Shown: piece by piece, positions 1-64,000 of the stretch | Position numbering within the stretch: the first letter of the stretch is position 1 | Layout: every line of letters starts with the position of its first letter | NCBI GenBank assembly: GCA_949299135.1 | Contig: CASFZG010000004.1 | Location: 1-64,000, forward strand | DNA: 64,000 bases | Source: an uncultured Phascolarctobacterium sp. | GTDB lineage: Bacteria > Bacillota > Negativicutes > Acidaminococcales > Acidaminococcaceae | Direction: 5' to 3' | Translations under genes and position numbers: made by a program | Notes under the pieces: generated by a model | What the model was told of the DNA's origin: nothing | Databases searched by the model: none | What the model saw: only the letters and a program-made list of their open reading frames with translations

Positions 1-2514
1 TCCATGGAAAACCTTGACCCGGTTGGCGTGCATACCGGCGACTCCGTTGTTGCCGCACCGGCACAAACTTTGAGCGACCACGAAGTACAGATGCTGCGTC
101 AGGCTTCCATTGACATTGTACGCGAGCTTGGCGTACGCGGCGCGTGCAACGTACAGCTTGCGCTGGACCCGAACTCCTACCGTTATTATGTAATCGAAGT
201 TAACCCACGTGTAAGCCGTTCTTCGGCGCTGGCTTCCAAAGCGACCGGCTACCCGATTGCCAAGGTTGCAAGTAAAATTGCCGTTGGCTACACTCTGGAT
301 GAAATCCAGAACGCCGTTACCAAAAAGACGACGGCGTGCTTCGAGCCTTCGCTGGACTATGTTGTTTTGAAATTCCCGCGCTGGCCGTTTGATAAATTTG
401 TTACCGCCGACCGCACTCTGGGCACCCAGATGAAGGCAACCGGCGAGGTTATGGCTATCGAAAGAACGCTGGAAGCATCACTCTTAAAAGCAGTCCGCTC
501 TCTGGAAATCGGCCTTATCCATTTGGAAATGCCGGAACTGAAAGCGCTGAGCGACGAAGAAGTGCATGACCGCATCCACCTGATTGATGACCAGCGCCTG
601 TTTGTTATCGCCGAAGCCTTCCGCCGCGGCGTGACGATTGACGAAGTACATGAAATTACCATGATTGACAAATGGTTCCTGCAGAAGATTATGAACATCG
701 TCAACATGGAAAAACGCATTAAGTCCGAACCGATGACGGAAGATTTGATGCGCGCTGCCAAAAAGATGGGCTTTGCAGACGTTGTTATTGCGGGCTACAT
801 TGGCAAAAAATGGCAGGAAGTACGCGAAATGCGCAAAGGCTGGGGCATTATCCCGACTTATAAAATGGTTGATACCTGCGCCGCAGAGTTTGAAGCTGCA
901 ACCCCGTATTATTATTCCACCTATGCGGAAGAAGACGAAGTTGAAGTAAGCGACAAGAAGAAGGTTGCCGTACTTGGCTCTGGCCCGATCCGTATCGGCC
1001 AGGGCGTTGAGTTCGACTACTGCTCCGTACATTCCGTATGGGCGCTGAAAGAGCTTGGCTACGAAACCATTATCATCAACAACAACCCTGAAACCGTAAG
1101 TACCGACTTTGACACCAGCGACCGCCTGTATTTTGAGCCGCTGACGATTGAGGACGTACTGAACATTTTAGATAAAGAAAAACCGGAAGGCGTTATTGTG
1201 CAGTTCGGCGGACAGACTGCGATTAACCTTGCAGGCCCGCTGGAAAAAGCAGGCATTAAGATTTTGGGCAGCAGCGTGGAAAGCATTGACCGCGCCGAAG
1301 ACCGCGAACGTTTTGACGAGCTGCTGACCTCCTGCAACATTCCGCGCCCGAAAGGACATACCGTATTCGATACCGAAGGAGCTTTGAAGGCTGCTGCCGA
1401 TGTTGGCTACCCGGTAATGGTGCGCCCGTCCTACGTACTCGGCGGCCGCGCTATGGAAATCGTTTACAACGACGATGAACTGAAATACTACATGACAAAC
1501 GCCGTTAAAGCCTCGCATGAACATCCGGTACTGGTTGACCATTACTTGCAGGGCACCGAGGTTGAGGTTGACGCTATCTGCGACGGCACCGACGTATTGA
1601 TTCCGGGCATTATGGAACATATCGAACGCGCAGGCGTACACTCCGGCGACTCCATTGCCGTATATCCGCCGCGTACCCTATCGGAATCCGTTATTAAAAC
1701 GATTATCGACTATACCAACAGAATTTCCATCGGCCTTGAAGTTCACGGCATGATTAACATTCAGTACATCGTGCGCAACAACGAAGTATTCGTTATCGAG
1801 GTTAACCCGCGTTCTTCCCGTACCGTGCCGTTCCTCAGCAAAGTTACCACTATTCAGATGGTTGACGTTGCAACCAAATGCGCAATGGGCCACGGTATCC
1901 GCGAGCAGGGCTTCCGCCCGGGCTTGCAGCTGTTCCCGGACTACTATGCTGTTAAAGCGCCGGTATTCTCCTTCAACAAGATGAGCAATGTTGATATCAC
2001 CCTTGGGCCGGAGATGAAATCCACCGGCGAGGTTATGGCAATCGACTACCAGTATTCGCGCGCGCTGTACAAAGCCTGCATTGCTGCCGGCATCAACGTA
2101 CCGCACGAAGGTTCGATTTTGATTACCGTTGCCGATATGGATAAGGAAGAAGCATGCGAAATTGCTGCGGGCTTTGCTGATTTGGGCTATGAAATTACCG
2201 CAACCGGCGGTACTGCCGAATATTTGCAGAGCCACGGCGTAAATGTAAGGGTGGCCACTAAAGTAAGCGAAGGCAGCCCGAACATTCTGGACGAAATTAA
2301 AGAAGGCCATATCAGTATGGTTATCAATACAACAAACCACGGGCGTGACGCCGAACGCGACGGTTTCAAAATCCGCCGCTCCACGGTTGAACATGCCATT
2401 GCCTGTCTGACTTCTCTTGATACGGCACGCGAATTGCAGCATGTAATGAGCGCTATGCGCCGCCGCCGCGTTGTAAGCATCGTGGCTTTGCAGGATCTTG
2501 CCTGGGAGGGCTGA
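1..2514 (+). CDS. carB: Carbamoyl-phosphate synthase large subunit, 5'-truncated by the window edge
   Basis: Makes carbamoyl phosphate from bicarbonate, ammonia (from CarA-hydrolysed glutamine) and two ATP, for pyrimidine and arginine synthesis in the cytoplasm. The frame is open from base 1, and the visible protein begins inside the first ATP-grasp half. [18 protein letters not shown] ends that domain, the oligomerisation region follows, and the second synthetase half begins at [17 protein letters not shown]. The C-terminal MGS-like allosteric domain contains TGGTAEYL. About 837 residues are present; the family is near 1,070, so roughly the first 235 residues lie upstream (inference). The ATG at 4 is internal, not a start. 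The stop lies 3 bp before pyrK, so the gene is part of the pyr operon. carA is not visible. Confidence 0.97.
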
Positions 2515-2517
2515 TAT

Positions 2518-3285
2518 ATGCCTAAAAAAATAGTTGAAGCTAAAGTTGTAGGCCAGCGTGTCTTAAACAGTTCAACAAAATTAATAGAAGTTTATGCGCC
2601 GGAGCTGGCAGAGCTTGCCGTTCCAGGGCAGTTTGTAAACGTGCAGGTGTTTAACCGCACTGCACCGTTGCTGCGCCGTCCGTTCGGTGTGGCAGCCGTT
2701 AACAAAAATGACGGCACCATTACCATGATTTACCGCATTATCGGTGACGCTACCAAACTGCTGGCAGAATATTGCAGCGGCGATAAATTAAGCATTGTCG
2801 GCCCGCTGGGGCATGGTTTTGACATGAACGCCGAGCACCCACTGATTGTAGGCGGTGGGCTGGGGCTTGCACCACTCTTGTATCTGGCATCTGCCTTTGG
2901 CAAAGGCAAAGCAGAGATTGTTATGGGCGGGCGTACAGCCGACGAGCTGTTCTGGACGGAGCTGTACGAAGATTTGTGCCCGGTTATGCACTTAACCACC
3001 GACGACGGCAGCTGCGGCACCAAAGGCACTGTTATGGCAGTGCTGCCGGAACTTTTGGCAAGCGGCAAATACGACATTGTTTATGTTTGCGGCCCTGTGC
3101 CGATGATGAAAGCCGTTGCGGAAGCAGCCAAAAAATACGGCGTTAAATGCCAGGTATCGCTTGAAAAATACATGGCGTGCGGTTTGGGCGCGTGCTTGTC
3201 CTGCTCGTGCAGCGGCATTGGCAAACGCCTGAAGGTTTGCACTGACGGCCCGGTATTCTGGGCTGAGGAGGTGGGCGAATGGTAA
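2518..3285 (+). CDS. pyrK: Dihydroorotate dehydrogenase B, electron-transfer subunit
   Basis: Passes electrons from the PyrD FMN to NAD+ through FAD and a 2Fe-2S cluster, forming a PyrD2-PyrK2 complex in the cytoplasm. The 255-residue protein has an N-terminal ferredoxin-reductase-like FAD domain (LLRRPFGVA), a nucleotide-binding domain ([14 protein letters not shown]) and a C-terminal cluster site with Cys221, Cys226, Cys229 and Cys241. GGGAGG lies about 10 bp upstream of the ATG. The end overlaps pyrD by 7 bp (ATGGTAA), indicating translational coupling. Similar to the SudB/NfnA-like protein at 21672, but the position next to pyrD fixes the assignment. Confidence 0.96.
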
Positions 3286-4241
3286 ACGCTAAATTGTATG
3301 ACGGACGCCTGGCGGTTGATATCGCCGGTTTAAAAATGCAGACGCCGGTTACCACTGCCTCCGGTACTTTTGGTTTTGGCTTGGAATTTACCGATTTTCT
3401 TGATTTGGAAAAAGTCGGTGCGGTGTGCGTTAAAGGCACCACGCTGTTGCCGCGCGAAGGCAATAAAGGCCAGCGCGCTGTAGAAACCCCTTCCGGCATG
3501 CTGAACTGCGTCGGTTTGGAAAATCCCGGCAGCGATTACTTTTTAAACGAAACGCTGCCCAAACTGCGTAAATATGATGTGCCCGTTATCGTCAACATTG
3601 CGGCATCTTCGCCGGAGGAATACGGCGAACTGGCACACAAACTTGACGTTGACGGCGTTAACGCAGTAGAAATCAACATATCCTGCCCGAATGTAAAACA
3701 GGGCGGCATTGCTTTCGGCACCTGTCCGGAAAGCGCCGCTGCCGTTGTAGAGCAGGTTAAAAAGCATTTCAGCAAAACAGTTATCACCAAACTTTCCCCT
3801 AACGTAACCAGCATTACGGAAATGGCACTGGCTGTCGAAGCGGCAGGCACGGACGCCATCTCCTTAATCAATACGCTTATCGGCATGAAGATTGACATTG
3901 AACGTAAGCGCCCGGTGCTTGGCAACATCACCGGTGGTTTAAGCGGCCCGGCAGTGCGCCCTGTTGCCGTTCGCATGTGTTATGAAGTAGCGCAGAAGGT
4001 GCATGTGCCTATTATCGGCATGGGCGGCATTGAAACGGCGGAGGACGCGATTGAGTTCTTCCTGTGCGGCGCCAGCGCCATTGCTGTCGGCACGGCTAAC
4101 TTCCGCAATCCGGCTATTGCCGAAACCATCAGCCACGGCATTCTGGACTACATGGACAGGCACGGCGTTGACAAACTTACCGATATGATTGGCGCGGCTC
4201 TGCCTGAAGGCAGCTTTGCTCTGCGTAGCGGAAAGGAGTAA
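3279..4241 (+). CDS. pyrD: Dihydroorotate dehydrogenase B, catalytic subunit
   Basis: Oxidises dihydroorotate to orotate using FMN, the fourth step of UMP synthesis; this is the class 1B, NAD-linked form that needs PyrK. The 320-residue TIM barrel shows [10 protein letters not shown] near the N-terminus and the active-site segment [11 protein letters not shown], whose cysteine is the catalytic base in class 1 enzymes. The C-terminal phosphate loop is [11 protein letters not shown] followed by [12 protein letters not shown]. It overlaps pyrK by 7 bp and is followed by pyrF after 3 bp, as expected in a tight Firmicute pyr operon. Confidence 0.96.
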
Positions 4242-4244
4242 GCC

Positions 4245-4958
4245 ATGAGTGATGAACGTTTGATAGTTGCGCTCGATTTCCCGACTGCTGAGCTGGCAAA
4301 AGCCTGCGTGGAGGAGTTGGGCGACAGCGTCTGCCATTACAAAGTCGGCATGGAACTTTATTATGCCGCAGGCAGTGAGATGGTCCGCTTTTTAAAAGAG
4401 CATAATAAAAAAGTGTTTCTGGATTTGAAGCTGCATGACATTCCTAACACCGTTGCCAGCGCGCTTTCGGTTTTAACCACGCTTGGCGCGGATATGCTGA
4501 ACGTACATGCCATCGGCGGTAAAAAGATGATGCAGGAAGCAGTGAAGGCTGTGCATGCCAAAGCAGCAGAGCTGGGACGACCTGCGCCGAAACTGATTGC
4601 CGTTACCGTGCTGACCAGCATCGACGAAGAACAGTATGCAGACCTTAATTATAAAAACAGCATTGCCGAACAGGTAATCGCTTTGGCGAAACTTGCCAAA
4701 GAAGCGGGTATGGACGGCGTTGTCGCATCCCCGCAGGAAGCGGCAGGCATCCGCGAGGCGTGCGGCGAAGGCTTTTTGATTGTAACGCCCGGCATCCGCC
4801 CGGCAGGCGCTGCCGTTAACGACCAGAGCAGAATTGCCACACCGGCAGGCGCGCTGAAAAACGGTTCGACCCATATTGTTGTGGGCAGGCCGATTACCAA
4901 AGCAGAAGATAAAAAAGCTGCGGCACAAAGCATTGCAGCAGAAATAAGAGGTGTATGA
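4245..4958 (+). CDS. pyrF: Orotidine 5'-phosphate decarboxylase
   Basis: Converts OMP to UMP and CO2, the last step of de novo UMP synthesis. The 237-residue TIM barrel begins IVALDFPTAE and carries the signature LDLKLHDIPNTV with the catalytic Lys/Asp pairs. The phosphate-binding end is GITPGIRP-like (VTPGIRPAG) plus VVGRPITKAED. Length matches the family. GGAGTAAGCC precedes the ATG, and the 3-bp gap from pyrD and overlap with the pyrE leader indicate one transcript. Confidence 0.97.
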   Translation: MSDERLIVALDFPTAELAKACVEELGDSVCHYKVGMELYYAAGSEMVRFLKEHNKKVFLDLKLHDIPNTVASALSVLTTLGADMLNVHAIGGKKMMQEAVKAVHAKAAELGRPAPKLIAVTVLTSIDEEQYADLNYKNSIAEQVIALAKLAKEAGMDGVVASPQEAAGIREACGEGFLIVTPGIRPAGAAVNDQSRIATPAGALKNGSTHIVVGRPITKAEDKKAAAQSIAAEIRGV

Positions 4959-4962
4959 ACTT

Positions 4963-5538
4963 ATGATGCAGGAAAAAGAAGTAATGCAGTTGTTGGAAGA
5001 AACCGAAGCAGTGCTGCACGGCCATTTTTTGCTGACCAGCGGCCTGCACAGCCCGATGTATGTTGAAAAATTCAACGTGCTGCAGCACCCGAAATATACG
5101 GAAATGCTGTGCCAGGAACTGGCTGAACGCTATGCGGCAGACAATGTTGAACTGGTTGTAGGCCCTATGACCGGCGGTATTTTACTGGCGCACGAAGTTG
5201 GCAAGGCACTTGGCACCCGCGCTATTTTTACCGAACGTGAAAACGGCAAAATGACTTTGAAACGCGGTTTCCAGATTCCGGAAGGCACCCGTGTTTTGAT
5301 TGTTGAAGACATTGTTACCACCGGTGGCAGCGTTAAAGAAGTGCTGGAAGTTGTTAAAGCACACGGCGGCGTACCGGTTGGCATTGGCCTGTTGGTTGAC
5401 CGCAGCGGCGGCAAGGTTGATTTTGGCATGCGCACCGAAGCATTGCTGCACCTTGACGTGCCGACTTACGACCCGAACGACTGCCCGCTTTGCAAAGAAG
5501 GTAAACCGTTTACCAAACGCGGCCGTACCGGCAAATAA
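4963..5538 (+). CDS. pyrE: Orotate phosphoribosyltransferase
   Basis: Joins orotate to PRPP to give OMP, completing the set carB-pyrK-pyrD-pyrF-pyrE. The PRPP-binding loop VLIVEDIVTTGGSV is intact and the C-terminus carries a CPLC pair. An in-frame GTG exists at 4951, but AGAGGTG at 4947-4953 is well spaced for ATG 4963 (or 4966), so the product is about 190 residues. The preferred start lies just after the pyrF stop at 4956-4958. It is the last gene of the operon; a strong terminator follows. Confidence 0.94.
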   Translation: MMQEKEVMQLLEETEAVLHGHFLLTSGLHSPMYVEKFNVLQHPKYTEMLCQELAERYAADNVELVVGPMTGGILLAHEVGKALGTRAIFTERENGKMTLKRGFQIPEGTRVLIVEDIVTTGGSVKEVLEVVKAHGGVPVGIGLLVDRSGGKVDFGMRTEALLHLDVPTYDPNDCPLCKEGKPFTKRGRTGK

Positions 5539-5569
5539 TTTATAATTTAATTTTTAACGAATTTGTGAC

Positions 5570-5605
5570 ACCGGCGGATGTTTATTGCATCTGCCGGTAT
5601 TTTTG
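5570..5605 (+). terminator. Rho-independent terminator of the pyr operon
   Basis: Arms ACCGGCGGATG (5570-5580) and CATCTGCCGGT (5588-5598) form an 11-bp stem with one G-T wobble and a 7-nt loop, followed by ATTTTTG. It lies 32 bp after the pyrE stop. Confidence 0.9.
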
Positions 5606-5669
5606 TTTTATAATAATGACGCTGCCGCTTTTAACGCGCAGCAATATTTTTGTGTATGGTGATTAACCG

Positions 5670-6305
5670 GTGACAGTTTGGTTGGCTTTTTATTTTGTGC
5701 TGGGCGCTGTTCTGGGCAGGCTTTTAAAATTATATGCCTGCCGTTATTGCGGCGCAGTTTACGGCAGCAGAAATTTACCGACAGAACTTTTAACGGGCAC
5801 AGCCTTTGTATTATGCGGGCTACATTTTAAACCTGTTCTGCCGCTTGCGCTGATGTTTGTGTTAACATCGTGCTTGATTTTGATAAGTTTAATTGATTAT
5901 AAAACGCAGATTATACCGGACGGACTGGTTGGCGTTATTGCCGTCAGTGGTGTGCTGTATAATTTGCTGTATGCACCACAGGGCATTATGTATATGCTGC
6001 TCGGCGGAGCAGTTGGCTTTGCAGTAATGGTACTAATATTTATTATCAGCCGCGGTGGCATGGGCGGCGGGGATGTTAAATTAAGCGCCGCTGTCGGTTT
6101 ATGGTTGGGCGTGGAAGGGACGCTTTTATTTTTACTGCTGGCTTTTATCATGGGTGGTGTTATAAGTTTACTTTTGTTGGTAAGCGGCGTAAAAAGCAAA
6201 GGTGACGCAATTCCTTTCGGGCCGTTTTTATGTGTATCGGCATTTATAACCGTGCTTTACCAGCCGTTTTTATTAAATTTTTACTGGCAGTTATTTTTAT
6301 TTTAG
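5670..6305 (+). CDS. Prepilin peptidase, A24 family, short N-terminus
   Basis: Membrane aspartyl protease that removes the leader of type IV prepilins or pseudopilins. The 211-residue protein has about six to seven hydrophobic segments and the two catalytic aspartates of the family: Asp76 in SLIDYKTQIIPD and Asp135 in MGGGDVKLSAA (GxGD). PilD-type enzymes are usually 250-290 residues, with two CxxC pairs in an N-terminal methylation domain. Here only the second pair remains (Cys24-Arg-Tyr-Cys27). The start is GTG 5670; no strong ribosome site is visible. The gene opens a small cluster with pilM/N and pilO. It probably cleaves but may not N-methylate (inference). Confidence 0.85.
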   Translation: MTVWLAFYFVLGAVLGRLLKLYACRYCGAVYGSRNLPTELLTGTAFVLCGLHFKPVLPLALMFVLTSCLILISLIDYKTQIIPDGLVGVIAVSGVLYNLLYAPQGIMYMLLGGAVGFAVMVLIFIISRGGMGGGDVKLSAAVGLWLGVEGTLLFLLLAFIMGGVISLLLLVSGVKSKGDAIPFGPFLCVSAFITVLYQPFLLNFYWQLFLF

Positions 6306-6308
6306 GGG

Positions 6309-7748
6309 ATGACGATGGATTATAAACTTTTATTAAATAAACTTTTGCAGAAGCGTTTTAAAAAGCTGCTTGCTGCGGATATCGGCAGTACCAACATCAA
6401 ACTTACCGTTGTGGACGGTGCAAAACGCACGCCAGTTGTTGCAGCGCTTTATCAGAAAGCATTGCCGCCGGAATTACAGGGCGTAACTTTTGGTTATAAT
6501 ACATCTGCTTTGGCAGATTTTATTAACGGCATTGTTAAGCATGAAAAGATTAACGCTGATGGCATTGTATTTACTGTTGGCGCAGATAATTCTGCCATTC
6601 TGACTTTTGATATGCCAAATATGGCAGACGGTGAATTACAGGAAGCTGCTCGCTGGGAACTGGCGCACGAATTAAACAGCGAACCGGAAAGTTTTAATTA
6701 TGCGGCGGCGTACTTAACGGAAAACAACGAAGGCCTGAATAAAGTTACGGCAGCGGTAATGCCGCAGAGTGCAGCTAAAGCATTTACGGAAATTGCCGCA
6801 CAGCTTGATTTGCCGTTATGCGGCGTATTTTTGCATTCCGCCGCTGTTGAACAAACCTTTAACAAAAGCTATACGGATTTTATATTGCTTGATTGTACCG
6901 GCGAAAACGAAGCAGTAATAACGGCATTTAATAATGCTTTACCGGTATTGCAAAAGCAGTTTAACAGTGAAATTAACGCCGGAAATATAATGGCTACAGT
7001 TGCAGAAATGCAGGCAGTTTTGTCTGAAACAGAATTTAAACAGCTTGTTATCAACAGCAATATCAACGCTGATTTACAGAAAGAATTGGAAGCAGCTGTT
7101 TTACCGGTTGTTATCAACGATATAACGCACAGCGTTGGTTTTGCTGAAACTTTACCGGCTGAATATTTACAGCAACTTTATTATTTTGCCGCTGTTATTG
7201 GCACTGCGCTGTGTTATTTAAATGGCAACAGGCTGAATTTGCTGCCGCTAAAGCAAAATACTTTTACCGTTAACCGCTGGCAGGCGTACCGTGCCGCCGC
7301 GTCCTGCTGCGTAATTTGCTTTTTGGCAGCGTGGGCATGGCAGCTTGTACAGCTTTACAGCGTGCAAAGTGATTTACAAAAAGTTCAGCAGCAAATTGCA
7401 GCTATGGGAAAATGGCAGCAGCGCTATGAAGATGCCGCTGCATTTAATGCACAGCTCAACCACCGCTTAAAGCTGGCGGAAAATCTGCGCAAGCAAAATA
7501 CAGACTGGCAGCAGGTTTTAGCAGACGTAGCGGAAAGTACGCCAACAGGCTGCTGGCTGGAAAAGATAGAGCAGGGCAGCGAAAACAGGGAAGTTATCAT
7601 CAGCGGCTATGCGCCTGATATACCCAAAGCTGTGGAGCTTGCCGAAGCATTGGGCAAGAATGACAAAACAGAATTGACAGAACTTAAAACCGCGCAACTT
7701 GAAGGAAGAAGTTACGCCGCATTTAATTTGCTGTTAGAGAGGATGTAA
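6309..7748 (+). CDS. PilM-PilN fusion, type IV pilus inner-membrane platform
   Basis: Looks like two pilus assembly proteins in one 479-residue chain. Residues about 18-290 resemble the actin-like PilM (LLAADIGSTNIKLTVVDG at the nucleotide-binding edge). The chain then passes into a PilN-like part that starts with RLNLLPLK, the usual PilN INLLP-type motif. A single membrane helix lies near residues 325-350, followed by a coiled coil and a periplasmic fimbrial-assembly domain (STPTGCWLEKIEQ, VIISGYAPD). PilM normally binds the cytoplasmic tail of PilN, so a fusion is functionally sensible. It begins 3 bp after the peptidase gene and adjoins pilO. Could also serve a type II-secretion-like system (GspL is similarly built). 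Confidence 0.78.
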   Translation: MTMDYKLLLNKLLQKRFKKLLAADIGSTNIKLTVVDGAKRTPVVAALYQKALPPELQGVTFGYNTSALADFINGIVKHEKINADGIVFTVGADNSAILTFDMPNMADGELQEAARWELAHELNSEPESFNYAAAYLTENNEGLNKVTAAVMPQSAAKAFTEIAAQLDLPLCGVFLHSAAVEQTFNKSYTDFILLDCTGENEAVITAFNNALPVLQKQFNSEINAGNIMATVAEMQAVLSETEFKQLVINSNINADLQKELEAAVLPVVINDITHSVGFAETLPAEYLQQLYYFAAVIGTALCYLNGNRLNLLPLKQNTFTVNRWQAYRAAASCCVICFLAAWAWQLVQLYSVQSDLQKVQQQIAAMGKWQQRYEDAAAFNAQLNHRLKLAENLRKQNTDWQQVLADVAESTPTGCWLEKIEQGSENREVIISGYAPDIPKAVELAEALGKNDKTELTELKTAQLEGRSYAAFNLLLERM

Positions 7749-7751
7749 TTG

Positions 7752-8318
7752 ATGCAGGAACTTTATTTGCAACTGCAAAATTTAAAACGCACCGATAAAT
7801 ACAGCCTGCTTTTAATCGCCGCCGTGGCTGTGTGTTTAGCAATAAAATTTTTAGCCATAGAACCGCTGCAAAACAGAGTGCAGCTTACGCAAAATTTACT
7901 GTCGGAAGAACAGCAGCGGCTTGTAAATTACCGCAGCTTTGCGGAAGTATACCGCAATTACGAAGCATTTACGGCAGAACAGGCGCATGCTGCGGAAGCT
8001 GCTTATAAACTTTTGCCGGAAGAAGTAACGGCGGCAGAACTTATCCGTGAATATACGGAGCTGGCAGGAAAATATAATCTGCGCGTGCAGAGTATTAAAC
8101 CGGTGCCGCCGCAAAAACAAACTAAAAAAGCTTACGAAGCAGTGACCTTGAAAATAAATTTGAGCGGTAATTTTTATAAAACGGCTGAATTTTTAGATGA
8201 ATTGCAAAACAGAGGACGGCTTGTAACAATCAGCAACGCCGTTATAGAGCGCAATACAGAAGGTTTGCCCGGCAGCGTAACGCTTACCGCCGATTTGACG
8301 GCTTACGCGTTAAAATAA
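7752..8318 (+). CDS. pilO: PilO-like pilus assembly protein
   Basis: A 188-residue protein with an N-terminal membrane helix (YSLLLIAAVAVCLAIKFL), a coiled coil rich in Glu and Gln, and a C-terminal ferredoxin-like half ending in a PilO-type segment (VTLKINLSGNFYKTAEFL). PilO pairs with PilN in the periplasm and aligns the pilus machine. A TTG at 7749 is in frame, but ATG 7752 is the likelier start. It directly follows the PilM/N fusion. No ATPase (PilB), platform protein (PilC) or pilin gene is in the window, so the rest of the system must lie elsewhere. Assignment rests on topology and context more than on sequence motifs. Confidence 0.68.
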   Translation: MQELYLQLQNLKRTDKYSLLLIAAVAVCLAIKFLAIEPLQNRVQLTQNLLSEEQQRLVNYRSFAEVYRNYEAFTAEQAHAAEAAYKLLPEEVTAAELIREYTELAGKYNLRVQSIKPVPPQKQTKKAYEAVTLKINLSGNFYKTAEFLDELQNRGRLVTISNAVIERNTEGLPGSVTLTADLTAYALK

Positions 8319-8337
8319 CGCAAAGTAATTGAACTGC

Positions 8338-8367
8338 TTGCTATAAGCCCGCTTTAAGTTGTATAAT
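8338..8367 (+). promoter_or_regulatory. Probable promoter of larB-larC-rnhC
   Basis: TTGCTA (8338-8343) and TATAAT (8362-8367) are separated by 18 bp in the gap between pilO and larB, with about 50 nt of leader before the larB ATG. Confidence 0.5.
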
Positions 8368-8416
8368 TATATAGTTGGAAGAACTTATTTTTGAGAGTTA
8401 AAAAGGATTTTGAATT

Positions 8417-9172
8417 ATGGAATATAAAAAGCAGGTACAAGAATTACTGAACGATTTTAAAGCGGGCAAAATTGACGACGCTGCATTTTTGAAAAAGCTG
8501 CGCAGCAGTGAATACAGCGATTTGGGCTTTGCCATGATTGACCATGAGCGCAGTTTGCGTCAGGGCTTTGCCGAAGTTGTCTACTGCGAAGGAAAGACGG
8601 CGGAACAAACGGCAGCCATTATGGCGCGCCTGGCAGAGGTGCATGACAATATCATCGGCACGCGCGCCAATAAAGAAAAATTTGCCGCCGTTAAAGCGGT
8701 TGTGCCGGATGCCGAATATTACAAGGATGCCGGTTTTATTAAAATTGAACGCCGCCCGCTGCCGAAGGATGAAAAGCGGTATATCGCCGTTGTTACTGCA
8801 GGTACCAGTGATTTGCCGGTATCGGAAGAAGCCGCCTTGACCGCTGAAATTATGGGCAATACCGTTAAGCGTGTGTATGATGTCGGTGTGGCAGGTATTC
8901 ACCGCCTGTTCAGCAAAATTGATATCATCCGCGAGGCGAATGTGGTTATTGTCGTTGCCGGTATGGAAGGCGCGCTGGCAAGTGTTGTCGGCGGGCTGGT
9001 GGATAAACCTGTTATTGCCGTGCCGACGAGCGTTGGCTATGGCGCCAATTTCAAGGGCTTATCGGCGCTTTTGGGCATGCTGAACAGCTGCTCGGCAGGC
9101 GTGGCCGTTGTCAATATCGATAATGGGTTCGGCGCTGGGCGCATGGCAAGCATTATCAATCATATGAGGTGA
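8417..9172 (+). CDS. larB: Nickel-pincer cofactor biosynthesis protein LarB
   Basis: Carboxylates and hydrolyses nicotinic acid adenine dinucleotide to pyridinium-3,5-biscarboxylate mononucleotide, the first step towards the nickel-pincer nucleotide used by lactate racemase and related LarA enzymes. The 251-residue protein has a PurE-like C-terminal domain with [20 protein letters not shown] and a later [14 protein letters not shown] segment. It is followed after 4 bp by larC. Neither larE nor larA is visible, so the sulfur-insertion step and the target enzyme must be encoded elsewhere. Confidence 0.93.
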
Positions 9173-9176
9173 GAAA

Positions 9177-10568
9177 ATGAAAAAAGCACTTTACATAGAA
9201 GCGTTTTCCGGCATCAGCGGCAATATGCTGCTGGGCGCACTTTTGGATTTGGGCGCTGACGCGGATTTTATCGCAGCTGAGCTGCAAAAAATGAATTTGG
9301 GCGAATACGAACTGATTAACACGCGTGCCGATAAATGCGGCATTAACGCTGCGTATTTTAACGTAAAAGTACCGGGCGTGGTGGAAGCGGCAGAGCTGGA
9401 GGAGCACGGTCATTGCCACGGCGGACATGGCGGACATCACTGCCATCATCACGAAGGTGAAGAACATCATCACCATGATGAAGATGGACACGAACACCAT
9501 TGCTGTCACCACCATGAGCATGAGGAAGGGCGTGAGCATCACTGCTGCCACGCGCATGACGCTGCGGAAGCGGTAATGCACCATCATCACCACCATGAAC
9601 ACAGAGGCTTCAGCGAAATTAAAACTATCATCGAAAATTCAGCTTTGAGTGATAGCATTAAAGAAAAAGCTGTCGGCGTGTTCCGTATGCTGGGGCTTGC
9701 GGAAGCCAAAGTACACGGCAAAACGCTGGAAGAAGTGCATTTCCACGAGGTTGGCGCTATTGACACGATTATTGACATCGTTGGCAGCTGCCTTGCGCTG
9801 GAATACCTTGGCGTTGAAGAAATTTATGTATCCGAAATTAAAACCGGCTATGGCTTTGTGCAGTGCGCACACGGTTTAATGCCGGTGCCTGCGCCCGCAA
9901 CGGCAGAGCTTTTGTCGCACGGGCTGCGTTATACGCAGGGCAACGTAGCGCGCGAGCTTACTACCCCGACCGGTGCCGCTTTAATGGCGGCGCTTGCCAA
10001 AACTTCCGTTGATATGCCGCAGGGCTTTACTGCGGAAAAAGTAGGTTACGGCGCGGGAACACGCAACCTTGAAATACCCAATGTGCTGCGCGTAACGCTT
10101 GGCAGCATTGAAAATAAACACGAAAGCGGACTGACGGTTGCGGAATGCAACATCGACGATATGAGCGGCGAAGTCTGGCCTTATGTGCAGGAAAAACTGA
10201 TGGCAACCGGTGCGCTTGATGCCTGGATTACGCCGATAATTATGAAAAAAGGCCGCCCGGCGCAAATGCTTTCCGTACTGATGAAGCCGGAAGACTTGCC
10301 GGTGTTGGAAAAAATCATTTTAACCGAAACTACTACTTTGGGCATCCGTTATTACGATGTGGCACGCCATTGTAGCGACAGAAGCTTTATTGAAGTTGCT
10401 CTGCCGCAGGGCATGGTAAAAGTAAAATATGCGCAGGACGGCGGCAGGATTTTAAACATTGCGCCGGAATTTGAAGATTGCCGCAAACTGGCGGAAGCAA
10501 GCGGCGTAGCGCTGAAAAAAATTATGCAGCTGGCAGCAGCCGCAGCGGAGGCACAGCTTGAGCACTGA
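9177..10568 (+). CDS. larC: Nickel-pincer cofactor nickel insertase LarC, single reading frame with a long His-rich segment
   Basis: Inserts Ni into the bis-thiocarboxylate pincer nucleotide, using CTP. The 463-residue chain starts KKALYIEAFSGISGNMLLG, typical of LarC. Residues about 77-142 are extremely rich in His, Cys and Asp/Glu (including a run of six His), consistent with nickel storage or delivery. The conserved FHEVGAIDTIIDIVG and TPTGAAL segments follow. In Lactiplantibacillus plantarum LarC is made from two overlapping frames by programmed frameshifting; here it is one continuous frame. GAGGTGAGAAAATG gives a good start. Confidence 0.93.
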   Translation: MKKALYIEAFSGISGNMLLGALLDLGADADFIAAELQKMNLGEYELINTRADKCGINAAYFNVKVPGVVEAAELEEHGHCHGGHGGHHCHHHEGEEHHHHDEDGHEHHCCHHHEHEEGREHHCCHAHDAAEAVMHHHHHHEHRGFSEIKTIIENSALSDSIKEKAVGVFRMLGLAEAKVHGKTLEEVHFHEVGAIDTIIDIVGSCLALEYLGVEEIYVSEIKTGYGFVQCAHGLMPVPAPATAELLSHGLRYTQGNVARELTTPTGAALMAALAKTSVDMPQGFTAEKVGYGAGTRNLEIPNVLRVTLGSIENKHESGLTVAECNIDDMSGEVWPYVQEKLMATGALDAWITPIIMKKGRPAQMLSVLMKPEDLPVLEKIILTETTTLGIRYYDVARHCSDRSFIEVALPQGMVKVKYAQDGGRILNIAPEFEDCRKLAEASGVALKKIMQLAAAAAEAQLEH

Positions 10569-11475
10569 TTTTAAAGCCTACATTGCAGGGCTGGTACAAA
10601 ATTTTGCAAATAACGGCATTGCCGCCGAAGAAAAAGATTTGCAGTACGGCAGGCAACTGATACTGACAAGCGGCAGCGATAAAACAACGCTTTCCGTTTA
10701 CAACGGCAAAAAGGGTATTAAGCTGGTGTGGAGCGCTAAAAACACCGACTTTACCGATAAATGCAAAAGCGTTTTAATGCAGGAGGACGCCGCCGGTGCT
10801 GATTACCGCCTGCTAAAGGATTTTCCTGATTTTCAGGGCATCTGGGCGGGCAGCGACGAATCCGGCAAGGGCGATTTTATTGGTCCTCTGGTTGTTGCCG
10901 CTATTATCTGCAACGAAAAAAGCGCGGCGCAGCTGTTTAACCTTGGCGTTAAAGACTGCAAAATTGTCAGCGATAAGGACGTTTTGAAGCTGCGCGCTGA
11001 AATTGAAAAAACTGCACTTTCTACTTCCGTTCTGGCGTTAACGCCGAAAATGTATAACTTTCGTTACAGCCAGGTAAAAGCAGCGGGGCAGAACTTAAAC
11101 CATCTGCTCAGCAGCGGGCATGCGGCAGCTTTATGTGCCGCGCTGGCAAAATGCCCTCAGTGCAATTACGCGCTGGTTGACCGTTTCGCCGTCAACAACA
11201 ATATCCGCGGCATGGTAAACGCTAAATTCCCGCAGGTCAATGTAGTGCAAATGCCAAAGGCGGAAGCCGATATCGCCGTTGCGGCTGCGTCCGTACTGGC
11301 GCGCGCAGAATTTTTGCGCATTATGGCTGAACTTGAAGCGCAGGCAGGTATGCCGCTGCCGAAGGGCGGAGGGCCTGCTGCAACAGACTGCGCCCGTATG
11401 CTGGCGCAAAAACTTGGCAAAGATGCACTGGGTAATTTTGTAAAGCTGCATTTTGCCAATTACAAACGCATTTAA
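10558..11475 (+). CDS. rnhC: Ribonuclease HIII
   Basis: Cleaves the RNA strand of RNA-DNA hybrids. The N-terminal roughly 85 residues fit the TBP-like substrate-binding domain of RNase HIII. The catalytic domain begins GSDESGKGD (Asp100, Glu101), the HIII variant of the RNase HII motif, and further acidic residues occur at VKDCKIVSDKD and VDRF. Length 305 is normal. The start is TTG 10558, supported by GGAGG at 10547-10551; it overlaps the end of larC by 11 bp. The cofactor genes and this nuclease therefore share a transcript, with no obvious functional link. Confidence 0.92.
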   Translation: MSTDFKAYIAGLVQNFANNGIAAEEKDLQYGRQLILTSGSDKTTLSVYNGKKGIKLVWSAKNTDFTDKCKSVLMQEDAAGADYRLLKDFPDFQGIWAGSDESGKGDFIGPLVVAAIICNEKSAAQLFNLGVKDCKIVSDKDVLKLRAEIEKTALSTSVLALTPKMYNFRYSQVKAAGQNLNHLLSSGHAAALCAALAKCPQCNYALVDRFAVNNNIRGMVNAKFPQVNVVQMPKAEADIAVAAASVLARAEFLRIMAELEAQAGMPLPKGGGPAATDCARMLAQKLGKDALGNFVKLHFANYKRI

Positions 11476-11486
11476 CCGGAGAAACT

Positions 11487-12332
11487 ATGAAACAACTGAT
11501 AATCAACGCCGATGATTTCGGACTGCATCCACTGATAAATAAAGGAATTATTAAGGGTCACAGCGAAGGTATCATTACCAGTACTTCGCTGATGCCCAGC
11601 GCGCCGTATTTTGATGAAGCCATGCAGCTTGCTAAGGCAAACCCGTCTTTGGGAGTGGGGATTCATCTCACTCTGGTGGGCGGCGTTAAGCCTGCCTGCA
11701 CAAGCGGCGTAAATTCTTTATTAACTGCGGACGGAGTTTTTGCGGAAGATTATACAGTTTTTGCAAAAAAATGGTATACTGGTAGTATAAAGAAAAATGA
11801 ACTGGTAAAAGAACTGGAAACACAGATTGAAAAAGTGCTGGCTGCGGGGATTGTGCCGACGCATATCGACAGCCATCAGCACATGCATGTTTTACCCGGC
11901 ATCGCCGGTATAGTTGTGCGCCTGTGTGAAAAGTACGGTATCAAAAAAATCCGCATGCCGGGCGAAAATATTTTCTGGTCCGGCGGCTTTGCAGCAGGAA
12001 TGGGCAGAAAAATCGGCCGTGACGGCCTGAGCTTTTGCGCAATGCTGGCAAAAGGCAAAGCCCAAAGCGCAGGGCTTGTTTACCCGCAGCACTTTTTTGG
12101 CATGCTGGCGGGCGGCAATTTAAATGCAGAACTTGTAAAAAACATTTTGCTGAACCTGCCGGAAGGTACAAGCGAGATTATGACCCACCCGGGGCTTGAC
12201 AGTGCAGAGCTGGCAAAGCATTTTACGTGGGGTTACCACTGGCAGGACGAGCTTGGCGCGTTTCTGTCGGCAGAAAATAAAGAAATAGTCAGGGAGCACG
12301 GAATAAAATTAATTAATTTTGGCGGGCTTTAA
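11487..12332 (+). CDS. ChbG/HpnK (YdjC-like) carbohydrate deacetylase
   Basis: Metal-dependent deacetylase family acting on N-acetylated sugars, including HpnK proteins that act on lipid-linked sugars. The 281-residue protein has the metal-binding set: INADDFGLHPLINKG at the N-terminus, GIHLTL, THIDSHQHMHVLPG and MTHPGLD near the C-terminus. It starts a four-gene run with a flippase-like membrane protein, a sugar-nucleotide epimerase and an ArnT-like glycosyltransferase. Action on a lipid-linked sugar destined for the outer envelope is therefore likely (inference from context). Confidence 0.83.
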   Translation: MKQLIINADDFGLHPLINKGIIKGHSEGIITSTSLMPSAPYFDEAMQLAKANPSLGVGIHLTLVGGVKPACTSGVNSLLTADGVFAEDYTVFAKKWYTGSIKKNELVKELETQIEKVLAAGIVPTHIDSHQHMHVLPGIAGIVVRLCEKYGIKKIRMPGENIFWSGGFAAGMGRKIGRDGLSFCAMLAKGKAQSAGLVYPQHFFGMLAGGNLNAELVKNILLNLPEGTSEIMTHPGLDSAELAKHFTWGYHWQDELGAFLSAENKEIVREHGIKLINFGGL

Positions 12333-12334
12333 TT

Positions 12335-13336
12335 ATGAACAAAAAATTGTTACGCAGGCTGCTGCTGGTTTTTGTAATTATTGTCCTGATTTCGGCGGCA
12401 GTTATCTACTTTACATTTGATATAAGGGCGCTTCAGTATTTAACCATGTTTAAACCCTGGAGCATTGCGGCTGCCTTTGGCATTCTGGCTGTAGGGCTTA
12501 TTTTTGACGGCCTGAGGCTGATGACTTTGGCGCGCGTTACCGATGAACGCCTGAGCGTTAAAGAGGTTATCAATGTAGTTTTAAGCAATTACTTTCTGGC
12601 GGTGCTTACGCCGGGCGCTAGCGGCGGCGCCATAGCGCAGATTATGTTTATGAAACGCGCTAATGTGCCTGTTGCCAAAGCGACGGTAATTGTTTTTGTG
12701 CGCACGATTATGTCGATAACCTTTTTAATTCTGCTGGTGCCGGTTGTGCTTTACAGCGACCCGTTCCTTAGCGAATGGATTCCGCCTGCCGTGATTGCCA
12801 CGGTGTCGGTAATCTTTATTTCCATTCCGGTTGCCGTTGTTCTTTTAATGCGTACGCGTTATCCGGAGTTCTGGCTGGTGGCGCTGACAAGCAAGTTTTC
12901 GCATGATTACCGGCGCAAATGTTTTAACAGCTACAACGAATTTAAAAAAGCGTCGTTCATTATCGGCAGGCACCCGCTGATGGTGCTGCGTGCCTTTATT
13001 GAATCCGGCTTCAGCCTTTTGGGCATTTACGCAACCGTGCCGATGTTCTTCCTCGGTATGAACATCCAGTTTGACTGGTTACAGGTAATGGGGCGTATGG
13101 TGCTGCTCAACCTTGTGCTGTACTTTTCGCCGACGCCGGGCGGCAGCGGCATTGCCGAAGCGGGCTTCCTTGTGCTGTTTACCGCGCTTCTGCCGGAAGG
13201 CACGGTTGGCATTATGGCCGTTTTATGGCGCTTTACCGCGGAATACTTTCCTTTTTTGCTGGGCGCGTTTGTTTCTATCCGCGCGTTCGGCTCCAATATT
13301 ATGTCTGCCAATAATCTGAAAGAGAGAGACAGTTGA
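12335..13336 (+). CDS. Flippase-like (UPF0104 / MprF-type transmembrane) protein
   Basis: A 333-residue integral membrane protein with about eight hydrophobic segments and the conserved patches of the lysylphosphatidylglycerol-synthase TM family, such as LTPGASGGAIAQIMFMKR and SPTPGGSGIAEAGFLVL. Members are thought to move lipids or lipid-linked sugars across the membrane; the aminoacyl-transferase domain of MprF is absent. It sits 2 bp after the deacetylase and overlaps the epimerase gene, so it probably serves the same glycolipid pathway. Confidence 0.8.
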   Translation: MNKKLLRRLLLVFVIIVLISAAVIYFTFDIRALQYLTMFKPWSIAAAFGILAVGLIFDGLRLMTLARVTDERLSVKEVINVVLSNYFLAVLTPGASGGAIAQIMFMKRANVPVAKATVIVFVRTIMSITFLILLVPVVLYSDPFLSEWIPPAVIATVSVIFISIPVAVVLLMRTRYPEFWLVALTSKFSHDYRRKCFNSYNEFKKASFIIGRHPLMVLRAFIESGFSLLGIYATVPMFFLGMNIQFDWLQVMGRMVLLNLVLYFSPTPGGSGIAEAGFLVLFTALLPEGTVGIMAVLWRFTAEYFPFLLGAFVSIRAFGSNIMSANNLKERDS

Positions 13337-14271
13337 TGAAATTACTTGTTACTGGCGGCGCCGGTTTTATTGGCTCGCACCTTTTGGCGCACCTTGACGC
13401 GCAAAAAGAACATGAAACCGTGGTGCTTGATAATCTTTCCACCGGTTCAGCCAAACACGTCCCGCAGGGCATGAAGCTTTGCGTGGGCGATATTTGTGAT
13501 TTGGGCACGGTTGATAAACTCTTTGCTGAGGAAAAGTTTGACGCCGTTATCCACTTTGCGGCGCAGACAATGGTGCCGTATTCCTTACAGCACCCGCAGG
13601 AGGACTGCAATACCAATCTTATCGGCCTGCTGAATATTCTGGAAAGCTGCCGCAAGTACGGCGTTAAAACCGTGGTATTTTCCTCCAGTGCCGCCGTTTA
13701 CGGCGATAACCCCAACATCCCGCTGACGGAAGATTTGCCGCTTGTGCCGACTTCCTGTTACGGCATTACCAAAATGACCAGCGAGCATTACCTGCGCATG
13801 TACCACGATTTGTACGGCATAAACAGCATTGTGCTGCGCTTTGCCAACGTGTACGGCGAGCGTCAGGGCGAAGGTGGGGAAGGCGGCGTTATCAGCATTT
13901 TCTGCAAGCTGCTGGTGCAGGATAAGCCGCTGACAGTGTTCGGCAACGGCGAACAGACACGTGATTTTGTGTACGCCGGTGATATTGCTGAAGCCGCCGC
14001 CAAAGCATTAAACCTGCAAGGCTTTAACGTAATCAACATTTCTACCGGCAGGGAAACATCGCTGAACGACCTTTTAGGCGCGTTTAAATCTGCCTGCGGG
14101 CATGATTTAACGGTAAACTATGCGCCTGCGCGCGAGGGCGATATTTTCCGCTCGGTTTTAAGCAATGATAAACTGAAAAGCCTGCTTGGTTTTGTGCCGC
14201 AAATGGACATTGAGCACGGCATCCCCAAGACCTACAACGACTATTTAACACGCCGGAAGGAAGGTAATTGA
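13336..14271 (+). CDS. NAD-dependent sugar-nucleotide epimerase/dehydratase, GalE-like
   Basis: Extended short-chain dehydrogenase of 311 residues. The NAD site is VTGGAGFIGSHLLAHL, the catalytic triad region is SSSAAVYG with YGITK (YxxxK), and RFANVYGERQGEGGEGGV fits UDP-glucose 4-epimerases. An in-frame TTG at 13333 exists, but ATG 13336 forms the usual TGATG stop-start overlap with the preceding gene. It probably makes the UDP-sugar that is loaded onto the carrier lipid used by the next gene. The exact substrate cannot be read from the sequence. Confidence 0.86.
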   Translation: MKLLVTGGAGFIGSHLLAHLDAQKEHETVVLDNLSTGSAKHVPQGMKLCVGDICDLGTVDKLFAEEKFDAVIHFAAQTMVPYSLQHPQEDCNTNLIGLLNILESCRKYGVKTVVFSSSAAVYGDNPNIPLTEDLPLVPTSCYGITKMTSEHYLRMYHDLYGINSIVLRFANVYGERQGEGGEGGVISIFCKLLVQDKPLTVFGNGEQTRDFVYAGDIAEAAAKALNLQGFNVINISTGRETSLNDLLGAFKSACGHDLTVNYAPAREGDIFRSVLSNDKLKSLLGFVPQMDIEHGIPKTYNDYLTRRKEGN

Positions 14272-15821
14272 TGAAAAATTTAAACCTGCAAAGCTTGATT
14301 ATTATTGCAGTTTTAGCACTGATAACCATTATGTGGGGCATCGGCTCCGTGCCGCTGTTTGACCCGGACGAACCCGTTTATGCGGAAACGGCGCGCGAGA
14401 TGATTAAATACGGCGATTTCCTTTCGCCGCGTATTTTTGATAACTATTGGTACGATAAGCCGCCGATGTATTACTGGCTCGTCAGCATTTCCTTCGGACT
14501 GTTCGGCGACGGCGAAGCTGCGGCGCGTTTCCCGGCTGCGTTAATGGCTGTTGCCACCAGCGTTATGCTGTATTTTTCCATCAGCAACATCTTCAGTGAA
14601 CGCGCCGGTTTCTGGGCTTCCATCGTTTTAACCACCTGCGTGGAATTTTTCTATCTGGGCAAGGCTGCCGTTACCGATACGACGCTGCTGTTTTTTATGA
14701 CGGCGGCTCTTTTATGTTACCTGCATAAATGGTATTGGGTAATGTACATCGCCATGGCGCTGGCAACCGTTACCAAAGGGCCTATCGGCATTGTTTTCCC
14801 CGGTGCGATAATTTTTTTGCACCTTGTGTTTACCGGCAACCTGCGCGAAATTTTAAAAATGCACGTTATCCGCGGGCTGGTGCTGTATTTTGCCATTGCT
14901 GCGCCATGGTACTACTTAATGTATCAGGTGCACGGCATGGATTTCATCAACACTTTCCTGGGCTTCCATAACCTTACGCGCTTTACCACGCCGGAACACC
15001 CCGACCGCGTGCTGTGGTGGTATTATCTGCCGGTAATCATCCTCGGTATGTTCCCGTGGACGGGCATATTGCTGCAATCCCTGCGCGCGTCGATATCCGA
15101 AGCCAGCAGCGAAGAACTGGAAAAAATGTCCTTCTTCAACATCTGGTGGGTGTTTGTGCTGCTGTTTTTCAGCATTTCACAGACCAAACTGGTTTCCTAC
15201 ATTCTGCCGATGTTTCCGGCGCTGGCGATTATCGTCGGCTGGAATCTGGCAAGACTTGAAAGCCAGCGCGGCGAATCACTCATCTCGTGGGTTATCGGTA
15301 CAGCCGTAATGTTCGGGCTGCTTGGCGTCGGCTGGTACATCGGCGGGCAGCAGCTGCCGGAAGCAGCTTTGGAAGCCAGCGTTTTAAGCGGCACGACCAT
15401 TGTTATCGGGCTGGTAATTCTGTGGTTTTTGTGGCGCGAGCGCGACGTAATTTTTGCAGGTTATCTGCACGCGGCAATGGGCTTTTTAACCATGCTGATT
15501 GCGTTTTCGTTCATCCTGCCGCCGGTTGCGGATAAATTCAGCGTTAAAACCATAGCGGCGGAATATGTGGCAACCTGCGATACAACTAAAACGGTTTATG
15601 TTGATAAGTTCCTGCGCCCCGGATTTATGTATTACACCGGCATAGCGGGCGAGGAGATGCTGCCGAAAACCGACGCTTTAAAGAACGCCGTTAACGACGC
15701 AGCGCCGAAATACATTGTAGTGCGCCGTCTGGAATTTAAGCGCCTGCAAAATCCGGAAGCAGTTCAGAATCTGCGCATCGTAAAAGAAAAAGACTGCATT
15801 ATGATTTTAGAAAAATATTGA
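14271..15821 (+). CDS. ArnT-like lipid-linked glycosyltransferase (GT39/GT83 type)
   Basis: A 516-residue polytopic membrane protein. The N-terminal FDPDEPVYAETAREMIKYGD and KPPMYYWLV blocks match the ArnT/PMT group, which transfers a sugar from a polyprenyl phosphate to lipid A or another acceptor at the outer face of the inner membrane. About eleven to thirteen hydrophobic stretches are followed by a small periplasmic domain ending IVKEKDCIMILEKY. Start ATG 14271 overlaps the epimerase stop. It implies an LPS-type envelope. Sugar and acceptor are unknown; the epimerase and deacetylase alongside suggest a hexosamine. Confidence 0.83.
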   Translation: MKNLNLQSLIIIAVLALITIMWGIGSVPLFDPDEPVYAETAREMIKYGDFLSPRIFDNYWYDKPPMYYWLVSISFGLFGDGEAAARFPAALMAVATSVMLYFSISNIFSERAGFWASIVLTTCVEFFYLGKAAVTDTTLLFFMTAALLCYLHKWYWVMYIAMALATVTKGPIGIVFPGAIIFLHLVFTGNLREILKMHVIRGLVLYFAIAAPWYYLMYQVHGMDFINTFLGFHNLTRFTTPEHPDRVLWWYYLPVIILGMFPWTGILLQSLRASISEASSEELEKMSFFNIWWVFVLLFFSISQTKLVSYILPMFPALAIIVGWNLARLESQRGESLISWVIGTAVMFGLLGVGWYIGGQQLPEAALEASVLSGTTIVIGLVILWFLWRERDVIFAGYLHAAMGFLTMLIAFSFILPPVADKFSVKTIAAEYVATCDTTKTVYVDKFLRPGFMYYTGIAGEEMLPKTDALKNAVNDAAPKYIVVRRLEFKRLQNPEAVQNLRIVKEKDCIMILEKY

Positions 15822-15833
15822 CGGTATGATTAT

Positions 15834-15871
15834 GGCGGTTTTGAGAAATCAAAGCCGCCAATCTTTATTTT
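15834..15871 (+). terminator. Probable terminator after the glycolipid cassette
   Basis: GGCGGTTTTGA (15834-15844) pairs with TCAAAGCCGCC (15849-15859) around a 4-nt loop, with one G-T wobble; the tail AATCTTTATTTT is only moderately T-rich. Confidence 0.65.
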
Positions 15872-15929
15872 AAGGCGTATTTATGGTATTATTAAAAGAT
15901 AAAGCCCATGTGATTTTAAGGAGATTTTT

Positions 15930-16592
15930 GTGAAGATAAAGGGAGTTTTATTTGACCTTGACGGCACACTGGTAAACACCACGCCGCTGATTCTGGAATC
16001 GTTCCGCCATACGTTTAAGCAGTTTGGCATGCCGGTTCCAAGCGACAGCGAACTGGTTGCCGGTTTCGGCCTGCCGATGCGCACAGCCGTTACGGCTTAC
16101 ATGCCGGATGAAATGGCAGATGAGTTTTGCGATGCCTACCGTGCCTATCAGCGCACGCGGCACGATGAACTTATCCAAGGCATTGACGGCGTTGCTGAAA
16201 CACTTTCCGCATTAAAGCAAAGCGGCATTAAAATGGCGGTTGTTACTTCCAAAAAGCGCCCTGCGGCAATCCGCGACTTGGGCTGTTATGATTTGGTAGA
16301 ATACTTCGATACCATCATAGCCTGTGACGACTGCGCAGAAAACAAGCCTTTACCCGGTCCAAGCCTGATGGCGCTCAAACGCCTCGGTTTAAACGGTGCG
16401 GACTGCCTTGCGGTCGGCGACAGCCCTTATGATTTGCAAAGTGCAAGGGCGGCAGGCTGCCAAACGGCTGCTGTGCGTTACACCAGCTTTGACTGGAATT
16501 TTATTTTGAACGAAGGCAAACCGGATTACGTTTTAAACAAAATGACCGACTTACTGACTTTGATAGATACTTTAAACAAACAGGAGGATTAA
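15930..16592 (+). CDS. HAD-family phosphatase (PpaX/phosphoglycolate-phosphatase-like)
   Basis: A 220-residue HAD hydrolase with motif I FDLDGTLVNT, motif II VTSKKR, and motif IV VGDSPYDLQSARAAG. An alpha-helical cap lies between motif I and motif II. Start GTG 15930 follows AAGGAGA. It heads the operon with mtnP, mtnA, ahcY, a class II aldolase and mtaD, 1 bp before mtnP. In B. subtilis PpaX hydrolyses pyrophosphate, and Gph relatives hydrolyse phosphoglycolate; in this setting a small sugar phosphate from nucleoside recycling is possible. The substrate is not determinable from sequence. Confidence 0.82.
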   Translation: MKIKGVLFDLDGTLVNTTPLILESFRHTFKQFGMPVPSDSELVAGFGLPMRTAVTAYMPDEMADEFCDAYRAYQRTRHDELIQGIDGVAETLSALKQSGIKMAVVTSKKRPAAIRDLGCYDLVEYFDTIIACDDCAENKPLPGPSLMALKRLGLNGADCLAVGDSPYDLQSARAAGCQTAAVRYTSFDWNFILNEGKPDYVLNKMTDLLTLIDTLNKQED

Positions 16593-16593
16593 C

Positions 16594-17391
16594 ATGTGCA
16601 AAATAGCAATTATCGGCGGTACCGGCGTTTACAGCCCGGACGCGCTGGCAGGATTTGAAGAAAAGGTTATTGCCACGCCTTACGGCGACGCGCTTTGCAA
16701 AATCGGCACGCTGCACGGCAATCAGGTGGTTTTTATTACCCGCCACGGCGTAGGGCACAGCGTACCGCCGCACAAAGTAAATTACCGCGCCAACATCTGG
16801 GCTCTCAAGAGCCTCGGCACGGAAGAAATTTTTGCCACCACGGCAGTCGGTTCTTTAAACAAAGAGATGAAAGCCGGGCATTTTGTTGTGTGCGACCAGG
16901 CGATTGATTTTACCAAAAGCCGCGTCAACACCTTTTATGATACGCCGGAACGCGGCGTGGCACATGTGGATTTTACCAACCCGTACTGCCCGCGCCTGCG
17001 TGCAAAGGTTATCAAATGCCTCGAAAAAACGGCAATCCCGTTCCATAAAACAGGCTGCTATGTCTGCACGGAAGGCCCGCGTTTTGAAACCGCGGCCGAA
17101 ATTAAAATGTTCGCCATGCTGGGCGGCGACCTTGTAGGCATGACCAACCTGCCGGAATCCGTACTGGCGCGCGAGGCGGAAATGTGCTACACCAACTGCA
17201 GCATTGTTACCAATATGGCGGCAGGCATTTCGCCGACGCCGCTCAGCCACAGCGAAGTTGTGGAAGCAATGGCGCAGAGCGGCAAAAACATGGCACAGCT
17301 GATTGAAGCCTTTATTGCCGATAACAGCGAGGACACTGAAAGCTGCAACTGCGCACACTGCATGGCAGAATTCGGCGGTTTTAAACTGTAA
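16594..17391 (+). CDS. mtnP: S-methyl-5'-thioadenosine phosphorylase
   Basis: Splits 5'-methylthioadenosine (and in many bacteria 5'-deoxyadenosine) with phosphate into adenine and the 5-modified ribose 1-phosphate. The 265-residue protein begins IAIIGGTGVY, has TRHGVGHSVPPHKVNYRAN for phosphate and ribose contacts, and carries TEGPRFETAAEI and GMTNLPESVLARE of the MTAP group. A Cys-rich tail (ESCNCAHC) is unusual but not unique. GGAGGATTAAC precedes the ATG. It is followed by mtnA, which uses its sugar phosphate product. Confidence 0.93.
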   Translation: MCKIAIIGGTGVYSPDALAGFEEKVIATPYGDALCKIGTLHGNQVVFITRHGVGHSVPPHKVNYRANIWALKSLGTEEIFATTAVGSLNKEMKAGHFVVCDQAIDFTKSRVNTFYDTPERGVAHVDFTNPYCPRLRAKVIKCLEKTAIPFHKTGCYVCTEGPRFETAAEIKMFAMLGGDLVGMTNLPESVLAREAEMCYTNCSIVTNMAAGISPTPLSHSEVVEAMAQSGKNMAQLIEAFIADNSEDTESCNCAHCMAEFGGFKL

Positions 17392-17400
17392 GAGGCAGCC

Positions 17401-18465
17401 ATGGTTAAAACAATGGAATGGCAGCATGACGCGCTGGAGATTTTGGACCAGACAAAGCTGCCGGTTGAAATAAAATTTATAAAATGCACAACTTACCTGC
17501 GCCTTGCCGAAGCCATTAAAAGGCTGGAAGTACGCGGTGCACCCGCTATCGGCGCTGCGGCAGGTTTTGCCATGGTGCTGGGCTGGCAACAGCTTATGCG
17601 TGAAGGCAAGGCAAATTTACAGGCTTTTGCCGCTGTACGAGATGAACTTACCGCCGCCCGCCCGACAGCTGTTAACCTTGCATGGGCAGCCAACAAGCTG
17701 TACGCCAGGGCGGATGAACTTGCAGGGCAGGGCAAAACGCCGGATGAAATTGCCGCACAGCTGGAAACGCTTGCCATAAAAATTTACGATAACGATATCG
17801 CCTGCAATAAAAAAATGGGCGAGTACGGCGCAGAACTTTTGCCGCCGCATACCCGCATCCTGACGCACTGCAACGCCGGTGCACTGGCAACCTGCGGCTG
17901 GGGCACTGCGCTTGGCGTTATCCGTGCGGCGCACGCACAGGGTAAAATTGACATGGTTTATGCCGATGAAACCCGCCCGCTTTTGCAGGGCGCACGCCTG
18001 ACGGTGTGGGAGCTGATGCAGGACAAGATCCCGGTAACGGTTATTACCGACAATATGGCGGCGTGGACGATGAAGCAAAAGGGCATCAACGCCGTCGTTA
18101 CCGGTGCGGACCGCATTGCCTTAAACGGCGATACCGCCAATAAAATAGGCACTTACGGCGTGGCACTGGCGGCAAAACACCACGGCATACCGTTTTACAT
18201 AGCCGCACCAGTCAGTACATTTGATTTTAATATCGCCACAGGGGCGGATATACCGATTGAAGAACGCTGTGCGGACGAAGTTAAGCGCTTGCAGGGCGTT
18301 ATAACAGCACCGCAGGACGCACAGACCTTTAACCCCGCGTTTGACGTTACACCCGCTGAACTTATAACAGGCATTATTACCGAATACGGCGTTATCAAGC
18401 CGCCTTATTTGGAAAACATAAAAAAATTGCAGCTTAAAACCAAGGAGGAAAATTTTAATGGATAG
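17401..18465 (+). CDS. mtnA: S-methyl-5-thioribose-1-phosphate isomerase
   Basis: Isomerises 5-methylthioribose 1-phosphate (or 5-deoxyribose 1-phosphate) to the ribulose 1-phosphate form. The 354-residue protein shows the family blocks RGAPAIGAAAGFAM, THCNAGALATCGWGTALG with the catalytic cysteine, DETRPLLQGARLTVWEL, and TGADRIALNGDTANKIGTYG with the catalytic aspartate. It is eIF2B-alpha-like in fold. It overlaps ahcY by 8 bp. No mtnK, mtnW, mtnX, mtnC or mtnD of the classical methionine salvage pathway is present nearby. Confidence 0.93.
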   Translation: MVKTMEWQHDALEILDQTKLPVEIKFIKCTTYLRLAEAIKRLEVRGAPAIGAAAGFAMVLGWQQLMREGKANLQAFAAVRDELTAARPTAVNLAWAANKLYARADELAGQGKTPDEIAAQLETLAIKIYDNDIACNKKMGEYGAELLPPHTRILTHCNAGALATCGWGTALGVIRAAHAQGKIDMVYADETRPLLQGARLTVWELMQDKIPVTVITDNMAAWTMKQKGINAVVTGADRIALNGDTANKIGTYGVALAAKHHGIPFYIAAPVSTFDFNIATGADIPIEERCADEVKRLQGVITAPQDAQTFNPAFDVTPAELITGIITEYGVIKPPYLENIKKLQLKTKEENFNG

Positions 18466-19702
18466 TATGATTAAAGACATTGCCCTTGCGCCTTCCGGCC
18501 ATCAGAAAATCGCCTGGGTAAAAGAGCATATGCCGCTGCTGAATATTTTAAACGAACGCTACGGCGGTAAAAAAATATTCGACGGTTTGAATATGGTTGT
18601 AACCATTCATCTGGAAGCAAAAACCGCATACCTTGCGCAGACTTTGAAAAACTGCGGTGCCAATGTTGTCGTAACCGGCAGCAACCCGCTTTCCACGCAG
18701 GACGACGTTGCCGCAGCGCTGGCAGACAGCGGCGTTACCGTTTATGCAACCCATGCCTGCAGCCAGGAAGAATACGATTTGTATTTAAGCAAAGCGCTGG
18801 ATACCAAACCGTCTTTAATTATCGACGACGGCGGCGACCTTGTTAACATGCTGCACAACTCCCGCCGCGAGCTGATTCCGAACATTATCGGCGGCAGCGA
18901 AGAAACCACTACCGGCGTGCACCGCTTAAAAGCGCTGGATGAAGCCGGTAAACTGGCGTTCCCGATGATTGCCGTTAACGACGCTTACTGCAAATACCTG
19001 TTTGATAACAGATACGGCACGGGTCAATCCTCCTGGGACGGCATTATGCGCACCACCAACCTTGTTGTGGCAGGCAAAACCGTTGTTGTTGCAGGCTACG
19101 GCTGGTGCGGCAAAGGCGTTGCCATGCGTGCCAAAGGTTTGGGCGCTAATGTCATCGTTACGGAAATTGACCCGATTAAGGGCATTGAAGCTGTGTTCGA
19201 CGGCTTCCGCGTAATGCCGATGAAGGAAGCTGCCAAATACGGCGACTTCTTTGTAACAGTTACCGGCTGCAAGGATGTTATCACCAAAGAACACTTCCCA
19301 CTGATGAAAGACGGCGTTGTGCTGAGCAATGCAGGCCATTTTGATGTGGAAGTTAACGTAAAAGACCTTGAAGAAATGACTGTTGAAGCGCCTTACGAAG
19401 TGCGCAAAAACATTACCACCTATACCATGCCCAACGGTCATAAACTGAACTTGCTGGGCGAAGGCCGCCTTGTAAACCTTGCTTGCGGCGACGGCCATCC
19501 GGCAGAAGTAATGGATCTGTCCTTTGCCATGCAGTTCCTTGCCATGAAGTACCTGCTGGAGCACAAGGGCGAGCTGAAGAACAATCTGTACGTACTGCCG
19601 GAAGAACTGAATACCGAAGTTGCGGCGCTGAAACTGGAAGCAATGGGCTACGGCATCGACACCTTAACGCCGGAGCAGTACGCTTATCTGCACGCGGAAT
19701 AA
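18458..19702 (+). CDS. ahcY: Adenosylhomocysteinase
   Basis: Reversibly splits S-adenosylhomocysteine into homocysteine and adenosine, NAD-dependent. At 414 residues it is the short form, lacking the insertion of roughly 40 residues found in eukaryotic and many proteobacterial enzymes. Recognisable blocks are LEAKTAYLAQTLKNCGA, SNPLSTQDDVAAAL, the NAD site VVVAGYGWCGKGVAMRAKG, and NAGHFDVEV. AAGGAGG precedes the ATG within the end of mtnA. The same operon also encodes an MTA/SAH deaminase, giving two routes for removing S-adenosylhomocysteine. Confidence 0.94.
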   Translation: MDSMIKDIALAPSGHQKIAWVKEHMPLLNILNERYGGKKIFDGLNMVVTIHLEAKTAYLAQTLKNCGANVVVTGSNPLSTQDDVAAALADSGVTVYATHACSQEEYDLYLSKALDTKPSLIIDDGGDLVNMLHNSRRELIPNIIGGSEETTTGVHRLKALDEAGKLAFPMIAVNDAYCKYLFDNRYGTGQSSWDGIMRTTNLVVAGKTVVVAGYGWCGKGVAMRAKGLGANVIVTEIDPIKGIEAVFDGFRVMPMKEAAKYGDFFVTVTGCKDVITKEHFPLMKDGVVLSNAGHFDVEVNVKDLEEMTVEAPYEVRKNITTYTMPNGHKLNLLGEGRLVNLACGDGHPAEVMDLSFAMQFLAMKYLLEHKGELKNNLYVLPEELNTEVAALKLEAMGYGIDTLTPEQYAYLHAE

Positions 19703-19703
19703 T

Positions 19704-20372
19704 ATGAACAACATAGCAATTAACAAAGCGCGCGTGGAAATTATCAACGCCGCCAAAAAAATGGCAGGGCAGAACATGCTGCCCGGTTCGTGGGGCAACA
19801 TCAGCGTCAGGGTTGACGAAGATACCTTTGCCGTAACGCCTTCCGGGCACGGGTACGATAATTTAATGCCGCAGGATATAGTAATAGTTGACACGGCAGG
19901 CAACACGCTGGACGGCACTTTAATACCCAGCAGCGAACTGCCGCTGCACCTGGCAATTTACAAAGCACAGCCGGACGCCGAAGCAGTAGTACACACGCAC
20001 AGCATTTATGCCAGCGCCTGTGCCGCTGCCCGCAGGGATATACCGCCTTTAATTGAAGACATGGTGCAGATTATGGGCGGGCCGGTGCACTGCGCCGAAT
20101 ACGCTTTACCTGGCACGGACGAGCTTGCGCAGAACGTTATTAACGCCATGGGCGGCAAACGTGCGGCGCTGATGGCAAACCACGGCGTTGCCTGTTGGGG
20201 CACAACGCTTGACGAAGCCATGATGGTGGCAGGCATTGTGGAAAAAGCAGCGCAGCTTTACTGCATTACGCAGTCCATCGGCGGCGTGGTACTGCTGCCG
20301 CAAAGCGATATCGACGCCATGCACGGCTTTTACGAAGCGCATTACCGCAAACGCCAGTTAGGAGAAGAATAA
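19704..20372 (+). CDS. Class II aldolase, candidate 5-deoxyribulose/methylthioribulose 1-phosphate aldolase
   Basis: A 222-residue zinc aldolase of the fuculose-1-phosphate aldolase/adducin family, with SWGNISVRV, TPSGHGYDNL, the zinc histidines in VVHTHSIYASAC and a further histidine in MANHGVACWG. The related dehydratase MtnB belongs to the same superfamily, but the TPSG loop resembles the aldolases. Placed after mtnP and mtnA, it is best read as the aldolase of a DHAP shunt, cleaving the ribulose 1-phosphate to DHAP plus acetaldehyde or methylthioacetaldehyde (inference). An unrelated fuculose or rhamnulose role is less likely because no such genes are nearby. Confidence 0.82.
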   Translation: MNNIAINKARVEIINAAKKMAGQNMLPGSWGNISVRVDEDTFAVTPSGHGYDNLMPQDIVIVDTAGNTLDGTLIPSSELPLHLAIYKAQPDAEAVVHTHSIYASACAAARRDIPPLIEDMVQIMGGPVHCAEYALPGTDELAQNVINAMGGKRAALMANHGVACWGTTLDEAMMVAGIVEKAAQLYCITQSIGGVVLLPQSDIDAMHGFYEAHYRKRQLGEE

Positions 20373-21652
20373 TGGCAAAATTACTGATTAAAAACGCTGA
20401 AATCATTTCAGCCAAAGATACAGATAAATACTACATCGGCATTGAAGATAATTTAATTAAAGTTATCAGCAAAGAGCTGCCGCAGGAATTTGAAAGCGCG
20501 GAAGTTATCGACGCCGACGGCAAAATTGCCGTGCCGGGCATGGTAAACACCCATACGCACGCCGCTATGACGCTTTTGCGCAGCTATGCGGACGACATGG
20601 TGCTGATGGACTGGCTGCAAAATAAAATCTGGCCTGCCGAAGACGGTTTGACCGACGACGATATTTACTGGGGCACCATGCTTTCCATTGCGGAGATGTT
20701 AAAAAGCGGCACAACCTGCTTTGCCGATATGTATTTTTCCATGGACCGCGTAGCCGACGCCGTTGCCGAAGCAGGCATCCGCGCTGCTTTAAGCCGTGGT
20801 TTGACAGGCTTCAGCGACGAAAATTTTGCCAAGCTGGAAGAAAACGCAGCACTGTTCAAAGAACGCCACAACAGCTGCAACGGACGTATCCGCGTAATGC
20901 TTGGGCCTCACGCGCCTTACACCTGCTCCATGGATTACCTGAAAAAAGTTGTTGCCAAAGCGCAGGAGCTGGGCAGCGAAATACATATGCACCTTGCGGA
21001 AACCCGCGGCGAAGTGGACGACTGCATTAAGGAACACGGCATGAGCCCGATTAAGCTGATGGACAGCATCGGTATGTTTGAATGCGGCACGCTGGCAGCG
21101 CACTGCGTACATGTCGATGAGGAAGATATGGCGCTGATGGCTGCCAAACATGTGCGCGTGGCACATAACCCGCAGAGCAACCTGAAACTTGCCAGCGGTA
21201 TCGCACCTGTACCTGCCATGCTTAAACATGGCATTACTGTCGGCCTTGGTACGGACGGCACCAGCAGCAACAACAATCTTGATATGCTGGAAGAATGCCG
21301 CCTTGCCGCTATGCTGCACAAAAACATGACGGGCGACCCGCAAATCCTGCCTGCGGCAGAAGCGCTTGCCCTTGCAACAAGCGAAGGCGCAAAAGCGCTG
21401 GGCTTTAAAAACCTTGGCAAAATTGAAGCAGGGCAGATTGCCGACATTGTACTTTATGATATGGATAAACCTTACTGGCATCCGCGCCACGACAGAACCT
21501 CGCTGTTTGTATATGCCGCTAACGCCGGTGACGCCGATACGGTCATCATCGACGGCAAAGTACTTATGCAAAACGGCAGGCTGCTTAACATGGATCTGGA
21601 GAAAATCTATGCCGAAGCAGACGTGCGCGCACGCCGTTTAACCAATAAATAA
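20372..21652 (+). CDS. mtaD: 5-methylthioadenosine/S-adenosylhomocysteine deaminase
   Basis: Amidohydrolase that deaminates MTA, SAH and related 5'-modified adenosines to the inosine forms. The 426-residue protein shows the metal motif NTHTHAAMTLLRSYADD, GPHAPYTCS, HLAETRGEVDDC and the catalytic aspartate in GLGTDGTSSNNNLDM. The ATG overlaps the aldolase stop by 1 bp. Together with mtnP and ahcY it suggests a flexible clearing system for nucleoside by-products of SAM and radical-SAM enzymes. Confidence 0.92.
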   Translation: MAKLLIKNAEIISAKDTDKYYIGIEDNLIKVISKELPQEFESAEVIDADGKIAVPGMVNTHTHAAMTLLRSYADDMVLMDWLQNKIWPAEDGLTDDDIYWGTMLSIAEMLKSGTTCFADMYFSMDRVADAVAEAGIRAALSRGLTGFSDENFAKLEENAALFKERHNSCNGRIRVMLGPHAPYTCSMDYLKKVVAKAQELGSEIHMHLAETRGEVDDCIKEHGMSPIKLMDSIGMFECGTLAAHCVHVDEEDMALMAAKHVRVAHNPQSNLKLASGIAPVPAMLKHGITVGLGTDGTSSNNNLDMLEECRLAAMLHKNMTGDPQILPAAEALALATSEGAKALGFKNLGKIEAGQIADIVLYDMDKPYWHPRHDRTSLFVYAANAGDADTVIIDGKVLMQNGRLLNMDLEKIYAEADVRARRLTNK

Positions 21653-21671
21653 TTTAGGGAGGGAAACACAA

Positions 21672-22514
21672 GTGGCTAAAATTTTATCTAAAAGTTGTTT
21701 AGCACCTGCTGTTTACGAATTTTTAGTAGACACGCCCCTGATTGCGCATAAATGCCAGCCGGGGCAGTTTGTAATGATACGCACCGAAGAAAACAGCGAG
21801 CGTATTCCGCTGACCATTGCCGATTTTGACCGCGAAAAAGGCACTATTACCTTAATCGTGCAGGCAGTGGGCAACACTACCAAACATCTTTGCGAAACCT
21901 TTGAAGAAGGCGACGATATTCTCGACGTTGTCGGCCCGCTCGGACGCCCGTCCGAAATGGGCAAATTCGGCACCGTTGTTTGCGTAGGCGGCGGCATCGG
22001 CGTTGCGCCGGTGTACCCGATTGCCCGCGCTTACCACGAGCTTGGCAACAAGGTAATCTCCGTTATCGGCGCGCGCAATAAGGATTTAATTATCTGGCGT
22101 GACAAAATGGAAGCCATCAGCGACGAAGTAATTATTACCACCGACGACGGCAGCGAAGGGCACAAGGGATTTGTAACCGACCCCGTGCGCGAAATGCTGG
22201 AAAAAGGAGAGCAGGTTGACCTTGTACTTGCCATCGGCCCGGTAATTATGATGAAAAACGTTGCCGCAACCACCAAACCCTTCGGCACCAAAACCACGGT
22301 AAGCCTTAACACCATCATGGTAGACGGCACCGGCATGTGCGGCGGCTGCCGCGTAACCGTCGGCAATGAAACCAAATTCGCCTGCGTGGATGGCCCTGAA
22401 TTTGACGGACACAAGGTTGACTTTGCCAACTTAATGCAGCGCCAGCTGATGTACAAAGACCAGGAAAGCCTGGAATATAGCTGCGGAGGTCATTGCAAAT
22501 GCGTGGAGGAATGA
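21672..22514 (+). CDS. FAD/2Fe-2S electron-transfer subunit (NfnA/SudB type)
   Basis: Small subunit of an NADPH-linked oxidoreductase of the NfnAB or sulfide dehydrogenase type. The 280-residue protein has a ferredoxin-reductase-like FAD domain (RIPLTIADFD), a nucleotide-binding domain (VCVGGGIGVAPVYPIARAY) and a 2Fe-2S site with cysteines in GTGMCGGCRVTV and ACVDGPEFDGH. Start GTG 21672 is preceded by GGGAGGG. It resembles PyrK (2518) but pairs with the GltD-like partner that overlaps its end. In Clostridium and Thermotoga NfnAB couples NADH and ferredoxin to NADP+ by electron bifurcation. Confidence 0.88.
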   Translation: MAKILSKSCLAPAVYEFLVDTPLIAHKCQPGQFVMIRTEENSERIPLTIADFDREKGTITLIVQAVGNTTKHLCETFEEGDDILDVVGPLGRPSEMGKFGTVVCVGGGIGVAPVYPIARAYHELGNKVISVIGARNKDLIIWRDKMEAISDEVIITTDDGSEGHKGFVTDPVREMLEKGEQVDLVLAIGPVIMMKNVAATTKPFGTKTTVSLNTIMVDGTGMCGGCRVTVGNETKFACVDGPEFDGHKVDFANLMQRQLMYKDQESLEYSCGGHCKCVEE

Positions 22515-23890
22515 GAAACCCGATGCCGGAACAACCGGCTGACGTAAGAAATAAAAACTTTAAGGAAGTAGCCCTTGGCTACGATATGAAAACCGCCGTT
22601 GACGAGGCGGAACGCTGCCTGCACTGCCCCAAACCGCTGTGCGTAACCGGCTGCCCCGTTAACGTGGAAATTCCGAACTTTATTGCCGCCGTTAAGGAAG
22701 GCAACATGGAAGAAGCCATTAAAATTTTAAAACGCAAAAACAGCCTGCCCGCCGTTTGCGGCCGCGTCTGCCCCCAGGAAAACCAGTGCGAAAGCAAATG
22801 CGTGCTGGGCATTAAAGGGCAAAGCGTTGCTATCGGCCGTTTGGAACGCTTTGTAGCGGATTATGCGCGCGAGCATGGCTTGGATAACGTAGATAACGAA
22901 AAAGCCGCTCCTAACGGCAAAAAAGTCGCTATCGTGGGCAGCGGCCCGTCCGGCCTTACCGCCGCAGGCGACCTTGCCAAAATGGGCTATGACGTAACGA
23001 TTTTTGAAGCGCTGCACGCACCCGGCGGCGTATTGATGTACGGCATTCCGGAATTCCGCCTGCCGAAAGAAATCGTGCAGCATGAAATAGACGCGCTGAA
23101 AAAACTGGGCGTAAAAGTAATGGTGGACGCAGTTATCGGCCGCGTATTTACCATTCAGGAACTGTTTGAAGAAGAAGGCTTCGACGCTATCTATGTCGGC
23201 ACCGGCGCAGGCCTGCCGCATTTTATGAACATCGAAGGAGAAAACCTCAACGGCGTATATTCCGCCAACGAATTTTTAACCCGCGTTAACTTAATGCGCG
23301 CTTACCAGTTCCCGAAGGTTGCAACGCCTGTTTATGTAGGCAAAAAGGTTGCCGTTGTCGGCGCTGGCAACGTGGCAATGGACGCAGCGCGTACCGCCAA
23401 ACGCCTCGGTGCGGAACAGGTTTATATTGTTTACCGCCGCAGCGAAGGAGAAATGCCGGCGCGTAAGGAAGAAATCGGCCACGCGCGCGAAGAAGGCATT
23501 GAACTGCGCCTTTTGAACAACCCTGTACGCATTTTAGGCAACGAAAAAGGCTGGGTAAACGGCATGGAATGCATTAAAATGGAACTGGGCGAGCCCGATG
23601 CCAGCGGACGCCGCAGCCCGGTAGCCATTAAAGGCAGCGAATACGTGCTTGACGTTGACATGGTTGTTATGGCAATAGGGCAGGGACCGAACCCGCTGTT
23701 AAAACAAACTACGCACGACCTTGAAACCAACAAGCGCGGCAACATCGTTGCTGATGAAAACGGCGCAACGTCCATCCCCGGCGTATTTGCGGGCGGCGAC
23801 ATCGTAACCGGCGCAGCCACTGTAATATCCGCCATGGGCGCAGGCAAAAAAGCTGCCCTTGCGATTGACGAATACCTTAAAAATAAATAA
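22499..23890 (+). CDS. NADPH-dependent oxidoreductase large subunit, GltD-like (NfnB/SudA type)
   Basis: Flavin and 4Fe-4S subunit of about 463 residues. The N-terminal cluster motifs are CLHCPKPLCVTGCP and CGRVCPQENQCESKC; the FAD site is VAIVGSGPSGLTAAGDL and the second nucleotide site VAVVGAGNVAMDAAR. The family includes glutamate synthase small subunits, but no gltB large subunit is nearby, and the overlapping SudB-like gene favours an NfnAB complex. ATG 22499, about 10 bp after GCGGAGGT, is preferred over the in-frame TTG at 22493. The gene overlaps its partner by 16 bp. Confidence 0.9.
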   Translation: MRGGMRNPMPEQPADVRNKNFKEVALGYDMKTAVDEAERCLHCPKPLCVTGCPVNVEIPNFIAAVKEGNMEEAIKILKRKNSLPAVCGRVCPQENQCESKCVLGIKGQSVAIGRLERFVADYAREHGLDNVDNEKAAPNGKKVAIVGSGPSGLTAAGDLAKMGYDVTIFEALHAPGGVLMYGIPEFRLPKEIVQHEIDALKKLGVKVMVDAVIGRVFTIQELFEEEGFDAIYVGTGAGLPHFMNIEGENLNGVYSANEFLTRVNLMRAYQFPKVATPVYVGKKVAVVGAGNVAMDAARTAKRLGAEQVYIVYRRSEGEMPARKEEIGHAREEGIELRLLNNPVRILGNEKGWVNGMECIKMELGEPDASGRRSPVAIKGSEYVLDVDMVVMAIGQGPNPLLKQTTHDLETNKRGNIVADENGATSIPGVFAGGDIVTGAATVISAMGAGKKAALAIDEYLKNK

Positions 23891-23928
23891 AAACTATTTC
23901 TCCAGTAAGCAACGAAAGGAGCGTTATT

Positions 23929-24327
23929 ATGATTAACAAAATTATTAAAAAAGGATTAATGTTTTTGACAACCCTTACTTTAATTTTGATGTTATCTGGA
24001 TGTTCCACAAGTAAAGCTGCAAACGATAATGAAATTTACAAATTATATCCGACTCAAAATATCTGGACTTTTATTGAATTGGATACAAGAGATGGTCGAA
24101 TGTGGCAATTACAATATGCCATTAACGATGACGAAAAACGTTTTTCATTACCGTTAAATGAAATTCCTTTAATAGACGATATGGGTAAAGAAGTTGGAAG
24201 ATTTGCTCTTTATCCTACACAAAATATGTATAATTTTATTTTAATAGACCAAATGAACGGTCGTACATGGCAAATTCAGTGGTCTATGGAAGATGCTAAT
24301 AGAGGAATTGTTGGTAAAATAAAATAA
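23929..24327 (+). CDS. Small lipoprotein with two internal repeats
   Basis: A 132-residue exported lipoprotein. A Lys-rich start and hydrophobic stretch end in the lipobox LSGC with Cys25 as the lipidation site. The mature part is two copies of one unit, residues about 37-68 and 92-123: each has LYPTQN, a conserved F-I-x-x-D, then GR-x-WQ-x-Q. Function unknown. Codon use is clearly AT-rich compared with the GC-richer genes on both sides, which suggests recent acquisition. AGGAGCG precedes the ATG, and its own terminator follows, so it is an independent unit. Confidence 0.82.
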   Translation: MINKIIKKGLMFLTTLTLILMLSGCSTSKAANDNEIYKLYPTQNIWTFIELDTRDGRMWQLQYAINDDEKRFSLPLNEIPLIDDMGKEVGRFALYPTQNMYNFILIDQMNGRTWQIQWSMEDANRGIVGKIK

Positions 24328-24338
24328 TTGTTGTTAAA

Positions 24339-24376
24339 ATGGTTTACCTATGGATTGTCAGGTAAACCATTTTTTT
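24339..24376 (+). terminator. Terminator of the repeat lipoprotein gene
   Basis: Perfect 11-bp stem ATGGTTTACCT (24339-24349) with AGGTAAACCAT (24360-24370), 10-nt loop, then six T. Confidence 0.93.
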
Positions 24377-24432
24377 GTAAAAATTTTTGATGGCGGGTAT
24401 CAGATATTGGTATTGTATACAATCGAAAGTAA

Positions 24433-24462
24433 ATGACAAGGGGCATAAATTTGTTGTATAAT
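24433..24462 (+). promoter_or_regulatory. Probable promoter of the pduL group
   Basis: ATGACA (24433-24438), 18 bp, TATAAT (24457-24462), placed between the lipoprotein terminator and pduL. Confidence 0.5.
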
Positions 24463-24508
24463 ATTATCGAAAAAGTGTAAAATTTTTTATGATTATGAGG
24501 TGAAGTAT

Positions 24509-25084
24509 ATGCGTTTTAAATTAAGAATGGGCGTTTCCGGACGTCATTGCCATTTAAAAAGAGAAGACATGGATATTTTGTTCGGCTTCGGCAGTGAGTT
24601 GCACCCGCTTAAACCTATTGTTCAGCCGGGTCAGTTTACCAGCGAAGAATGTGTATACCTTGAAACCGATAAAGGCAAAATGAAACTGCGCGTTATCGGG
24701 CCGCTGCGCCCCTATACGCAGGTGGAGCTTGCCAAAACCGACGCCCGCTCGCTCGGCATTAATCCGCCGATTTGCTTCTCCGGTTATCTGGACGGCTCTT
24801 TGGGCGGCAGGCTGGTCGGCCCCAAGGGCGAAGTTGTTTTAAAGGAAGGCATCATGCTGGTTCAGCGCCACATTCACCTGTGCCCTGAAACCGCTGCCAA
24901 ATACCATTTGAAAAACCATGACATTGTTGCAATGGAAACCACCGGCGCGCGCGCCCTGCGTTTTGAGCATGTTTATGTACGTACCGGCCCGGACCATGCC
25001 GACGAAATTCATATCGACACCGATGAGGGCAATGCTTGCGGGCTTGAAAACGGCGCTCTGGTCGATATCGTAACCAAATATTGA
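24509..25084 (+). CDS. pduL: Phosphate acyltransferase PduL
   Basis: Transfers an acyl group (propionyl or acetyl) between CoA and phosphate; with acetate or propionate kinase it yields ATP. The 191-residue protein has the two zinc/active-site motifs of the family, GVSGRHCHL (His13, His15) near the N-terminus and VQRHIHL in the second half. No microcompartment shell genes or encapsulation peptide are visible, so it is probably a cytosolic phosphotransacetylase. An in-frame GTG at 24500 exists, but GAGGTG at 24497-24502 fits ATG 24509. Confidence 0.93.
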   Translation: MRFKLRMGVSGRHCHLKREDMDILFGFGSELHPLKPIVQPGQFTSEECVYLETDKGKMKLRVIGPLRPYTQVELAKTDARSLGINPPICFSGYLDGSLGGRLVGPKGEVVLKEGIMLVQRHIHLCPETAAKYHLKNHDIVAMETTGARALRFEHVYVRTGPDHADEIHIDTDEGNACGLENGALVDIVTKY

Positions 25085-25096
25085 TGAGGCGTAAAA

Positions 25097-26347
25097 ATGC
25101 GTAAAGTTTTATGTATGTCGCTGCTGCTGGTTCAACTGGCGGCAACGGCATTTGCCTATACAGACAAAGAATCCGGCTTTAAGGCGTTAAGCCCCGCGGG
25201 CGATAATTACATTACCGCAGTCGGCAAAGGCTTTTACGGCTTTGTTGAAGACGGCGGCGCTAATGCAGGCTATGCCGAAGTTATAGCGCAGGAGCAGGCT
25301 GACAAGTTTTTTGGCAGCCCGTTTACTACTGCCGTTTTTGAGAAAAAATATAACGATATTTTGCTTTTGCAGCGCAACGGCGTCAGCCAGCAGCAGATTT
25401 TAAAGCTGGTTGATAACGTATTTGTTTCGCCGCTGTTCGCCCTGGCGGATGGGGAAGACCCGGAATACAGCCTTGAAGCGCAGAAACTTGGCGGCAACAA
25501 ATATATCGTTGTTAAATATGCAGCAGGTGAGGGCGGCGAGCAGAGCCTGTACTTTACATCTGGCAACGATAAACTGTATATGCTGATGGCAGCACAGCGG
25601 TCTGACAAAGCTCAGAAGCACCAGGAAAACACTATCGGCGCTATCGGCGGTGCGGATGAAAAGACTGCAAGTTTGCCGGGCGAAAAATTTTTAAAGAAGT
25701 TTAAACCCATTAAGCCGCAGCCGCAAAGCCAGCCTTTAAGCTTCAGCGATAAAACCGCAGGCTATACCGTAAGCCTGCCGGACGACTGGTTTTACCTGCA
25801 ATTAAAGGACGATTACAACGGTCAGACCGTTTGCTTTACCGCAGCGCTGCCGCTTCAGGCAATGCGCGAAGTTGGCGCACAGGCACTTGATTTGGGCGTA
25901 ACCGACCTTGATTCTGCAATCACTGCGGCGCAGGAAGCAAACAGTGACGTAAAAACTGCCAAAGCAGATTATTATGACATTTTGCGCCACGGAATTTTGC
26001 TGTGCAGCGTAAAAATGGACGACAGCCGCTGGACTGACGAACTGTTTGCCTACCCCAACAAGACGGCTTTGGAAACAAGGCAGATGCTGGAGGAGTTTAA
26101 AACCTACCTTGCTGAATACCAGCGCGATATAAAAAGCTATGCTTATGATGTTAATGTCGCAGACGGGCAGGGGAGCTTTTACGTGCAGACGGAATTAAGC
26201 CCGCTTTATACTGATTTTTACTACCGCCTGTTTGCCGAAGGCAAAGTGTTTGATAAAACTGCCGTTGCAGCGCTTGTGTATGACCGCACCGACGCCGACG
26301 ATGAAAGCATGGCTTACAAGTTTTGGAACAATAAAATCACTGATTGA
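25097..26347 (+). CDS. Exported protein of unknown function, paralogue of the next gene
   Basis: A 416-residue protein with a clear signal peptide ending in ATAFA (about residue 20). No family recognised. A segment with YTVSLPDDWFYLQ in its second half corresponds to RTLNLPEKWLYTR in the following protein, and both open with a -xxEsGFxxxxP-like start (DKESGFKALSP against SREAGFSVTIP). This suggests duplicated periplasmic or surface proteins with a repeated beta-rich domain (inference). It follows pduL by 12 bp and is probably on the same transcript. Confidence 0.78.
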   Translation: MRKVLCMSLLLVQLAATAFAYTDKESGFKALSPAGDNYITAVGKGFYGFVEDGGANAGYAEVIAQEQADKFFGSPFTTAVFEKKYNDILLLQRNGVSQQQILKLVDNVFVSPLFALADGEDPEYSLEAQKLGGNKYIVVKYAAGEGGEQSLYFTSGNDKLYMLMAAQRSDKAQKHQENTIGAIGGADEKTASLPGEKFLKKFKPIKPQPQSQPLSFSDKTAGYTVSLPDDWFYLQLKDDYNGQTVCFTAALPLQAMREVGAQALDLGVTDLDSAITAAQEANSDVKTAKADYYDILRHGILLCSVKMDDSRWTDELFAYPNKTALETRQMLEEFKTYLAEYQRDIKSYAYDVNVADGQGSFYVQTELSPLYTDFYYRLFAEGKVFDKTAVAALVYDRTDADDESMAYKFWNNKITD

Positions 26348-26379
26348 TAAGTTTTACTTATAAAAGAGGGTGTACAGGT

Positions 26380-28053
26380 ATGAAAAAATTGTACGCAGGA
26401 ATTTTGATGACCGGCGTTTTGTGCAGCTGCGCGCTGCCTGCCGGTGCTTTTGAATATGTCAGCCGGGAAGCAGGCTTTTCGGTAACTATCCCTGACCAGA
26501 ATATTATGGTAGTCGGCGAAAATATGTTTGCCGCCGAAAACCGCGTTTTTGACATGGACAAGCAGGCTGTAAAAACCAACGGCATGCACATGGTTACCTG
26601 CCTGACGCCGGAACAGCTTAAACGCAATTTCAGCACTGATTTTTCCACCGAAAAATTCAATGCCGACCTGCAAAACATCAAGCAGGCGTTAAAAACAAGC
26701 AAAAATCCGCTGCAAAGCGACGCTTATAAATACCTTAAACAGGCGTCTGCCGGTGCTTATGTAAATTATAACGGCGAAGCCGGAGATTTTGGCGGGCTTT
26801 TGCAGTTAAACAATCAGCTTAGTGAACTGGCGCAGATTGAAAAGGTTGCGGTAGAAAATATCAACGGCAACGCTGCTTTAATGGTTGAATCCAACATAGA
26901 CCAAATGGGCTTTGAATTGAAAATGCCGCTGAAAAAATCGGAACTGATACCTGACACGCCGGAAGATAAGGCAGAGCGTGGAAAAATGGCCGAACAGGGC
27001 ATGAAGGTTGAATTTAGCGACGACGGTTATGTAGTTGCGAAATTCGATAATCTGTACAGGCTGAAAGAAAAAACTTACCTGCTTTCCGCTAACGATAATC
27101 TGTACGCCGTAACCAGCATTTACGCTGCCGCGGACAGCCTGCCGGGCATGGAAAACCTGTACAAACTTGATAACAAGGGCTTCAATAAATTGAACAAAGC
27201 GCTTGTTAAAGGTCTTAAATTCAGCGCTCCGCAGCAGGCGCAGGCTTTAACGATTAACGATAATGTAAGCGGGCGCACGCTGAACCTGCCTGAAAAATGG
27301 CTGTATACCAGGACTGATTTCAGCAGCATTTACGATATGGAAAAAGGCGGCTTTGAGCTGACTGCTTACAGTGCGCTGCCGGAAACTTCGCTTGAAAAAG
27401 CTGACGAAGCCGTTAAAACCTTTGGCATCAGCTTTGATGATGAGGCTAAAACCTTAAAAATGGATTTATCGCAGTTTACCATGCCTGATTTGTTGAACCT
27501 TTTGGATGAAGGCGTGGTAATGGCCAGCGGCAATTTTAACGGCGTAGCGCAGATTAAACCTGAATTTCAGCATTATATTGATGAGTATAAGCTGATTTTT
27601 GACATTCCGGAAATAACGAAGGCATCGTTTGAAAACGCCGTGCAGCAGGTCAAGTACAGCCTTACGCCGCAGGACGTTGCAGCTATTGAAAAATACTTAA
27701 AGGCAGAAAACTTTAATTACACCTTTGACATCAACAATTACAACGGGCGTTTGGTTTGCGACGCAAATCTGCACGCTAATATTCCTGACTTTTTTAAAGT
27801 AATCCAGCAGGCAAGCATTTTGGCAGAACAATCCGCAACTGCGGAAGAAGCCAAAGACGCTTTTAACAGCGATGCGCATTTCGCAATGATGAATGATAAT
27901 CTTGTTCCGTTTGACTGCTATTTTAAAAATCAGCTTTACTTTGACAGAAGCCAGCGCTTTAACAACCTGTTTTATTTTACTAGGGGCGATAAGGCAACTG
28001 CCAATGCGCAAATTATGAAGCAGTTTGATACGACCGATTTATATCTGTACTGA
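26380..28053 (+). CDS. Exported protein of unknown function, longer paralogue
   Basis: A 557-residue protein. The signal peptide runs to about residue 23 (CALPAGA-FEY), with no lipobox of the usual form although CSCALPAG could be inspected. The mature part is acidic and contains the -REAGFSVTIPDQN start and RTLNLPEKWLY segment shared with the preceding gene. The frame is open from 26344, but ATG 26380 with a signal peptide and AGAGGG upstream is the credible start. Function unknown. It ends the unit; a strong terminator follows. Confidence 0.78.
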   Translation: MKKLYAGILMTGVLCSCALPAGAFEYVSREAGFSVTIPDQNIMVVGENMFAAENRVFDMDKQAVKTNGMHMVTCLTPEQLKRNFSTDFSTEKFNADLQNIKQALKTSKNPLQSDAYKYLKQASAGAYVNYNGEAGDFGGLLQLNNQLSELAQIEKVAVENINGNAALMVESNIDQMGFELKMPLKKSELIPDTPEDKAERGKMAEQGMKVEFSDDGYVVAKFDNLYRLKEKTYLLSANDNLYAVTSIYAAADSLPGMENLYKLDNKGFNKLNKALVKGLKFSAPQQAQALTINDNVSGRTLNLPEKWLYTRTDFSSIYDMEKGGFELTAYSALPETSLEKADEAVKTFGISFDDEAKTLKMDLSQFTMPDLLNLLDEGVVMASGNFNGVAQIKPEFQHYIDEYKLIFDIPEITKASFENAVQQVKYSLTPQDVAAIEKYLKAENFNYTFDINNYNGRLVCDANLHANIPDFFKVIQQASILAEQSATAEEAKDAFNSDAHFAMMNDNLVPFDCYFKNQLYFDRSQRFNNLFYFTRGDKATANAQIMKQFDTTDLYLY

Positions 28054-28077
28054 TTTATGTTATAATTGAACAGTGAC

Positions 28078-28120
28078 TTAGAGGCTTAAGCTGAAAAATG
28101 CCTGAGCCTCTAATTTTTTT
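28078..28120 (+). terminator. Terminator of the pduL-exported protein unit
   Basis: TTAGAGGCT (28078-28086) pairs with AGCCTCTAA (28105-28113), extended by weaker inner pairs, followed by seven T. Confidence 0.88.
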
Positions 28121-28578
28121 GCAGGTTTATCAAAATACGTCTTCATAAATCGCTTGTAAGATGATTTTAGATATACGCGCAACTACTTGTACTAAAATTA
28201 CTGTAAAAACGCTTAAAACGAAAATATGAAGGTGAAAGCTGAAATAAACGAATTTTAAAAATTTAGTCCTGGAAATATTGAGATATTATATAACGGATTA
28301 TCAAAAATATGAGTCTGCTGAACTTGAAAATAATAGGTAAGTAAAAATGGAAGAAAAAGATAAGAAAGTTTTTCATTTTTAAACATCCTTTAATATATAA
28401 ATTTGAAATTTAGAAAAGCAACATGATTGGGATAATTTAAAACCGGTGCTTGTTTGAAAACAAATTCTTAAATTTTACATAATATATATTATCGGACGTT
28501 ATAAATTATATTTTTCTCATTCTTTTCAATCGCTTATTCCTGTCATCAGCAAAAAGCAAAACAAATTTTGCGAAACAG
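28121..28578. other. AT-rich intergenic region, no gene seen
   Basis: About 460 bp of AT-rich sequence between the exported-protein terminator and the lexA promoter. No open frame of meaningful length, tRNA or clear structured RNA was recognised. Confidence 0.6.
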
Positions 28579-28619
28579 CAAACAAATGTTTTGACTACTC
28601 CGCTGATTACTGTTATAAT
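28579..28619 (+). promoter_or_regulatory. lexA promoter with overlapping LexA-type box
   Basis: TTGACT (28591-28596), 17 bp, TATAAT (28614-28619). The near-palindrome CAAACA-AA-TGTTTTG (28579-28593) overlaps the -35 element. The same CAAACA-NN-TGTTT core lies in the recA promoter, as expected for SOS autoregulation. Confidence 0.75.
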
Positions 28620-28657
28620 AAATATATAACAAATAAACTTTCAGGAGGCTCTCATCA

Positions 28658-29317
28658 ATGGCCAGACATAAACGCTTTTCAAATTTTGAAGGACAGATTA
28701 CCGAAGATATGCTGACCGAACGCCAGCGTCAGATTTTAGAATATATCCGCGAGTGCGTTGCTACTAAAGGTTATCCGCCTGCTGTGCGTGAAATTGGCCA
28801 GCACGTTGGTTTATCTTCCAGCGCAAGCGTGCATAACCACCTGCATAAATTGGAAGAATACGGCTTTTTACAGCGCGACCCTGCCAAGCCGCGTGCTTTA
28901 GAGCTTACGCAGGACGCCGAATGGCGACAGAAAACGGTTGTACCCGTTCCGCTTGTTGGCCGCGTTACTGCCGGTATGCCTATTTTAGCCGTTGAAAATA
29001 TTGAGGATACCTATCCTATTCCGCTTGATTTGCTGGGCAATGCCGAAGATGTGTTCATGCTTTCCGTGAACGGCGACAGCATGATTAAAGCAGGCATCTT
29101 GGACCATGACTATATTGTGGTGCGCAAACAGAACTATGCCAACAACGGTGATATTGTAGTTGCCTTAATTGACGGTGAGGAAACTACCGTTAAGCGTTAT
29201 TTCCGTGAGCTGCGCTGCGTAAGATTGCAACCTGAAAACGATGCTTATGCTCCTATCGTTGGCGGAGATAACATTCAGGTTATCGGCAAGGTAATTGCAG
29301 TTTTCAGGATGCTGTGA
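28658..29317 (+). CDS. lexA: SOS repressor LexA
   Basis: Represses DNA-damage genes and cleaves itself when RecA filaments form. The 219-residue protein has an N-terminal winged helix (LTERQRQILEYIRECV, GLSSSASVHNHLHKLEEYG) and a C-terminal S24 peptidase domain. The cleavage bond Ala105-Gly106 lies in GRVTAGMPILA, with the catalytic Ser141 (NGDSM) and Lys179 (EETTVKRY). An extension of about 15 residues precedes the usual start, and AGGAGGC supports the ATG used. It is transcribed alone from its own boxed promoter. Confidence 0.96.
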   Translation: MARHKRFSNFEGQITEDMLTERQRQILEYIRECVATKGYPPAVREIGQHVGLSSSASVHNHLHKLEEYGFLQRDPAKPRALELTQDAEWRQKTVVPVPLVGRVTAGMPILAVENIEDTYPIPLDLLGNAEDVFMLSVNGDSMIKAGILDHDYIVVRKQNYANNGDIVVALIDGEETTVKRYFRELRCVRLQPENDAYAPIVGGDNIQVIGKVIAVFRML

Positions 29318-29421
29318 TTTTAAGATAGCTTTAGAATAACGCTTATATGATTTTAATAAGACTTCTATATAATACTTATATGATGTCATTAAAATATCAA
29401 TAATAAATCAAATAAAAAATA

Positions 29422-29490
29422 AGCCCTTGCTTTTCAGCAAAGGCTTACGGATTTTAAGCAGAACTTTTTGGTTCTGCTTTTCTTTTTTTA
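29422..29490. terminator. Two hairpins ending lexA and the opposing minus-strand operon
   Basis: AAGCCCTTGC with GCAAAGGCTT (29422-29446) is followed by a T-rich run on the minus strand. GCAGAAC with GTTCTGC (29458-29480) is followed by TTTTCTTTTTTT on the plus strand. The pair therefore serves converging transcripts. Confidence 0.8.
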
Positions 29491-29497
29491 TTGTGAA

Positions 29498-29602
29498 TTA
29501 TTTAATAAAAAATGAGGAAAGCGTATTCATGAATATCACGGCAGCAGCAAGGCTGACCACTAATGCTACTATAAAAATGATAAGTCTTAAAATCTTTTTC
29601 AT
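29498..29602 (-). CDS. Possible 34-residue membrane peptide
   Basis: Small open frame beginning MKKILRLIIFIVALVVSL and ending SSFFIK: a basic start followed by one continuous hydrophobic helix, the form of a single-pass small membrane protein. It lies 23 bp downstream of the thioesterase gene, before the terminator, so it would be transcribed with the operon. A weak GGTG lies about 9 bp before the ATG. No homologue is recognised; it could be chance. Confidence 0.4.
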   Translation of the reverse strand: MKKILRLIIFIVALVVSLAAAVIFMNTLSSFFIK

Positions 29603-29625
29603 AACTTTACACCATTAAAACTAAA

Positions 29626-30063
29626 TTACCATTTTTCGGGTATGTTTTCAAACTGGCCGATAACGTACATCGTGCCGGTCATTTCAGTAAGCAGCGTACC
29701 TTCTTTATTAAAGGTTTCAACATTGATGATGATGGTTTTATGCCCGCGGTGGATTACAGTGCCAACCGCCGTTGCCACGTCGCCTGCATGCAGGTTTTTG
29801 ATGAAGTTAATGGTGTAGTTGATGGTAACTACTCTTGCCCCCACGCTGGCACTGGCCATGCCAAGCGCTGTATCGGCAAGTGCCGCCAGCGAACCGCCGT
29901 GTGCAACTTCATAGAGATTGGTGTGCTTGGCTGCGTCAATCGGCATTTGCAGCTTCACTTTGCCGCATTCCACGTCTACCAGTTCCATGCCGCACAGCTT
30001 TACAAAGCTGTTGATGCTGTATACGTTTTTGATTGTTTGCGTATATTCTTCTTTCGCGCTCAT
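29626..30063 (-). CDS. PaaI-family hotdog thioesterase
   Basis: A 145-residue acyl-CoA thioesterase of the hotdog fold. The family block VAHGGSLAALADTALGMA supplies the active-site Gly-Gly and acidic residue, followed by TINYTINFIKNLHAGD. Substrate unknown; PaaI-type enzymes remove aryl- or acyl-CoA species. GGAGGTG lies before the ATG. It is the last substantial gene of the long minus-strand series and follows the PLP lyase by about 18 bp. Confidence 0.85.
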   Translation of the reverse strand: MSAKEEYTQTIKNVYSINSFVKLCGMELVDVECGKVKLQMPIDAAKHTNLYEVAHGGSLAALADTALGMASASVGARVVTINYTINFIKNLHAGDVATAVGTVIHRGHKTIIINVETFNKEGTLLTEMTGTMYVIGQFENIPEKW

Positions 30064-30081
30064 AAATACACCTCCGTTGAT

Positions 30082-31320
30082 TTACGCTTTCGGGCCTACC
30101 ATCTGCGCTGCGCTCATAATGGCAATGCGCCCGTGTTCAAAGGTCAGGCCGCCCTGAAAATAAACATTGTAAGGCTCGCGGCACGGGCCGTCGGCGCTTA
30201 ATTCAATGGACGCACCCTGCACAAACGTGCCTGCCGCCATAATAATTTCGTCCTGATAACCCGGAATCATTGCCGGTACAGGCTCTACATGCGCGTCTAC
30301 CGGCGAATTGGTCTGAATGGCTATACAGAAGTTGCACAGGCGTTCGCGCGTTTCCAGACGGATTGCCTGAATAATATCGCTGCGGTTTTCTTCCGGCAGC
30401 GGTTTAACGGCGTAGCCCAGATTTTTAAACACTGCCGCTGCAAAGATTGCGGTTTTAACAGCCTGCGTTACAACATGCGGCGCCATAAACAAGCCCTGAT
30501 AAAATTCACGCGCCGTATCGCCCAGCGTTGCGCCCATTTCGCCGCCCAGCCCGGGAGCGGTAAGGCGGTAGGAAGCAAGCTCTACCAGGTCGGCACGGCC
30601 AACGATATAGCCGCCGGTCGGCGCAAAGCCGCCGCCCATATTTTTGATTAACGAACCTGCCATCAGGTCAGCACCGACTTCGGTAGGCTCCTGTTTTTCG
30701 ATAAATTCGCCGTAGCAGTTATCAACAAAACAGATAACGTCCGGTTTTACCTTTTTTACGGCACTGCAAATCTCCCCTATCTGCGCCACGTTCAGCGTTT
30801 TGCGCACACTGCTGTATCCGCAGGAGCGCTGGATATGGATGAGCTTTGTTTTATCCGTAATGGCGCTGCAAATGGCTTCAATATCCGGTTTATCGTCCTG
30901 CATAGGGATTTCCTTATAAATTACGCCCATGTCAACCAGCGAGCCGGGCGTTTTAACCGGGCTGCCGATAATGGTCTGCATGGTGTCGTAAGGTGTGCCG
31001 GTTGCGGCAATCATTTCATCGCCTGCGCGCAGCACGCCCAAAAGCGCAACTGCCAGTGCATGCGTGCCGCTGACAAACTGCGAACGCACAAGCGCAGCTT
31101 CCGCTTTAAAAATATCGGCATAAATCAAATCCAAATTTTCGCGCCCGACGTCGCTGTAAGCGTAACCGGTGGTCGGTTTCAGGTAAAAGTCCGAAACCAT
31201 GTGGCTGCGGAAGGCTTTCATAACCTTTGCAGTATTGAACAGCGCGGCTTCTTCATAAATTTTGGCGTGTTTGTTTACTTCTTCAAGGGCTAGTTTTTCA
31301 ATTTCCGTATAGTCTGTCAT
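30082..31320 (-). CDS. Methionine gamma-lyase-like PLP enzyme (YnbB family)
   Basis: A 412-residue PLP-dependent enzyme of the fold-type I group often annotated as methionine gamma-lyase family or, historically, aluminium-resistance protein. It has SGTHALAVALLGVLRAGDEM near the cofactor site, CFVDNCYGEF, and the probable PLP lysine in GSLIKNMGGGFAPTGGY. It commonly lies next to hflX in Firmicutes, as here. ATG 31320 is preferred; an in-frame GTG at 31332 would overlap the hflX stop. The substrate is not established. Confidence 0.85.
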   Translation of the reverse strand: MTDYTEIEKLALEEVNKHAKIYEEAALFNTAKVMKAFRSHMVSDFYLKPTTGYAYSDVGRENLDLIYADIFKAEAALVRSQFVSGTHALAVALLGVLRAGDEMIAATGTPYDTMQTIIGSPVKTPGSLVDMGVIYKEIPMQDDKPDIEAICSAITDKTKLIHIQRSCGYSSVRKTLNVAQIGEICSAVKKVKPDVICFVDNCYGEFIEKQEPTEVGADLMAGSLIKNMGGGFAPTGGYIVGRADLVELASYRLTAPGLGGEMGATLGDTAREFYQGLFMAPHVVTQAVKTAIFAAAVFKNLGYAVKPLPEENRSDIIQAIRLETRERLCNFCIAIQTNSPVDAHVEPVPAMIPGYQDEIIMAAGTFVQGASIELSADGPCREPYNVYFQGGLTFEHGRIAIMSAAQMVGPKA

Positions 31321-31328
31321 TAAAATTT

Positions 31329-33143
31329 TCACTCACTTTTTACGATGTATTCGTTATAATCGTCCAAATCTTCCACGGGCAGGATGACTTTCAGCACTGT
31401 CCCCCGCTCCGAATATTCCTGCGACAGCACGTTGGCCGTTTCGTGCAGGCGCGCGGCCTTGGCGCTTTCGGCGTAAGGTATTTCCAGCGTAACCTCAACG
31501 GCTTTGCTTTTTAAGTGCTTTTCAATCTGCTGCTGCAAGGCTTCCAAATTCAGCCGCTTAACGGCGGATATGCAGACGGTGTCTTCCTCCTGCGCCAGAC
31601 GTTCTGCCAGCATGCTTTCCGGCGGCAGCTTGTCGATTTTATTGTAAACGGTAATTACAGGCTTTGTTTCCGCGCCGATTTCCTTTAAAACTTCATGCAC
31701 AGCCGCTGCCTGCTCTTTATAAAGCTCGTGGCTGACGTCGATAACATGCACCAGAAGGTCAGCCTCCGTTACAACCTCCAGCGTGGAGCGGAACGCGGCA
31801 ATCAGCTGATGCGGCAGGCGCTGGATAAAACCAACTGTGTCCGTCAGGATGATTTCCTGCTTATTCGGCAGGGTAAGCTGCCTTGTCGTCGGGTCCAGCG
31901 TAGCAAAAAGCTGGTCCTGCGCATAAATGTCGGAATCCGTCAGCGTGTTGAGCAGCGTGGATTTACCGGCATTGGTATAGCCTACCAAACTTACCTCAAA
32001 CACGTTGTTCTTTTTGCGCCCTGCGCGATGCAGCGAACGCACGGATTTGACCTTTTCAATCTGCTCTTTAATAAAAGCAATGCGGTCACGGATTCTGCGG
32101 CGGTCTACTTCAAGTTTTGTTTCGCCCGGTCCGCGCGTGCCGATGCCGCCACCCAGACGCGAGAGCATTAAGCCCTTGCCCATAATGCGCGGCAGTGTGT
32201 ATTGTAATTGTGCCAGTTCAACCTGCAATTTGCCTTCGTTGGTGCGGGCTCGCTGCGCAAAAATATCAAGTATCAGCGCCGTCCTGTCCAGAATCCTGAT
32301 GCCCATAACGCCTTCGATATTGCGCTGCTGCGCCGGTGAAAGCTCGTCGTCAAAAATGCACAGGTCGATGTTTTCCTGCTGGGCAAAAAGCGCCAGCTCC
32401 TGCACCTTGCCGCGGCCGATATAAAATGCCGGGTCAGGTTTGGGGCGCTTCTGGATAAACTTTTTGATAACGGTAGCGCCTGCGGTATCGGCAAGCTGTT
32501 TAAGTTCTTCCAGCGAATCCTCAACCGTCCACAGCGAATCGTTCTTGCCCCATTCCATGCCGATTAAAATGGCTCGTTCGGACATTACCTGCAAGGACGA
32601 GCCGCCGGTCTGTTTATCCAAAATGCGTTCAATCGTAGCGACGGTATTTACAAAATTGATGTTTTCCGCTTCTTCCAGCGTGTACGGGCCGTAACATTCG
32701 GCAGTGTAGTTTTCGTTGCTGTCAATGCCGGTAATCAGCCCAAAGGTCAGCGTGGACTGCGTAATATCGGGCGATGCCACGCCGATAGCGACCATAGCGT
32801 CGTATTTATTGTTTTTCAACGCCGAAATATCAACGCCGCTTAAATTGGGGTTGCCGCCCGGATGCGTATGCACGCAGCGGATACCGCTTAAACGCCCTGC
32901 TCCGCGCCTGCCGCTGAACGTAGGCAGCTCAACGGTAGCGTTATCGCCGATGGAAATTTCAATAATCTGCCCGCTGCGGGTGATATAAACGGAAATTTCG
33001 CGGTTGATAAACTCCGTAATATCGGCAAGTTTAAGCGCCAGCTCCGGTGAAACGAGCTGCGGCGACTGAAGGTCGTATAATTTTTGCAGTTCGGCCAAAA
33101 CGCTGTCGCGTATGCCTTTTTTGTTGCCTGAAATCTCGCGCAT
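31329..33143 (-). CDS. hflX: GTPase HflX
   Basis: Ribosome-associated GTPase that splits stalled or heat-damaged 70S ribosomes. The 604-residue protein is longer than the E. coli form because of an N-terminal extension of about 180 residues, common in Firmicutes. The HflX domain contains YIGRGKVQEL and IFDDELSPAQQRN; the G domain has GYTNAGKSTLLN (G1), DTVGFIQRLP (G3) and YNKIDKLP (G4). It sits between the DEAD-box helicase and the PLP lyase. Confidence 0.95.
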   Translation of the reverse strand: MREISGNKKGIRDSVLAELQKLYDLQSPQLVSPELALKLADITEFINREISVYITRSGQIIEISIGDNATVELPTFSGRRGAGRLSGIRCVHTHPGGNPNLSGVDISALKNNKYDAMVAIGVASPDITQSTLTFGLITGIDSNENYTAECYGPYTLEEAENINFVNTVATIERILDKQTGGSSLQVMSERAILIGMEWGKNDSLWTVEDSLEELKQLADTAGATVIKKFIQKRPKPDPAFYIGRGKVQELALFAQQENIDLCIFDDELSPAQQRNIEGVMGIRILDRTALILDIFAQRARTNEGKLQVELAQLQYTLPRIMGKGLMLSRLGGGIGTRGPGETKLEVDRRRIRDRIAFIKEQIEKVKSVRSLHRAGRKKNNVFEVSLVGYTNAGKSTLLNTLTDSDIYAQDQLFATLDPTTRQLTLPNKQEIILTDTVGFIQRLPHQLIAAFRSTLEVVTEADLLVHVIDVSHELYKEQAAAVHEVLKEIGAETKPVITVYNKIDKLPPESMLAERLAQEEDTVCISAVKRLNLEALQQQIEKHLKSKAVEVTLEIPYAESAKAARLHETANVLSQEYSERGTVLKVILPVEDLDDYNEYIVKSE

Positions 33144-33196
33144 GATTATACCTCAAAGAGCAGACATTACTGCCTGCTCTCTTTCATAGTAAGATT

Positions 33197-34792
33197 TTAT
33201 TGGCGGCTGCGTGCCGGTTCTACATTAACCTTGTAGCCCTTAATCGTGTTGCGGTGCATTACGCCCAGCACTTTTTCGGCCACGTCTTCCGGCACTTCCA
33301 CAAAGGTAAATTTATCGTAAATGTTAATTTTGCCCACGTCTTTTGCCGGAATATCGGCTTCGATGGCAATGGTGCGCACAATATCCTGCACGCTGATTTT
33401 CTGGCTGCGGCCGATATTCATAAAAAAACGTACCATGCCGGGGCGTGCGCCGGTGTTGGACAAATCCTTAGCCAGCGTATCTTCTTTCGGCGCTTCCAGT
33501 GCCTTGTTGCCTTCCTGCATAAGCTTCAATGCTGCTGCCAGCACATCTTCCGGCGCGTATTCGTCGCTTAAAAGCGTGTCGGCTATCGGCATATAGTCAT
33601 GGTAATTGTTCAGCTCCAGCACAGCCTGCATACGCGATACGATAATCTCGCGCTGGCGTTCCACAACATTGGCAGTGGTCGGCAGCTGGCGGCGCGTAAT
33701 TCTGGTGTTGGCAGCGCGTTCAATCAGCTTAAGCTGACGGAATTCGCGCGGAGTGATAAAGGTCATGGCAATGCCTGTGTTGCCTGCCCTGCCGGTACGG
33801 CCGATACGGTGTACATAACTTTCCGGGTCCTGCGGGATATCAAAGTTGATAACATGGGTAATGTTGTCGATATCAATGCCGCGGGCAGCAACGTCGGTAG
33901 CAATCAAAATATCAGCCGTTCCTTCACGGAATTTTTTCATAACGCGGTCGCGCTGGGTCTGACTTAAATCGCCGTGCAGGCCTTCGGCCATATAGCCGCG
34001 GCTTGCAAGGGCAATCGCCAGATCGTCAACGCCTTTTTTGGTGCGGCAGAAGATGATAATTTTGCCGTCGATTTCTGCGTCAAGCAGGCGGCAAAGCCCT
34101 TCTACCTTGTCCTTGGTTTCAAAATAATACTGCTCAATCAGCGGTACTGTCAGTTCTTCCTTGCTGACGGTAACGTTTTTGGGCGCTTTCATATATTTTT
34201 TTGTAAGGCTCAAAATCGGGCGCGGCATGGTTGCCGAAAACAGCAATGTCTGGCGTTCAACCGGCAGGTTGCGCATAATTTCTTCCATGTCGTCCACAAA
34301 GCCCATGTCCAGCATTTCGTCGGCTTCGTCCAGCACCAAAAACTTGATATGGTCAAGCTTAATGGTTTTGCGGTTAATATGGTCAATCAAACGCCCCGGC
34401 GTGCCGATAACAATCTGTACGCCGCTTTTCAGCGCGCGGATTTGCCTTTCAATCGGCTGGCCGCCGTAAACCGGCAGCGCCTTAATGCGCGAGGTTCTGC
34501 CGATTTTGCCGACTTCTTCCGCAACTTGAATTGCCAGTTCACGGGTCGGCGTCATAATCAACGCCTGAATGTGTTTGTGGTCGGTAATGCTCTGCACCAG
34601 CGGAATACCGAAGGCCGCCGTTTTACCGGTACCGGTCTGCGCCTGGCCGATAACATCGTAACCGTCAAGCACCAGCGGAATGGTCTGTTCCTGAATCGGC
34701 GACGGCTCCTCAAAGCCCATATCGGTTAATGCATTGACTATTTTTTTATCCAGCAGCAGGCTGCCGAACATTTCCTGTTGATTTGTTGTCAT
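33197..34792 (-). CDS. DEAD-box RNA helicase, CshA/DeaD-like with C-terminal RNA-binding domain
   Basis: ATP-dependent RNA helicase of 531 residues, probably acting in ribosome assembly and RNA decay. Motifs in order: GFEEPSPIQEQTIP (Q motif), AQTGTGKTAA (I), PTRELAIQ (Ia), VLDEADEMLD (II), SATMP (III), ATDVAARGID (V) and HRIGRTGRAG (VI). The last 75 residues form a DbpA-type RNA-binding domain (RFFMNIGRSQKISVQDIV), which can give preference for 23S rRNA. The ATG overlaps the cinA stop (ATGA). Confidence 0.94.
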   Translation of the reverse strand: MTTNQQEMFGSLLLDKKIVNALTDMGFEEPSPIQEQTIPLVLDGYDVIGQAQTGTGKTAAFGIPLVQSITDHKHIQALIMTPTRELAIQVAEEVGKIGRTSRIKALPVYGGQPIERQIRALKSGVQIVIGTPGRLIDHINRKTIKLDHIKFLVLDEADEMLDMGFVDDMEEIMRNLPVERQTLLFSATMPRPILSLTKKYMKAPKNVTVSKEELTVPLIEQYYFETKDKVEGLCRLLDAEIDGKIIIFCRTKKGVDDLAIALASRGYMAEGLHGDLSQTQRDRVMKKFREGTADILIATDVAARGIDIDNITHVINFDIPQDPESYVHRIGRTGRAGNTGIAMTFITPREFRQLKLIERAANTRITRRQLPTTANVVERQREIIVSRMQAVLELNNYHDYMPIADTLLSDEYAPEDVLAAALKLMQEGNKALEAPKEDTLAKDLSNTGARPGMVRFFMNIGRSQKISVQDIVRTIAIEADIPAKDVGKINIYDKFTFVEVPEDVAEKVLGVMHRNTIKGYKVNVEPARSRQ

Positions 34793-36045
34793 TTGTCTGT
34801 GTTCTCCGTTTCTTTAATTCTATCAATAACCATCGAAATGGCTGTTAATGCGCTGCGCATTTTGTTATCGGTGCGGGTGCCGCCAAAAATATGTTTGGCC
34901 CATTTAACGCCGTGCTCATCGGCAACGGCCATATAAACCAGACCCACCGGTTTATCTTTGGTAGCTCCGCCCGGCCCGGCAATGCCGGTAATGCCTACGC
35001 CATAGGTTGTGCCAAAAAGCTCACGCACACCCTGCGCCATCTCGCAGGCAACCTGTTCGCTGACCGCACCGTAAGTATCAAGGCTTTCCTGCGATACGTT
35101 AATCAGCTTGTGCTTGGCCATGTTGCTGTAAGTAACGGCGCTGCCCAAAAGGTAGTCGCTGCTGCCCGGCACATCGGTAATCAGGCTGCTGGCCAGCCCG
35201 CCCGTGCAGGATTCCGCAAAGGCAATCGTGCTGCCGGTACGCAAAAGCTCCCTGCCCAAATAGGAAGCCAGCGTTTCATCGTCCGTACCGTAAATATACT
35301 GCCCTAAACGGTTGTTTACCAGCGCTTCCATGGCTGCTATCAGCGTTTTGGCTTCGTTAACCTCCATGCATTTCGCCGTAAGGCGGATAATAATTTCACC
35401 CTTACGTGCGTAAATAGCAATGGTAGGATTGGTTTGCGATGTTATAATATCGTCCAGCTTTTCGGCAACAGTGCTTTCGCCTATGCCGCGCAGACGGATG
35501 ATATGCGAATAAATAACGCCCTGTTTTGTAAAATGGTTAATTAAAAAGGGCTCCAGCTGTTTTTCATAAACATGCTGCATTTCAGAAGGCGGCCCGGGCA
35601 AAAGCGAAATCAGTTTTTCGCCGTGGCGGATTGCCAGCCCCGGCGCAGTACCGACTTCGTTAGTTAAAATTTCTGCTCCAAGCGGCACCATAGCCTGCTT
35701 ATCATTGTTGCCGCTCATGCAAAGCCCGCGTTTGGCAAAATAGTTGTTAATGCGGTTCCATGTGTCCAAATCAAGGTAAGTGCCAAGGTTCAGCGTTTCG
35801 CACAAAACCTCTTTGGTTATATCGCCGCGGGTAGGGCCAAGTCCGCCGGTGGTGATGATGATATCGGCGCGCTCCAAAGCCGTTTTAAACACATCTTTTA
35901 AGCGCCCGGCATTATCGCCGACCGTCGTCTGGTACAGTACATCAAAGCCAAGCTGGTTTAACCGGCGCGATAAATACTGAAAATTGGTATTTAAAATTTC
36001 GCCTAAAAGCAGCTCTGTACCTGTATTGATTACTTCAACCTTCAT
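34789..36045 (-). CDS. cinA: CinA, nicotinamide-nucleotide amidase/pyrophosphatase family
   Basis: Two-domain protein of 418 residues: an N-terminal MoCF-like domain (NTGTELLLGEILNTN, TTGGLGPTRGD) acting on ADP-ribose-like compounds in this family, and a C-terminal NMN amidase domain (FAESCTGGLASSLI, GITGIAGPGG). It recycles NMN released by NAD-dependent ligase and is historically linked to competence. In many Firmicutes it precedes recA; here recA is about 12 kb away and cinA lies between rimO and the helicase. AAAGGGGGATGG supports the start. Confidence 0.94.
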   Translation of the reverse strand: MKVEVINTGTELLLGEILNTNFQYLSRRLNQLGFDVLYQTTVGDNAGRLKDVFKTALERADIIITTGGLGPTRGDITKEVLCETLNLGTYLDLDTWNRINNYFAKRGLCMSGNNDKQAMVPLGAEILTNEVGTAPGLAIRHGEKLISLLPGPPSEMQHVYEKQLEPFLINHFTKQGVIYSHIIRLRGIGESTVAEKLDDIITSQTNPTIAIYARKGEIIIRLTAKCMEVNEAKTLIAAMEALVNNRLGQYIYGTDDETLASYLGRELLRTGSTIAFAESCTGGLASSLITDVPGSSDYLLGSAVTYSNMAKHKLINVSQESLDTYGAVSEQVACEMAQGVRELFGTTYGVGITGIAGPGGATKDKPVGLVYMAVADEHGVKWAKHIFGGTRTDNKMRSALTAISMVIDRIKETENTDK

Positions 36046-36061
36046 GGCCCATCCCCCTTTG

Positions 36062-37405
36062 TTATATTCTTTCGCCTACCGATTCGTAGGTAAAGCCCTG
36101 CAGGATGTTTACTTTAACAAAATCTCCCGGTGCAAGTTCGCCGGGGTTTTCAATAAATATCAAGCCGTCGATATCAGGAGCTTCGCGGTAGGAACGCCCG
36201 TAATGCAGTCCGGAACCATCCTCCTCAATGCCTTCTACCAGAACTTCCAGCGTCATGCCTTCGGTGTCCTGATGCAGTTCTTCGGAAATCTGCGCCTGCA
36301 AAGCCATCAGCTCGTGGTAACGGTTCTGCTTGATTTCATCGGGAATCTGGTTCGGCATCGCGCCTGCCACCGTGCCTTCTTCCTGCGAATAAGCAAACAC
36401 ACCGGCATTTTCAAAACGCTGCTGCTCCACAAACTCTTTCAGTTCTTCAAAGTCCTCGTCCGTTTCACCCGGAAAACCGACAATAAACGTCGTCCTAATG
36501 ACGATGCCGGGGATACGCTCACGCAGTTTGGCAAGCAAGGCCGATACTTCTTCCTTCGTGTCATAACGGTTCATGGAAGCAAGCAGGCGGTTGCTGGCGT
36601 GCTGCAAAGGCAGGTCCACATATTTGCAAACCTTGTCAAGCGTAGCAAAGGTTTCAATCAGTTCATCCGTAAAATTATTGGGGTAACAATACATTACCCT
36701 GATCCATTTCAGGCTTTCAATTTTGTTCAGTTCTTTTAATAAATCTGCCAAAAGCAACCTGCCGCCGGGCAAATCCTCGCCGTAGCGAGTAGTATCCTGC
36801 GCAACCACAATCAGCTCTTTAACGCCGCCGTCAGCCAGTGCGCGTGCTTCCTTCAGCACCTGCTCCATCGGCTTACTGCGGTAAGGACCGCGGATAGCCG
36901 GAATAGCGCAGTAAGAGCAGCAGTTGTCGCAGCCCTCGGCAATTTTTAAATACGCCGTATAAGGCGGCGTGGTTAAAATACGCGGCAAAAAGGTATCTTT
37001 GCTGGTGTAAATTACATCCGGCTTGCTGCGTTCCAGCATTATAAAGCGTTCACCGTTCATGACGCGTTTTATAATGCTGCCGATTTCGTCATAAACCTCA
37101 ACACCGGCAATAGCGTCAACCTCAGGCAGTTCGTTAAAAAGCTCATCGGCATAACGCTGGCCGAGGCAGCCGGTAACAATAATATGGCGGCAGTTGCCGG
37201 ATTTTTTATATTCTGCCATCTGCAAAATCGTGTTGATGGATTCTTCCTTGGCAGATTCGATAAACCCGCAGGTGTTGACGATAATGATTTCCGCCTCTGC
37301 CGGGTCGTTGGTTATTTCAAAATTATCTTCGTGAATCAGCCCCAGCATGGTTTCCGAATCGACCAGATTTTTGGGGCAACCCAAACTTACTACGCCTATT
37401 TTCAC
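36062..37405 (-). CDS. rimO: Ribosomal protein uS12 methylthiotransferase RimO
   Basis: Radical-SAM enzyme that methylthiolates the conserved aspartate of ribosomal protein uS12. The 447-residue protein has the N-terminal UPF0004 cluster domain (SLGCPKNLVDSE, NTCGFIESA, VTGCLGQRY), the radical-SAM motif CxxxCxxC within EGCDNCCSYCAIP, and a C-terminal TRAM domain. GCPKNLVDSE distinguishes it from MiaB. It lies 15 bp downstream of the binding-protein gene. Confidence 0.95.
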   Translation of the reverse strand: MKIGVVSLGCPKNLVDSETMLGLIHEDNFEITNDPAEAEIIIVNTCGFIESAKEESINTILQMAEYKKSGNCRHIIVTGCLGQRYADELFNELPEVDAIAGVEVYDEIGSIIKRVMNGERFIMLERSKPDVIYTSKDTFLPRILTTPPYTAYLKIAEGCDNCCSYCAIPAIRGPYRSKPMEQVLKEARALADGGVKELIVVAQDTTRYGEDLPGGRLLLADLLKELNKIESLKWIRVMYCYPNNFTDELIETFATLDKVCKYVDLPLQHASNRLLASMNRYDTKEEVSALLAKLRERIPGIVIRTTFIVGFPGETDEDFEELKEFVEQQRFENAGVFAYSQEEGTVAGAMPNQIPDEIKQNRYHELMALQAQISEELHQDTEGMTLEVLVEGIEEDGSGLHYGRSYREAPDIDGLIFIENPGELAPGDFVKVNILQGFTYESVGERI

Positions 37406-37420
37406 TGTTTATCCTCCGCT

Positions 37421-38398
37421 TTAATTTTCAAACCTTACGGTTTCCAGCCATTTGTTAATAAGGGTATCGGCTTTATCCTGCGTAAGGTAATGCGTGTTCA
37501 GCCACAATTTGCTGCTGTCGGTGTTATCGCCGTTAAGGCTTTCCAGCCCGGTGTTCTGCTGCAAAAGCAGGCGTTTTACCGCTTCGTCCGTTAAAAGCCA
37601 GCGGCAAAAATCCTGCGCGGCTTTGTTTTCGCTGCTTTCAGCGTCAATGGCAACACCCCACAAATTTACCGGCGTGCCTTCAACAGGCCTTGCAACATAA
37701 GCCGGAAACGAGTTTTCCAGATACTGAAAAATATAACTGCTGCGCGTCAGGGCAATATCAGCATCGCCCGTCGCCGTCATACGGATGGACGTAAACGGAA
37801 ATTTGCCGTACTGCTCAATGCTTTTTTGCAGCTCGCGCAGATAATTCATAGCGTTTTCCTCGCCAAAATGGCTGGCAAAAGCGCACAAAAAGTTGCGCGT
37901 GCCTTCGGTGTCGCTTAAATTTTCCAGCGCAATACGCACATCACGGATTTGTACCAAATCCTCCCAGGTGCGGATGTTCTCCTGCCCCACACGGCGCGCA
38001 AAGCTCTGGTTTACCAAAAGTACTACCGGGTCATAAAAAACGCCGTGCCAGCAGCCTTCCGCACTTTTAAAGCCTTCCGGCAGATTGCCCGCTTCCGGCA
38101 TATCAAGCTGCAGCAGTTTTTTATCATTTTCCAGCTGCACCAGCTTGCTGAACTCCAAAAGATAAATATCAGGTTTTTTTTGGTTCTTGTCATCAGCCGT
38201 TGCCAGCCAGACTTTATATTCATGCGTTTTGTTGTATTCTTCCGCCAGCGCCTGCAACAAAGCGGCGTTCTGATCGGAAGCAAGTATCGCCTCATTGTCG
38301 TTTTTTAAATGCACAACATCGTCAAAAACAGAACATCCTGCCATGCACAATGTAAATACAAACAACAGGCAGCTTATTGCAAGCTTTTTTAAAGCCAT
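37421..38398 (-). CDS. Orphan extracellular solute-binding lipoprotein
   Basis: A 325-residue lipoprotein with a hydrophobic leader and lipobox MAGC. The mature part has the layout of family-1 or iron/polyamine-type binding proteins: WHGVFYDPVVLLVNQSFA, TWEDLVQIRDVRIAL, and a C-terminal VNLWGVAIDAES. No ABC permease or ATPase genes are nearby, and the gene is embedded in a housekeeping run between ygiQ and rimO. ATG 38398 with GAGGAAG upstream is preferred; ATG 38410 overlaps the ygiQ stop and is an alternative. Ligand unknown. Confidence 0.8.
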   Translation of the reverse strand: MALKKLAISCLLFVFTLCMAGCSVFDDVVHLKNDNEAILASDQNAALLQALAEEYNKTHEYKVWLATADDKNQKKPDIYLLEFSKLVQLENDKKLLQLDMPEAGNLPEGFKSAEGCWHGVFYDPVVLLVNQSFARRVGQENIRTWEDLVQIRDVRIALENLSDTEGTRNFLCAFASHFGEENAMNYLRELQKSIEQYGKFPFTSIRMTATGDADIALTRSSYIFQYLENSFPAYVARPVEGTPVNLWGVAIDAESSENKAAQDFCRWLLTDEAVKRLLLQQNTGLESLNGDNTDSSKLWLNTHYLTQDKADTLINKWLETVRFEN

Positions 38399-38406
38399 AA
38401 ACTTCC

Positions 38407-40257
38407 TCATCTTTTTTTCGGCCTGCCGCCGGTGCGCGAATGGTTCTGCGCCCTTGCACGGTGGCCGTCGTTAACTTTCAGCAGGCATTTTTCGCCGCTG
38501 CCTATTAAATCATTGCGCCCCGCTTTCAGCAATGCTTCTTTTACAAGCTGGCGGTTACGCGGGTTTTTATACTGCATCAGTGCGCGCTGCATAGCCTTTT
38601 CGTGCGGGTTGCGCGCCACAAAAATATCACGGCCGGTTTCCGGGTTATAGCCGGAATAATACATTGCCGTAGAAAGGCTTCCCGGCGTCGGAATGAAGTC
38701 CTGCACCTGCTCCGGCTGATGGCCGATATCGCGCAGGAATTCTGCCAGCTCGATAGCGTCGTCCAAAGTGCAGCCCGGATGGCTGGAAATAAAATACGGC
38801 ACCAAAAACTGCTTTAAGCCGATTTCCTTATTCTTTTTGGCAAAGGCGCGCATAAATTTCAGGTAAACCTCTTTGCCGGGTTTGCCCATATTCTTTAAAG
38901 CGCGCGGCGCAACATGTTCCGGCGCAATTTTAAGCTGCCCGCTGACGTGATAACGGCACAGCTCGTCCATAAATTCGCCCGTTTTTTCTTCCAGCAGGTA
39001 GTCATAACGGATGCCGGAACGGATGAACACCTTTTTTATGCCGGGAATAGCGCGGATTTTGCGCAAAAGTTCAATGTAATCGCTGTGGTCGCTGTCCAGA
39101 TTGGGGCACGGTTTCGGGAACAGGCACTGCCTGTCGCGGCACGCACCGACTTTTAACTGCTTGGCACAAGCCGGATGGCGGAAATTAGCCGTCGGCCCGC
39201 CCACATCGTGAATATAGCCTTTAAAATCAGGCATGGCAGCAATTATTTTTGCTTCGCGCAGAATGGATTCATGGCTGCGCGACTGAATAATGCGCCCCTG
39301 ATGGCTGTGAATGGCGCAGAACGAACAACTGCCGAAACAGCCGCGGCAGCTGATAATGCTGAATTTTACTTCTTCAATGGCAGGCACACCGCCCAAAGCG
39401 TCATAAGCCGGGTGCCAGGTACGCTGATAGTCAAGGTCATAAATCGCGTCCATTTCTTCCTGCGTAAGCGGATACTGCGGCGGATTCTGCACTAAATATT
39501 TGCCGCCGTTTTTCTGCACCACGGTTTTGCCGTAAAACGGGTCCTGCTCCTTGCTTTGCAAAAGATGCGCCCTGGCAAACAACCTGCGGTTTTTAAGGAT
39601 TGCTTCATAAGAAGGCAGCTCCACATATTCGTCCAGACCGTCAAGATTATCCGCCAGATAAGCCGTACCGCGGATATAACGCATATCCTGCATGGAAGCA
39701 CCACCGCTTAAATAATCGGCAGCTTCCACAATCTGCTTTTCGCCCATGCCGTAAATCAAAAGGTCGGCGCCGCAATCTGCCAGAATCGAAGGCAGCAGCT
39801 TGTCCTCCCAGTAATCATAATGGGCAAAACGGCGCAGGCTCGCTTCAATACCGCCGATAATTACCGGCATATCAGGCCATAATTTCTTTATCTGGCGCGC
39901 GTAAACAGCCGTTGCGTGGTCAGGGCGTTTGCCCATCTCACCGCCCGGCGTGTAATTATCTTTTTTACGTTCTTTTTTTGCTGCTGTATAATGGCACAGC
40001 ATGGAATCAAGATTGCCTCCGGAAATAAGCACGGCTAAACGCGGTTTGCCTAAAACGGCAAAATTTTCCGGCCCGCGCCAGTCCGGCTGGCACAAAAGCG
40101 CAACCTTATAGCCCTGCGCTTCCAGCACACGGCAGATAACCGCCGGTCCGAAGGAAGGGTGGTCAACATAAGCATCGCCGCTGACAAACAGAAAATCAAT
40201 CTGCTCCCAGCCGCGCTGCTGTATTTCTTCTATTGTAATTGGCAGAAAATCTTTCAT
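38407..40257 (-). CDS. ygiQ: YgiQ-family radical-SAM protein
   Basis: A 616-residue protein with an N-terminal cobalamin-binding-like domain (FLFVSGDAYVDHPSFGPA) and a radical-SAM domain with cysteines in SCRGCFGSCSFCAIHSHQGR. A family-typical GYIHDVGGPTANFRHPAC and a basic tail (GRPKKR) follow. The reaction of the family is not known. It follows rodZ by 22 bp and overlaps the first ATG of the binding-protein gene. Confidence 0.93.
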   Translation of the reverse strand: MKDFLPITIEEIQQRGWEQIDFLFVSGDAYVDHPSFGPAVICRVLEAQGYKVALLCQPDWRGPENFAVLGKPRLAVLISGGNLDSMLCHYTAAKKERKKDNYTPGGEMGKRPDHATAVYARQIKKLWPDMPVIIGGIEASLRRFAHYDYWEDKLLPSILADCGADLLIYGMGEKQIVEAADYLSGGASMQDMRYIRGTAYLADNLDGLDEYVELPSYEAILKNRRLFARAHLLQSKEQDPFYGKTVVQKNGGKYLVQNPPQYPLTQEEMDAIYDLDYQRTWHPAYDALGGVPAIEEVKFSIISCRGCFGSCSFCAIHSHQGRIIQSRSHESILREAKIIAAMPDFKGYIHDVGGPTANFRHPACAKQLKVGACRDRQCLFPKPCPNLDSDHSDYIELLRKIRAIPGIKKVFIRSGIRYDYLLEEKTGEFMDELCRYHVSGQLKIAPEHVAPRALKNMGKPGKEVYLKFMRAFAKKNKEIGLKQFLVPYFISSHPGCTLDDAIELAEFLRDIGHQPEQVQDFIPTPGSLSTAMYYSGYNPETGRDIFVARNPHEKAMQRALMQYKNPRNRQLVKEALLKAGRNDLIGSGEKCLLKVNDGHRARAQNHSRTGGRPKKR

Positions 40258-40279
40258 TAGTTATGAAAGCCCTCCAAAA

Positions 40280-41005
40280 TTATTTATTATAAGTCCTCAC
40301 AACGGAACCTTCTTCAGGGTCCTTGGGCAAAGTTTTGCCGTTGACGGTAATTTCCATCGCGCCGATGTTGCCGTAATGCACGCTGATATTGTCTTTGGCT
40401 TCATAGGTCTGCGTCTGCCCTGCTTCCATAATGCCGCTGAACACAACTTTGCCGTCAGAGGTTACTTCCAGCCAGCAACGGTCGTTTACGCATTTTAAAA
40501 CAAGGTTTACGCCCTCATAAACGGGCGCCTGCACTGCGTTATTGCCTTCAACGGAAGTTTCCTGCTGCACGGGCGCAGCAATATCAGGCGTGGAATCACT
40601 GTTCATAAACCAGGCAATGCCGCCTGCCACAACCAAAACAACAGCCAGCACGGCAGCATAGCTCATCCAGTTGCCGGAAGACACCCTTTCAGGTTTAATC
40701 TGCGGCGAAACGCTGATTTTTTCAACCATGCGGATAGGTTTGGGGGCAACGGCTTCTTTGGTAAGCCCGCTGGTCTGCGCTTTGTAAATATTGACAAGCT
40801 CCGGCCCGTTGAGGCCCAAAAAATTACCGTATGTGCGGATGATGCCTTTGGTAAAAACTTCTCCGGGAACTTTTTCAAACTCACCTTTTTCTACCGCATC
40901 CAGGTAAAGTTTACGGATACTGGTTGCCGCTTCGGCTTCTTCCAGCGTCAACCCTTTCGCCAGTCGTGCTTCAAGCAGCATATTGCTGACATTTTCCATA
41001 TCCAT
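40280..41005 (-). CDS. rodZ: RodZ-like cell-shape protein (HTH, membrane helix, DUF4115)
   Basis: A 241-residue protein with a cytoplasmic Cro-like helix-turn-helix (LEEAEAATSIRKLYLDAVE), a linker, one membrane helix (WMSYAAVLAVVLVVAGGIAW) and an outer DUF4115 domain. RodZ links MreB to the cell-wall machine. An upstream ATG at 41020 lies inside the ftsK stop region, but GGAGGAAAC sits just before ATG 41005, which is preferred. ftsK-rodZ is a recurring Firmicute pair. Confidence 0.88.
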   Translation of the reverse strand: MDMENVSNMLLEARLAKGLTLEEAEAATSIRKLYLDAVEKGEFEKVPGEVFTKGIIRTYGNFLGLNGPELVNIYKAQTSGLTKEAVAPKPIRMVEKISVSPQIKPERVSSGNWMSYAAVLAVVLVVAGGIAWFMNSDSTPDIAAPVQQETSVEGNNAVQAPVYEGVNLVLKCVNDRCWLEVTSDGKVVFSGIMEAGQTQTYEAKDNISVHYGNIGAMEITVNGKTLPKDPEEGSVVRTYNK

Positions 41006-41019
41006 ATCAGTTTCCTCCA

Positions 41020-43572
41020 TTAGTTATTTGGTGTAAAAAATTTATCTTCGATAACAGCTCTCGGCATAATAAGTTCACGCGGTTTGCTGCCCGCCGAATG
41101 GCTGATAATGCCTAATTCTTCCATGGTGTCCACCAGCCTTGCGGCCCTGGTGTAGCCAATGCGGAATTTACGCTGCAGCATGGACGACGACGCTTGTCCC
41201 GTATCCATTACAAGACGTACCGCATCTTCAAATAATTCGTCGCGGTCGTTGTCAATTCCTGCTAACGGCCCGTTGCTGTTTTTATCGCTTTCCAAAGCCT
41301 GTTCGGTAACTTCATTGCTGTATTCCACAGGTATTGCCTGCTCTTTGATAAAGCTTACAACCCTGTTCAGCTCGTCGTCGCTTACAAAAGCGCCCTGTAC
41401 CCTCACCGGCTTGTTAACGCCAATCGGGTAGAACAGCATATCGCCCTTACCCAAAAGTTTTTCTGCGCCGCCCATATCCAGAATGGTACGCGAATCCGTC
41501 TGCGAAGAAACCGCAAACGCTATACGCGAAGGAATGTTTGCCTTGACAATGCCGGTAATAACATCTACCGACGGGCGCTGCGTTGCCAGAATCAGATGAA
41601 TGCCGGCCGCCCTTGCCTTCTGCGCCAGACGCAGGATAGCGTCCTCGACGTCGACCTTGGCAACCATCATCAAATCTGCCAGCTCGTCGATAATGATAAC
41701 GATGAACGGCATTTTTTCTTCGGCGTTTTCGTTATAGCTGTTAATGTCGCGCACATGGCTGTCGGCAAAAGCCTTATACCTGCGCTCCATTTCGGCAACC
41801 GCCCAGTGCAGCGCGGAAGCAGCCTTTTTGCTGTCGGTAACAACAGGAGTCAACAGCTGCGGTATGCCGTTATAGTTAGAAAGTTCTACAACTTTCGGGT
41901 CTACCAGAATAAGTTTTACATAATCGGGCGGATATTTGCACAAAAGCCCGGCAATAATGGTATTGATGCAGACAGACTTGCCGCTGCCGGTAGAGCCTGC
42001 TACCAAAAGATGCGGCATTTTGCTTAAATCTGCCGTGATAATGTTGCCGCTGATATCCTTGCCCAGACCGATGCACAGCTTACCGCCGGAATGTTTTACG
42101 GCGTCGCAATCCACCACTTCTTTAAAGAACACGGTGTCATTTTTCAGGTTCGGCACTTCAATGCCGATAGCCGCTTTGCCCGGTATCGGCGCTTCGATAC
42201 GCACGCCCGGCGCTGCCAGCTTCAAAGCAATGTCGTCAGCCAGATTTACAACGGAGCTTACCTTAACGCCTGGCGCAGGTTCAAGTTCAAAGCGTGTAAC
42301 GGACGGACCGCGTGTAACGGCAACTACGTTGGCACGCACCTTAAAATCTGCCAGTGTCTGTTCCAAAATTCCGCACTGGTGGCGGATGCCTTCTTCAAGG
42401 TTCTGGTCTTTGGTTACAACCGGCGTATTCAGCAGCGTCAGCGGCGGGAATTTATAACCGCTGTCTGCCGCAGGCTTTTCGGCTTCGTCATTATGCGGAA
42501 GTTGTTCAGCTTTTTCTTTGATTAAATCTGCCGAATCGGCGATATTCAAAGGTCTGTCAGCCAAAGCTTCTTCCTGCTTTTCTTCCGGTTTGCTGTACTG
42601 TGCGGCTTTTTCTTCCGTATCGGTAAAGTCAATAATTTTCTCTTTATACGGGTTCAAAAAGCTGCCGGAAGGCGGTTTGATATTTTCAGGCTCGGTAAAT
42701 TTTTCCACAACAGGTTTAACCTGCGGTTTTACCCTAGCGTAATCATCTTCTGACGGTGCAGCAAAAAATACCTGCCGCGCTTTGGTTTCAATTGTTTCTT
42801 CATCCAAACTATCGTTTTGATAATCGTCAAAAGTTTCTTCGTTATAATTTACAAGGTGCTCGTTAACAACAGGCTTTTTGTTTTTCCCGAACAGCTTTTT
42901 AAAGGTACTCTGCTTTTCCAACCCTTCCGTAAATTCCGAAAATTCGCCGTCGCGGTAAGGGTTGAACTGCCTGTCGCTGTTTGCAGGCCTGGCAATTGTT
43001 GCTTTGGCACTTGCGGAAGCAGCCGCTTCTTTTCTTTCATCGCGTTTGCGCATGGAAGAAAACGAATTTTTAATTTTCATCAGCAAAAGCTGCAAAGAAA
43101 GGCGGCTTAACAAAAGAACGCTCGTCAGGCTCAGCACAATCAAAATAATCAGCGCACCGGCAGTACCGGCAATTTTGCGCAAAGTCCATAAAATTACGCC
43201 GCCGATAAAACCGCCGCCTTCGGGGAAGGAATATAAATCCATTTCCTGCCCGGCAGGAGTAAAGACGTGCTGTGCAATGCCAAGCAGGCACAGCAGCAAA
43301 AGCACCAATGCAAACGCACGGCGCGAAATGCTGAACGGCCCGGAAAAGGCAATCAGATAAACACCGCAGATAATCAGCGCCAGTGGTGCCAGAAAAGCGC
43401 CCATACCCAACAGGTATGCGCATATTTCCGAAAGAAAATCGCCGGTTACGCCGATAAAGGACGACGCAACCAACAACCCTGCCAGCACCATAACAATACC
43501 GCTGATTTTTCTGTGGCGGCCTTTATTCTTTTGTTCTTCCTGTACTTTTCTTGTTCTTGCCAACTGCGGCAC
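41020..43572 (-). CDS. ftsK: DNA translocase FtsK/SpoIIIE
   Basis: Septal DNA pump that clears chromosomes from the closing division site. The 850-residue protein has about four N-terminal membrane helices, a variable acidic linker (residues about 170-400), and a RecA-like motor with Walker A VAGSTGSGKSVC and IIIDELADLMM. A C-terminal winged-helix gamma domain (MLQRKFRIGYTRAARLVD) reads KOPS/SRS sequences. The frame starts GTG 43572; a TTG at 43563, better spaced from AAGAGGTG, is an alternative. It lies 17 bp after the RNase J gene. Confidence 0.95.
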   Translation of the reverse strand: MPQLARTRKVQEEQKNKGRHRKISGIVMVLAGLLVASSFIGVTGDFLSEICAYLLGMGAFLAPLALIICGVYLIAFSGPFSISRRAFALVLLLLCLLGIAQHVFTPAGQEMDLYSFPEGGGFIGGVILWTLRKIAGTAGALIILIVLSLTSVLLLSRLSLQLLLMKIKNSFSSMRKRDERKEAAASASAKATIARPANSDRQFNPYRDGEFSEFTEGLEKQSTFKKLFGKNKKPVVNEHLVNYNEETFDDYQNDSLDEETIETKARQVFFAAPSEDDYARVKPQVKPVVEKFTEPENIKPPSGSFLNPYKEKIIDFTDTEEKAAQYSKPEEKQEEALADRPLNIADSADLIKEKAEQLPHNDEAEKPAADSGYKFPPLTLLNTPVVTKDQNLEEGIRHQCGILEQTLADFKVRANVVAVTRGPSVTRFELEPAPGVKVSSVVNLADDIALKLAAPGVRIEAPIPGKAAIGIEVPNLKNDTVFFKEVVDCDAVKHSGGKLCIGLGKDISGNIITADLSKMPHLLVAGSTGSGKSVCINTIIAGLLCKYPPDYVKLILVDPKVVELSNYNGIPQLLTPVVTDSKKAASALHWAVAEMERRYKAFADSHVRDINSYNENAEEKMPFIVIIIDELADLMMVAKVDVEDAILRLAQKARAAGIHLILATQRPSVDVITGIVKANIPSRIAFAVSSQTDSRTILDMGGAEKLLGKGDMLFYPIGVNKPVRVQGAFVSDDELNRVVSFIKEQAIPVEYSNEVTEQALESDKNSNGPLAGIDNDRDELFEDAVRLVMDTGQASSSMLQRKFRIGYTRAARLVDTMEELGIISHSAGSKPRELIMPRAVIEDKFFTPNN

Positions 43573-43588
43573 CTCTTAAAATTTTATG

Positions 43589-45253
43589 TTAAACTTCCAT
43601 GATAATCGGTAAAATCATCGGACGGCGGCGGGTTCTTTCGTATAAAAAGCGCCCAAGGCTGTCGCGGATTGCGCCTTTCAGCACGCTCCACTCCGTCACG
43701 TTGTTGTCGGCGCAGCGGTCCAGCGCCATTTCTACTTTTTCCTTCGCCGTTTCCATCAGGTCTTCGGCTTCGCGCACGTAAACAAAACCGCGCGAAACGA
43801 TATCCGGACCGGAAACAATGCGGCAGGAATTTTTCTCAATCGTTACAACGACAATCATAATGCCGTCCTGCGAAAGCTGGCGGCGGTCGCGCAGTACAAT
43901 GTTACCTACGTCGCCAACGCCGAGGCCGTCAACAAGAATCTTGCCCGCAGGCACACGCCCGGCAATGCCGATGCTGTTGCGGGTCAGCTCAATAACAGCG
44001 CCGTTTTCGCCGATAACGATATTCTCGCGAGGCATACCCAGCGACTGTGCCAGCTGCGCGTGCTTAACCAGATGGCGGTATTCGCCGTGCACCGGCATAA
44101 AGAAACGCGGGCGCACAAGGTTGTGCATCATTTTGATTTCTTCCTGGCTGGCGTGGCCGGATACATGCACGCCGTTGCTCTTTTCGTAAATAACATCCGC
44201 GCCCAGCTTGTAAAGGTTATCAATCGTGCGCGAAACAAGTTTTTCATTGCCCGGAATCGGCGTTGCAGAAATAATAACCGTATCGCCCGGCATAATGTCA
44301 ACTTTTTTGTGGTCGTTCATTGCCATGCGCGTCAATGCGGACATCGGTTCGCCCTGGCTGCCGGTGGTGATGATAACAATCTGGCTCGGCTGGTAATTGC
44401 TGGTTTCGTCAATATCAATCAGCACGCCCTCGGGCACTTTCAAATAGCCAAACTCAATGGAAATATTAACAACATTAACCATGCTGCGGCCGATAACGGC
44501 AACTTTGCGTTTGTATCTTACCGCGCTGTCAACAATCTGCTGAATACGGTGTACATTGGACGAGAAAGTCGCCACGATAATACGGTTTTTGGCATAACGG
44601 AACTCATCGTCAAAGGTTTGCCCTACCATTTTTTCACTGGGTGTATAACCGGGGCGCTCAGCATTGGTGCTGTCTGCCATTAACAGCAGCACGCCTTCGT
44701 CGCCGTATTCGGCAAAACGGTTAAATTCCGTAACCTGCCCGTCAACCGGGGTCTGGTCAAATTTAAAGTCACCCGTGTGGATAATAAGCCCGATAGGAGT
44801 ACGGATAGCAAGGGCTATTGCATCGGGGATACTGTGGTTGACGCGGATAAAGCCAAGCTTGAATGCACCGGCAACAACCCTGTCACCGGGTTTGATAACA
44901 TGGCAGTTTTCGGAGCTGACGCCGTTTTCTTTCAGGCGGCCCTGCAAAATTCCAAGCGTTAACGCCGTGCCGTAAACAGGCACGTCAAACTGTTTCATTA
45001 CATAAGGCAATGCGCCGATATGGTCTTCGTGGCCGTGCGTTAAAAAGATTGCCTTTACTTTGTCCTTATTTTCCAAAAGATAAGTTATATCAGGTATTAC
45101 TAAATCAATACCAAGCATATCCTCTTCAGGGAACATTAAACCGGCATCGACAAGAATGATGTCGTCGCCGTAACGGAACGCCGTCATGTTTTTGCCGATT
45201 TCGCCAAGCCCGCCGAGAGGAATGATATTTACTTTATGTTGTGTTTTACTCAA
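43589..45253 (-). CDS. rnj: Ribonuclease J
   Basis: Metallo-beta-lactamase/beta-CASP nuclease with 5'-3' exo- and endonuclease activity on mRNA and rRNA. The 554-residue protein has LGGLGEIGKNM, the metal motif LTHGHEDHIGALPY, HTGDFKFDQTP, and the beta-CASP end FFMPVHGEYRHL. An ATG at 45310 would add 19 residues, but TTG 45253 is 8 bp after a perfect GGAGGTG and begins SKTQHKVN, so it is preferred. The promoter upstream carries a LexA-like box. Confidence 0.93.
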   Translation of the reverse strand: MSKTQHKVNIIPLGGLGEIGKNMTAFRYGDDIILVDAGLMFPEEDMLGIDLVIPDITYLLENKDKVKAIFLTHGHEDHIGALPYVMKQFDVPVYGTALTLGILQGRLKENGVSSENCHVIKPGDRVVAGAFKLGFIRVNHSIPDAIALAIRTPIGLIIHTGDFKFDQTPVDGQVTEFNRFAEYGDEGVLLLMADSTNAERPGYTPSEKMVGQTFDDEFRYAKNRIIVATFSSNVHRIQQIVDSAVRYKRKVAVIGRSMVNVVNISIEFGYLKVPEGVLIDIDETSNYQPSQIVIITTGSQGEPMSALTRMAMNDHKKVDIMPGDTVIISATPIPGNEKLVSRTIDNLYKLGADVIYEKSNGVHVSGHASQEEIKMMHNLVRPRFFMPVHGEYRHLVKHAQLAQSLGMPRENIVIGENGAVIELTRNSIGIAGRVPAGKILVDGLGVGDVGNIVLRDRRQLSQDGIMIVVVTIEKNSCRIVSGPDIVSRGFVYVREAEDLMETAKEKVEMALDRCADNNVTEWSVLKGAIRDSLGRFLYERTRRRPMILPIIMEV

Positions 45254-45341
45254 AAAAAATACACCTCCAAATTTATTTATTTTCCGATCAAGTATCACAC
45301 ACTTTAACAAGAGTCTAAGCCGTACACTTACTCTACTCTAT

Positions 45342-45377
45342 ATTATACATTAAAATCAATTTTAAAACAAATGTTTC
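45342..45377 (-). promoter_or_regulatory. RNase J promoter with a LexA-like box
   Basis: On the minus strand TTGTTT (45365-45370), 17 bp, TATAAT (45342-45347). GAAACA-TT-TGTTTT (45364-45377) overlaps the -35 element and shares the AAACA-NN-TGTTT core of the lexA and recA boxes. Confidence 0.6.
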
Positions 45378-45433
45378 CCTGCTGAAAACCATGTTTTTTG
45401 TAAATGTTTTGTGAATAAATATCTATATAAAGC

Positions 45434-45459
45434 AAAAACGCCCCCAAAGGAGCGTTTTT
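45434..45459 (-). terminator. Terminator after rny
   Basis: AAAAACGCTCC and GGGGCGTTTTT on the minus strand form a stem around TTTG, about 16 bp after the rny stop. Confidence 0.88.
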
Positions 45460-45474
45460 AAAAAGTATTCAAAA

Positions 45475-47019
45475 TTATTTTGCGTAATCAACAGCGCGCG
45501 TTTCGCGGATGATAACAACTTTAATCTGACCGGGGTATTCCATTTCGGCTTCAATCTTCTTGGCTACATCGCGTGCCAGAAGCACTGCCGAAGCATCGTC
45601 AATCTGTTCCGGTTTAACCATGATGCGAATTTCCCTGCCGGCCTGTACTGCATAACATTTTTCAACGCCATCAAACGATTCAGAAATTTCTTCCAAACGT
45701 GTCAATCGTTTCAAATAGCTTTCCAAAGTTTCCCTGCGGGCACCCGGGCGTGCGGCAGAAACAGCATCGCATGCGGAAATAAGCACCGCTTCAACGCTTT
45801 TCGGCTCGGTATCGCCGTGGTGGGCTGCAATTGCATTGATAACAAGCTCAGATTCACGGTATTTTTTAGCGATTTCCACGCCAAGTTCAACGTGGGAACC
45901 TTCAACCTCATGGTCAACGGCCTTGCCGATATCGTGCAGCAAGCCTGCGCGTTTGGCAAGATTAACATCAACGCCGAGTTCGGAAGCCATAATGCCTGCC
46001 AGATGTGCAACTTCAACCGAATGGTTAAGTACGTTCTGTCCATAGCTGGTACGGTATTTCAGGCGGCCGATAAGCTTAACCATTTCGGGGTGCAGGCCGT
46101 GCACGCCGACGGAGAACATTGCCTGTTCGCCGGCCTCCTTAATACGCTGTTCAACTTCCTTCTGTGCTTTTTCTACCATTTCCTCAATGCGGGACGGATG
46201 AATACGCCCGTCATTGATGAGTTTTTCAAGAGCTATACGTGCAACTTCACGCCTTACAGGGTCAAACCCGGAGATAATTACAGCTTCCGGGGTATCGTCT
46301 ATAATAAGATCTATACCTGTCAGTGTTTCCAGAGTCCTGATGTTTCTGCCCTCGCGGCCGATAATGCGGCCCTTCATTTCATCGTTAGGCAGTGCCACAA
46401 CAGAAACAGTGGTTTCGGCAACATGGTCCGCGGCACAACGCTGAATGGCAAGGGAAATGATTTCACGGGCTTTTCTGTCCGCTTCGTCTTTCGCCTGCTG
46501 TTCCAGCTCTTTAATCATCATGGCGGATTCATGCTTAACCTGTTCTTCAACAGACAGCAGCAATTCTTTTTTTGCATCTTCGGTAGACAAACCGGACAGA
46601 CGTTCCAGTTCGCCCAATTGTTTCTGGTATAACTCGTCCACCTTGGCCTGGCTTTCATTGAGTTTGGTTTCTTTCAAAGCCAGATGTTCCTCTTTCTTTT
46701 CAAAAGAATCAATTTTGCGGTCAAGGTTTTCTTCTTTTTGCAGAAGTCTGCGTTCCTGACGCTGCAAATCGCTGCGGCGTTCTTTATTTTCGCGTTCCAT
46801 TTCGCTGCGCAGGCGGTGGATTTCTTCCTTAGCCTCCATCAGCGCTTCTTTGCGTTTTGCTTCACCGGTCTGTTCCGCTTCCTGAATAATGCGGATAGCA
46901 GTTTCTTCGGCAGTAGCTATTTTGCTTTCGGCAACATTTTTGCGGACAAAGTAACCCACAATGCCGCCAGCTGCGCCTGCACCGGCAATAGTTATGAACA
47001 ACTCTAAAATGGTACTCAC
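45475..47019 (-). CDS. rny: Ribonuclease Y
   Basis: Membrane-anchored endoribonuclease that starts mRNA decay in Firmicutes. The 514-residue protein has one N-terminal membrane helix (residues about 5-25), a long charged coiled coil, a KH domain ([19 protein letters not shown]) and an HD domain with [13 protein letters not shown]. Length and order match the family. GGAGGTGAGTACC lies before the ATG. Its leader contains a promoter followed by a hairpin. Confidence 0.96.
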
Positions 47020-47036
47020 CTCCTTAATAAAATTCT

Positions 47037-47068
47037 AAAAAAAATGAGGCAACCTGCTTAGTCGCCTC
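47037..47068 (-). terminator. Hairpin and T-run in the rny leader
   Basis: GAGGCGAC (47061-47068 on the minus strand) pairs with GTTGCCTC (47046-47053) with one wobble, followed by eight T, 18 bp before the rny start. It can end recA-recX transcripts and also attenuate the rny promoter. Confidence 0.8.
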
Positions 47069-47110
47069 GTGGTTAACTTTGAATCTTTATTAACACGATT
47101 GGATACTATA

Positions 47111-47139
47111 ATTTTAAATGTATTTTAAGTAAAAGTCAA
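47111..47139 (-). promoter_or_regulatory. Probable rny promoter
   Basis: Minus strand TTGACT (47134-47139), 17 bp, TAAAAT (47111-47116), just after the recX stop and upstream of the leader hairpin. Confidence 0.6.
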
Positions 47140-47146
47140 GTTTGTA

Positions 47147-47680
47147 TCAATAATCGCAGTTATCTTCCGCAGTAAAACTTATTTTATCAGCCATAGTTTT
47201 TTTGATTAAATCAATTGCAAAACCTCTGGCAAATAAAAACCTGCCCAAACCTGCTTTTACTTTCATCGCGTCTTCAAAGCTGTTTATTTTTTTCTTTTTA
47301 AGGTAAGTATCCGCTGCCGCCATGCAGCGCGCCAGTTCCGCTTCTTCCTGCGCCTGACCGGTAACTTCGGCAATCAGTTCATCGCTGATATTACGTTTTT
47401 GCAAATCCGTTTTTAAACGCCCTTTGCCGTAATATTTTTTAGAAAGCCAGCTGTCGTAAACCCGCTGGGCATAGCGTTTTTCATCCAAAAAGCCATACCC
47501 GCAAAGTTTATCAATTACCGCTTTGATATCACTTTCGGAAACAGAGCATTTTTTTAATCTTTCCTGCATTTCCCAAATGCTGTAATCGCGGTAATTTAAA
47601 AGCGTCAGCGCATAATTATAAGCGTCTTTTTCGTTGTCGAAGGTTTTATTATTCTTCCGGCTCAGCAATTTCAGCTTCAC
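47147..47680 (-). CDS. recX: Regulatory protein RecX
   Basis: Binds RecA filaments and limits their activity. The 177-residue protein has the three-helix repeats of the family: [35 protein letters not shown] and [15 protein letters not shown]. Start GTG 47680 lies inside the end of recA, a 32-bp overlap that implies coupled translation. It shares the boxed recA promoter, so it should be damage-inducible. Confidence 0.92.
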
Positions 47681-48695
47681 CTTCCGGCGCAGTCTGTTTC
47701 GTAATCGTCATGGCGCGGATTCTGTTTTCAATCTCCTGTAAAAGTTCAGGATTATCCTTCAGATATTCCTTGGCTTTTTCCTTGCCCTGTCCCAAACGTA
47801 CATCGCCGTAGGAATACCATGCGCCGCTCTTGGTAATGAGGTCCATCTCGGTGCCGAGGTCAACGATGCATCCCTCGTGAGAAATGCCTTCACCGTACAT
47901 GATATCAAATTCCGCCTGTTTAAACGGAGGCGCAACCTTGTTTTTAACGATTTTAACGCGGGTGCGGCTGCCTATCATATCGTTACCGTTTTTCAGCGTT
48001 TCCACGCGGCGCACGTCCATGCGGACGGTAGCGTAGAATTTCAGCGCACGGCCGCCGGTAGTGGTTTCCGGGTTGCCGAACATAACGCCGACTTTTTCAC
48101 GGATTTGGTTGATGAACACGGTTGCACATTTGGATTTTGCAATCAAACCGGTCAGTTTGCGCAGCGCCTGGCTCATCAAACGTGCCTGCAAACCAACATG
48201 GCTGTCGCCCATTTCGCCTTCAATTTCGGCACGCGGTACCAGTGCGGCAACGGAGTCGATAACGATAATGTCAATCGCGCCGCTGCGTACCAGTGCGTCG
48301 GCAATTTCCAGCGCCTGTTCGCCGTTATCCGGCTGGGAAATCAAAAGGTTGTCAACGTCAACGCCCAAGCGTCGTGCATATTCAGGGTCAAGCGCATGCT
48401 CCGCGTCGATAAACGCAGCATAGCCGCCCAGCTTTTGTGCTTCTGCAATCATGTGCAGGGCAACGGTGGTTTTACCGGAGGATTCAGGGCCGTAAATTTC
48501 AACAACCCTGCCGCGCGGAATACCGCCGACGCCAAGCGCAATATCCAGCGACAAAGCGCCCGTCGGGATTACTTCAATGTTCATTTTGGTGCTGGCTTCG
48601 CCAAGCTTCATAATAGAACCTTTGCCGAAGTCCTTTTCAATCTGGCGCATGGCAAGGTCGAGGGCTCTCATTTTATCTATGTTTTCAGATGCCAT
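47649..48695 (-). CDS. recA: Recombinase RecA
   Basis: Strand-exchange ATPase and SOS co-protease. The 348-residue protein has Walker [10 protein letters not shown], the [20 protein letters not shown] region and the L2 loop [19 protein letters not shown]. The frame is open from 48767, but ATG 48695 ([11 protein letters not shown]) follows GGAGGT by 7 bp and matches known starts. The promoter with a palindromic LexA box lies about 40-70 bp upstream. It is followed by the overlapping recX. Confidence 0.97.
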
Positions 48696-48734
48696 ATACA
48701 ATACCTCCACAGTTGTTTCGCTCTTTCTAAAGAT

Positions 48735-48763
48735 ATTATACAAACAGTTGTTTGCTTTGTCAA
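48735..48763 (-). promoter_or_regulatory. recA promoter with LexA box in the spacer
   Basis: Minus strand TTGACA (48758-48763), 17 bp, TATAAT (48735-48740). The box CAAACA-AC-TGTTTG (48741-48754), a perfect 6+6 palindrome, fills the spacer. Confidence 0.8.
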
Positions 48764-48769
48764 GCAAAT

Positions 48770-49624
48770 TTATTTGACGTTCAACTGTTTCAGTTCGTCG
48801 CTGCTGATGCGGTAAATCTTGTTGCAGTACTGGCAGTGTACTTCCGCATCCGGCTGTTCGGTCAGGTAATCAATGTCGCTCTGCTTTAAAGTTGCCAGCA
48901 TGTTCAGGATTTTTTCGCGCGAGCAGCTGCATTCAAATTTTACCGGCAGGCTTTCTTTAATGTCGTATTCCAAACCGCGCGCCAGCGTTTCTATAATTTT
49001 TTCCGGCGTATAGCCAAGCTCCAGCAGCTGGGTTACATACGGCGTTTTGCTTACATTGTCGCCCAGTTTTTCCAGCACGGCTTCATCGCAATCAGGCATG
49101 GCCTGAATAAAATAACCGCCCGCCGCCAGCACCTTGCCGTCCTTATCAACCAGCACGCCCAGCGCGACGGAGGACGGAGTTTGTTCGGACATATAAAGGT
49201 AGTTGGTAATGTCGGTAGCGATTTCGCCGTTGGCAAGTTCCGCATGGCCGGTAAACGATTCGCCGTTCTGCAGGTAGCGCGTCAGCGTAATTGTGCCCTG
49301 CCCCAGCGCGCCGCCGATGTCCAGCTTGCCGTCCTTCAGCGGCATAAACACATCGGGGTTGCCTACATAGCCGCGCACGGAAGTTCCCTGCGCTTCGGCA
49401 ACTACTTCGCCCATCGGGCCGTCGCCCTTAAATTTTAAGGAAATACGCTCGCCGTCCTTCATCGTGGCGGCCAGCATTAAAGCGCCGCTCATGGCCCTGC
49501 CCAGTGCCGCCGTTGCCAGATGGCTGGTGTGGTGGCGGTCAGCGGCCTCCTGTACTAAATTTTTGGTAGTGATGGCGTAAATGCGTACGCCTTCAACCGT
49601 TGCAATTGTTAAAATATCTTCCAT
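48770..49624 (-). CDS. hslO: Redox-regulated chaperone Hsp33
   Basis: Holdase switched on by oxidation of a zinc site. The 284-residue protein has the N-terminal domain [18 protein letters not shown] and, near the C-terminus, the zinc cysteines CSCSREK and CQYCNKIY. It follows ribH by about 12 bp and may be read through from the rib operon; the recA promoter begins just after its stop. Confidence 0.94.
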
Positions 49625-49636
49625 ACAAATTCCTTC

Positions 49637-50098
49637 TTACATTTCACGCATCAGGTTAACCATTTCGATAGCGCACATAGCGGCATCAGCGCCTTTGTTG
49701 CCGGCTTTGGTGCCTGCACGTTCAACAGCCTGTTCAATGTTGTCGGTGGTTAAAACGCCAAACGCAACCGGCACGCCGGTTTCAAGGCTTACATGTGCAA
49801 TGCCCTTGCTTGCTTCGGCGCAGACATAATCAAAATGCGGGGTCGCGCCGCGGATTACAGCACCAACGCACACAACGGCGTCGTATTTGCCGCTTTTAGC
49901 AAGTTTCTGTGCCGCCAGCGGGATTTCAAACGCGCCAGGCACCCATGCCAGAGTCAGGTCGTCGCTGTCAGCGCCGTGGCGCAGCAGGCAGTCTTCCGCA
50001 CCGCCGATAAGTTTGCTGGTGATAAATTCATTAAAACGGGAAGCTACGATAGCAACCTTCATGCCTTTTGCAGATAATTTTCCTTCTAAAACTTTCAT
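49637..50098 (-). CDS. ribH: 6,7-dimethyl-8-ribityllumazine synthase
   Basis: Condenses the ribitylamino-uracil with dihydroxybutanone phosphate. The 153-residue protein has [43 protein letters not shown] and the catalytic His in that segment. An ATG at 50104 also exists, but GGAGGAATGAAC places the ribosome best for ATG 50098. Last riboflavin gene of the operon ribD-ribE-ribBA-ribH. Confidence 0.95.
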
Positions 50099-50113
50099 GT
50101 TCATTCCTCCAAT

Positions 50114-51322
50114 TTATTTTTCGTGCAATTTATGGCCCATTTTTTCTTCTTTAACGTCAAGGTAATGCTCGTTGTAGCAGTTGGCTTCCATTACAATCGG
50201 CACCCTGCCCGTTACGGTAATGCCGTAACCGGTAAGCCCCGCGCGCTTGGCGGGATTATTGGTAATCAGGCGGATGCTGGTAAGCCCAAGGTCTGCCAGA
50301 ATCTGCGCGCCGATGCCGTAATCGCGCAAATCCGGCGCAAAGCCGAGTTTGATATTGGCTTCAACGGTATCAAGCCCCTGGTCCTGCAACGCGTAAGCAC
50401 GAATTTTGTTGGCAAGACCGATGCCGCGCCCTTCCTGACGCATATAAACCACAATGCCGCAGCCTTCCTTTTCAATCATGCGCAGCGCGGTTGCCAACTG
50501 GTCGCCGCAGTCGCAGCGCAGCGAACCGAGCGCGTCGCCCGTAAGGCATTCGCTGTGCACGCGTACCATAACGTCTTTTTTACCGGCGATATCGCCTTTA
50601 ACGATTGCCACATGGCACTGGTTATCCAAATCATTTTCGTAAGCGATAATGCGGAAAGTGCCGTATTTGCTCGGCAAATCCGCTTCGGCAACGCGGTGCA
50701 CCATTTTTTCGTGTTTTTTGCGGTAAGCAACCAGCGAAGCCACGGTGATGAACACCAGATTATGCTCTTTGGCAAACTTAATCAGCTCCGGCGTGCGCGC
50801 CATGTTGCCGTCATCGCTCATAATCTCACAGCAAATGCCAACCGGCGTCAAGCCTGCAAGTCGGCACAAATCAGTAGTGGCTTCCGTGTGACCGGTACGC
50901 CTTAAAACGCCGCCCACCCTGCTGCGCAGCGGGAACACATGCCCCGGACGGCGGAAATCCTTCGGCTGAGCGGCGGGGTCTGCGCATTTGCGCATGGTCA
51001 GCGCGCGCTCGTAAGCCGAAATGCCGGTCGTGGTTTCAACATGGTCGATGGAAACGGAAAACGCCGTTTCGTGGTTATCGGTGTTATTGGCAACCATTGC
51101 CCCGAATTGCAGCTTATCCATAATCTGCGGGTCGGCCGGCATGCAAATCAGCCCGCGGGCGTATTTTGCCATAAAGTTAACGTCGTCGCCGGTGCAGAAC
51201 TGCGCCGCCATAATCAGGTCGCCCTCGTTCTCGCGGTCCTCGTCGTCCGTTACCAGAACCATTTTGCCGTTTTTAATCGCTTCAATGGCTTCTTCAACGG
51301 TGTTGAATTTAAAATCGTCCAT
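50114..51322 (-). CDS. ribBA: Bifunctional dihydroxybutanone-phosphate synthase/GTP cyclohydrolase II
   Basis: Supplies both riboflavin precursors. The 402-residue protein has a RibB half ([34 protein letters not shown]) and a RibA half with the zinc cysteines in [19 protein letters not shown] and [15 protein letters not shown]. Both active sites look intact. It lies between ribE and ribH under the FMN riboswitch. Confidence 0.96.
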
Positions 51323-51331
51323 TTTTACCTC

Positions 51332-51979
51332 CTAAATAAATCCGTTTTCAAAAAGTTTGGCTTTGCTCAAGCCCTGTTTATGGTCAGGAGCTTTAAAATT
51401 CAGTAAATGCTCCACATATTTACCAATAATGTCGGTTTCAAGGTTTACCTCATCGCCCGGCTTTTTAAAACCCAGCGTTGTTTCTGCCGCCGTATGCGGG
51501 ATAAGCGAAACGCTGAAGCTCGTCGCCGTTACTTCCGTCACCGTCAGGCTGATGCCGTCAATGGCGATGCTGCCTTTTTTGATGATGTATTTTAACAGCT
51601 CCGGCGGCGTTTTTATGGTAACGACTTCGGCAATGCCTTCAGCCTTTTTGGAAGCGATAACGCCCACGCCTTCCACATGCCCGCTGACGATGTGCCCATC
51701 CAGCCCGTCACACAGGCGCAAAGTGCGTTCCAAATTAACCTTATCGCCGCTTTTTAAATGGCGCAGGTTCGTCAGCTTGACGGTTTCCGGCATTACGTCT
51801 GCGGTAAAATCGCTGTCGCTGATTTTTACCACCGTCAGGCATGCGCCGTTAACGGCAACGCTGTCGCCGATATTTAAATTGTTTAGCACTTTATTGGCTT
51901 TAACGGTAATGTTATAGCTCCGGTTCAGCGGTTTTAAGGCAACAACCGTGCCCAGTTCCGCCACAAGCCCTGTAAACAT
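51332..51979 (-). CDS. ribE: Riboflavin synthase alpha subunit
   Basis: Dismutates two lumazines to riboflavin. The 215-residue protein starts MFTGLVAELG and consists of two homologous lumazine-binding barrels (VNGACLTVV in the first, IDGISLTVTEV in the second). A GTG at 51988 overlaps the ribD stop, but ATG 51979 with GGAG upstream and the universal MFTG start is preferred. Confidence 0.95.
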   Translation of the reverse strand: MFTGLVAELGTVVALKPLNRSYNITVKANKVLNNLNIGDSVAVNGACLTVVKISDSDFTADVMPETVKLTNLRHLKSGDKVNLERTLRLCDGLDGHIVSGHVEGVGVIASKKAEGIAEVVTIKTPPELLKYIIKKGSIAIDGISLTVTEVTATSFSVSLIPHTAAETTLGFKKPGDEVNLETDIIGKYVEHLLNFKAPDHKQGLSKAKLFENGFI

Positions 51980-51980
51980 A

Positions 51981-53075
51981 TCAGTCACGCTCCGTTCTGC
52001 CGGTAATTAAAAAGTCCATGCCCAGTTGTTTATATTCCACATCGCACAGCTTTAAGGCTTTGCCCATGTCGGTGCTGCCAATGCCGCCCACCGGGCCGAT
52101 TGCATTTTTGCCGCCGATAATTTTCGGCGCAATAAAAGCATAAACCCTTTCTGCCAGACCGGCGTCGATAAAAGCTCCGTGTACTTCACTGCCGCCTTCA
52201 ACCAGAACGCTGGTAATTTCCATGGCGGCCAGTTTTTCAAGCAGCGCCTGCAAATCCAGATGCCCGTTCTGCTGCGGCAATTTTAAAACTTCTACAGTGG
52301 TAAGTTTTTGCAGCTCATTAAGTTTATCCTGCGGCGCGGCTTCGCTTACAGCGACAATCGTTTTCGCTTCGCCGTTTAATATTTTGGCGTTCAGCGGTAT
52401 GGCGGCGTTGCTGTCCAACACAATGCGGCTGGGATTTTTGCCTTCCACCATGCGCGTCGTCAGTTCGCAGTCGTCTTGCAGCACGGTATTTTTGCCAACC
52501 AGAACGGCGTCGTGCGTTTTGCGCAGGTAATGCGCGTAAGTACGTGCTTCCGTGCCGGTAATCCATTTGGAATCACCGCCCGCAGCGGCAAGCCTGCCGT
52601 CCAGCGTCATGGCATATTTAAGCGATACAAACGGCCGCTTATGCGTAATCCAGAAGAAAAACTTTTCGTTTAATTTCTTTGCTTCGTCTTCGCAAACATG
52701 TTCCGTCACTTCTATTCCCGCTTCGCGCAGGCGGTTTAATCCGCGACCCGCTACCAGCGGATTAGGGTCTGTTACGGCGCTGACCACACGTTTAACACCT
52801 GCTTTAATCAGCGCCTCGCAGCACGGGCCGGTCCTACCATAATGGGAACACGGCTCCAGCGTAACGTAAACCGTCGCGCCTTTTGCCTTATCGCCTGCTG
52901 CTGCCAAAGCGTTAATCTCCGCGTGCGGCTGGCCTGCTTTGTGGTGGTAGCCTTCGCCGATAATGTTGCCGTTACCGTCAACAATCACCGCGCCGACCAT
53001 CGGGTTCGGACTGGTATCGCCCTCAGCCATCTGCGCCAGCTCCAGCGCGCGCCGCATAAATTTTATATCATCCAT
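51981..53075 (-). CDS. ribD: Bifunctional riboflavin deaminase/reductase RibD
   Basis: Second and third steps of riboflavin synthesis from GTP. The 364-residue protein has an N-terminal deaminase with zinc ligands His51 (HAEINAL), Cys76 and Cys85 (PCSHYGRTGPCC) and a C-terminal reductase (VSLKYAMTLDGRLA, VLVEGGSEVHGAFI). First gene of the operon; its leader holds the FMN riboswitch and a terminator hairpin. The regulatory region upstream is now interrupted by the integrative element. Confidence 0.96.
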   Translation of the reverse strand: MDDIKFMRRALELAQMAEGDTSPNPMVGAVIVDGNGNIIGEGYHHKAGQPHAEINALAAAGDKAKGATVYVTLEPCSHYGRTGPCCEALIKAGVKRVVSAVTDPNPLVAGRGLNRLREAGIEVTEHVCEDEAKKLNEKFFFWITHKRPFVSLKYAMTLDGRLAAAGGDSKWITGTEARTYAHYLRKTHDAVLVGKNTVLQDDCELTTRMVEGKNPSRIVLDSNAAIPLNAKILNGEAKTIVAVSEAAPQDKLNELQKLTTVEVLKLPQQNGHLDLQALLEKLAAMEITSVLVEGGSEVHGAFIDAGLAERVYAFIAPKIIGGKNAIGPVGGIGSTDMGKALKLCDVEYKQLGMDFLITGRTERD

Positions 53076-53091
53076 TTACACACCTTCTTTA

Positions 53092-53129
53092 AAACAAAAA
53101 CAGCCAAAACCTCCGGGGTTTCAGCTGTT
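53092..53129 (-). terminator. Leader terminator of the FMN riboswitch
   Basis: Minus strand AACAGC-tg-AAACC pairs with GGAGGTTT-tg-GCTGTT (53099-53129) and is followed by TTTGTTTT, between the aptamer and ribD. This is the expected expression platform for transcription control. Confidence 0.85.
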
Positions 53130-53142
53130 AAAAACATAGTTT

Positions 53143-53248
53143 GCCTTTTCTCATCCAGACTCTACTGTCGGTACCGGAATTGCACCGGTTCGTGCTTGCG
53201 CTCGCGGACTGTCACCGCCGGCTGGGAATTTCACCCTACCCCAAAGGC
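53143..53248 (-). ncRNA. FMN riboswitch (RFN element) of the rib operon, chimeric after insertion
   Basis: On the minus strand the conserved RFN blocks occur in order: GGGGTAGGGTGAAATTCCC, GCCGGCGGTGAC, AGTCCGCGAGC, GAACCGGTGCAATTCCGG, TACCGACAGTAGAGTCTGG and ATGAGA. P1 closes GCCTTT (53243-53248) with AAAGGC (53143-53148). It binds FMN and ends transcription through the hairpin at 53099-53129. Bases 53182-53249 are repeated at 58925-58992, so the 5' half appears to be supplied by the integrative element while the 3' half is the original host copy. Confidence 0.95.
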
Positions 53249-53249
53249 T
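53182..53249 (-). repeat. Left direct repeat (attL) of the integrative element
   Basis: 68 bp repeated at 58925-58992 with three mismatches; the first 40 bp (53182-53221) are identical. The repeat is the 5' half and central part of the FMN aptamer. Confidence 0.88.
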
Positions 53250-53343
53250 TAATACTAAAAAGCCCATTACATTGCTTGTTTGTGTGCTTTTTAGCATTTA
53301 TAAATTCAATATATTAAGTTATAAGTAGTGCATTACATATATA

Positions 53344-53372
53344 AGTATCTACCAAAGGTAGGATTTTGTCAA
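53344..53372 (-). promoter_or_regulatory. Element-side rib promoter now driving ribD
   Basis: Minus strand TTGACA (53367-53372), 17 bp, GATACT (53344-53349), about 95 bp upstream of the aptamer. The segment TGGTAGATACTTAT is identical at the right junction (59010-59023). Between promoter and aptamer lies a CTAAAAAGC/GCTTTTTAG inverted repeat (about 53256-53294). Confidence 0.65.
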
Positions 53373-54226
53373 TAAATCCAAAACTAAAAATTTGCAAAAA
53401 TTTTGTGAATGGGTATTTAATACATCAAAAATAATATTGTTTCCCCGTTACCCGCCCTTCATTGAACATACTGCTGATAATTTCCCTCCAATAATTATTT
53501 ACCATTTAAATTTTATTATACATAAGATTGACAACTGCTTTCAGCTTATTTATACTGTAAGCGTAAACCAATTACTTTTCCCTTAATTTTTAACAAAACC
53601 GCCCATATTACGGTTATACATAACACATGTTATCGGACTTTGTTTGTCATCTTCCGTTTATTTATTCACCAACAACTGTATAAACTTACTTATAGTACAC
53701 TTGTAATAAACTTGTGTGCTATTTTTATTATACTTTTTCGACCTTCAGCACCGCCATATTGCCACCATAAGCATTAAACGCAAACAATCGTTTTGAATTA
53801 TATTTTTATACACAACCAATTTTATTATTTTGTGTTATCTTTTGGGTACTATAAGGTAACGCAAAGGGTGTAATTAGTGTGGTACATCATCAAACTAAAA
53901 CTGATAATACAACAGTTTTAAAATAAAACTGGTCGTGAAATGTAACCCTATTATAAACTTAGGTTTGTTTTAAGCATAAGAATTACAGATTTAAAATTTT
54001 ACTACACACCGCCGCTACATCACCGTCATATTTCGCCTATAAGCGTTTTTATTACGCCTTCCTATAACTTTATATACCTAAATTCAAAAACACATTCACA
54101 AGTAAAATATATTGATAATATAATCTATCTGTCCCACATAAGTAGACAACAGCTTAGTGTCACACATATTGGAGAAAAGGGCTTCCTTTTTCCCTAAATT
54201 TAATGTGAAAGTAGGACGGATAAGAA
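53373..54226. other. Long AT-rich non-coding left arm of the element
   Basis: About 850 bp without a convincing gene. It contains an ACAGTTTT/AAAACTGGT hairpin near 53911-53932 and a module TTTGTGTTATCT (53829-53840) followed by GGTAACGCAA (53855-53864) that recurs in the other non-coding region of the element. A replication or packaging site is possible, not shown. Confidence 0.5.
54095..54124 (+). promoter_or_regulatory. Probable promoter of the SF2-like ATPase gene
   Basis: TTCACA (54095-54100), 18 bp, TATAAT (54119-54124). The leader carries an imperfect hairpin GGAGAAAAGG/CCTTTTTCCC (54170-54193). Confidence 0.45.
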
Positions 54227-55585
54227 ATGAACACAACAGAAAAAATTACCTTCAAAGCTATTGACGCTCCAACAGGCGCAGGAAAAACAACAGCAATTAT
54301 TAAAATGATAAATGCTGCACAAACTACCACCGACAACTTCGACCGCTTTTTGGTGCTTACGCCGTTACTGAGCGAAGTAGAACGTATCTGCAATGAGACA
54401 ACCTGCATGCCACCTTTAGAGAACAAAAGGAAACGCACATCAAAACTGCACGCTTTAAAGCAGCTTATCATCAATGGTGAAAATATTTGCTGTACACACA
54501 CGCTTTGTGAACTGTTTGATAGCGAAGTAAAAGATTTATTGCAATATGGTGATTATCACTACACACTCATTATTGATGAAGAACCTGCCGTTATACTGGA
54601 TGTTATCGACCAGCAGCAGCCAAAAGGCAACGCAAAGTCATCTAACAAGAACCTACAGGAGGTATACAAACTAAATAAGCAGGATTATAAAATGCTTAGA
54701 GAGCGTGGCTTTCTGCTTATTGATGAACCTTCAGGCAGGTTGTATTGGAATGATGAATTAGAATACAACAGCGCAGGCAGGCGTGGTGTATTTGAAGGTG
54801 TACGTAAAGCACTGGATAGCTTAGACTTGTACAGTATCAACAATGATAAACGTGTTATAGCGGTTGTAAACCCTTCAATATGGGCGTGCTTTGATGAAGT
54901 ATACATCAGCACATACCGCCTGCACAACAGCTTTTTTGATTACTATTGCCGCCTTTACGGCTTTGATATTGAGTATTACCACATCAACTGCGGCGGTGAG
55001 ATTGCAGCAGGTTTTATGCCTGTGTATCCAAAAGGACTTGAAAGGCTTGATATATGTAATAATATAAAATACAATCTTATAGGTGAAAAATACACACTAT
55101 CTAAGAATTGGTTTATACAAAACTGTAAAAAGAACTCACCTGCCGCCCATGAACTACACAATGCCCTGCGTGGTTTCCTGCGCTATGGTGTTCCAAAAGG
55201 TGAACTTACTGGCTACTATTGGACTACCTTTAAGGCATTTAAAGGTTGCCTTGCGGGTAAAGAGGTCAGCCCTAAGCGGTGGTTAGCACACAATACGAGA
55301 GCTACTAACGATTACAGCACTTGTAATGCGGTTGCTTTTGTTTGTGATAAATTCCCTAACCCCAACATAGAACGCTTTTTGAACAGCAAAGGTATAACGG
55401 TTGATAAAAAAGAATACGCCCTCTCCTACCTTATCCAGTTTGTATGGCGCTCCTGTATACGCACGGCATGCACAAATAAAGTGTATGTATACATTCCGTC
55501 AAGGCGTTTGAGGTTGCAATTCAAGGCGTGGTTGAGTACGGGTATAGGTACACAAAATATTGATACACAAAAAAGGGAAAAATAA
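54227..55585 (+). CDS. SF2-helicase-like ATPase of the element
   Basis: A 452-residue protein of no recognised named family. Walker A APTGAGKTT (residues 14-22), VLTPLLSEVERI like motif Ia, the Walker B box TLIIDEEP (Asp117, Glu118), and a motif VI-like QFVWRSCIR (Gln404, Arg408, Arg412) give it the layout of a superfamily 2 helicase. No nuclease or primase motif was seen. In a small element lacking any other replication gene it is the best candidate for a replication protein (inference). It is the only large gene facing right; a GGGAAAA/TTTTCCC hairpin overlaps its end. Confidence 0.7.
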   Translation: MNTTEKITFKAIDAPTGAGKTTAIIKMINAAQTTTDNFDRFLVLTPLLSEVERICNETTCMPPLENKRKRTSKLHALKQLIINGENICCTHTLCELFDSEVKDLLQYGDYHYTLIIDEEPAVILDVIDQQQPKGNAKSSNKNLQEVYKLNKQDYKMLRERGFLLIDEPSGRLYWNDELEYNSAGRRGVFEGVRKALDSLDLYSINNDKRVIAVVNPSIWACFDEVYISTYRLHNSFFDYYCRLYGFDIEYYHINCGGEIAAGFMPVYPKGLERLDICNNIKYNLIGEKYTLSKNWFIQNCKKNSPAAHELHNALRGFLRYGVPKGELTGYYWTTFKAFKGCLAGKEVSPKRWLAHNTRATNDYSTCNAVAFVCDKFPNPNIERFLNSKGITVDKKEYALSYLIQFVWRSCIRTACTNKVYVYIPSRRLRLQFKAWLSTGIGTQNIDTQKREK

Positions 55586-55600
55586 AGGATGCTGGATTTT
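55571..55600 (+). terminator. Weak hairpin at the end of the ATPase gene
   Basis: GGGAAAA and TTTTCCC flank a 15-nt loop across the stop codon, followed by TAAATTTG. The segment TTTTCCCTAAATTT also occurs upstream of the gene near 54188. Confidence 0.4.
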
Positions 55601-56138
55601 CCCTAAATTTGTGTAGAGGCACAGTACGCCTGCGTTCTGAGCTATTCTTTAGAGAAATAGAAGTATAAGGAAACACAAACTCCAATAGGTTTGATAAAGG
55701 TTAAATCTTTAATGGTTTATTATAATCATCTACCTTTAAACCCTCCTAAACTTCACATAAAGGTAACTAAAAGTATAACCACGGCTTACGTGTTGGTATT
55801 AAATCAACATGTTTACCGTGGTTACTTTTTGTTGCCATTAAGTTACCTTTATTCAATTTTTATCTGTTATATAAAACACAATCAATAATTATTATCTTTA
55901 TACCCCTTTGTGTTATCTCATAGTTACTTATAGTTTACTACAGGTAACATGCAGGTATTAAAGGGATTGTGTAATACAACTTTGTTTGTGTATTTATAAT
56001 CATAAACTTTAATCACAAACTACTGATACTTGTATTTTAGCTTTTGTGTTCTATTCTCTTTTGTTGTGTTTCCTTAATGTTTTGTACTTAATGGTAACGC
56101 AACAGTGACTAATAGGTAACTAAAAGGTAATTAGAAAA
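55586..56138. other. Non-coding region with repeats and a large inverted repeat
   Basis: About 550 bp without a convincing gene. It holds the inverted repeat at 55758-55851 and two copies of the TTTGTGTTATCT or GGTAACGCAA modules (55907-55918, 56093-56102), together with further GGTAAC sites. Confidence 0.5.
55758..55851. repeat. Nested inverted repeat, possible structured origin or terminator
   Basis: Outer arms TAAAGGTAACT (55758-55768) and AGTTACCTTTA (55841-55851), middle arms AACCACGG (55777-55784) and CCGTGGTT (55816-55823), inner arms TGTTG and CAACA (55791-55809). The inner part is followed by TACTTTTTG. Three nested perfect stems suggest a folded DNA or RNA structure. Confidence 0.65.
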
Positions 56139-56537
56139 TTAGTAAAAAATTTTAATAATTAAGGTTAGTAATACTTCGTTAGTAAACATAAAACTAAATG
56201 CAAATTTAAACTTCATTCTGAATAAGGAAATAAGGAAAATTATTATTGTTAATAGTGAAATAATCAAACTTATACCGTCTAATAAACTCTCTCCTTTTCC
56301 GACAAAAGATAAAATAAAACCAAACAACAACAACAATATACTTCTTCCTAAAACAAAAACAACGCCTGTTATTAAACCTTCTTTAAAAGAGAGTTTTTCT
56401 TCTTTGTCCCAAATCATTCCGAAAAGACTTGCTATTCCAAAACTTGCACCTAATAGGACTTGAAAGACAAAGCTCAATCCCCAAAGTAAAAAAGGTATCG
56501 CTATTATTCCTAAACAAATTTTCCATAAGATTTCCAT
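56139..56537 (-). CDS. Small four-helix membrane protein of the element
   Basis: A 132-residue very hydrophobic protein with about four membrane segments (for example IPFLLWGLSFVFQVLLG and LITGVVFVLGRSILLLLFG) and a short charged loop WDKEEKLSFKEG. No family recognised. AAGGAGAATAAAATTT lies before the ATG. It is divergent from the XRE gene across the region that contains the candidate operator, so it may be controlled by that regulator. Roles such as exclusion or host-membrane interaction are guesses only. Confidence 0.65.
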   Translation of the reverse strand: MEILWKICLGIIAIPFLLWGLSFVFQVLLGASFGIASLFGMIWDKEEKLSFKEGLITGVVFVLGRSILLLLFGFILSFVGKGESLLDGISLIISLLTIIIFLISLFRMKFKFAFSFMFTNEVLLTLIIKIFY

Positions 56538-56650
56538 AAATTTTATTCTCCTTATCTACTATACTTCTCTGTTTTATCTATCTTCATCAAAACTAAATAA
56601 TCCCATCTTAAAACCTCCCAAGCCATAATAAAATTATATTTCAAAACCAT

Positions 56651-56671
56651 TTTACTACATTTTGTTGTAAA
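56651..56671. promoter_or_regulatory. Candidate operator of the element's XRE regulator
   Basis: TTTACTACA-TTT-TGTTGTAAA, 9-bp arms with one mismatched pair, between the divergent membrane-protein and XRE genes. A TATAAT (56698-56703) lies just downstream for the XRE gene. Confidence 0.5.
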
Positions 56672-56720
56672 TCTCAATTTGTTTGTGCTTCTTTTCGTAT
56701 AATTCATACAGGTGATAAAA

Positions 56721-56921
56721 ATGTATACCCGTATTAAAGATTTACGAGAAGATAGAGATTTAACACAATCAGATATGGCTAAAATATTACACTGCACTCA
56801 GCAAGCCTACAGTAACTATGAATTAGGTTTACGTGATATACCAACAAACATTTTAATTGCATTAGCTGATTTCCATAATACAACAACAGATTATATATTA
56901 GGCAGGACTAACAAAAAATAA
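56721..56921 (+). CDS. XRE-family transcription regulator
   Basis: A 66-residue single-domain Cro/CI-like helix-turn-helix protein: IKDLREDRDLTQSDMAKIL, CTQQAYSNYELGLRDIP, then a C-terminal TTDYILGRT as in small Firmicute XRE repressors. ATG 56721 is preceded by AGGTGAT; an in-frame GTG at 56712 is less likely. It probably controls the divergent gene and itself through the palindrome at 56651-56671. Confidence 0.85.
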   Translation: MYTRIKDLREDRDLTQSDMAKILHCTQQAYSNYELGLRDIPTNILIALADFHNTTTDYILGRTNKK

Positions 56922-56967
56922 AGCAGCCCTATAGTTCCATTTAGGAAAACATAGGACTGCTTTTTTA
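56920..56967. terminator. Bidirectional terminator between XRE gene and orf248
   Basis: AAAGCAGCCCTAT (56920-56932) pairs with ATAGGACTGCTTT (56951-56963) with one mismatch, then TTTTATTT on the plus strand; the minus strand also ends in a T-rich run. Confidence 0.8.
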
Positions 56968-56976
56968 TTTACTTCA

Positions 56977-57723
56977 TTATGCGTGTTTTAAATACTGTTC
57001 CGCTGTAGGTGCTACCTTTATTGTGGTGTTTGGACTATCTTCACCCATATAACCCCATAATGCCTCCTGTATGTATGCCGCAAGGCAATTCAAAGGTACT
57101 TCCTGCGCCATTTCAGCGAATGTGTTAAACCCTCTTAATTCCTCAAACTTATACTTCAACTCATCAAATACGCATGCTGTAATGTCAATGTTTTGGCGAC
57201 CGTATTCTCTGAGTTCATAATCCGTACGGAACAAGCAAAGTTCATAGTCTTTTCCGTCATCAAGGTAATATAGTACGCTTTTATCACTGCTTAAACAGTA
57301 TATATCATTTATACCACTTATTATGCCCTCACACATCAGCGTAGCCAATTCACTGTTATGTATTTGTGCCGTCCTATACACAGCAAAGTCATGGCACATG
57401 TCCCCACTGCCGCCTGAGGTTGCCCTAAAGGTTGCCATACACTCTCTTAAAAGGCGATATTGTTCATTAACAGATAACCCCTGCTCTTGTATCTGCCGCA
57501 GGAAACACTCACGGGCTGTATAGTAATATTCATTCATTACTGCGTTTATAAGGGTGCTGAAAGTGTACTCACCGTTTTGTAAACTTTGCTGTACCTTCGG
57601 CATATCAATCATGTTGTATGAATACCGTGGTATATTTACACCTTCAATAGTTACCACAACAGGGCGTTCATCAAAAGGATATTTATTTACTTCTTTTTCA
57701 TTGTCAATATCTAAATATAACAT
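56977..57723 (-). CDS. Unknown 248-residue protein of the element
   Basis: No family recognised. Acidic and Tyr/Cys-rich, with no signal peptide or membrane helix. Visible features: VVVTIEGVNIPRYSYNMID near the N-terminus, a GGSGDMCHDFAVYR segment in the middle and a C-terminal SPNTTIKVAPTAEQYLKHA. It follows the integrase gene by 22 bp with AAGGAA before its ATG, so the two are probably co-transcribed. Its position suggests a role in excision, maintenance or host interaction, none of which can be shown from sequence. Confidence 0.65.
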   Translation of the reverse strand: MLYLDIDNEKEVNKYPFDERPVVVTIEGVNIPRYSYNMIDMPKVQQSLQNGEYTFSTLINAVMNEYYYTARECFLRQIQEQGLSVNEQYRLLRECMATFRATSGGSGDMCHDFAVYRTAQIHNSELATLMCEGIISGINDIYCLSSDKSVLYYLDDGKDYELCLFRTDYELREYGRQNIDITACVFDELKYKFEELRGFNTFAEMAQEVPLNCLAAYIQEALWGYMGEDSPNTTIKVAPTAEQYLKHA

Positions 57724-57745
57724 TAAAATTCCTTCTTTCTCAGTT

Positions 57746-58663
57746 TTAATAATACTGCCATTTTGTATTGTCTAATGGATTGTATTTGTCATTTTGCAGG
57801 CGTATTTCCTCTTTGGTAAGCTCTATATAAATACGTGTGCTTTCTATATCCTCATGCCCTAAAATTTTTTGTAATGAGAATAAATCGCCGCCATTTAATA
57901 AGAAAAACTTAGCAAAGGTATGCCGCCACGTATGAGCTGATACACGGTTAGCCCATTGGTGTTTTGATTGTTTTAATTTAAAGAATACGTTACCTAAACC
58001 GCCCTTAGTAAACCTACAACCTGTACAGCTTATTATAAAAGCACCATTATCATTTAAAGACTTTTCTTTTAGGTATTCTCTGCGTTTCTTTAAGTATGTA
58101 AAAATGATACGGTGCAATACAGGACTTATAGGAACATAACGCTCTTTGTTGCCTTTACCGTTCACCTTCATTGAGTCTATATCTAAATACACATCAGAAA
58201 GGTTCAATTTCAACATCTCCCCTTTTCTTAAACCTGTACTAAATAAAATACTCATAATGGTGTAGTTTCTGAACCCTGCAAAAGTGTTCTTATCAAAAGC
58301 ATTTAATATTGCCTGTACTTCTTCACGGTTAAATGATTGTACTACCTTTTTGGGAACACGTGGTTTCGGTATACCGTCTAAAGGATTTGTGTGTATGATA
58401 TGCCGTGATACAAGGCATTTAAAGCAAGCCCGTATAGCAATAAAATTATGTTTTATTGTACCTTCACAACATGTTTTTCTTTTATAGGCAAAATAGTCTA
58501 ATACATCAGCCTCTGTAATTTCCTCAATATTACTTTTGCCGATACGTTGTAGATACATTCCAAAACCCTTTAGGTACTCAGAGTAGTTTTGTATAGTCCG
58601 CTCTGATAACATACGCCCTAAACAATCTCTGTAAAAAATTTGTATAGCTTCATAATACAGCAA
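57746..58663 (-). CDS. int: Tyrosine recombinase (integrase)
   Basis: Site-specific recombinase of 305 residues. An N-terminal SAM-like core-binding domain (residues about 1-95) precedes the catalytic domain with Arg146 (TGLRKGEM), Lys170 (VNGKGNKER), His244 and Arg247 (SAHTWRHTF), His270 (ILGHEDI) and Tyr279 (RIYIEL); the full R-K-H-R-H-Y set is present. Start TTG 58663 is 7 bp after AGGAGGT. It lies about 260 bp inside the right repeat, the usual position relative to the attachment site. It resembles XerD-like integrases of small elements more than the chromosomal XerC/D pair. Confidence 0.93.
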   Translation of the reverse strand: MLYYEAIQIFYRDCLGRMLSERTIQNYSEYLKGFGMYLQRIGKSNIEEITEADVLDYFAYKRKTCCEGTIKHNFIAIRACFKCLVSRHIIHTNPLDGIPKPRVPKKVVQSFNREEVQAILNAFDKNTFAGFRNYTIMSILFSTGLRKGEMLKLNLSDVYLDIDSMKVNGKGNKERYVPISPVLHRIIFTYLKKRREYLKEKSLNDNGAFIISCTGCRFTKGGLGNVFFKLKQSKHQWANRVSAHTWRHTFAKFFLLNGGDLFSLQKILGHEDIESTRIYIELTKEEIRLQNDKYNPLDNTKWQYY

Positions 58664-58782
58664 ACTTTACACCTCCTCTCAATTAAAAATATTTTGTAAT
58701 GCTTGTATTTTGTAATTTTGGTAGGATATTATAAATAAAAATTTACGGAACAACCTACCAGTTAAGGTATCATAAAATACAA

Positions 58783-58819
58783 AAAGTAGTGCTCAAACAA
58801 TTAGTTCAAACACTACTTT
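58783..58819 (-). terminator. Terminator between the right junction and int
   Basis: On the minus strand AAAGTAGTG (58811-58819) pairs perfectly with CACTACTTT (58783-58791) and runs into TTTTTG. It would stop transcripts entering the element from the ancestral rib promoter. Confidence 0.75.
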
Positions 58820-58868
58820 AATAACTCAAATATATTTAATTGAAAAGCTGTAAAGCCGCCTGTAGAGC

Positions 58869-58924
58869 GGTTAATACATAGTATTTCCTTTTGGTTACAA
58901 GAAGTAACGGTCAGTGACTGGAAG
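58869..58924 (-). pseudogene. Decayed 3' half of an FMN riboswitch leader
   Basis: Minus strand after the shared core reads TTCCAGTCACTGACCGTTAC and later AAAAGG and ACTATGTATTAAC. By eye it aligns with the intact leader (TTCCGGTACCGACAGT, AAAAGG, ACTATGTTTTTAAC) with about 18 of 25 matches in the aptamer part. The P5 3' strand and the GTCTGGATGAGA block are lost, so it should not fold as a working aptamer. Confidence 0.6.
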
Positions 58925-58992
58925 GCACCGGTTCGTGCTTGCGCTCGCGGACTGTCACCGCCGGTCGGGAATTGCACCCTACCCCAAAGGCT
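58925..58992 (-). repeat. Right direct repeat (attR) of the integrative element
   Basis: Copy of 53182-53249 (65 of 68 identical). Reads as an RFN 5' half (GGGGTAGGGTGCAATTCCC, GACCGGCGGTGAC) with no intact 3' half. Confidence 0.88.
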
Positions 58993-59012
58993 ATTATTAA
59001 ATTACTACCATA

Positions 59013-59041
59013 AGTATCTACCATTGGCAAAGATTTGTCAA
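59013..59041 (-). promoter_or_regulatory. Ancestral rib promoter, now facing into the element
   Basis: Minus strand TTGACA (59036-59041), 17 bp, GATACT (59013-59018), 21 bp before the aptamer 5' half. Same design and partly identical sequence to the promoter at 53344-53372. Confidence 0.7.
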
Positions 59042-59071
59042 GAACCTTAAAAGCAAAATATCTGTGACGCG

Positions 59072-59635
59072 TTAAATAAACTTAGGGTTTTGCAGCAGCA
59101 TCATGCACAGCGCGCTTAAAGTCTTGGCGTCAAAGATTTCTTCGTTTTGCAGCATGGCGCGCACCTCTGCCGGTTTCAGCGCCGCGATGTCGATAAATTC
59201 ATCTTCGTCGGTATGCTGGTTAAATTTTTCCAGTCCAGTTGCCACATACAAATGGATTACCTCATCGGTAAAGCCCGGCGTGGTAACAATGCTGGTCAGC
59301 TTCTGCCAGTTCTTGGCGGTGTAGCCTGTTTCCTCCGACAGCTCACGTTTGGCGCAGTCCAGCGGGTCTTCGTTTGGTTTATCCAGCTTGCCTGCGGGCA
59401 GCTCATAAAGCACGCTGCCGACAGCATAGCGGTACTGCTTTACAAAAATAATGCTGCCGTCCTCCAGCACCGGCACAACGCACACCGCGCCCGGGTGGGC
59501 AATTATCTCGCGCGTTGTTTCCCTGCCGTTGGGCAGCGTTACGGTATCAACCATTACCTTTAAAAGCCTGCCGTCAAAGCCCTGCTTGCGGCTGACAAAT
59601 TTTTCATCAAGATTTTCCTGATGTATTTTCTTCAT
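59072..59635 (-). CDS. nudF: NUDIX hydrolase, ADP-ribose pyrophosphatase-like
   Basis: Hydrolyses ADP-ribose or similar nucleoside diphosphate derivatives. The 187-residue protein has the Nudix box in the form G-x5-E-x7-REL-x-EE-x-G (starting GKLDKPNEDP and ending RELSEETGY). The open frame extends to 59689, but ATG 59635 just after the recN stop, with AGGGTG upstream, is preferred. Co-transcribed with recN. Its end lies only 31 bp from the ancestral rib promoter. Confidence 0.92.
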   Translation of the reverse strand: MKKIHQENLDEKFVSRKQGFDGRLLKVMVDTVTLPNGRETTREIIAHPGAVCVVPVLEDGSIIFVKQYRYAVGSVLYELPAGKLDKPNEDPLDCAKRELSEETGYTAKNWQKLTSIVTTPGFTDEVIHLYVATGLEKFNQHTDEDEFIDIAALKPAEVRAMLQNEEIFDAKTLSALCMMLLQNPKFI

Positions 59636-59639
59636 AATA

Positions 59640-61322
59640 TCACCCTGCGTTTTTAAATTTTGCGGCGTTTGCCAAAAGTTCTTCCGCATTTTGGCGTGCA
59701 GCGTCGCTGGTGTTTTCGCCTGCCGTCATGCGCATCAGCTCATCAACGCGTCCGGCTTCGTCCAGAACATTCAGTTCCGTCTGTGTGCGCCCGCCTGCGC
59801 TGACCTTGTTAATTTTAATGTGGCGGTCGGCAAAGCTGGCAATCTGCGGCAAATGCGTAATGCAGATAACCTGCCCGTTGCGTGAGATAACGGCAATTTT
59901 TTCAGCCATTTTCTGCGCCGTAACGCCGCCGATGCCGGTGTCAATCTCGTCAAAAATCATCGTCGGCACGCCAAGCTCGTTAAACAATACGGTCTTAACC
60001 GCCAAAGCGATACGCGACAGCTCGCCGCCTGAAGCTACTTTGCTTAATTCCATCAAAGGCTCGCCCGCATTAGCGGAGAACAAAAACGTCATTTCATTGC
60101 AGCCGTTCTTGCCGAAATCGTCCTTCTGCGCAAAAATGATTTCAATTCTGCCTTGCGGCATTGCCAAATCGGTAATATGCGCCGTTATTTCTTTAGTTAA
60201 AAGCTGCGCGCTGTGTTTGCGCAGTTCCGTAAGCTGTGCGGCAAGTTTCGTCAACGCTTCCGTTTTCTGCGTCAGCTCTTTGGTTTTCTGCGCAATACTG
60301 CGGTCAATTTCTTTCAATTCGTCCGCTTCCTGCTGGACCTTTTGCAGGTAAGCGTTGATAGCGTCATAATCGGCGCCGTATTTTTTCTGCAATCTATACC
60401 ATAAATCTAAACGCTGCTCCACATAAGCTGCTCGTTCAGCGTCAAATTCGTTGTTTTCCAGATAGTCCAGCAAATTTTTATGGCATTCCTCCAGCGTCAG
60501 CCAGCAGCTTTCCAAAAGCTCGGCGTTGGCATTAAGGCTGCCGTCGTAACGCGCTGCGCTTTCAATTTTGCTTCTGGCTTCCGCCAAAGCGTCCAGCGCG
60601 CTGTATTTACCATCAACCAGTTCGTTGGCGGCACTGACGGACTGCATAATTTTGCCGTTATTTTGCAGGCGTTTCCATTCATTCTGCAATTCGTCCAGCT
60701 CGCCTGCCTGCAAATTGGCATTGGTAATTTCTTCAATCTCCCATTCCAGGCGGTCTAAAATTCTTTCGCGGTCCTGCCCGATGTTCTGCAAACGTTCCAG
60801 TTCGTCTTTAATATGATTGTATTCCGCAAAAGCGCTGCGGTAATTTTCCAGCACCGGCGTAATTTCCGTATGACCGTACAAATCAGTCAGCTGCTGCGGA
60901 AAATCCGCTTTTAAAAGCGCCTGGTTTTCGTGCTGTCCGTGTACGTCCACCAGCACGGCGGCAAAGCTGCGCAACACGGCAACAGGCACCTGCACGCCGT
61001 TAACGGTTGCCGTACTTTTACCGGCGGCAGTAATGCGGCGGCGCAAAAACAAACCGTCCTCATAATCAATGCCCTGCTCCTCCAAAAGTTTTCGGGCAGC
61101 GGGGCAATCGTCAATATCAAACACAGCCTGCACGGTTAAAGAGTCCGTGCCGCTGCGCACATAATCTGCCGAAGCACGCGCCCCCAGCGCAATGCTGAAA
61201 GCGTCGATAAGTATGGATTTACCTGCGCCGGTTTCGCCTGTAAATACATTAAACCCGCCGGTAAATTCCACTCTGGCATCTTCAATTAAAGCAAAATTAT
61301 GGACATGTAAAGCCTGAAGCAT
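59640..61322 (-). CDS. recN: DNA repair protein RecN
   Basis: SMC-like ATPase for double-strand-break repair. The 560-residue protein has Walker A GETGAGKSILIDAF, a long central coiled coil, the ABC signature ASGGELSRIALAVK and Walker B FDEIDTGIGG. It is in the conserved cluster dxs-tlyA-nadK-argR-recN. No LexA-type box directly before it was seen. Confidence 0.95.
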   Translation of the reverse strand: MLQALHVHNFALIEDARVEFTGGFNVFTGETGAGKSILIDAFSIALGARASADYVRSGTDSLTVQAVFDIDDCPAARKLLEEQGIDYEDGLFLRRRITAAGKSTATVNGVQVPVAVLRSFAAVLVDVHGQHENQALLKADFPQQLTDLYGHTEITPVLENYRSAFAEYNHIKDELERLQNIGQDRERILDRLEWEIEEITNANLQAGELDELQNEWKRLQNNGKIMQSVSAANELVDGKYSALDALAEARSKIESAARYDGSLNANAELLESCWLTLEECHKNLLDYLENNEFDAERAAYVEQRLDLWYRLQKKYGADYDAINAYLQKVQQEADELKEIDRSIAQKTKELTQKTEALTKLAAQLTELRKHSAQLLTKEITAHITDLAMPQGRIEIIFAQKDDFGKNGCNEMTFLFSANAGEPLMELSKVASGGELSRIALAVKTVLFNELGVPTMIFDEIDTGIGGVTAQKMAEKIAVISRNGQVICITHLPQIASFADRHIKINKVSAGGRTQTELNVLDEAGRVDELMRMTAGENTSDAARQNAEELLANAAKFKNAG

Positions 61323-61334
61323 TCTGCAAACCTC

Positions 61335-61808
61335 TTATTTTTTGGCAAATCTGCCGATAAATACTTCTGCGCTTTCCGGCTTGTCAAGCGCAACAAAAAT
61401 CGTATCGTCACCGGCAACGGTGCCCAGCACCTCCGGCCATTTCATGTAATCCAGCGCCAGCGCAACGGAAGATGCCGCACCCGGAAGGCTATGAATTACC
61501 ACAAGGTTGCCGCCCGCGCGCAGGTTCAGCACGGAATCCTGCAACACACGTTCCAGCCTGCCGGAATTCATCATTGCGTTCTGGTCCTTCGGGAAGGCAT
61601 AATAATAGCGCCCGGCTGCGTCCGGCACCTTAATCAGCATCAGCTCTTTAATATCGCGCGAAACGGTAGCCTGCGTCACTTCAATGCCGCTGGCACGCAG
61701 GGCTGCGGCAAGCTCGTCCTGTGTTTCAATTTTGTGCGATTCAATAATGCTTTTAATTTTAGCGTGGCGGTTGGTTTTTAATTGCTTTACAGATACTTCT
61801 TCGTTCAT
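61335..61808 (-). CDS. argR: Arginine repressor ArgR/AhrC
   Basis: Arginine-responsive DNA-binding protein of 157 residues. An N-terminal winged helix (ETQDELAAALRASGIEVTQA, TVSRDIKEL) is joined to a C-terminal oligomerisation and arginine-binding domain with GTVAGDDTIFVAL. It overlaps nadK by 4 bp and is followed by recN, as in B. subtilis. Confidence 0.95.
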   Translation of the reverse strand: MNEEVSVKQLKTNRHAKIKSIIESHKIETQDELAAALRASGIEVTQATVSRDIKELMLIKVPDAAGRYYYAFPKDQNAMMNSGRLERVLQDSVLNLRAGGNLVVIHSLPGAASSVALALDYMKWPEVLGTVAGDDTIFVALDKPESAEVFIGRFAKK

Positions 61809-62677
61809 TTTGCTTCCTCATTTCCGCAGGTGCGCATAAGTTTTTGCTGCCAGGTTTCGTAGTAGCTCCTGCCATTTAAACGGATTAACCTGACAGGTTC
61901 TGGGTTCTTATCGATGCGTATAATATCATTTTCAGCCACTGCCGATGCGATTTCGCCGTCTGCCGAAAGCAGCAGCTCCTCGTACGGCGGCACGGCCGTT
62001 ATTTCTATCAGATTGTTGCCCGGTATAATCAGCGGGCGCGTGTATAATGCGTGCGCGCAGATTGGCGTGATAATTGAAACGTCAAGGCTTGGGTGTACCA
62101 TCGGCCCGCCGGCCGAAAGCGAATACGCCGTTGAACCGGTTGCCGTCGCCACAATCAAACCGTCGGCGGCGTAGATACCGGAATGTTTGCCGTTGATTTT
62201 CAGTTCCAGATGTGCCAGCTTGCTGAAATGTCCTTTAGCAACAACCATATCGTTCAGCGCATGCGCCTGCACGGCAATCTGACCATCGCGGATAACGGTT
62301 GCACGCAGCTGGCTGCGTTCTTCGATTTCAAAATCACGTTGCACTAATTTTTGCAGCGCCTTTTCAAAATCGTTCATTTCGGTTTCAGCCAAAAAGCCCA
62401 ACTTGCCGAAGTTTACACCGAAAACAGGTATTTTTAACGGCGAAAGATAACGCGACATCTGCAAAAACGTACCGTCGCCGCCCAGCGAAATACCGGCGTC
62501 CATCTGCGCCAGCGTCGCCGTGTCGCAAACGTCGTAGCTCAGCGTTTTATCCTGCGCCAGATTTTGCGGCAGCAGCGTTTTAAAGCCGTGCTTTTGCAGC
62601 AAAGCCAGAATATCCGGCAGGCAGGCGCGCACTCTGTCTTTTTGCATATTGGGGAACAGCCCCACGGTATATGGCAT
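61805..62677 (-). CDS. nadK: NAD kinase
   Basis: Phosphorylates NAD to NADP. The 290-residue protein has the signature ISLGGDGTFLQMSRYL, VFGVNFGKLGFLAE and TATGSTAYSLSAGGPMVHP. Standard length. It sits between tlyA and argR in the conserved cluster. Confidence 0.95.
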   Translation of the reverse strand: MPYTVGLFPNMQKDRVRACLPDILALLQKHGFKTLLPQNLAQDKTLSYDVCDTATLAQMDAGISLGGDGTFLQMSRYLSPLKIPVFGVNFGKLGFLAETEMNDFEKALQKLVQRDFEIEERSQLRATVIRDGQIAVQAHALNDMVVAKGHFSKLAHLELKINGKHSGIYAADGLIVATATGSTAYSLSAGGPMVHPSLDVSIITPICAHALYTRPLIIPGNNLIEITAVPPYEELLLSADGEIASAVAENDIIRIDKNPEPVRLIRLNGRSYYETWQQKLMRTCGNEEAK

Positions 62678-62689
62678 TATTACACCCTC

Positions 62690-63502
62690 TTATTTCGCGC
62701 CGGTATCCAGCGTCAAATGCGAATTTTTAACAATTTCTTCCGGGTTGATTTCCACGTCTTCTACGCCCGCCGCATTTTTTAAATACAACAGGTATTCAAT
62801 GTTGCCCTCCGGCCCTTTAACCGGCGAATAATCCAGCCCGGCGATTTTAAAGTCCAGCTCTTTGGCAACGGCAATTACGCTATTAATAACATTTAAATGC
62901 ACGGCAGGGTCGCGCACAACGCCTTTTTTGCCGACGTTTTCCTTGCCCGCTTCAAACTGCGGTTTAATCAGCGCAATTACAATGCCGTCGTCCGCCAAAA
63001 TTTTCTTCACGGCGGGCAGCACCTTATCCAATGAGATAAACGCTACGTCGATAGTCGCAACGTCCACTTTTTCCGGCAGGCTATCCGCTTCCAGATAACG
63101 CACGTTGGTGCGTTCCATGTTCACCACGCGCTCGTCGCTGCGCAGCTTCCATGCCAGCTGTCCGTAACCGACGTCGATAGCGTACACGCGCGCCGCACCG
63201 TTTTGCAATGCGCAGTCCGTAAATCCGCCGGTAGAAGCGCCGATATCGCTCACTACCTTGCCGGTTAAATCAAGCCCAAAGCAGGCCACAGCTTTTTCCA
63301 GCTTCAAGCCGCCGCGGCTTACATATTTTAAATCGCCGCCCAAAATGCGGATTACTGCGTCCGGCGCAACCTGCGTACCTGTTTTATCAATTTTCTGCTC
63401 GTTGACAAGCACCTGCCCCGCCATAATCGCCGCCTGCGCACGCGAACGGGATTCAAAAAAGCCTTTTTCAACAAGCAATGTATCTAATCGTTCTTTCTTC
63501 AC
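62690..63502 (-). CDS. tlyA: TlyA-family rRNA 2'-O-methyltransferase
   Basis: A 270-residue protein with an N-terminal S4 RNA-binding domain (RLDTLLVEKGFFESRSRAQ) and a FtsJ-like methyltransferase domain (SDIGASTGGFTDCALQNGA, the SAM site). TlyA methylates 16S and 23S rRNA ribose; some homologues are called haemolysins. It lies 1 bp after dxs. Confidence 0.93.
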   Translation of the reverse strand: MKKERLDTLLVEKGFFESRSRAQAAIMAGQVLVNEQKIDKTGTQVAPDAVIRILGGDLKYVSRGGLKLEKAVACFGLDLTGKVVSDIGASTGGFTDCALQNGAARVYAIDVGYGQLAWKLRSDERVVNMERTNVRYLEADSLPEKVDVATIDVAFISLDKVLPAVKKILADDGIVIALIKPQFEAGKENVGKKGVVRDPAVHLNVINSVIAVAKELDFKIAGLDYSPVKGPEGNIEYLLYLKNAAGVEDVEINPEEIVKNSHLTLDTGAK

Positions 63503-63503
63503 G

Positions 63504-64000
63504 TTATTCTCCGCCTTTTAAAAATTCGGCAATGCGTTTGACAATACTGTCGTGGTCTAAACCAATATCGCGCAGCAAAAGCTTTTTATCGCCGTGCGGA
63601 ATGTATTTATCAGGTATGCCAAGATTCAGCACTTTAACCTTGCCCACAAGCCCGTTGTCGTTCAGTTCTTCCAGTACGGCGCTGCCTGCACCGCCTTCAA
63701 TGGTACCTTCTTCCAGCGTTACAATATTTTTGCACTGCAATGCCGTTTTTACCAAAAGTTCGGTATCAAGCGGCTTAACAAAACGCATGTTAACCACGCC
63801 CGCGCTGATGCCCTGTTCTGCCAGCACTTCCGCAGCTTTAACGGCTTCGTCAACCATACTGCCAATCGCCCAAAGGCATACATCGCTGCCGGTTTTAATT
63901 TCTTCTGCCTTGCCGATTGGCAAAGTATGCAGCGGTTCGGTAATTTCAACGCCAAGCCCGCTTCCGCGCGGATAACGCAGGGCAATAGGCCCGTTAAAAT
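63504..64000 (-). CDS. dxs: 1-deoxy-D-xylulose-5-phosphate synthase, N-terminus beyond the window
   Basis: First enzyme of the non-mevalonate isoprenoid pathway. Only the last roughly 165 residues are inside the window: the end of the pyrimidine-binding domain (PIALRYPRG) and the transketolase C-terminal domain (VNMRFVKPLDTELL, VTLEEGTIEGGAGSAV). The frame remains open to base 64000. Identity is supported by the neighbouring tlyA-nadK-argR-recN order. Confidence 0.93.
   Translation of the reverse strand, partial: FNGPIALRYPRGSGLGVEITEPLHTLPIGKAEEIKTGSDVCLWAIGSMVDEAVKAAEVLAEQGISAGVVNMRFVKPLDTELLVKTALQCKNIVTLEEGTIEGGAGSAVLEELNDNGLVGKVKVLNLGIPDKYIPHGDKKLLLRDIGLDHDSIVKRIAEFLKGGE

Follow-up and report, generated by a model that had tools for sequence, protein, structure and literature searches.

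The FMN Riboswitch before ribD as the Probable Attachment Site of a Small Integrative Element of Acidaminococcaceae

Introduction

Sequence of the FMN riboswitch occurs twice, about 5.74 kb apart, upstream of the riboflavin operon of an uncultured Phascolarctobacterium species, and a tyrosine recombinase gene is located between the two copies. This arrangement raises the question of whether a mobile element has used a riboswitch as its attachment site and, if so, how the operon came to keep a complete aptamer. It is standard for islands to restore the tRNA and tmRNA genes into which they integrate (PMC12424338, PMC10865867), and islands at such genes make up 33.8% of those mapped by Islander/TIGER (PMC12424338).

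We analyzed the first 64,000 nucleotides of contig CASFZG010000004.1 (assembly GCA_949299135.1, hereafter genome G000), referred to below as the window, together with the related species G001–G005, 380 Negativicutes genomes and IMG/VR. An earlier reading of the window from its letters (the sequence-only reading) had proposed that an integrative element is attached at the riboswitch and rebuilds it.

Results and Discussion

Two Aptamer Copies at the Ends of an AT-Rich Insert

The main features of the locus are as follows.

51981–53075, minus strand: ribD, first gene of the riboswitch-controlled ribD-ribE-ribBA-ribH
53139–53252, minus strand: complete (rebuilt) FMN aptamer before ribD, proximal copy (Rfam RF00050, 102.4 bits)
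53234–53248, minus strand: 15-bp block GCCTTTGGGGTAGGG, proximal copy, proposed strand-exchange region
53249–58976, no strand assigned: integrative element of about 5.74 kb, measured from start to start (GC drop; absent from G001–G004, present in G005)
58882–58995, minus strand: distal aptamer copy, partial and degenerate (41.1 bits)
58977–58991, minus strand: 15-bp block GCCTTTGGGGTAGGG, distal copy
59013–59041, minus strand: original rib promoter of the host, which now precedes the truncated distal copy (same in G002–G005)
59072–59689, minus strand: nudix gene (PF00293), by synteny the gene next upstream of the empty site in relatives

The operon runs leftward from 53075. When the Rfam model was run with cmscan on both copies, as the sequence-only reading had suggested, the proximal one gave a full match, the single FMN riboswitch above the Rfam cut-off in this genome, and the distal one, 5,743 bp upstream of it, gave a partial, sub-threshold match (E-value = 6e-7). 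The two share a direct repeat (53182–53249 and 58925–58992) in which 65 of 68 positions (96%) are identical, 40 bp of them without interruption, exactly as had been claimed; gapless extension lengthens it to 109 nt at 80% identity, and no further copy is present in the 1.87-Mb genome. The block GCCTTTGGGGTAGGG, which comprises the P1 5' strand, J1/2 (the P1/P2 junction) and the P2 5' strand, occurs in this genome only at these two places. Judged from its sequence, the distal copy looks like the host 5' end fused to a right arm of the element that is reminiscent of a decayed 3' half of an aptamer; when aligned with the true 3' half, this arm gave a P-value of about 0.003 in G000 and 0.03–0.12 in G005.

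Gene Content of the Element

GC content between the copies is 26–42% in 500-bp windows versus approximately 50% on either side, and a complete recombinase gene (int) lies beside the distal copy, in agreement with the previously described AT-rich insert carrying a tyrosine recombinase at one end. Leftwards from the distal copy, a hairpin (discussed below) is followed by int and by genes for a 248-aa protein, a helix-turn-helix (HTH) regulator, a 132-aa protein and a helicase-like protein.

57746–58663, minus strand: int, Xer-like tyrosine recombinase, 305 aa (Pfam PF00589, 1.7e-27; PHROG integrase, 1e-49)
56977–57723, minus strand: conserved element protein, 248 aa (81% identical in G005)
56712–56921, plus strand: HTH_3 (Cro/CI-type) regulator, 69 aa (PF01381, 4e-12; absent in G005)
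56139–56537, minus strand: small hydrophobic protein, 132 aa (absent in G005)
54227–55585, plus strand: SF2 helicase-like protein, 452 aa, of the SPbeta YonV/phrog_2467 family (phrog_2467, 5e-48)

Multiple alignment revealed that the catalytic R, HTWRH (HxxR) and Y motifs of Int are conserved, and the recombinase appears intact. The helicase-like protein matches SPbeta yonV at 30%, and its predicted structure has a fold match to the SF2 helicases XPD/DinG (E-value = 8e-7); it probably has a role in replication. The 248-aa protein has a relative (23%) in an element at a tRNA-Leu gene (L049) and no match in Pfam, PHROG or NCBIfam. Profile searches detected no capsid, terminase, relaxase or transfer genes among the five examined ORFs of the element, which encode Int, the HTH regulator, the helicase and two proteins without assigned function and do not mark it as a prophage or a conjugative element.

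The non-coding part of the element contains a long interrupted inverted repeat (55757–55852) and scattered AGGTAAC motifs, which might together represent a replication origin. In the G005 element, the motif shows no enrichment.

Empty and Filled Sites in Related Species

Four congeneric species (G001–G004) have the nudix gene, the promoter, a single aptamer and ribD in a row, which corresponds to the empty site; that relatives without int should have one aptamer was an expectation of the sequence-only reading. Core genes around the site are 94–95% identical to those of G000 in G002, G003 and G004 and 80.5% identical in G001. The empty site predicted by joining the window flanks aligns end to end with the sites of G002–G004 at 93–95% identity, which equals the species background.

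In a fifth species (G005; L001, CASEIL010000002.1), a diverged related element occupies exactly the same place. Its Int and helicase proteins are 84% and 72% identical to those of G000, respectively; at the DNA level, element genes are 75–82% identical (int 81%, the 248-aa gene 82%) versus 84.8% for host genes. The rebuilt aptamer before ribD is complete here as well (100.1 bits), so that in both filled sites the target RNA scores above the cut-off after insertion. All four empty sites and each end of the two elements carry GCCTTTGGGGTAGGG unchanged. A tyrosine recombinase near one end, flanking repeats with a matching empty site, and a diverged copy at the same target in a second species are therefore all present, and the proposal that the FMN riboswitch serves as the attachment site is strengthened by both the empty sites and the G005 insertion.

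G000 and G005 are the only two filled sites known, and a pattern search of the 380 Negativicutes genomes detected duplicated aptamer 5' parts in these two only. A double aptamer match in another genome (G237), considered as a third duplication, was rejected as an overlap of contig ends. No circular form was found, and scans of IMG/VR with int, the helicase and two DNA patterns detected no relative or free attP. The 15-mer GCCTTTGGGGTAGGG had 82 matches in IMG/VR, which look like chance occurrences, none of them continuing as an aptamer.

The Exchange Point

In G005, the sequence common to both ends of the element consists only of GCCTTTGGGGTAGGG, four differing bases and TTTCCCAACCGGCGGT, a repeat of about 31/35 bp in which identity stops after CCGGCGGT. 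The P2 loop is also informative: the int-side (distal) copies contain GCA in both elements (TGCA, AGCA), and the ribD-side (proximal) copies are of host type, with TGAA as in G002–G004 and TTAG as in G001. The simplest reading of these sequences is an exchange within the 15-bp block GCCTTTGGGGTAGGG or at its edge with the 7-nt P2 loop.

Because G005 diverges after CCGGCGGT and the proximal P2 loops match the hosts, the element's share of the rebuilt aptamer is probably no more than the first ~15 nt, and from the P2 loop onward the aptamer would be host sequence. The sequence-only reading was right that the left copy and the host 3' half form a full aptamer; its view that both the 5' half and the centre come from the element gives way to a contribution that is probably limited to GCCTTTGGGGTAGGG. 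The long repeat in the window would then be the right arm of the element. One detail does not fit: just after P2, the proximal G000 copy reads AG, in contrast to GA in the relatives and in the distal copy of G000 itself. This difference is not accounted for if strands are simply exchanged 5' of the P2 loop.

Promoters and Hairpins at the Element Ends

Two additional features relate to transcription across the insertion.

53344–53372, minus strand: rib-like promoter at the left end of the element, reading into the rebuilt riboswitch
58783–58819, minus strand: hairpin of 16 bp followed by a T-rich tail, located between int and the distal copy (folding z –5.9)

The left-end promoter (53372–53344, minus strand) has the form TTGACA-17-GATACT, and its hexamers and spacing are identical to those of the host promoter (59041–59013, minus strand). 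The two agree at 27 of 35 nt, with a score of 19; the highest score among 3,000 resampled sequences was 16. The left end of the G005 element yielded neither a rib-like promoter nor similarity to that of the host. The idea that insertion exchanges the promoter consequently stands for G000, where a homologous left-end promoter is clear, and not for G005; promoter supply appears to be real in G000 and, since the left end of G005 has no such promoter, is not a constant feature of these elements.

The hairpin near int has a counterpart in G005 (L001 8843–8880, z –5.6), where the sequence has changed and the hairpin has been kept. It is likely a terminator that shields int from the transcript of the orphaned host rib promoter. 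A further AT-rich hairpin (53250–53310, z –3.6) lies at the left end of the element, directly 5' of the rebuilt aptamer, and has a weaker counterpart in G005. It may be an integrase arm site or a leader structure.

The Integrase Family and Its Targets

The nearest integrases in the 380 Negativicutes genomes are 40–47% identical to Int. Each of their genes follows an RNA gene, or the 5' part of one, at a distance of approximately 170–340 bp and with matching orientation; the targets are tRNA-Gln, tRNA-Leu, tRNA-Ser, tRNA-Ala and, twice (G001 and G005), rnpB. Exact flanking repeats measure 98 bp in the tRNA-Gln element, 124 bp in the tRNA-Leu element, and 107 and 99 bp in the rnpB elements. The rnpB repeats cover the promoter as well as the RNase P RNA 5' end, with Rfam RF00010 detected at the far copies; G000 and G002–G004 have one copy of this 5' end, and G001 and G005 have two. 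The two FMN-site integrases are set apart as a group with full bootstrap support in an unrooted tree. Because the relatives of Int sit at tRNA genes and rnpB, the riboswitch appears from these sequences to be one target of a clade of integrases that specializes in structured RNA loci. At rnpB and at the riboswitch the functional remainder lies downstream, so the element must bring the 5' side.

The rnpB elements of the two Phascolarctobacterium species are bounded by repeats at L083 2037–2143 and 12880–12986 (10.8 kb) and at L084 1441–1539 and 12861–12959 (11.4 kb). The rnpB gene beside the G005 element (L084 12907–13052) scores 78 bits, below the cut-off, and, unlike that of G001, diverges directly after the repeat; it is possibly a damaged gene or an assembly problem. 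The tRNA T-arm and FMN P2 may share a core motif of a G-rich arm, a 7-nt loop and a C-rich arm; none was seen in rnpB.

Solo genes for YonV-like helicases were observed in another genus of the family (L118 9054–10772, L123 9355–10797 and L122 7476–8933), between housekeeping genes and in some cases beside a lysine riboswitch or 6S RNA. These were rejected as insertions, having neither a nearby relative of the recombinase nor a flanking RNA repeat.

Alternative Explanations

The duplicated aptamer might have arisen through tandem duplication of the riboswitch or import by homologous recombination, with the adjacent integrase being incidental. The repeat in the window is of sufficient length for this; however, the empty sites have a single aptamer, the G005 repeat is far shorter, and relatives of Int flank duplicated RNA loci with the same geometry, so that we consider this explanation highly improbable. 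Less remote, although still unlikely, is inheritance of the element from a common ancestor of G000 and G005 followed by precise loss in G002–G004. The exact site is common to both filled genomes, and the element is only slightly more diverged than the host genes. On the other hand, several precise losses would be needed in the G002–G004 group, the HTH and 132-aa genes are missing from G005, and a precise loss is itself site-specific excision. Whether the insertions were independent or an old insertion was repeatedly and precisely lost, site-specific mobility follows.

With regard to the exchange point, a position further 3', in the 40-bp perfect block (P3 and beyond), would mean that the aptamer owes both its 5' half and its centre to the element. 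Perfect identity in G000 is located there, and the AG of the proximal copy would then be element-derived. Yet this block is dispensable, as the G005 repeat shows, and the scenario requires an independent gain of GCA in the distal P2 loop by both hosts and a chance match of the G005 proximal TTAG to the G001 host; we therefore regard it as rather improbable and prefer an exchange at GCCTTTGGGGTAGGG. A different objection concerns function: insertion may alter riboflavin control through a new promoter and a longer leader with a hairpin, the intact aptamer being a by-product of attP/attB identity. In the filled G000 locus the promoter lies ~90 nt before the aptamer instead of ~17 nt as for the host promoter, G005 has no clear rib-like promoter, and a prophage in a preQ1 riboswitch was reported as likely to change expression (PMC10117131). 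Both rebuilt aptamers, however, score well above the cut-off, and in G000 a host-homologous promoter has been placed before the rebuilt aptamer. Altered control is thus doubtful, but it deserves about as much weight as ancestral inheritance.

Proposed Mechanism

Taken together, we consider it very likely (probability of roughly 0.9) that the FMN riboswitch upstream of ribD is the attB of a small integrative element found in Acidaminococcaceae. In the proposed mechanism, the Xer-like Int would act on a circular attP and this attB, recombining them in GCCTTTGGGGTAGGG or at the adjoining edge of the 7-nt P2 loop, and insertion would separate ribD from its own promoter and the first aptamer bases. 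The left end of the element would offer an equivalent P1/P2 5' strand, allowing P1 to re-close with the host 3' strand and leaving a complete aptamer before ribD, in G000 together with a rib-like promoter from the element. The displaced host promoter and aptamer fragment would stay at the far end, sealed from int by the terminator-like hairpin. Catalysis by Int, the exact exchange point, excision and the preservation of FMN control are what we infer here from the compared sequences.

Relationship to Known Systems

Like islands at tRNA and tmRNA genes, the FMN element has a tyrosine recombinase at one end, a partial repeat of a structured RNA and an attP that restores the target, and the relatives of its own Int use tRNA genes. 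It differs from them in that the target is a cis-regulatory riboswitch, the 5' end is the part restored, and the promoter is displaced. In this respect it resembles dusA-associated islands, whose own sequence replaces the 5' end of the target, leaving the original 5' end at the far end, and where promoter-like sequences are found before and after insertion (PMC4482086); the dusA target is protein-coding, however, and the integrase family is different according to the description in that study. The rnpB elements (G001:C6 and G005:C20) share a related Int and helicase, duplicate the promoter together with the 5' end of the RNA, and leave a rebuilt RNA gene, whereas they target RNase P RNA, are 10.8–11.4 kb long and have integrases only 42–44% identical to that of the FMN element.

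A prophage integrated in a preQ1 riboswitch of Enterococcus cecorum was briefly mentioned previously, with a predicted change of downstream expression (PMC10117131). It is likewise an integrative element in a riboswitch, but unlike for the FMN element, no rebuilding was described. In the literature searched, we found no report of a riboswitch rebuilt by an inserting element. The statement that a riboswitch aptamer as attachment site is not a described class was therefore slightly too strong, given the preQ1 prophage and the known 5'-end replacement at dusA; what holds is that riboswitch rebuilding was not found described.

Implications

It is tempting, though still speculative, to suggest that riboswitches, together with structured RNA leaders in general, constitute a class of site at which integration recurs, that tRNA genes were the earlier targets of this integrase clade, which then shifted to rnpB and a riboswitch aptamer, and that their elements evolved promoter and RNA 5' pieces with which the operon, although separated from its native promoter, stays under control. 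Surveys that sort sites into tRNA/tmRNA, coding and intergenic classes (PMC12424338) would count such islands as intergenic. Searches for genomic islands gain rnpB and riboswitches as places to examine. The locus also offers a natural experiment on riboswitch modularity, with a P1 strand and a promoter swapped. The preference of integrases for conserved structured RNA genes would extend to a metabolite-sensing cis-regulatory RNA, and at such a site restoration must preserve regulation, beyond an RNA product.
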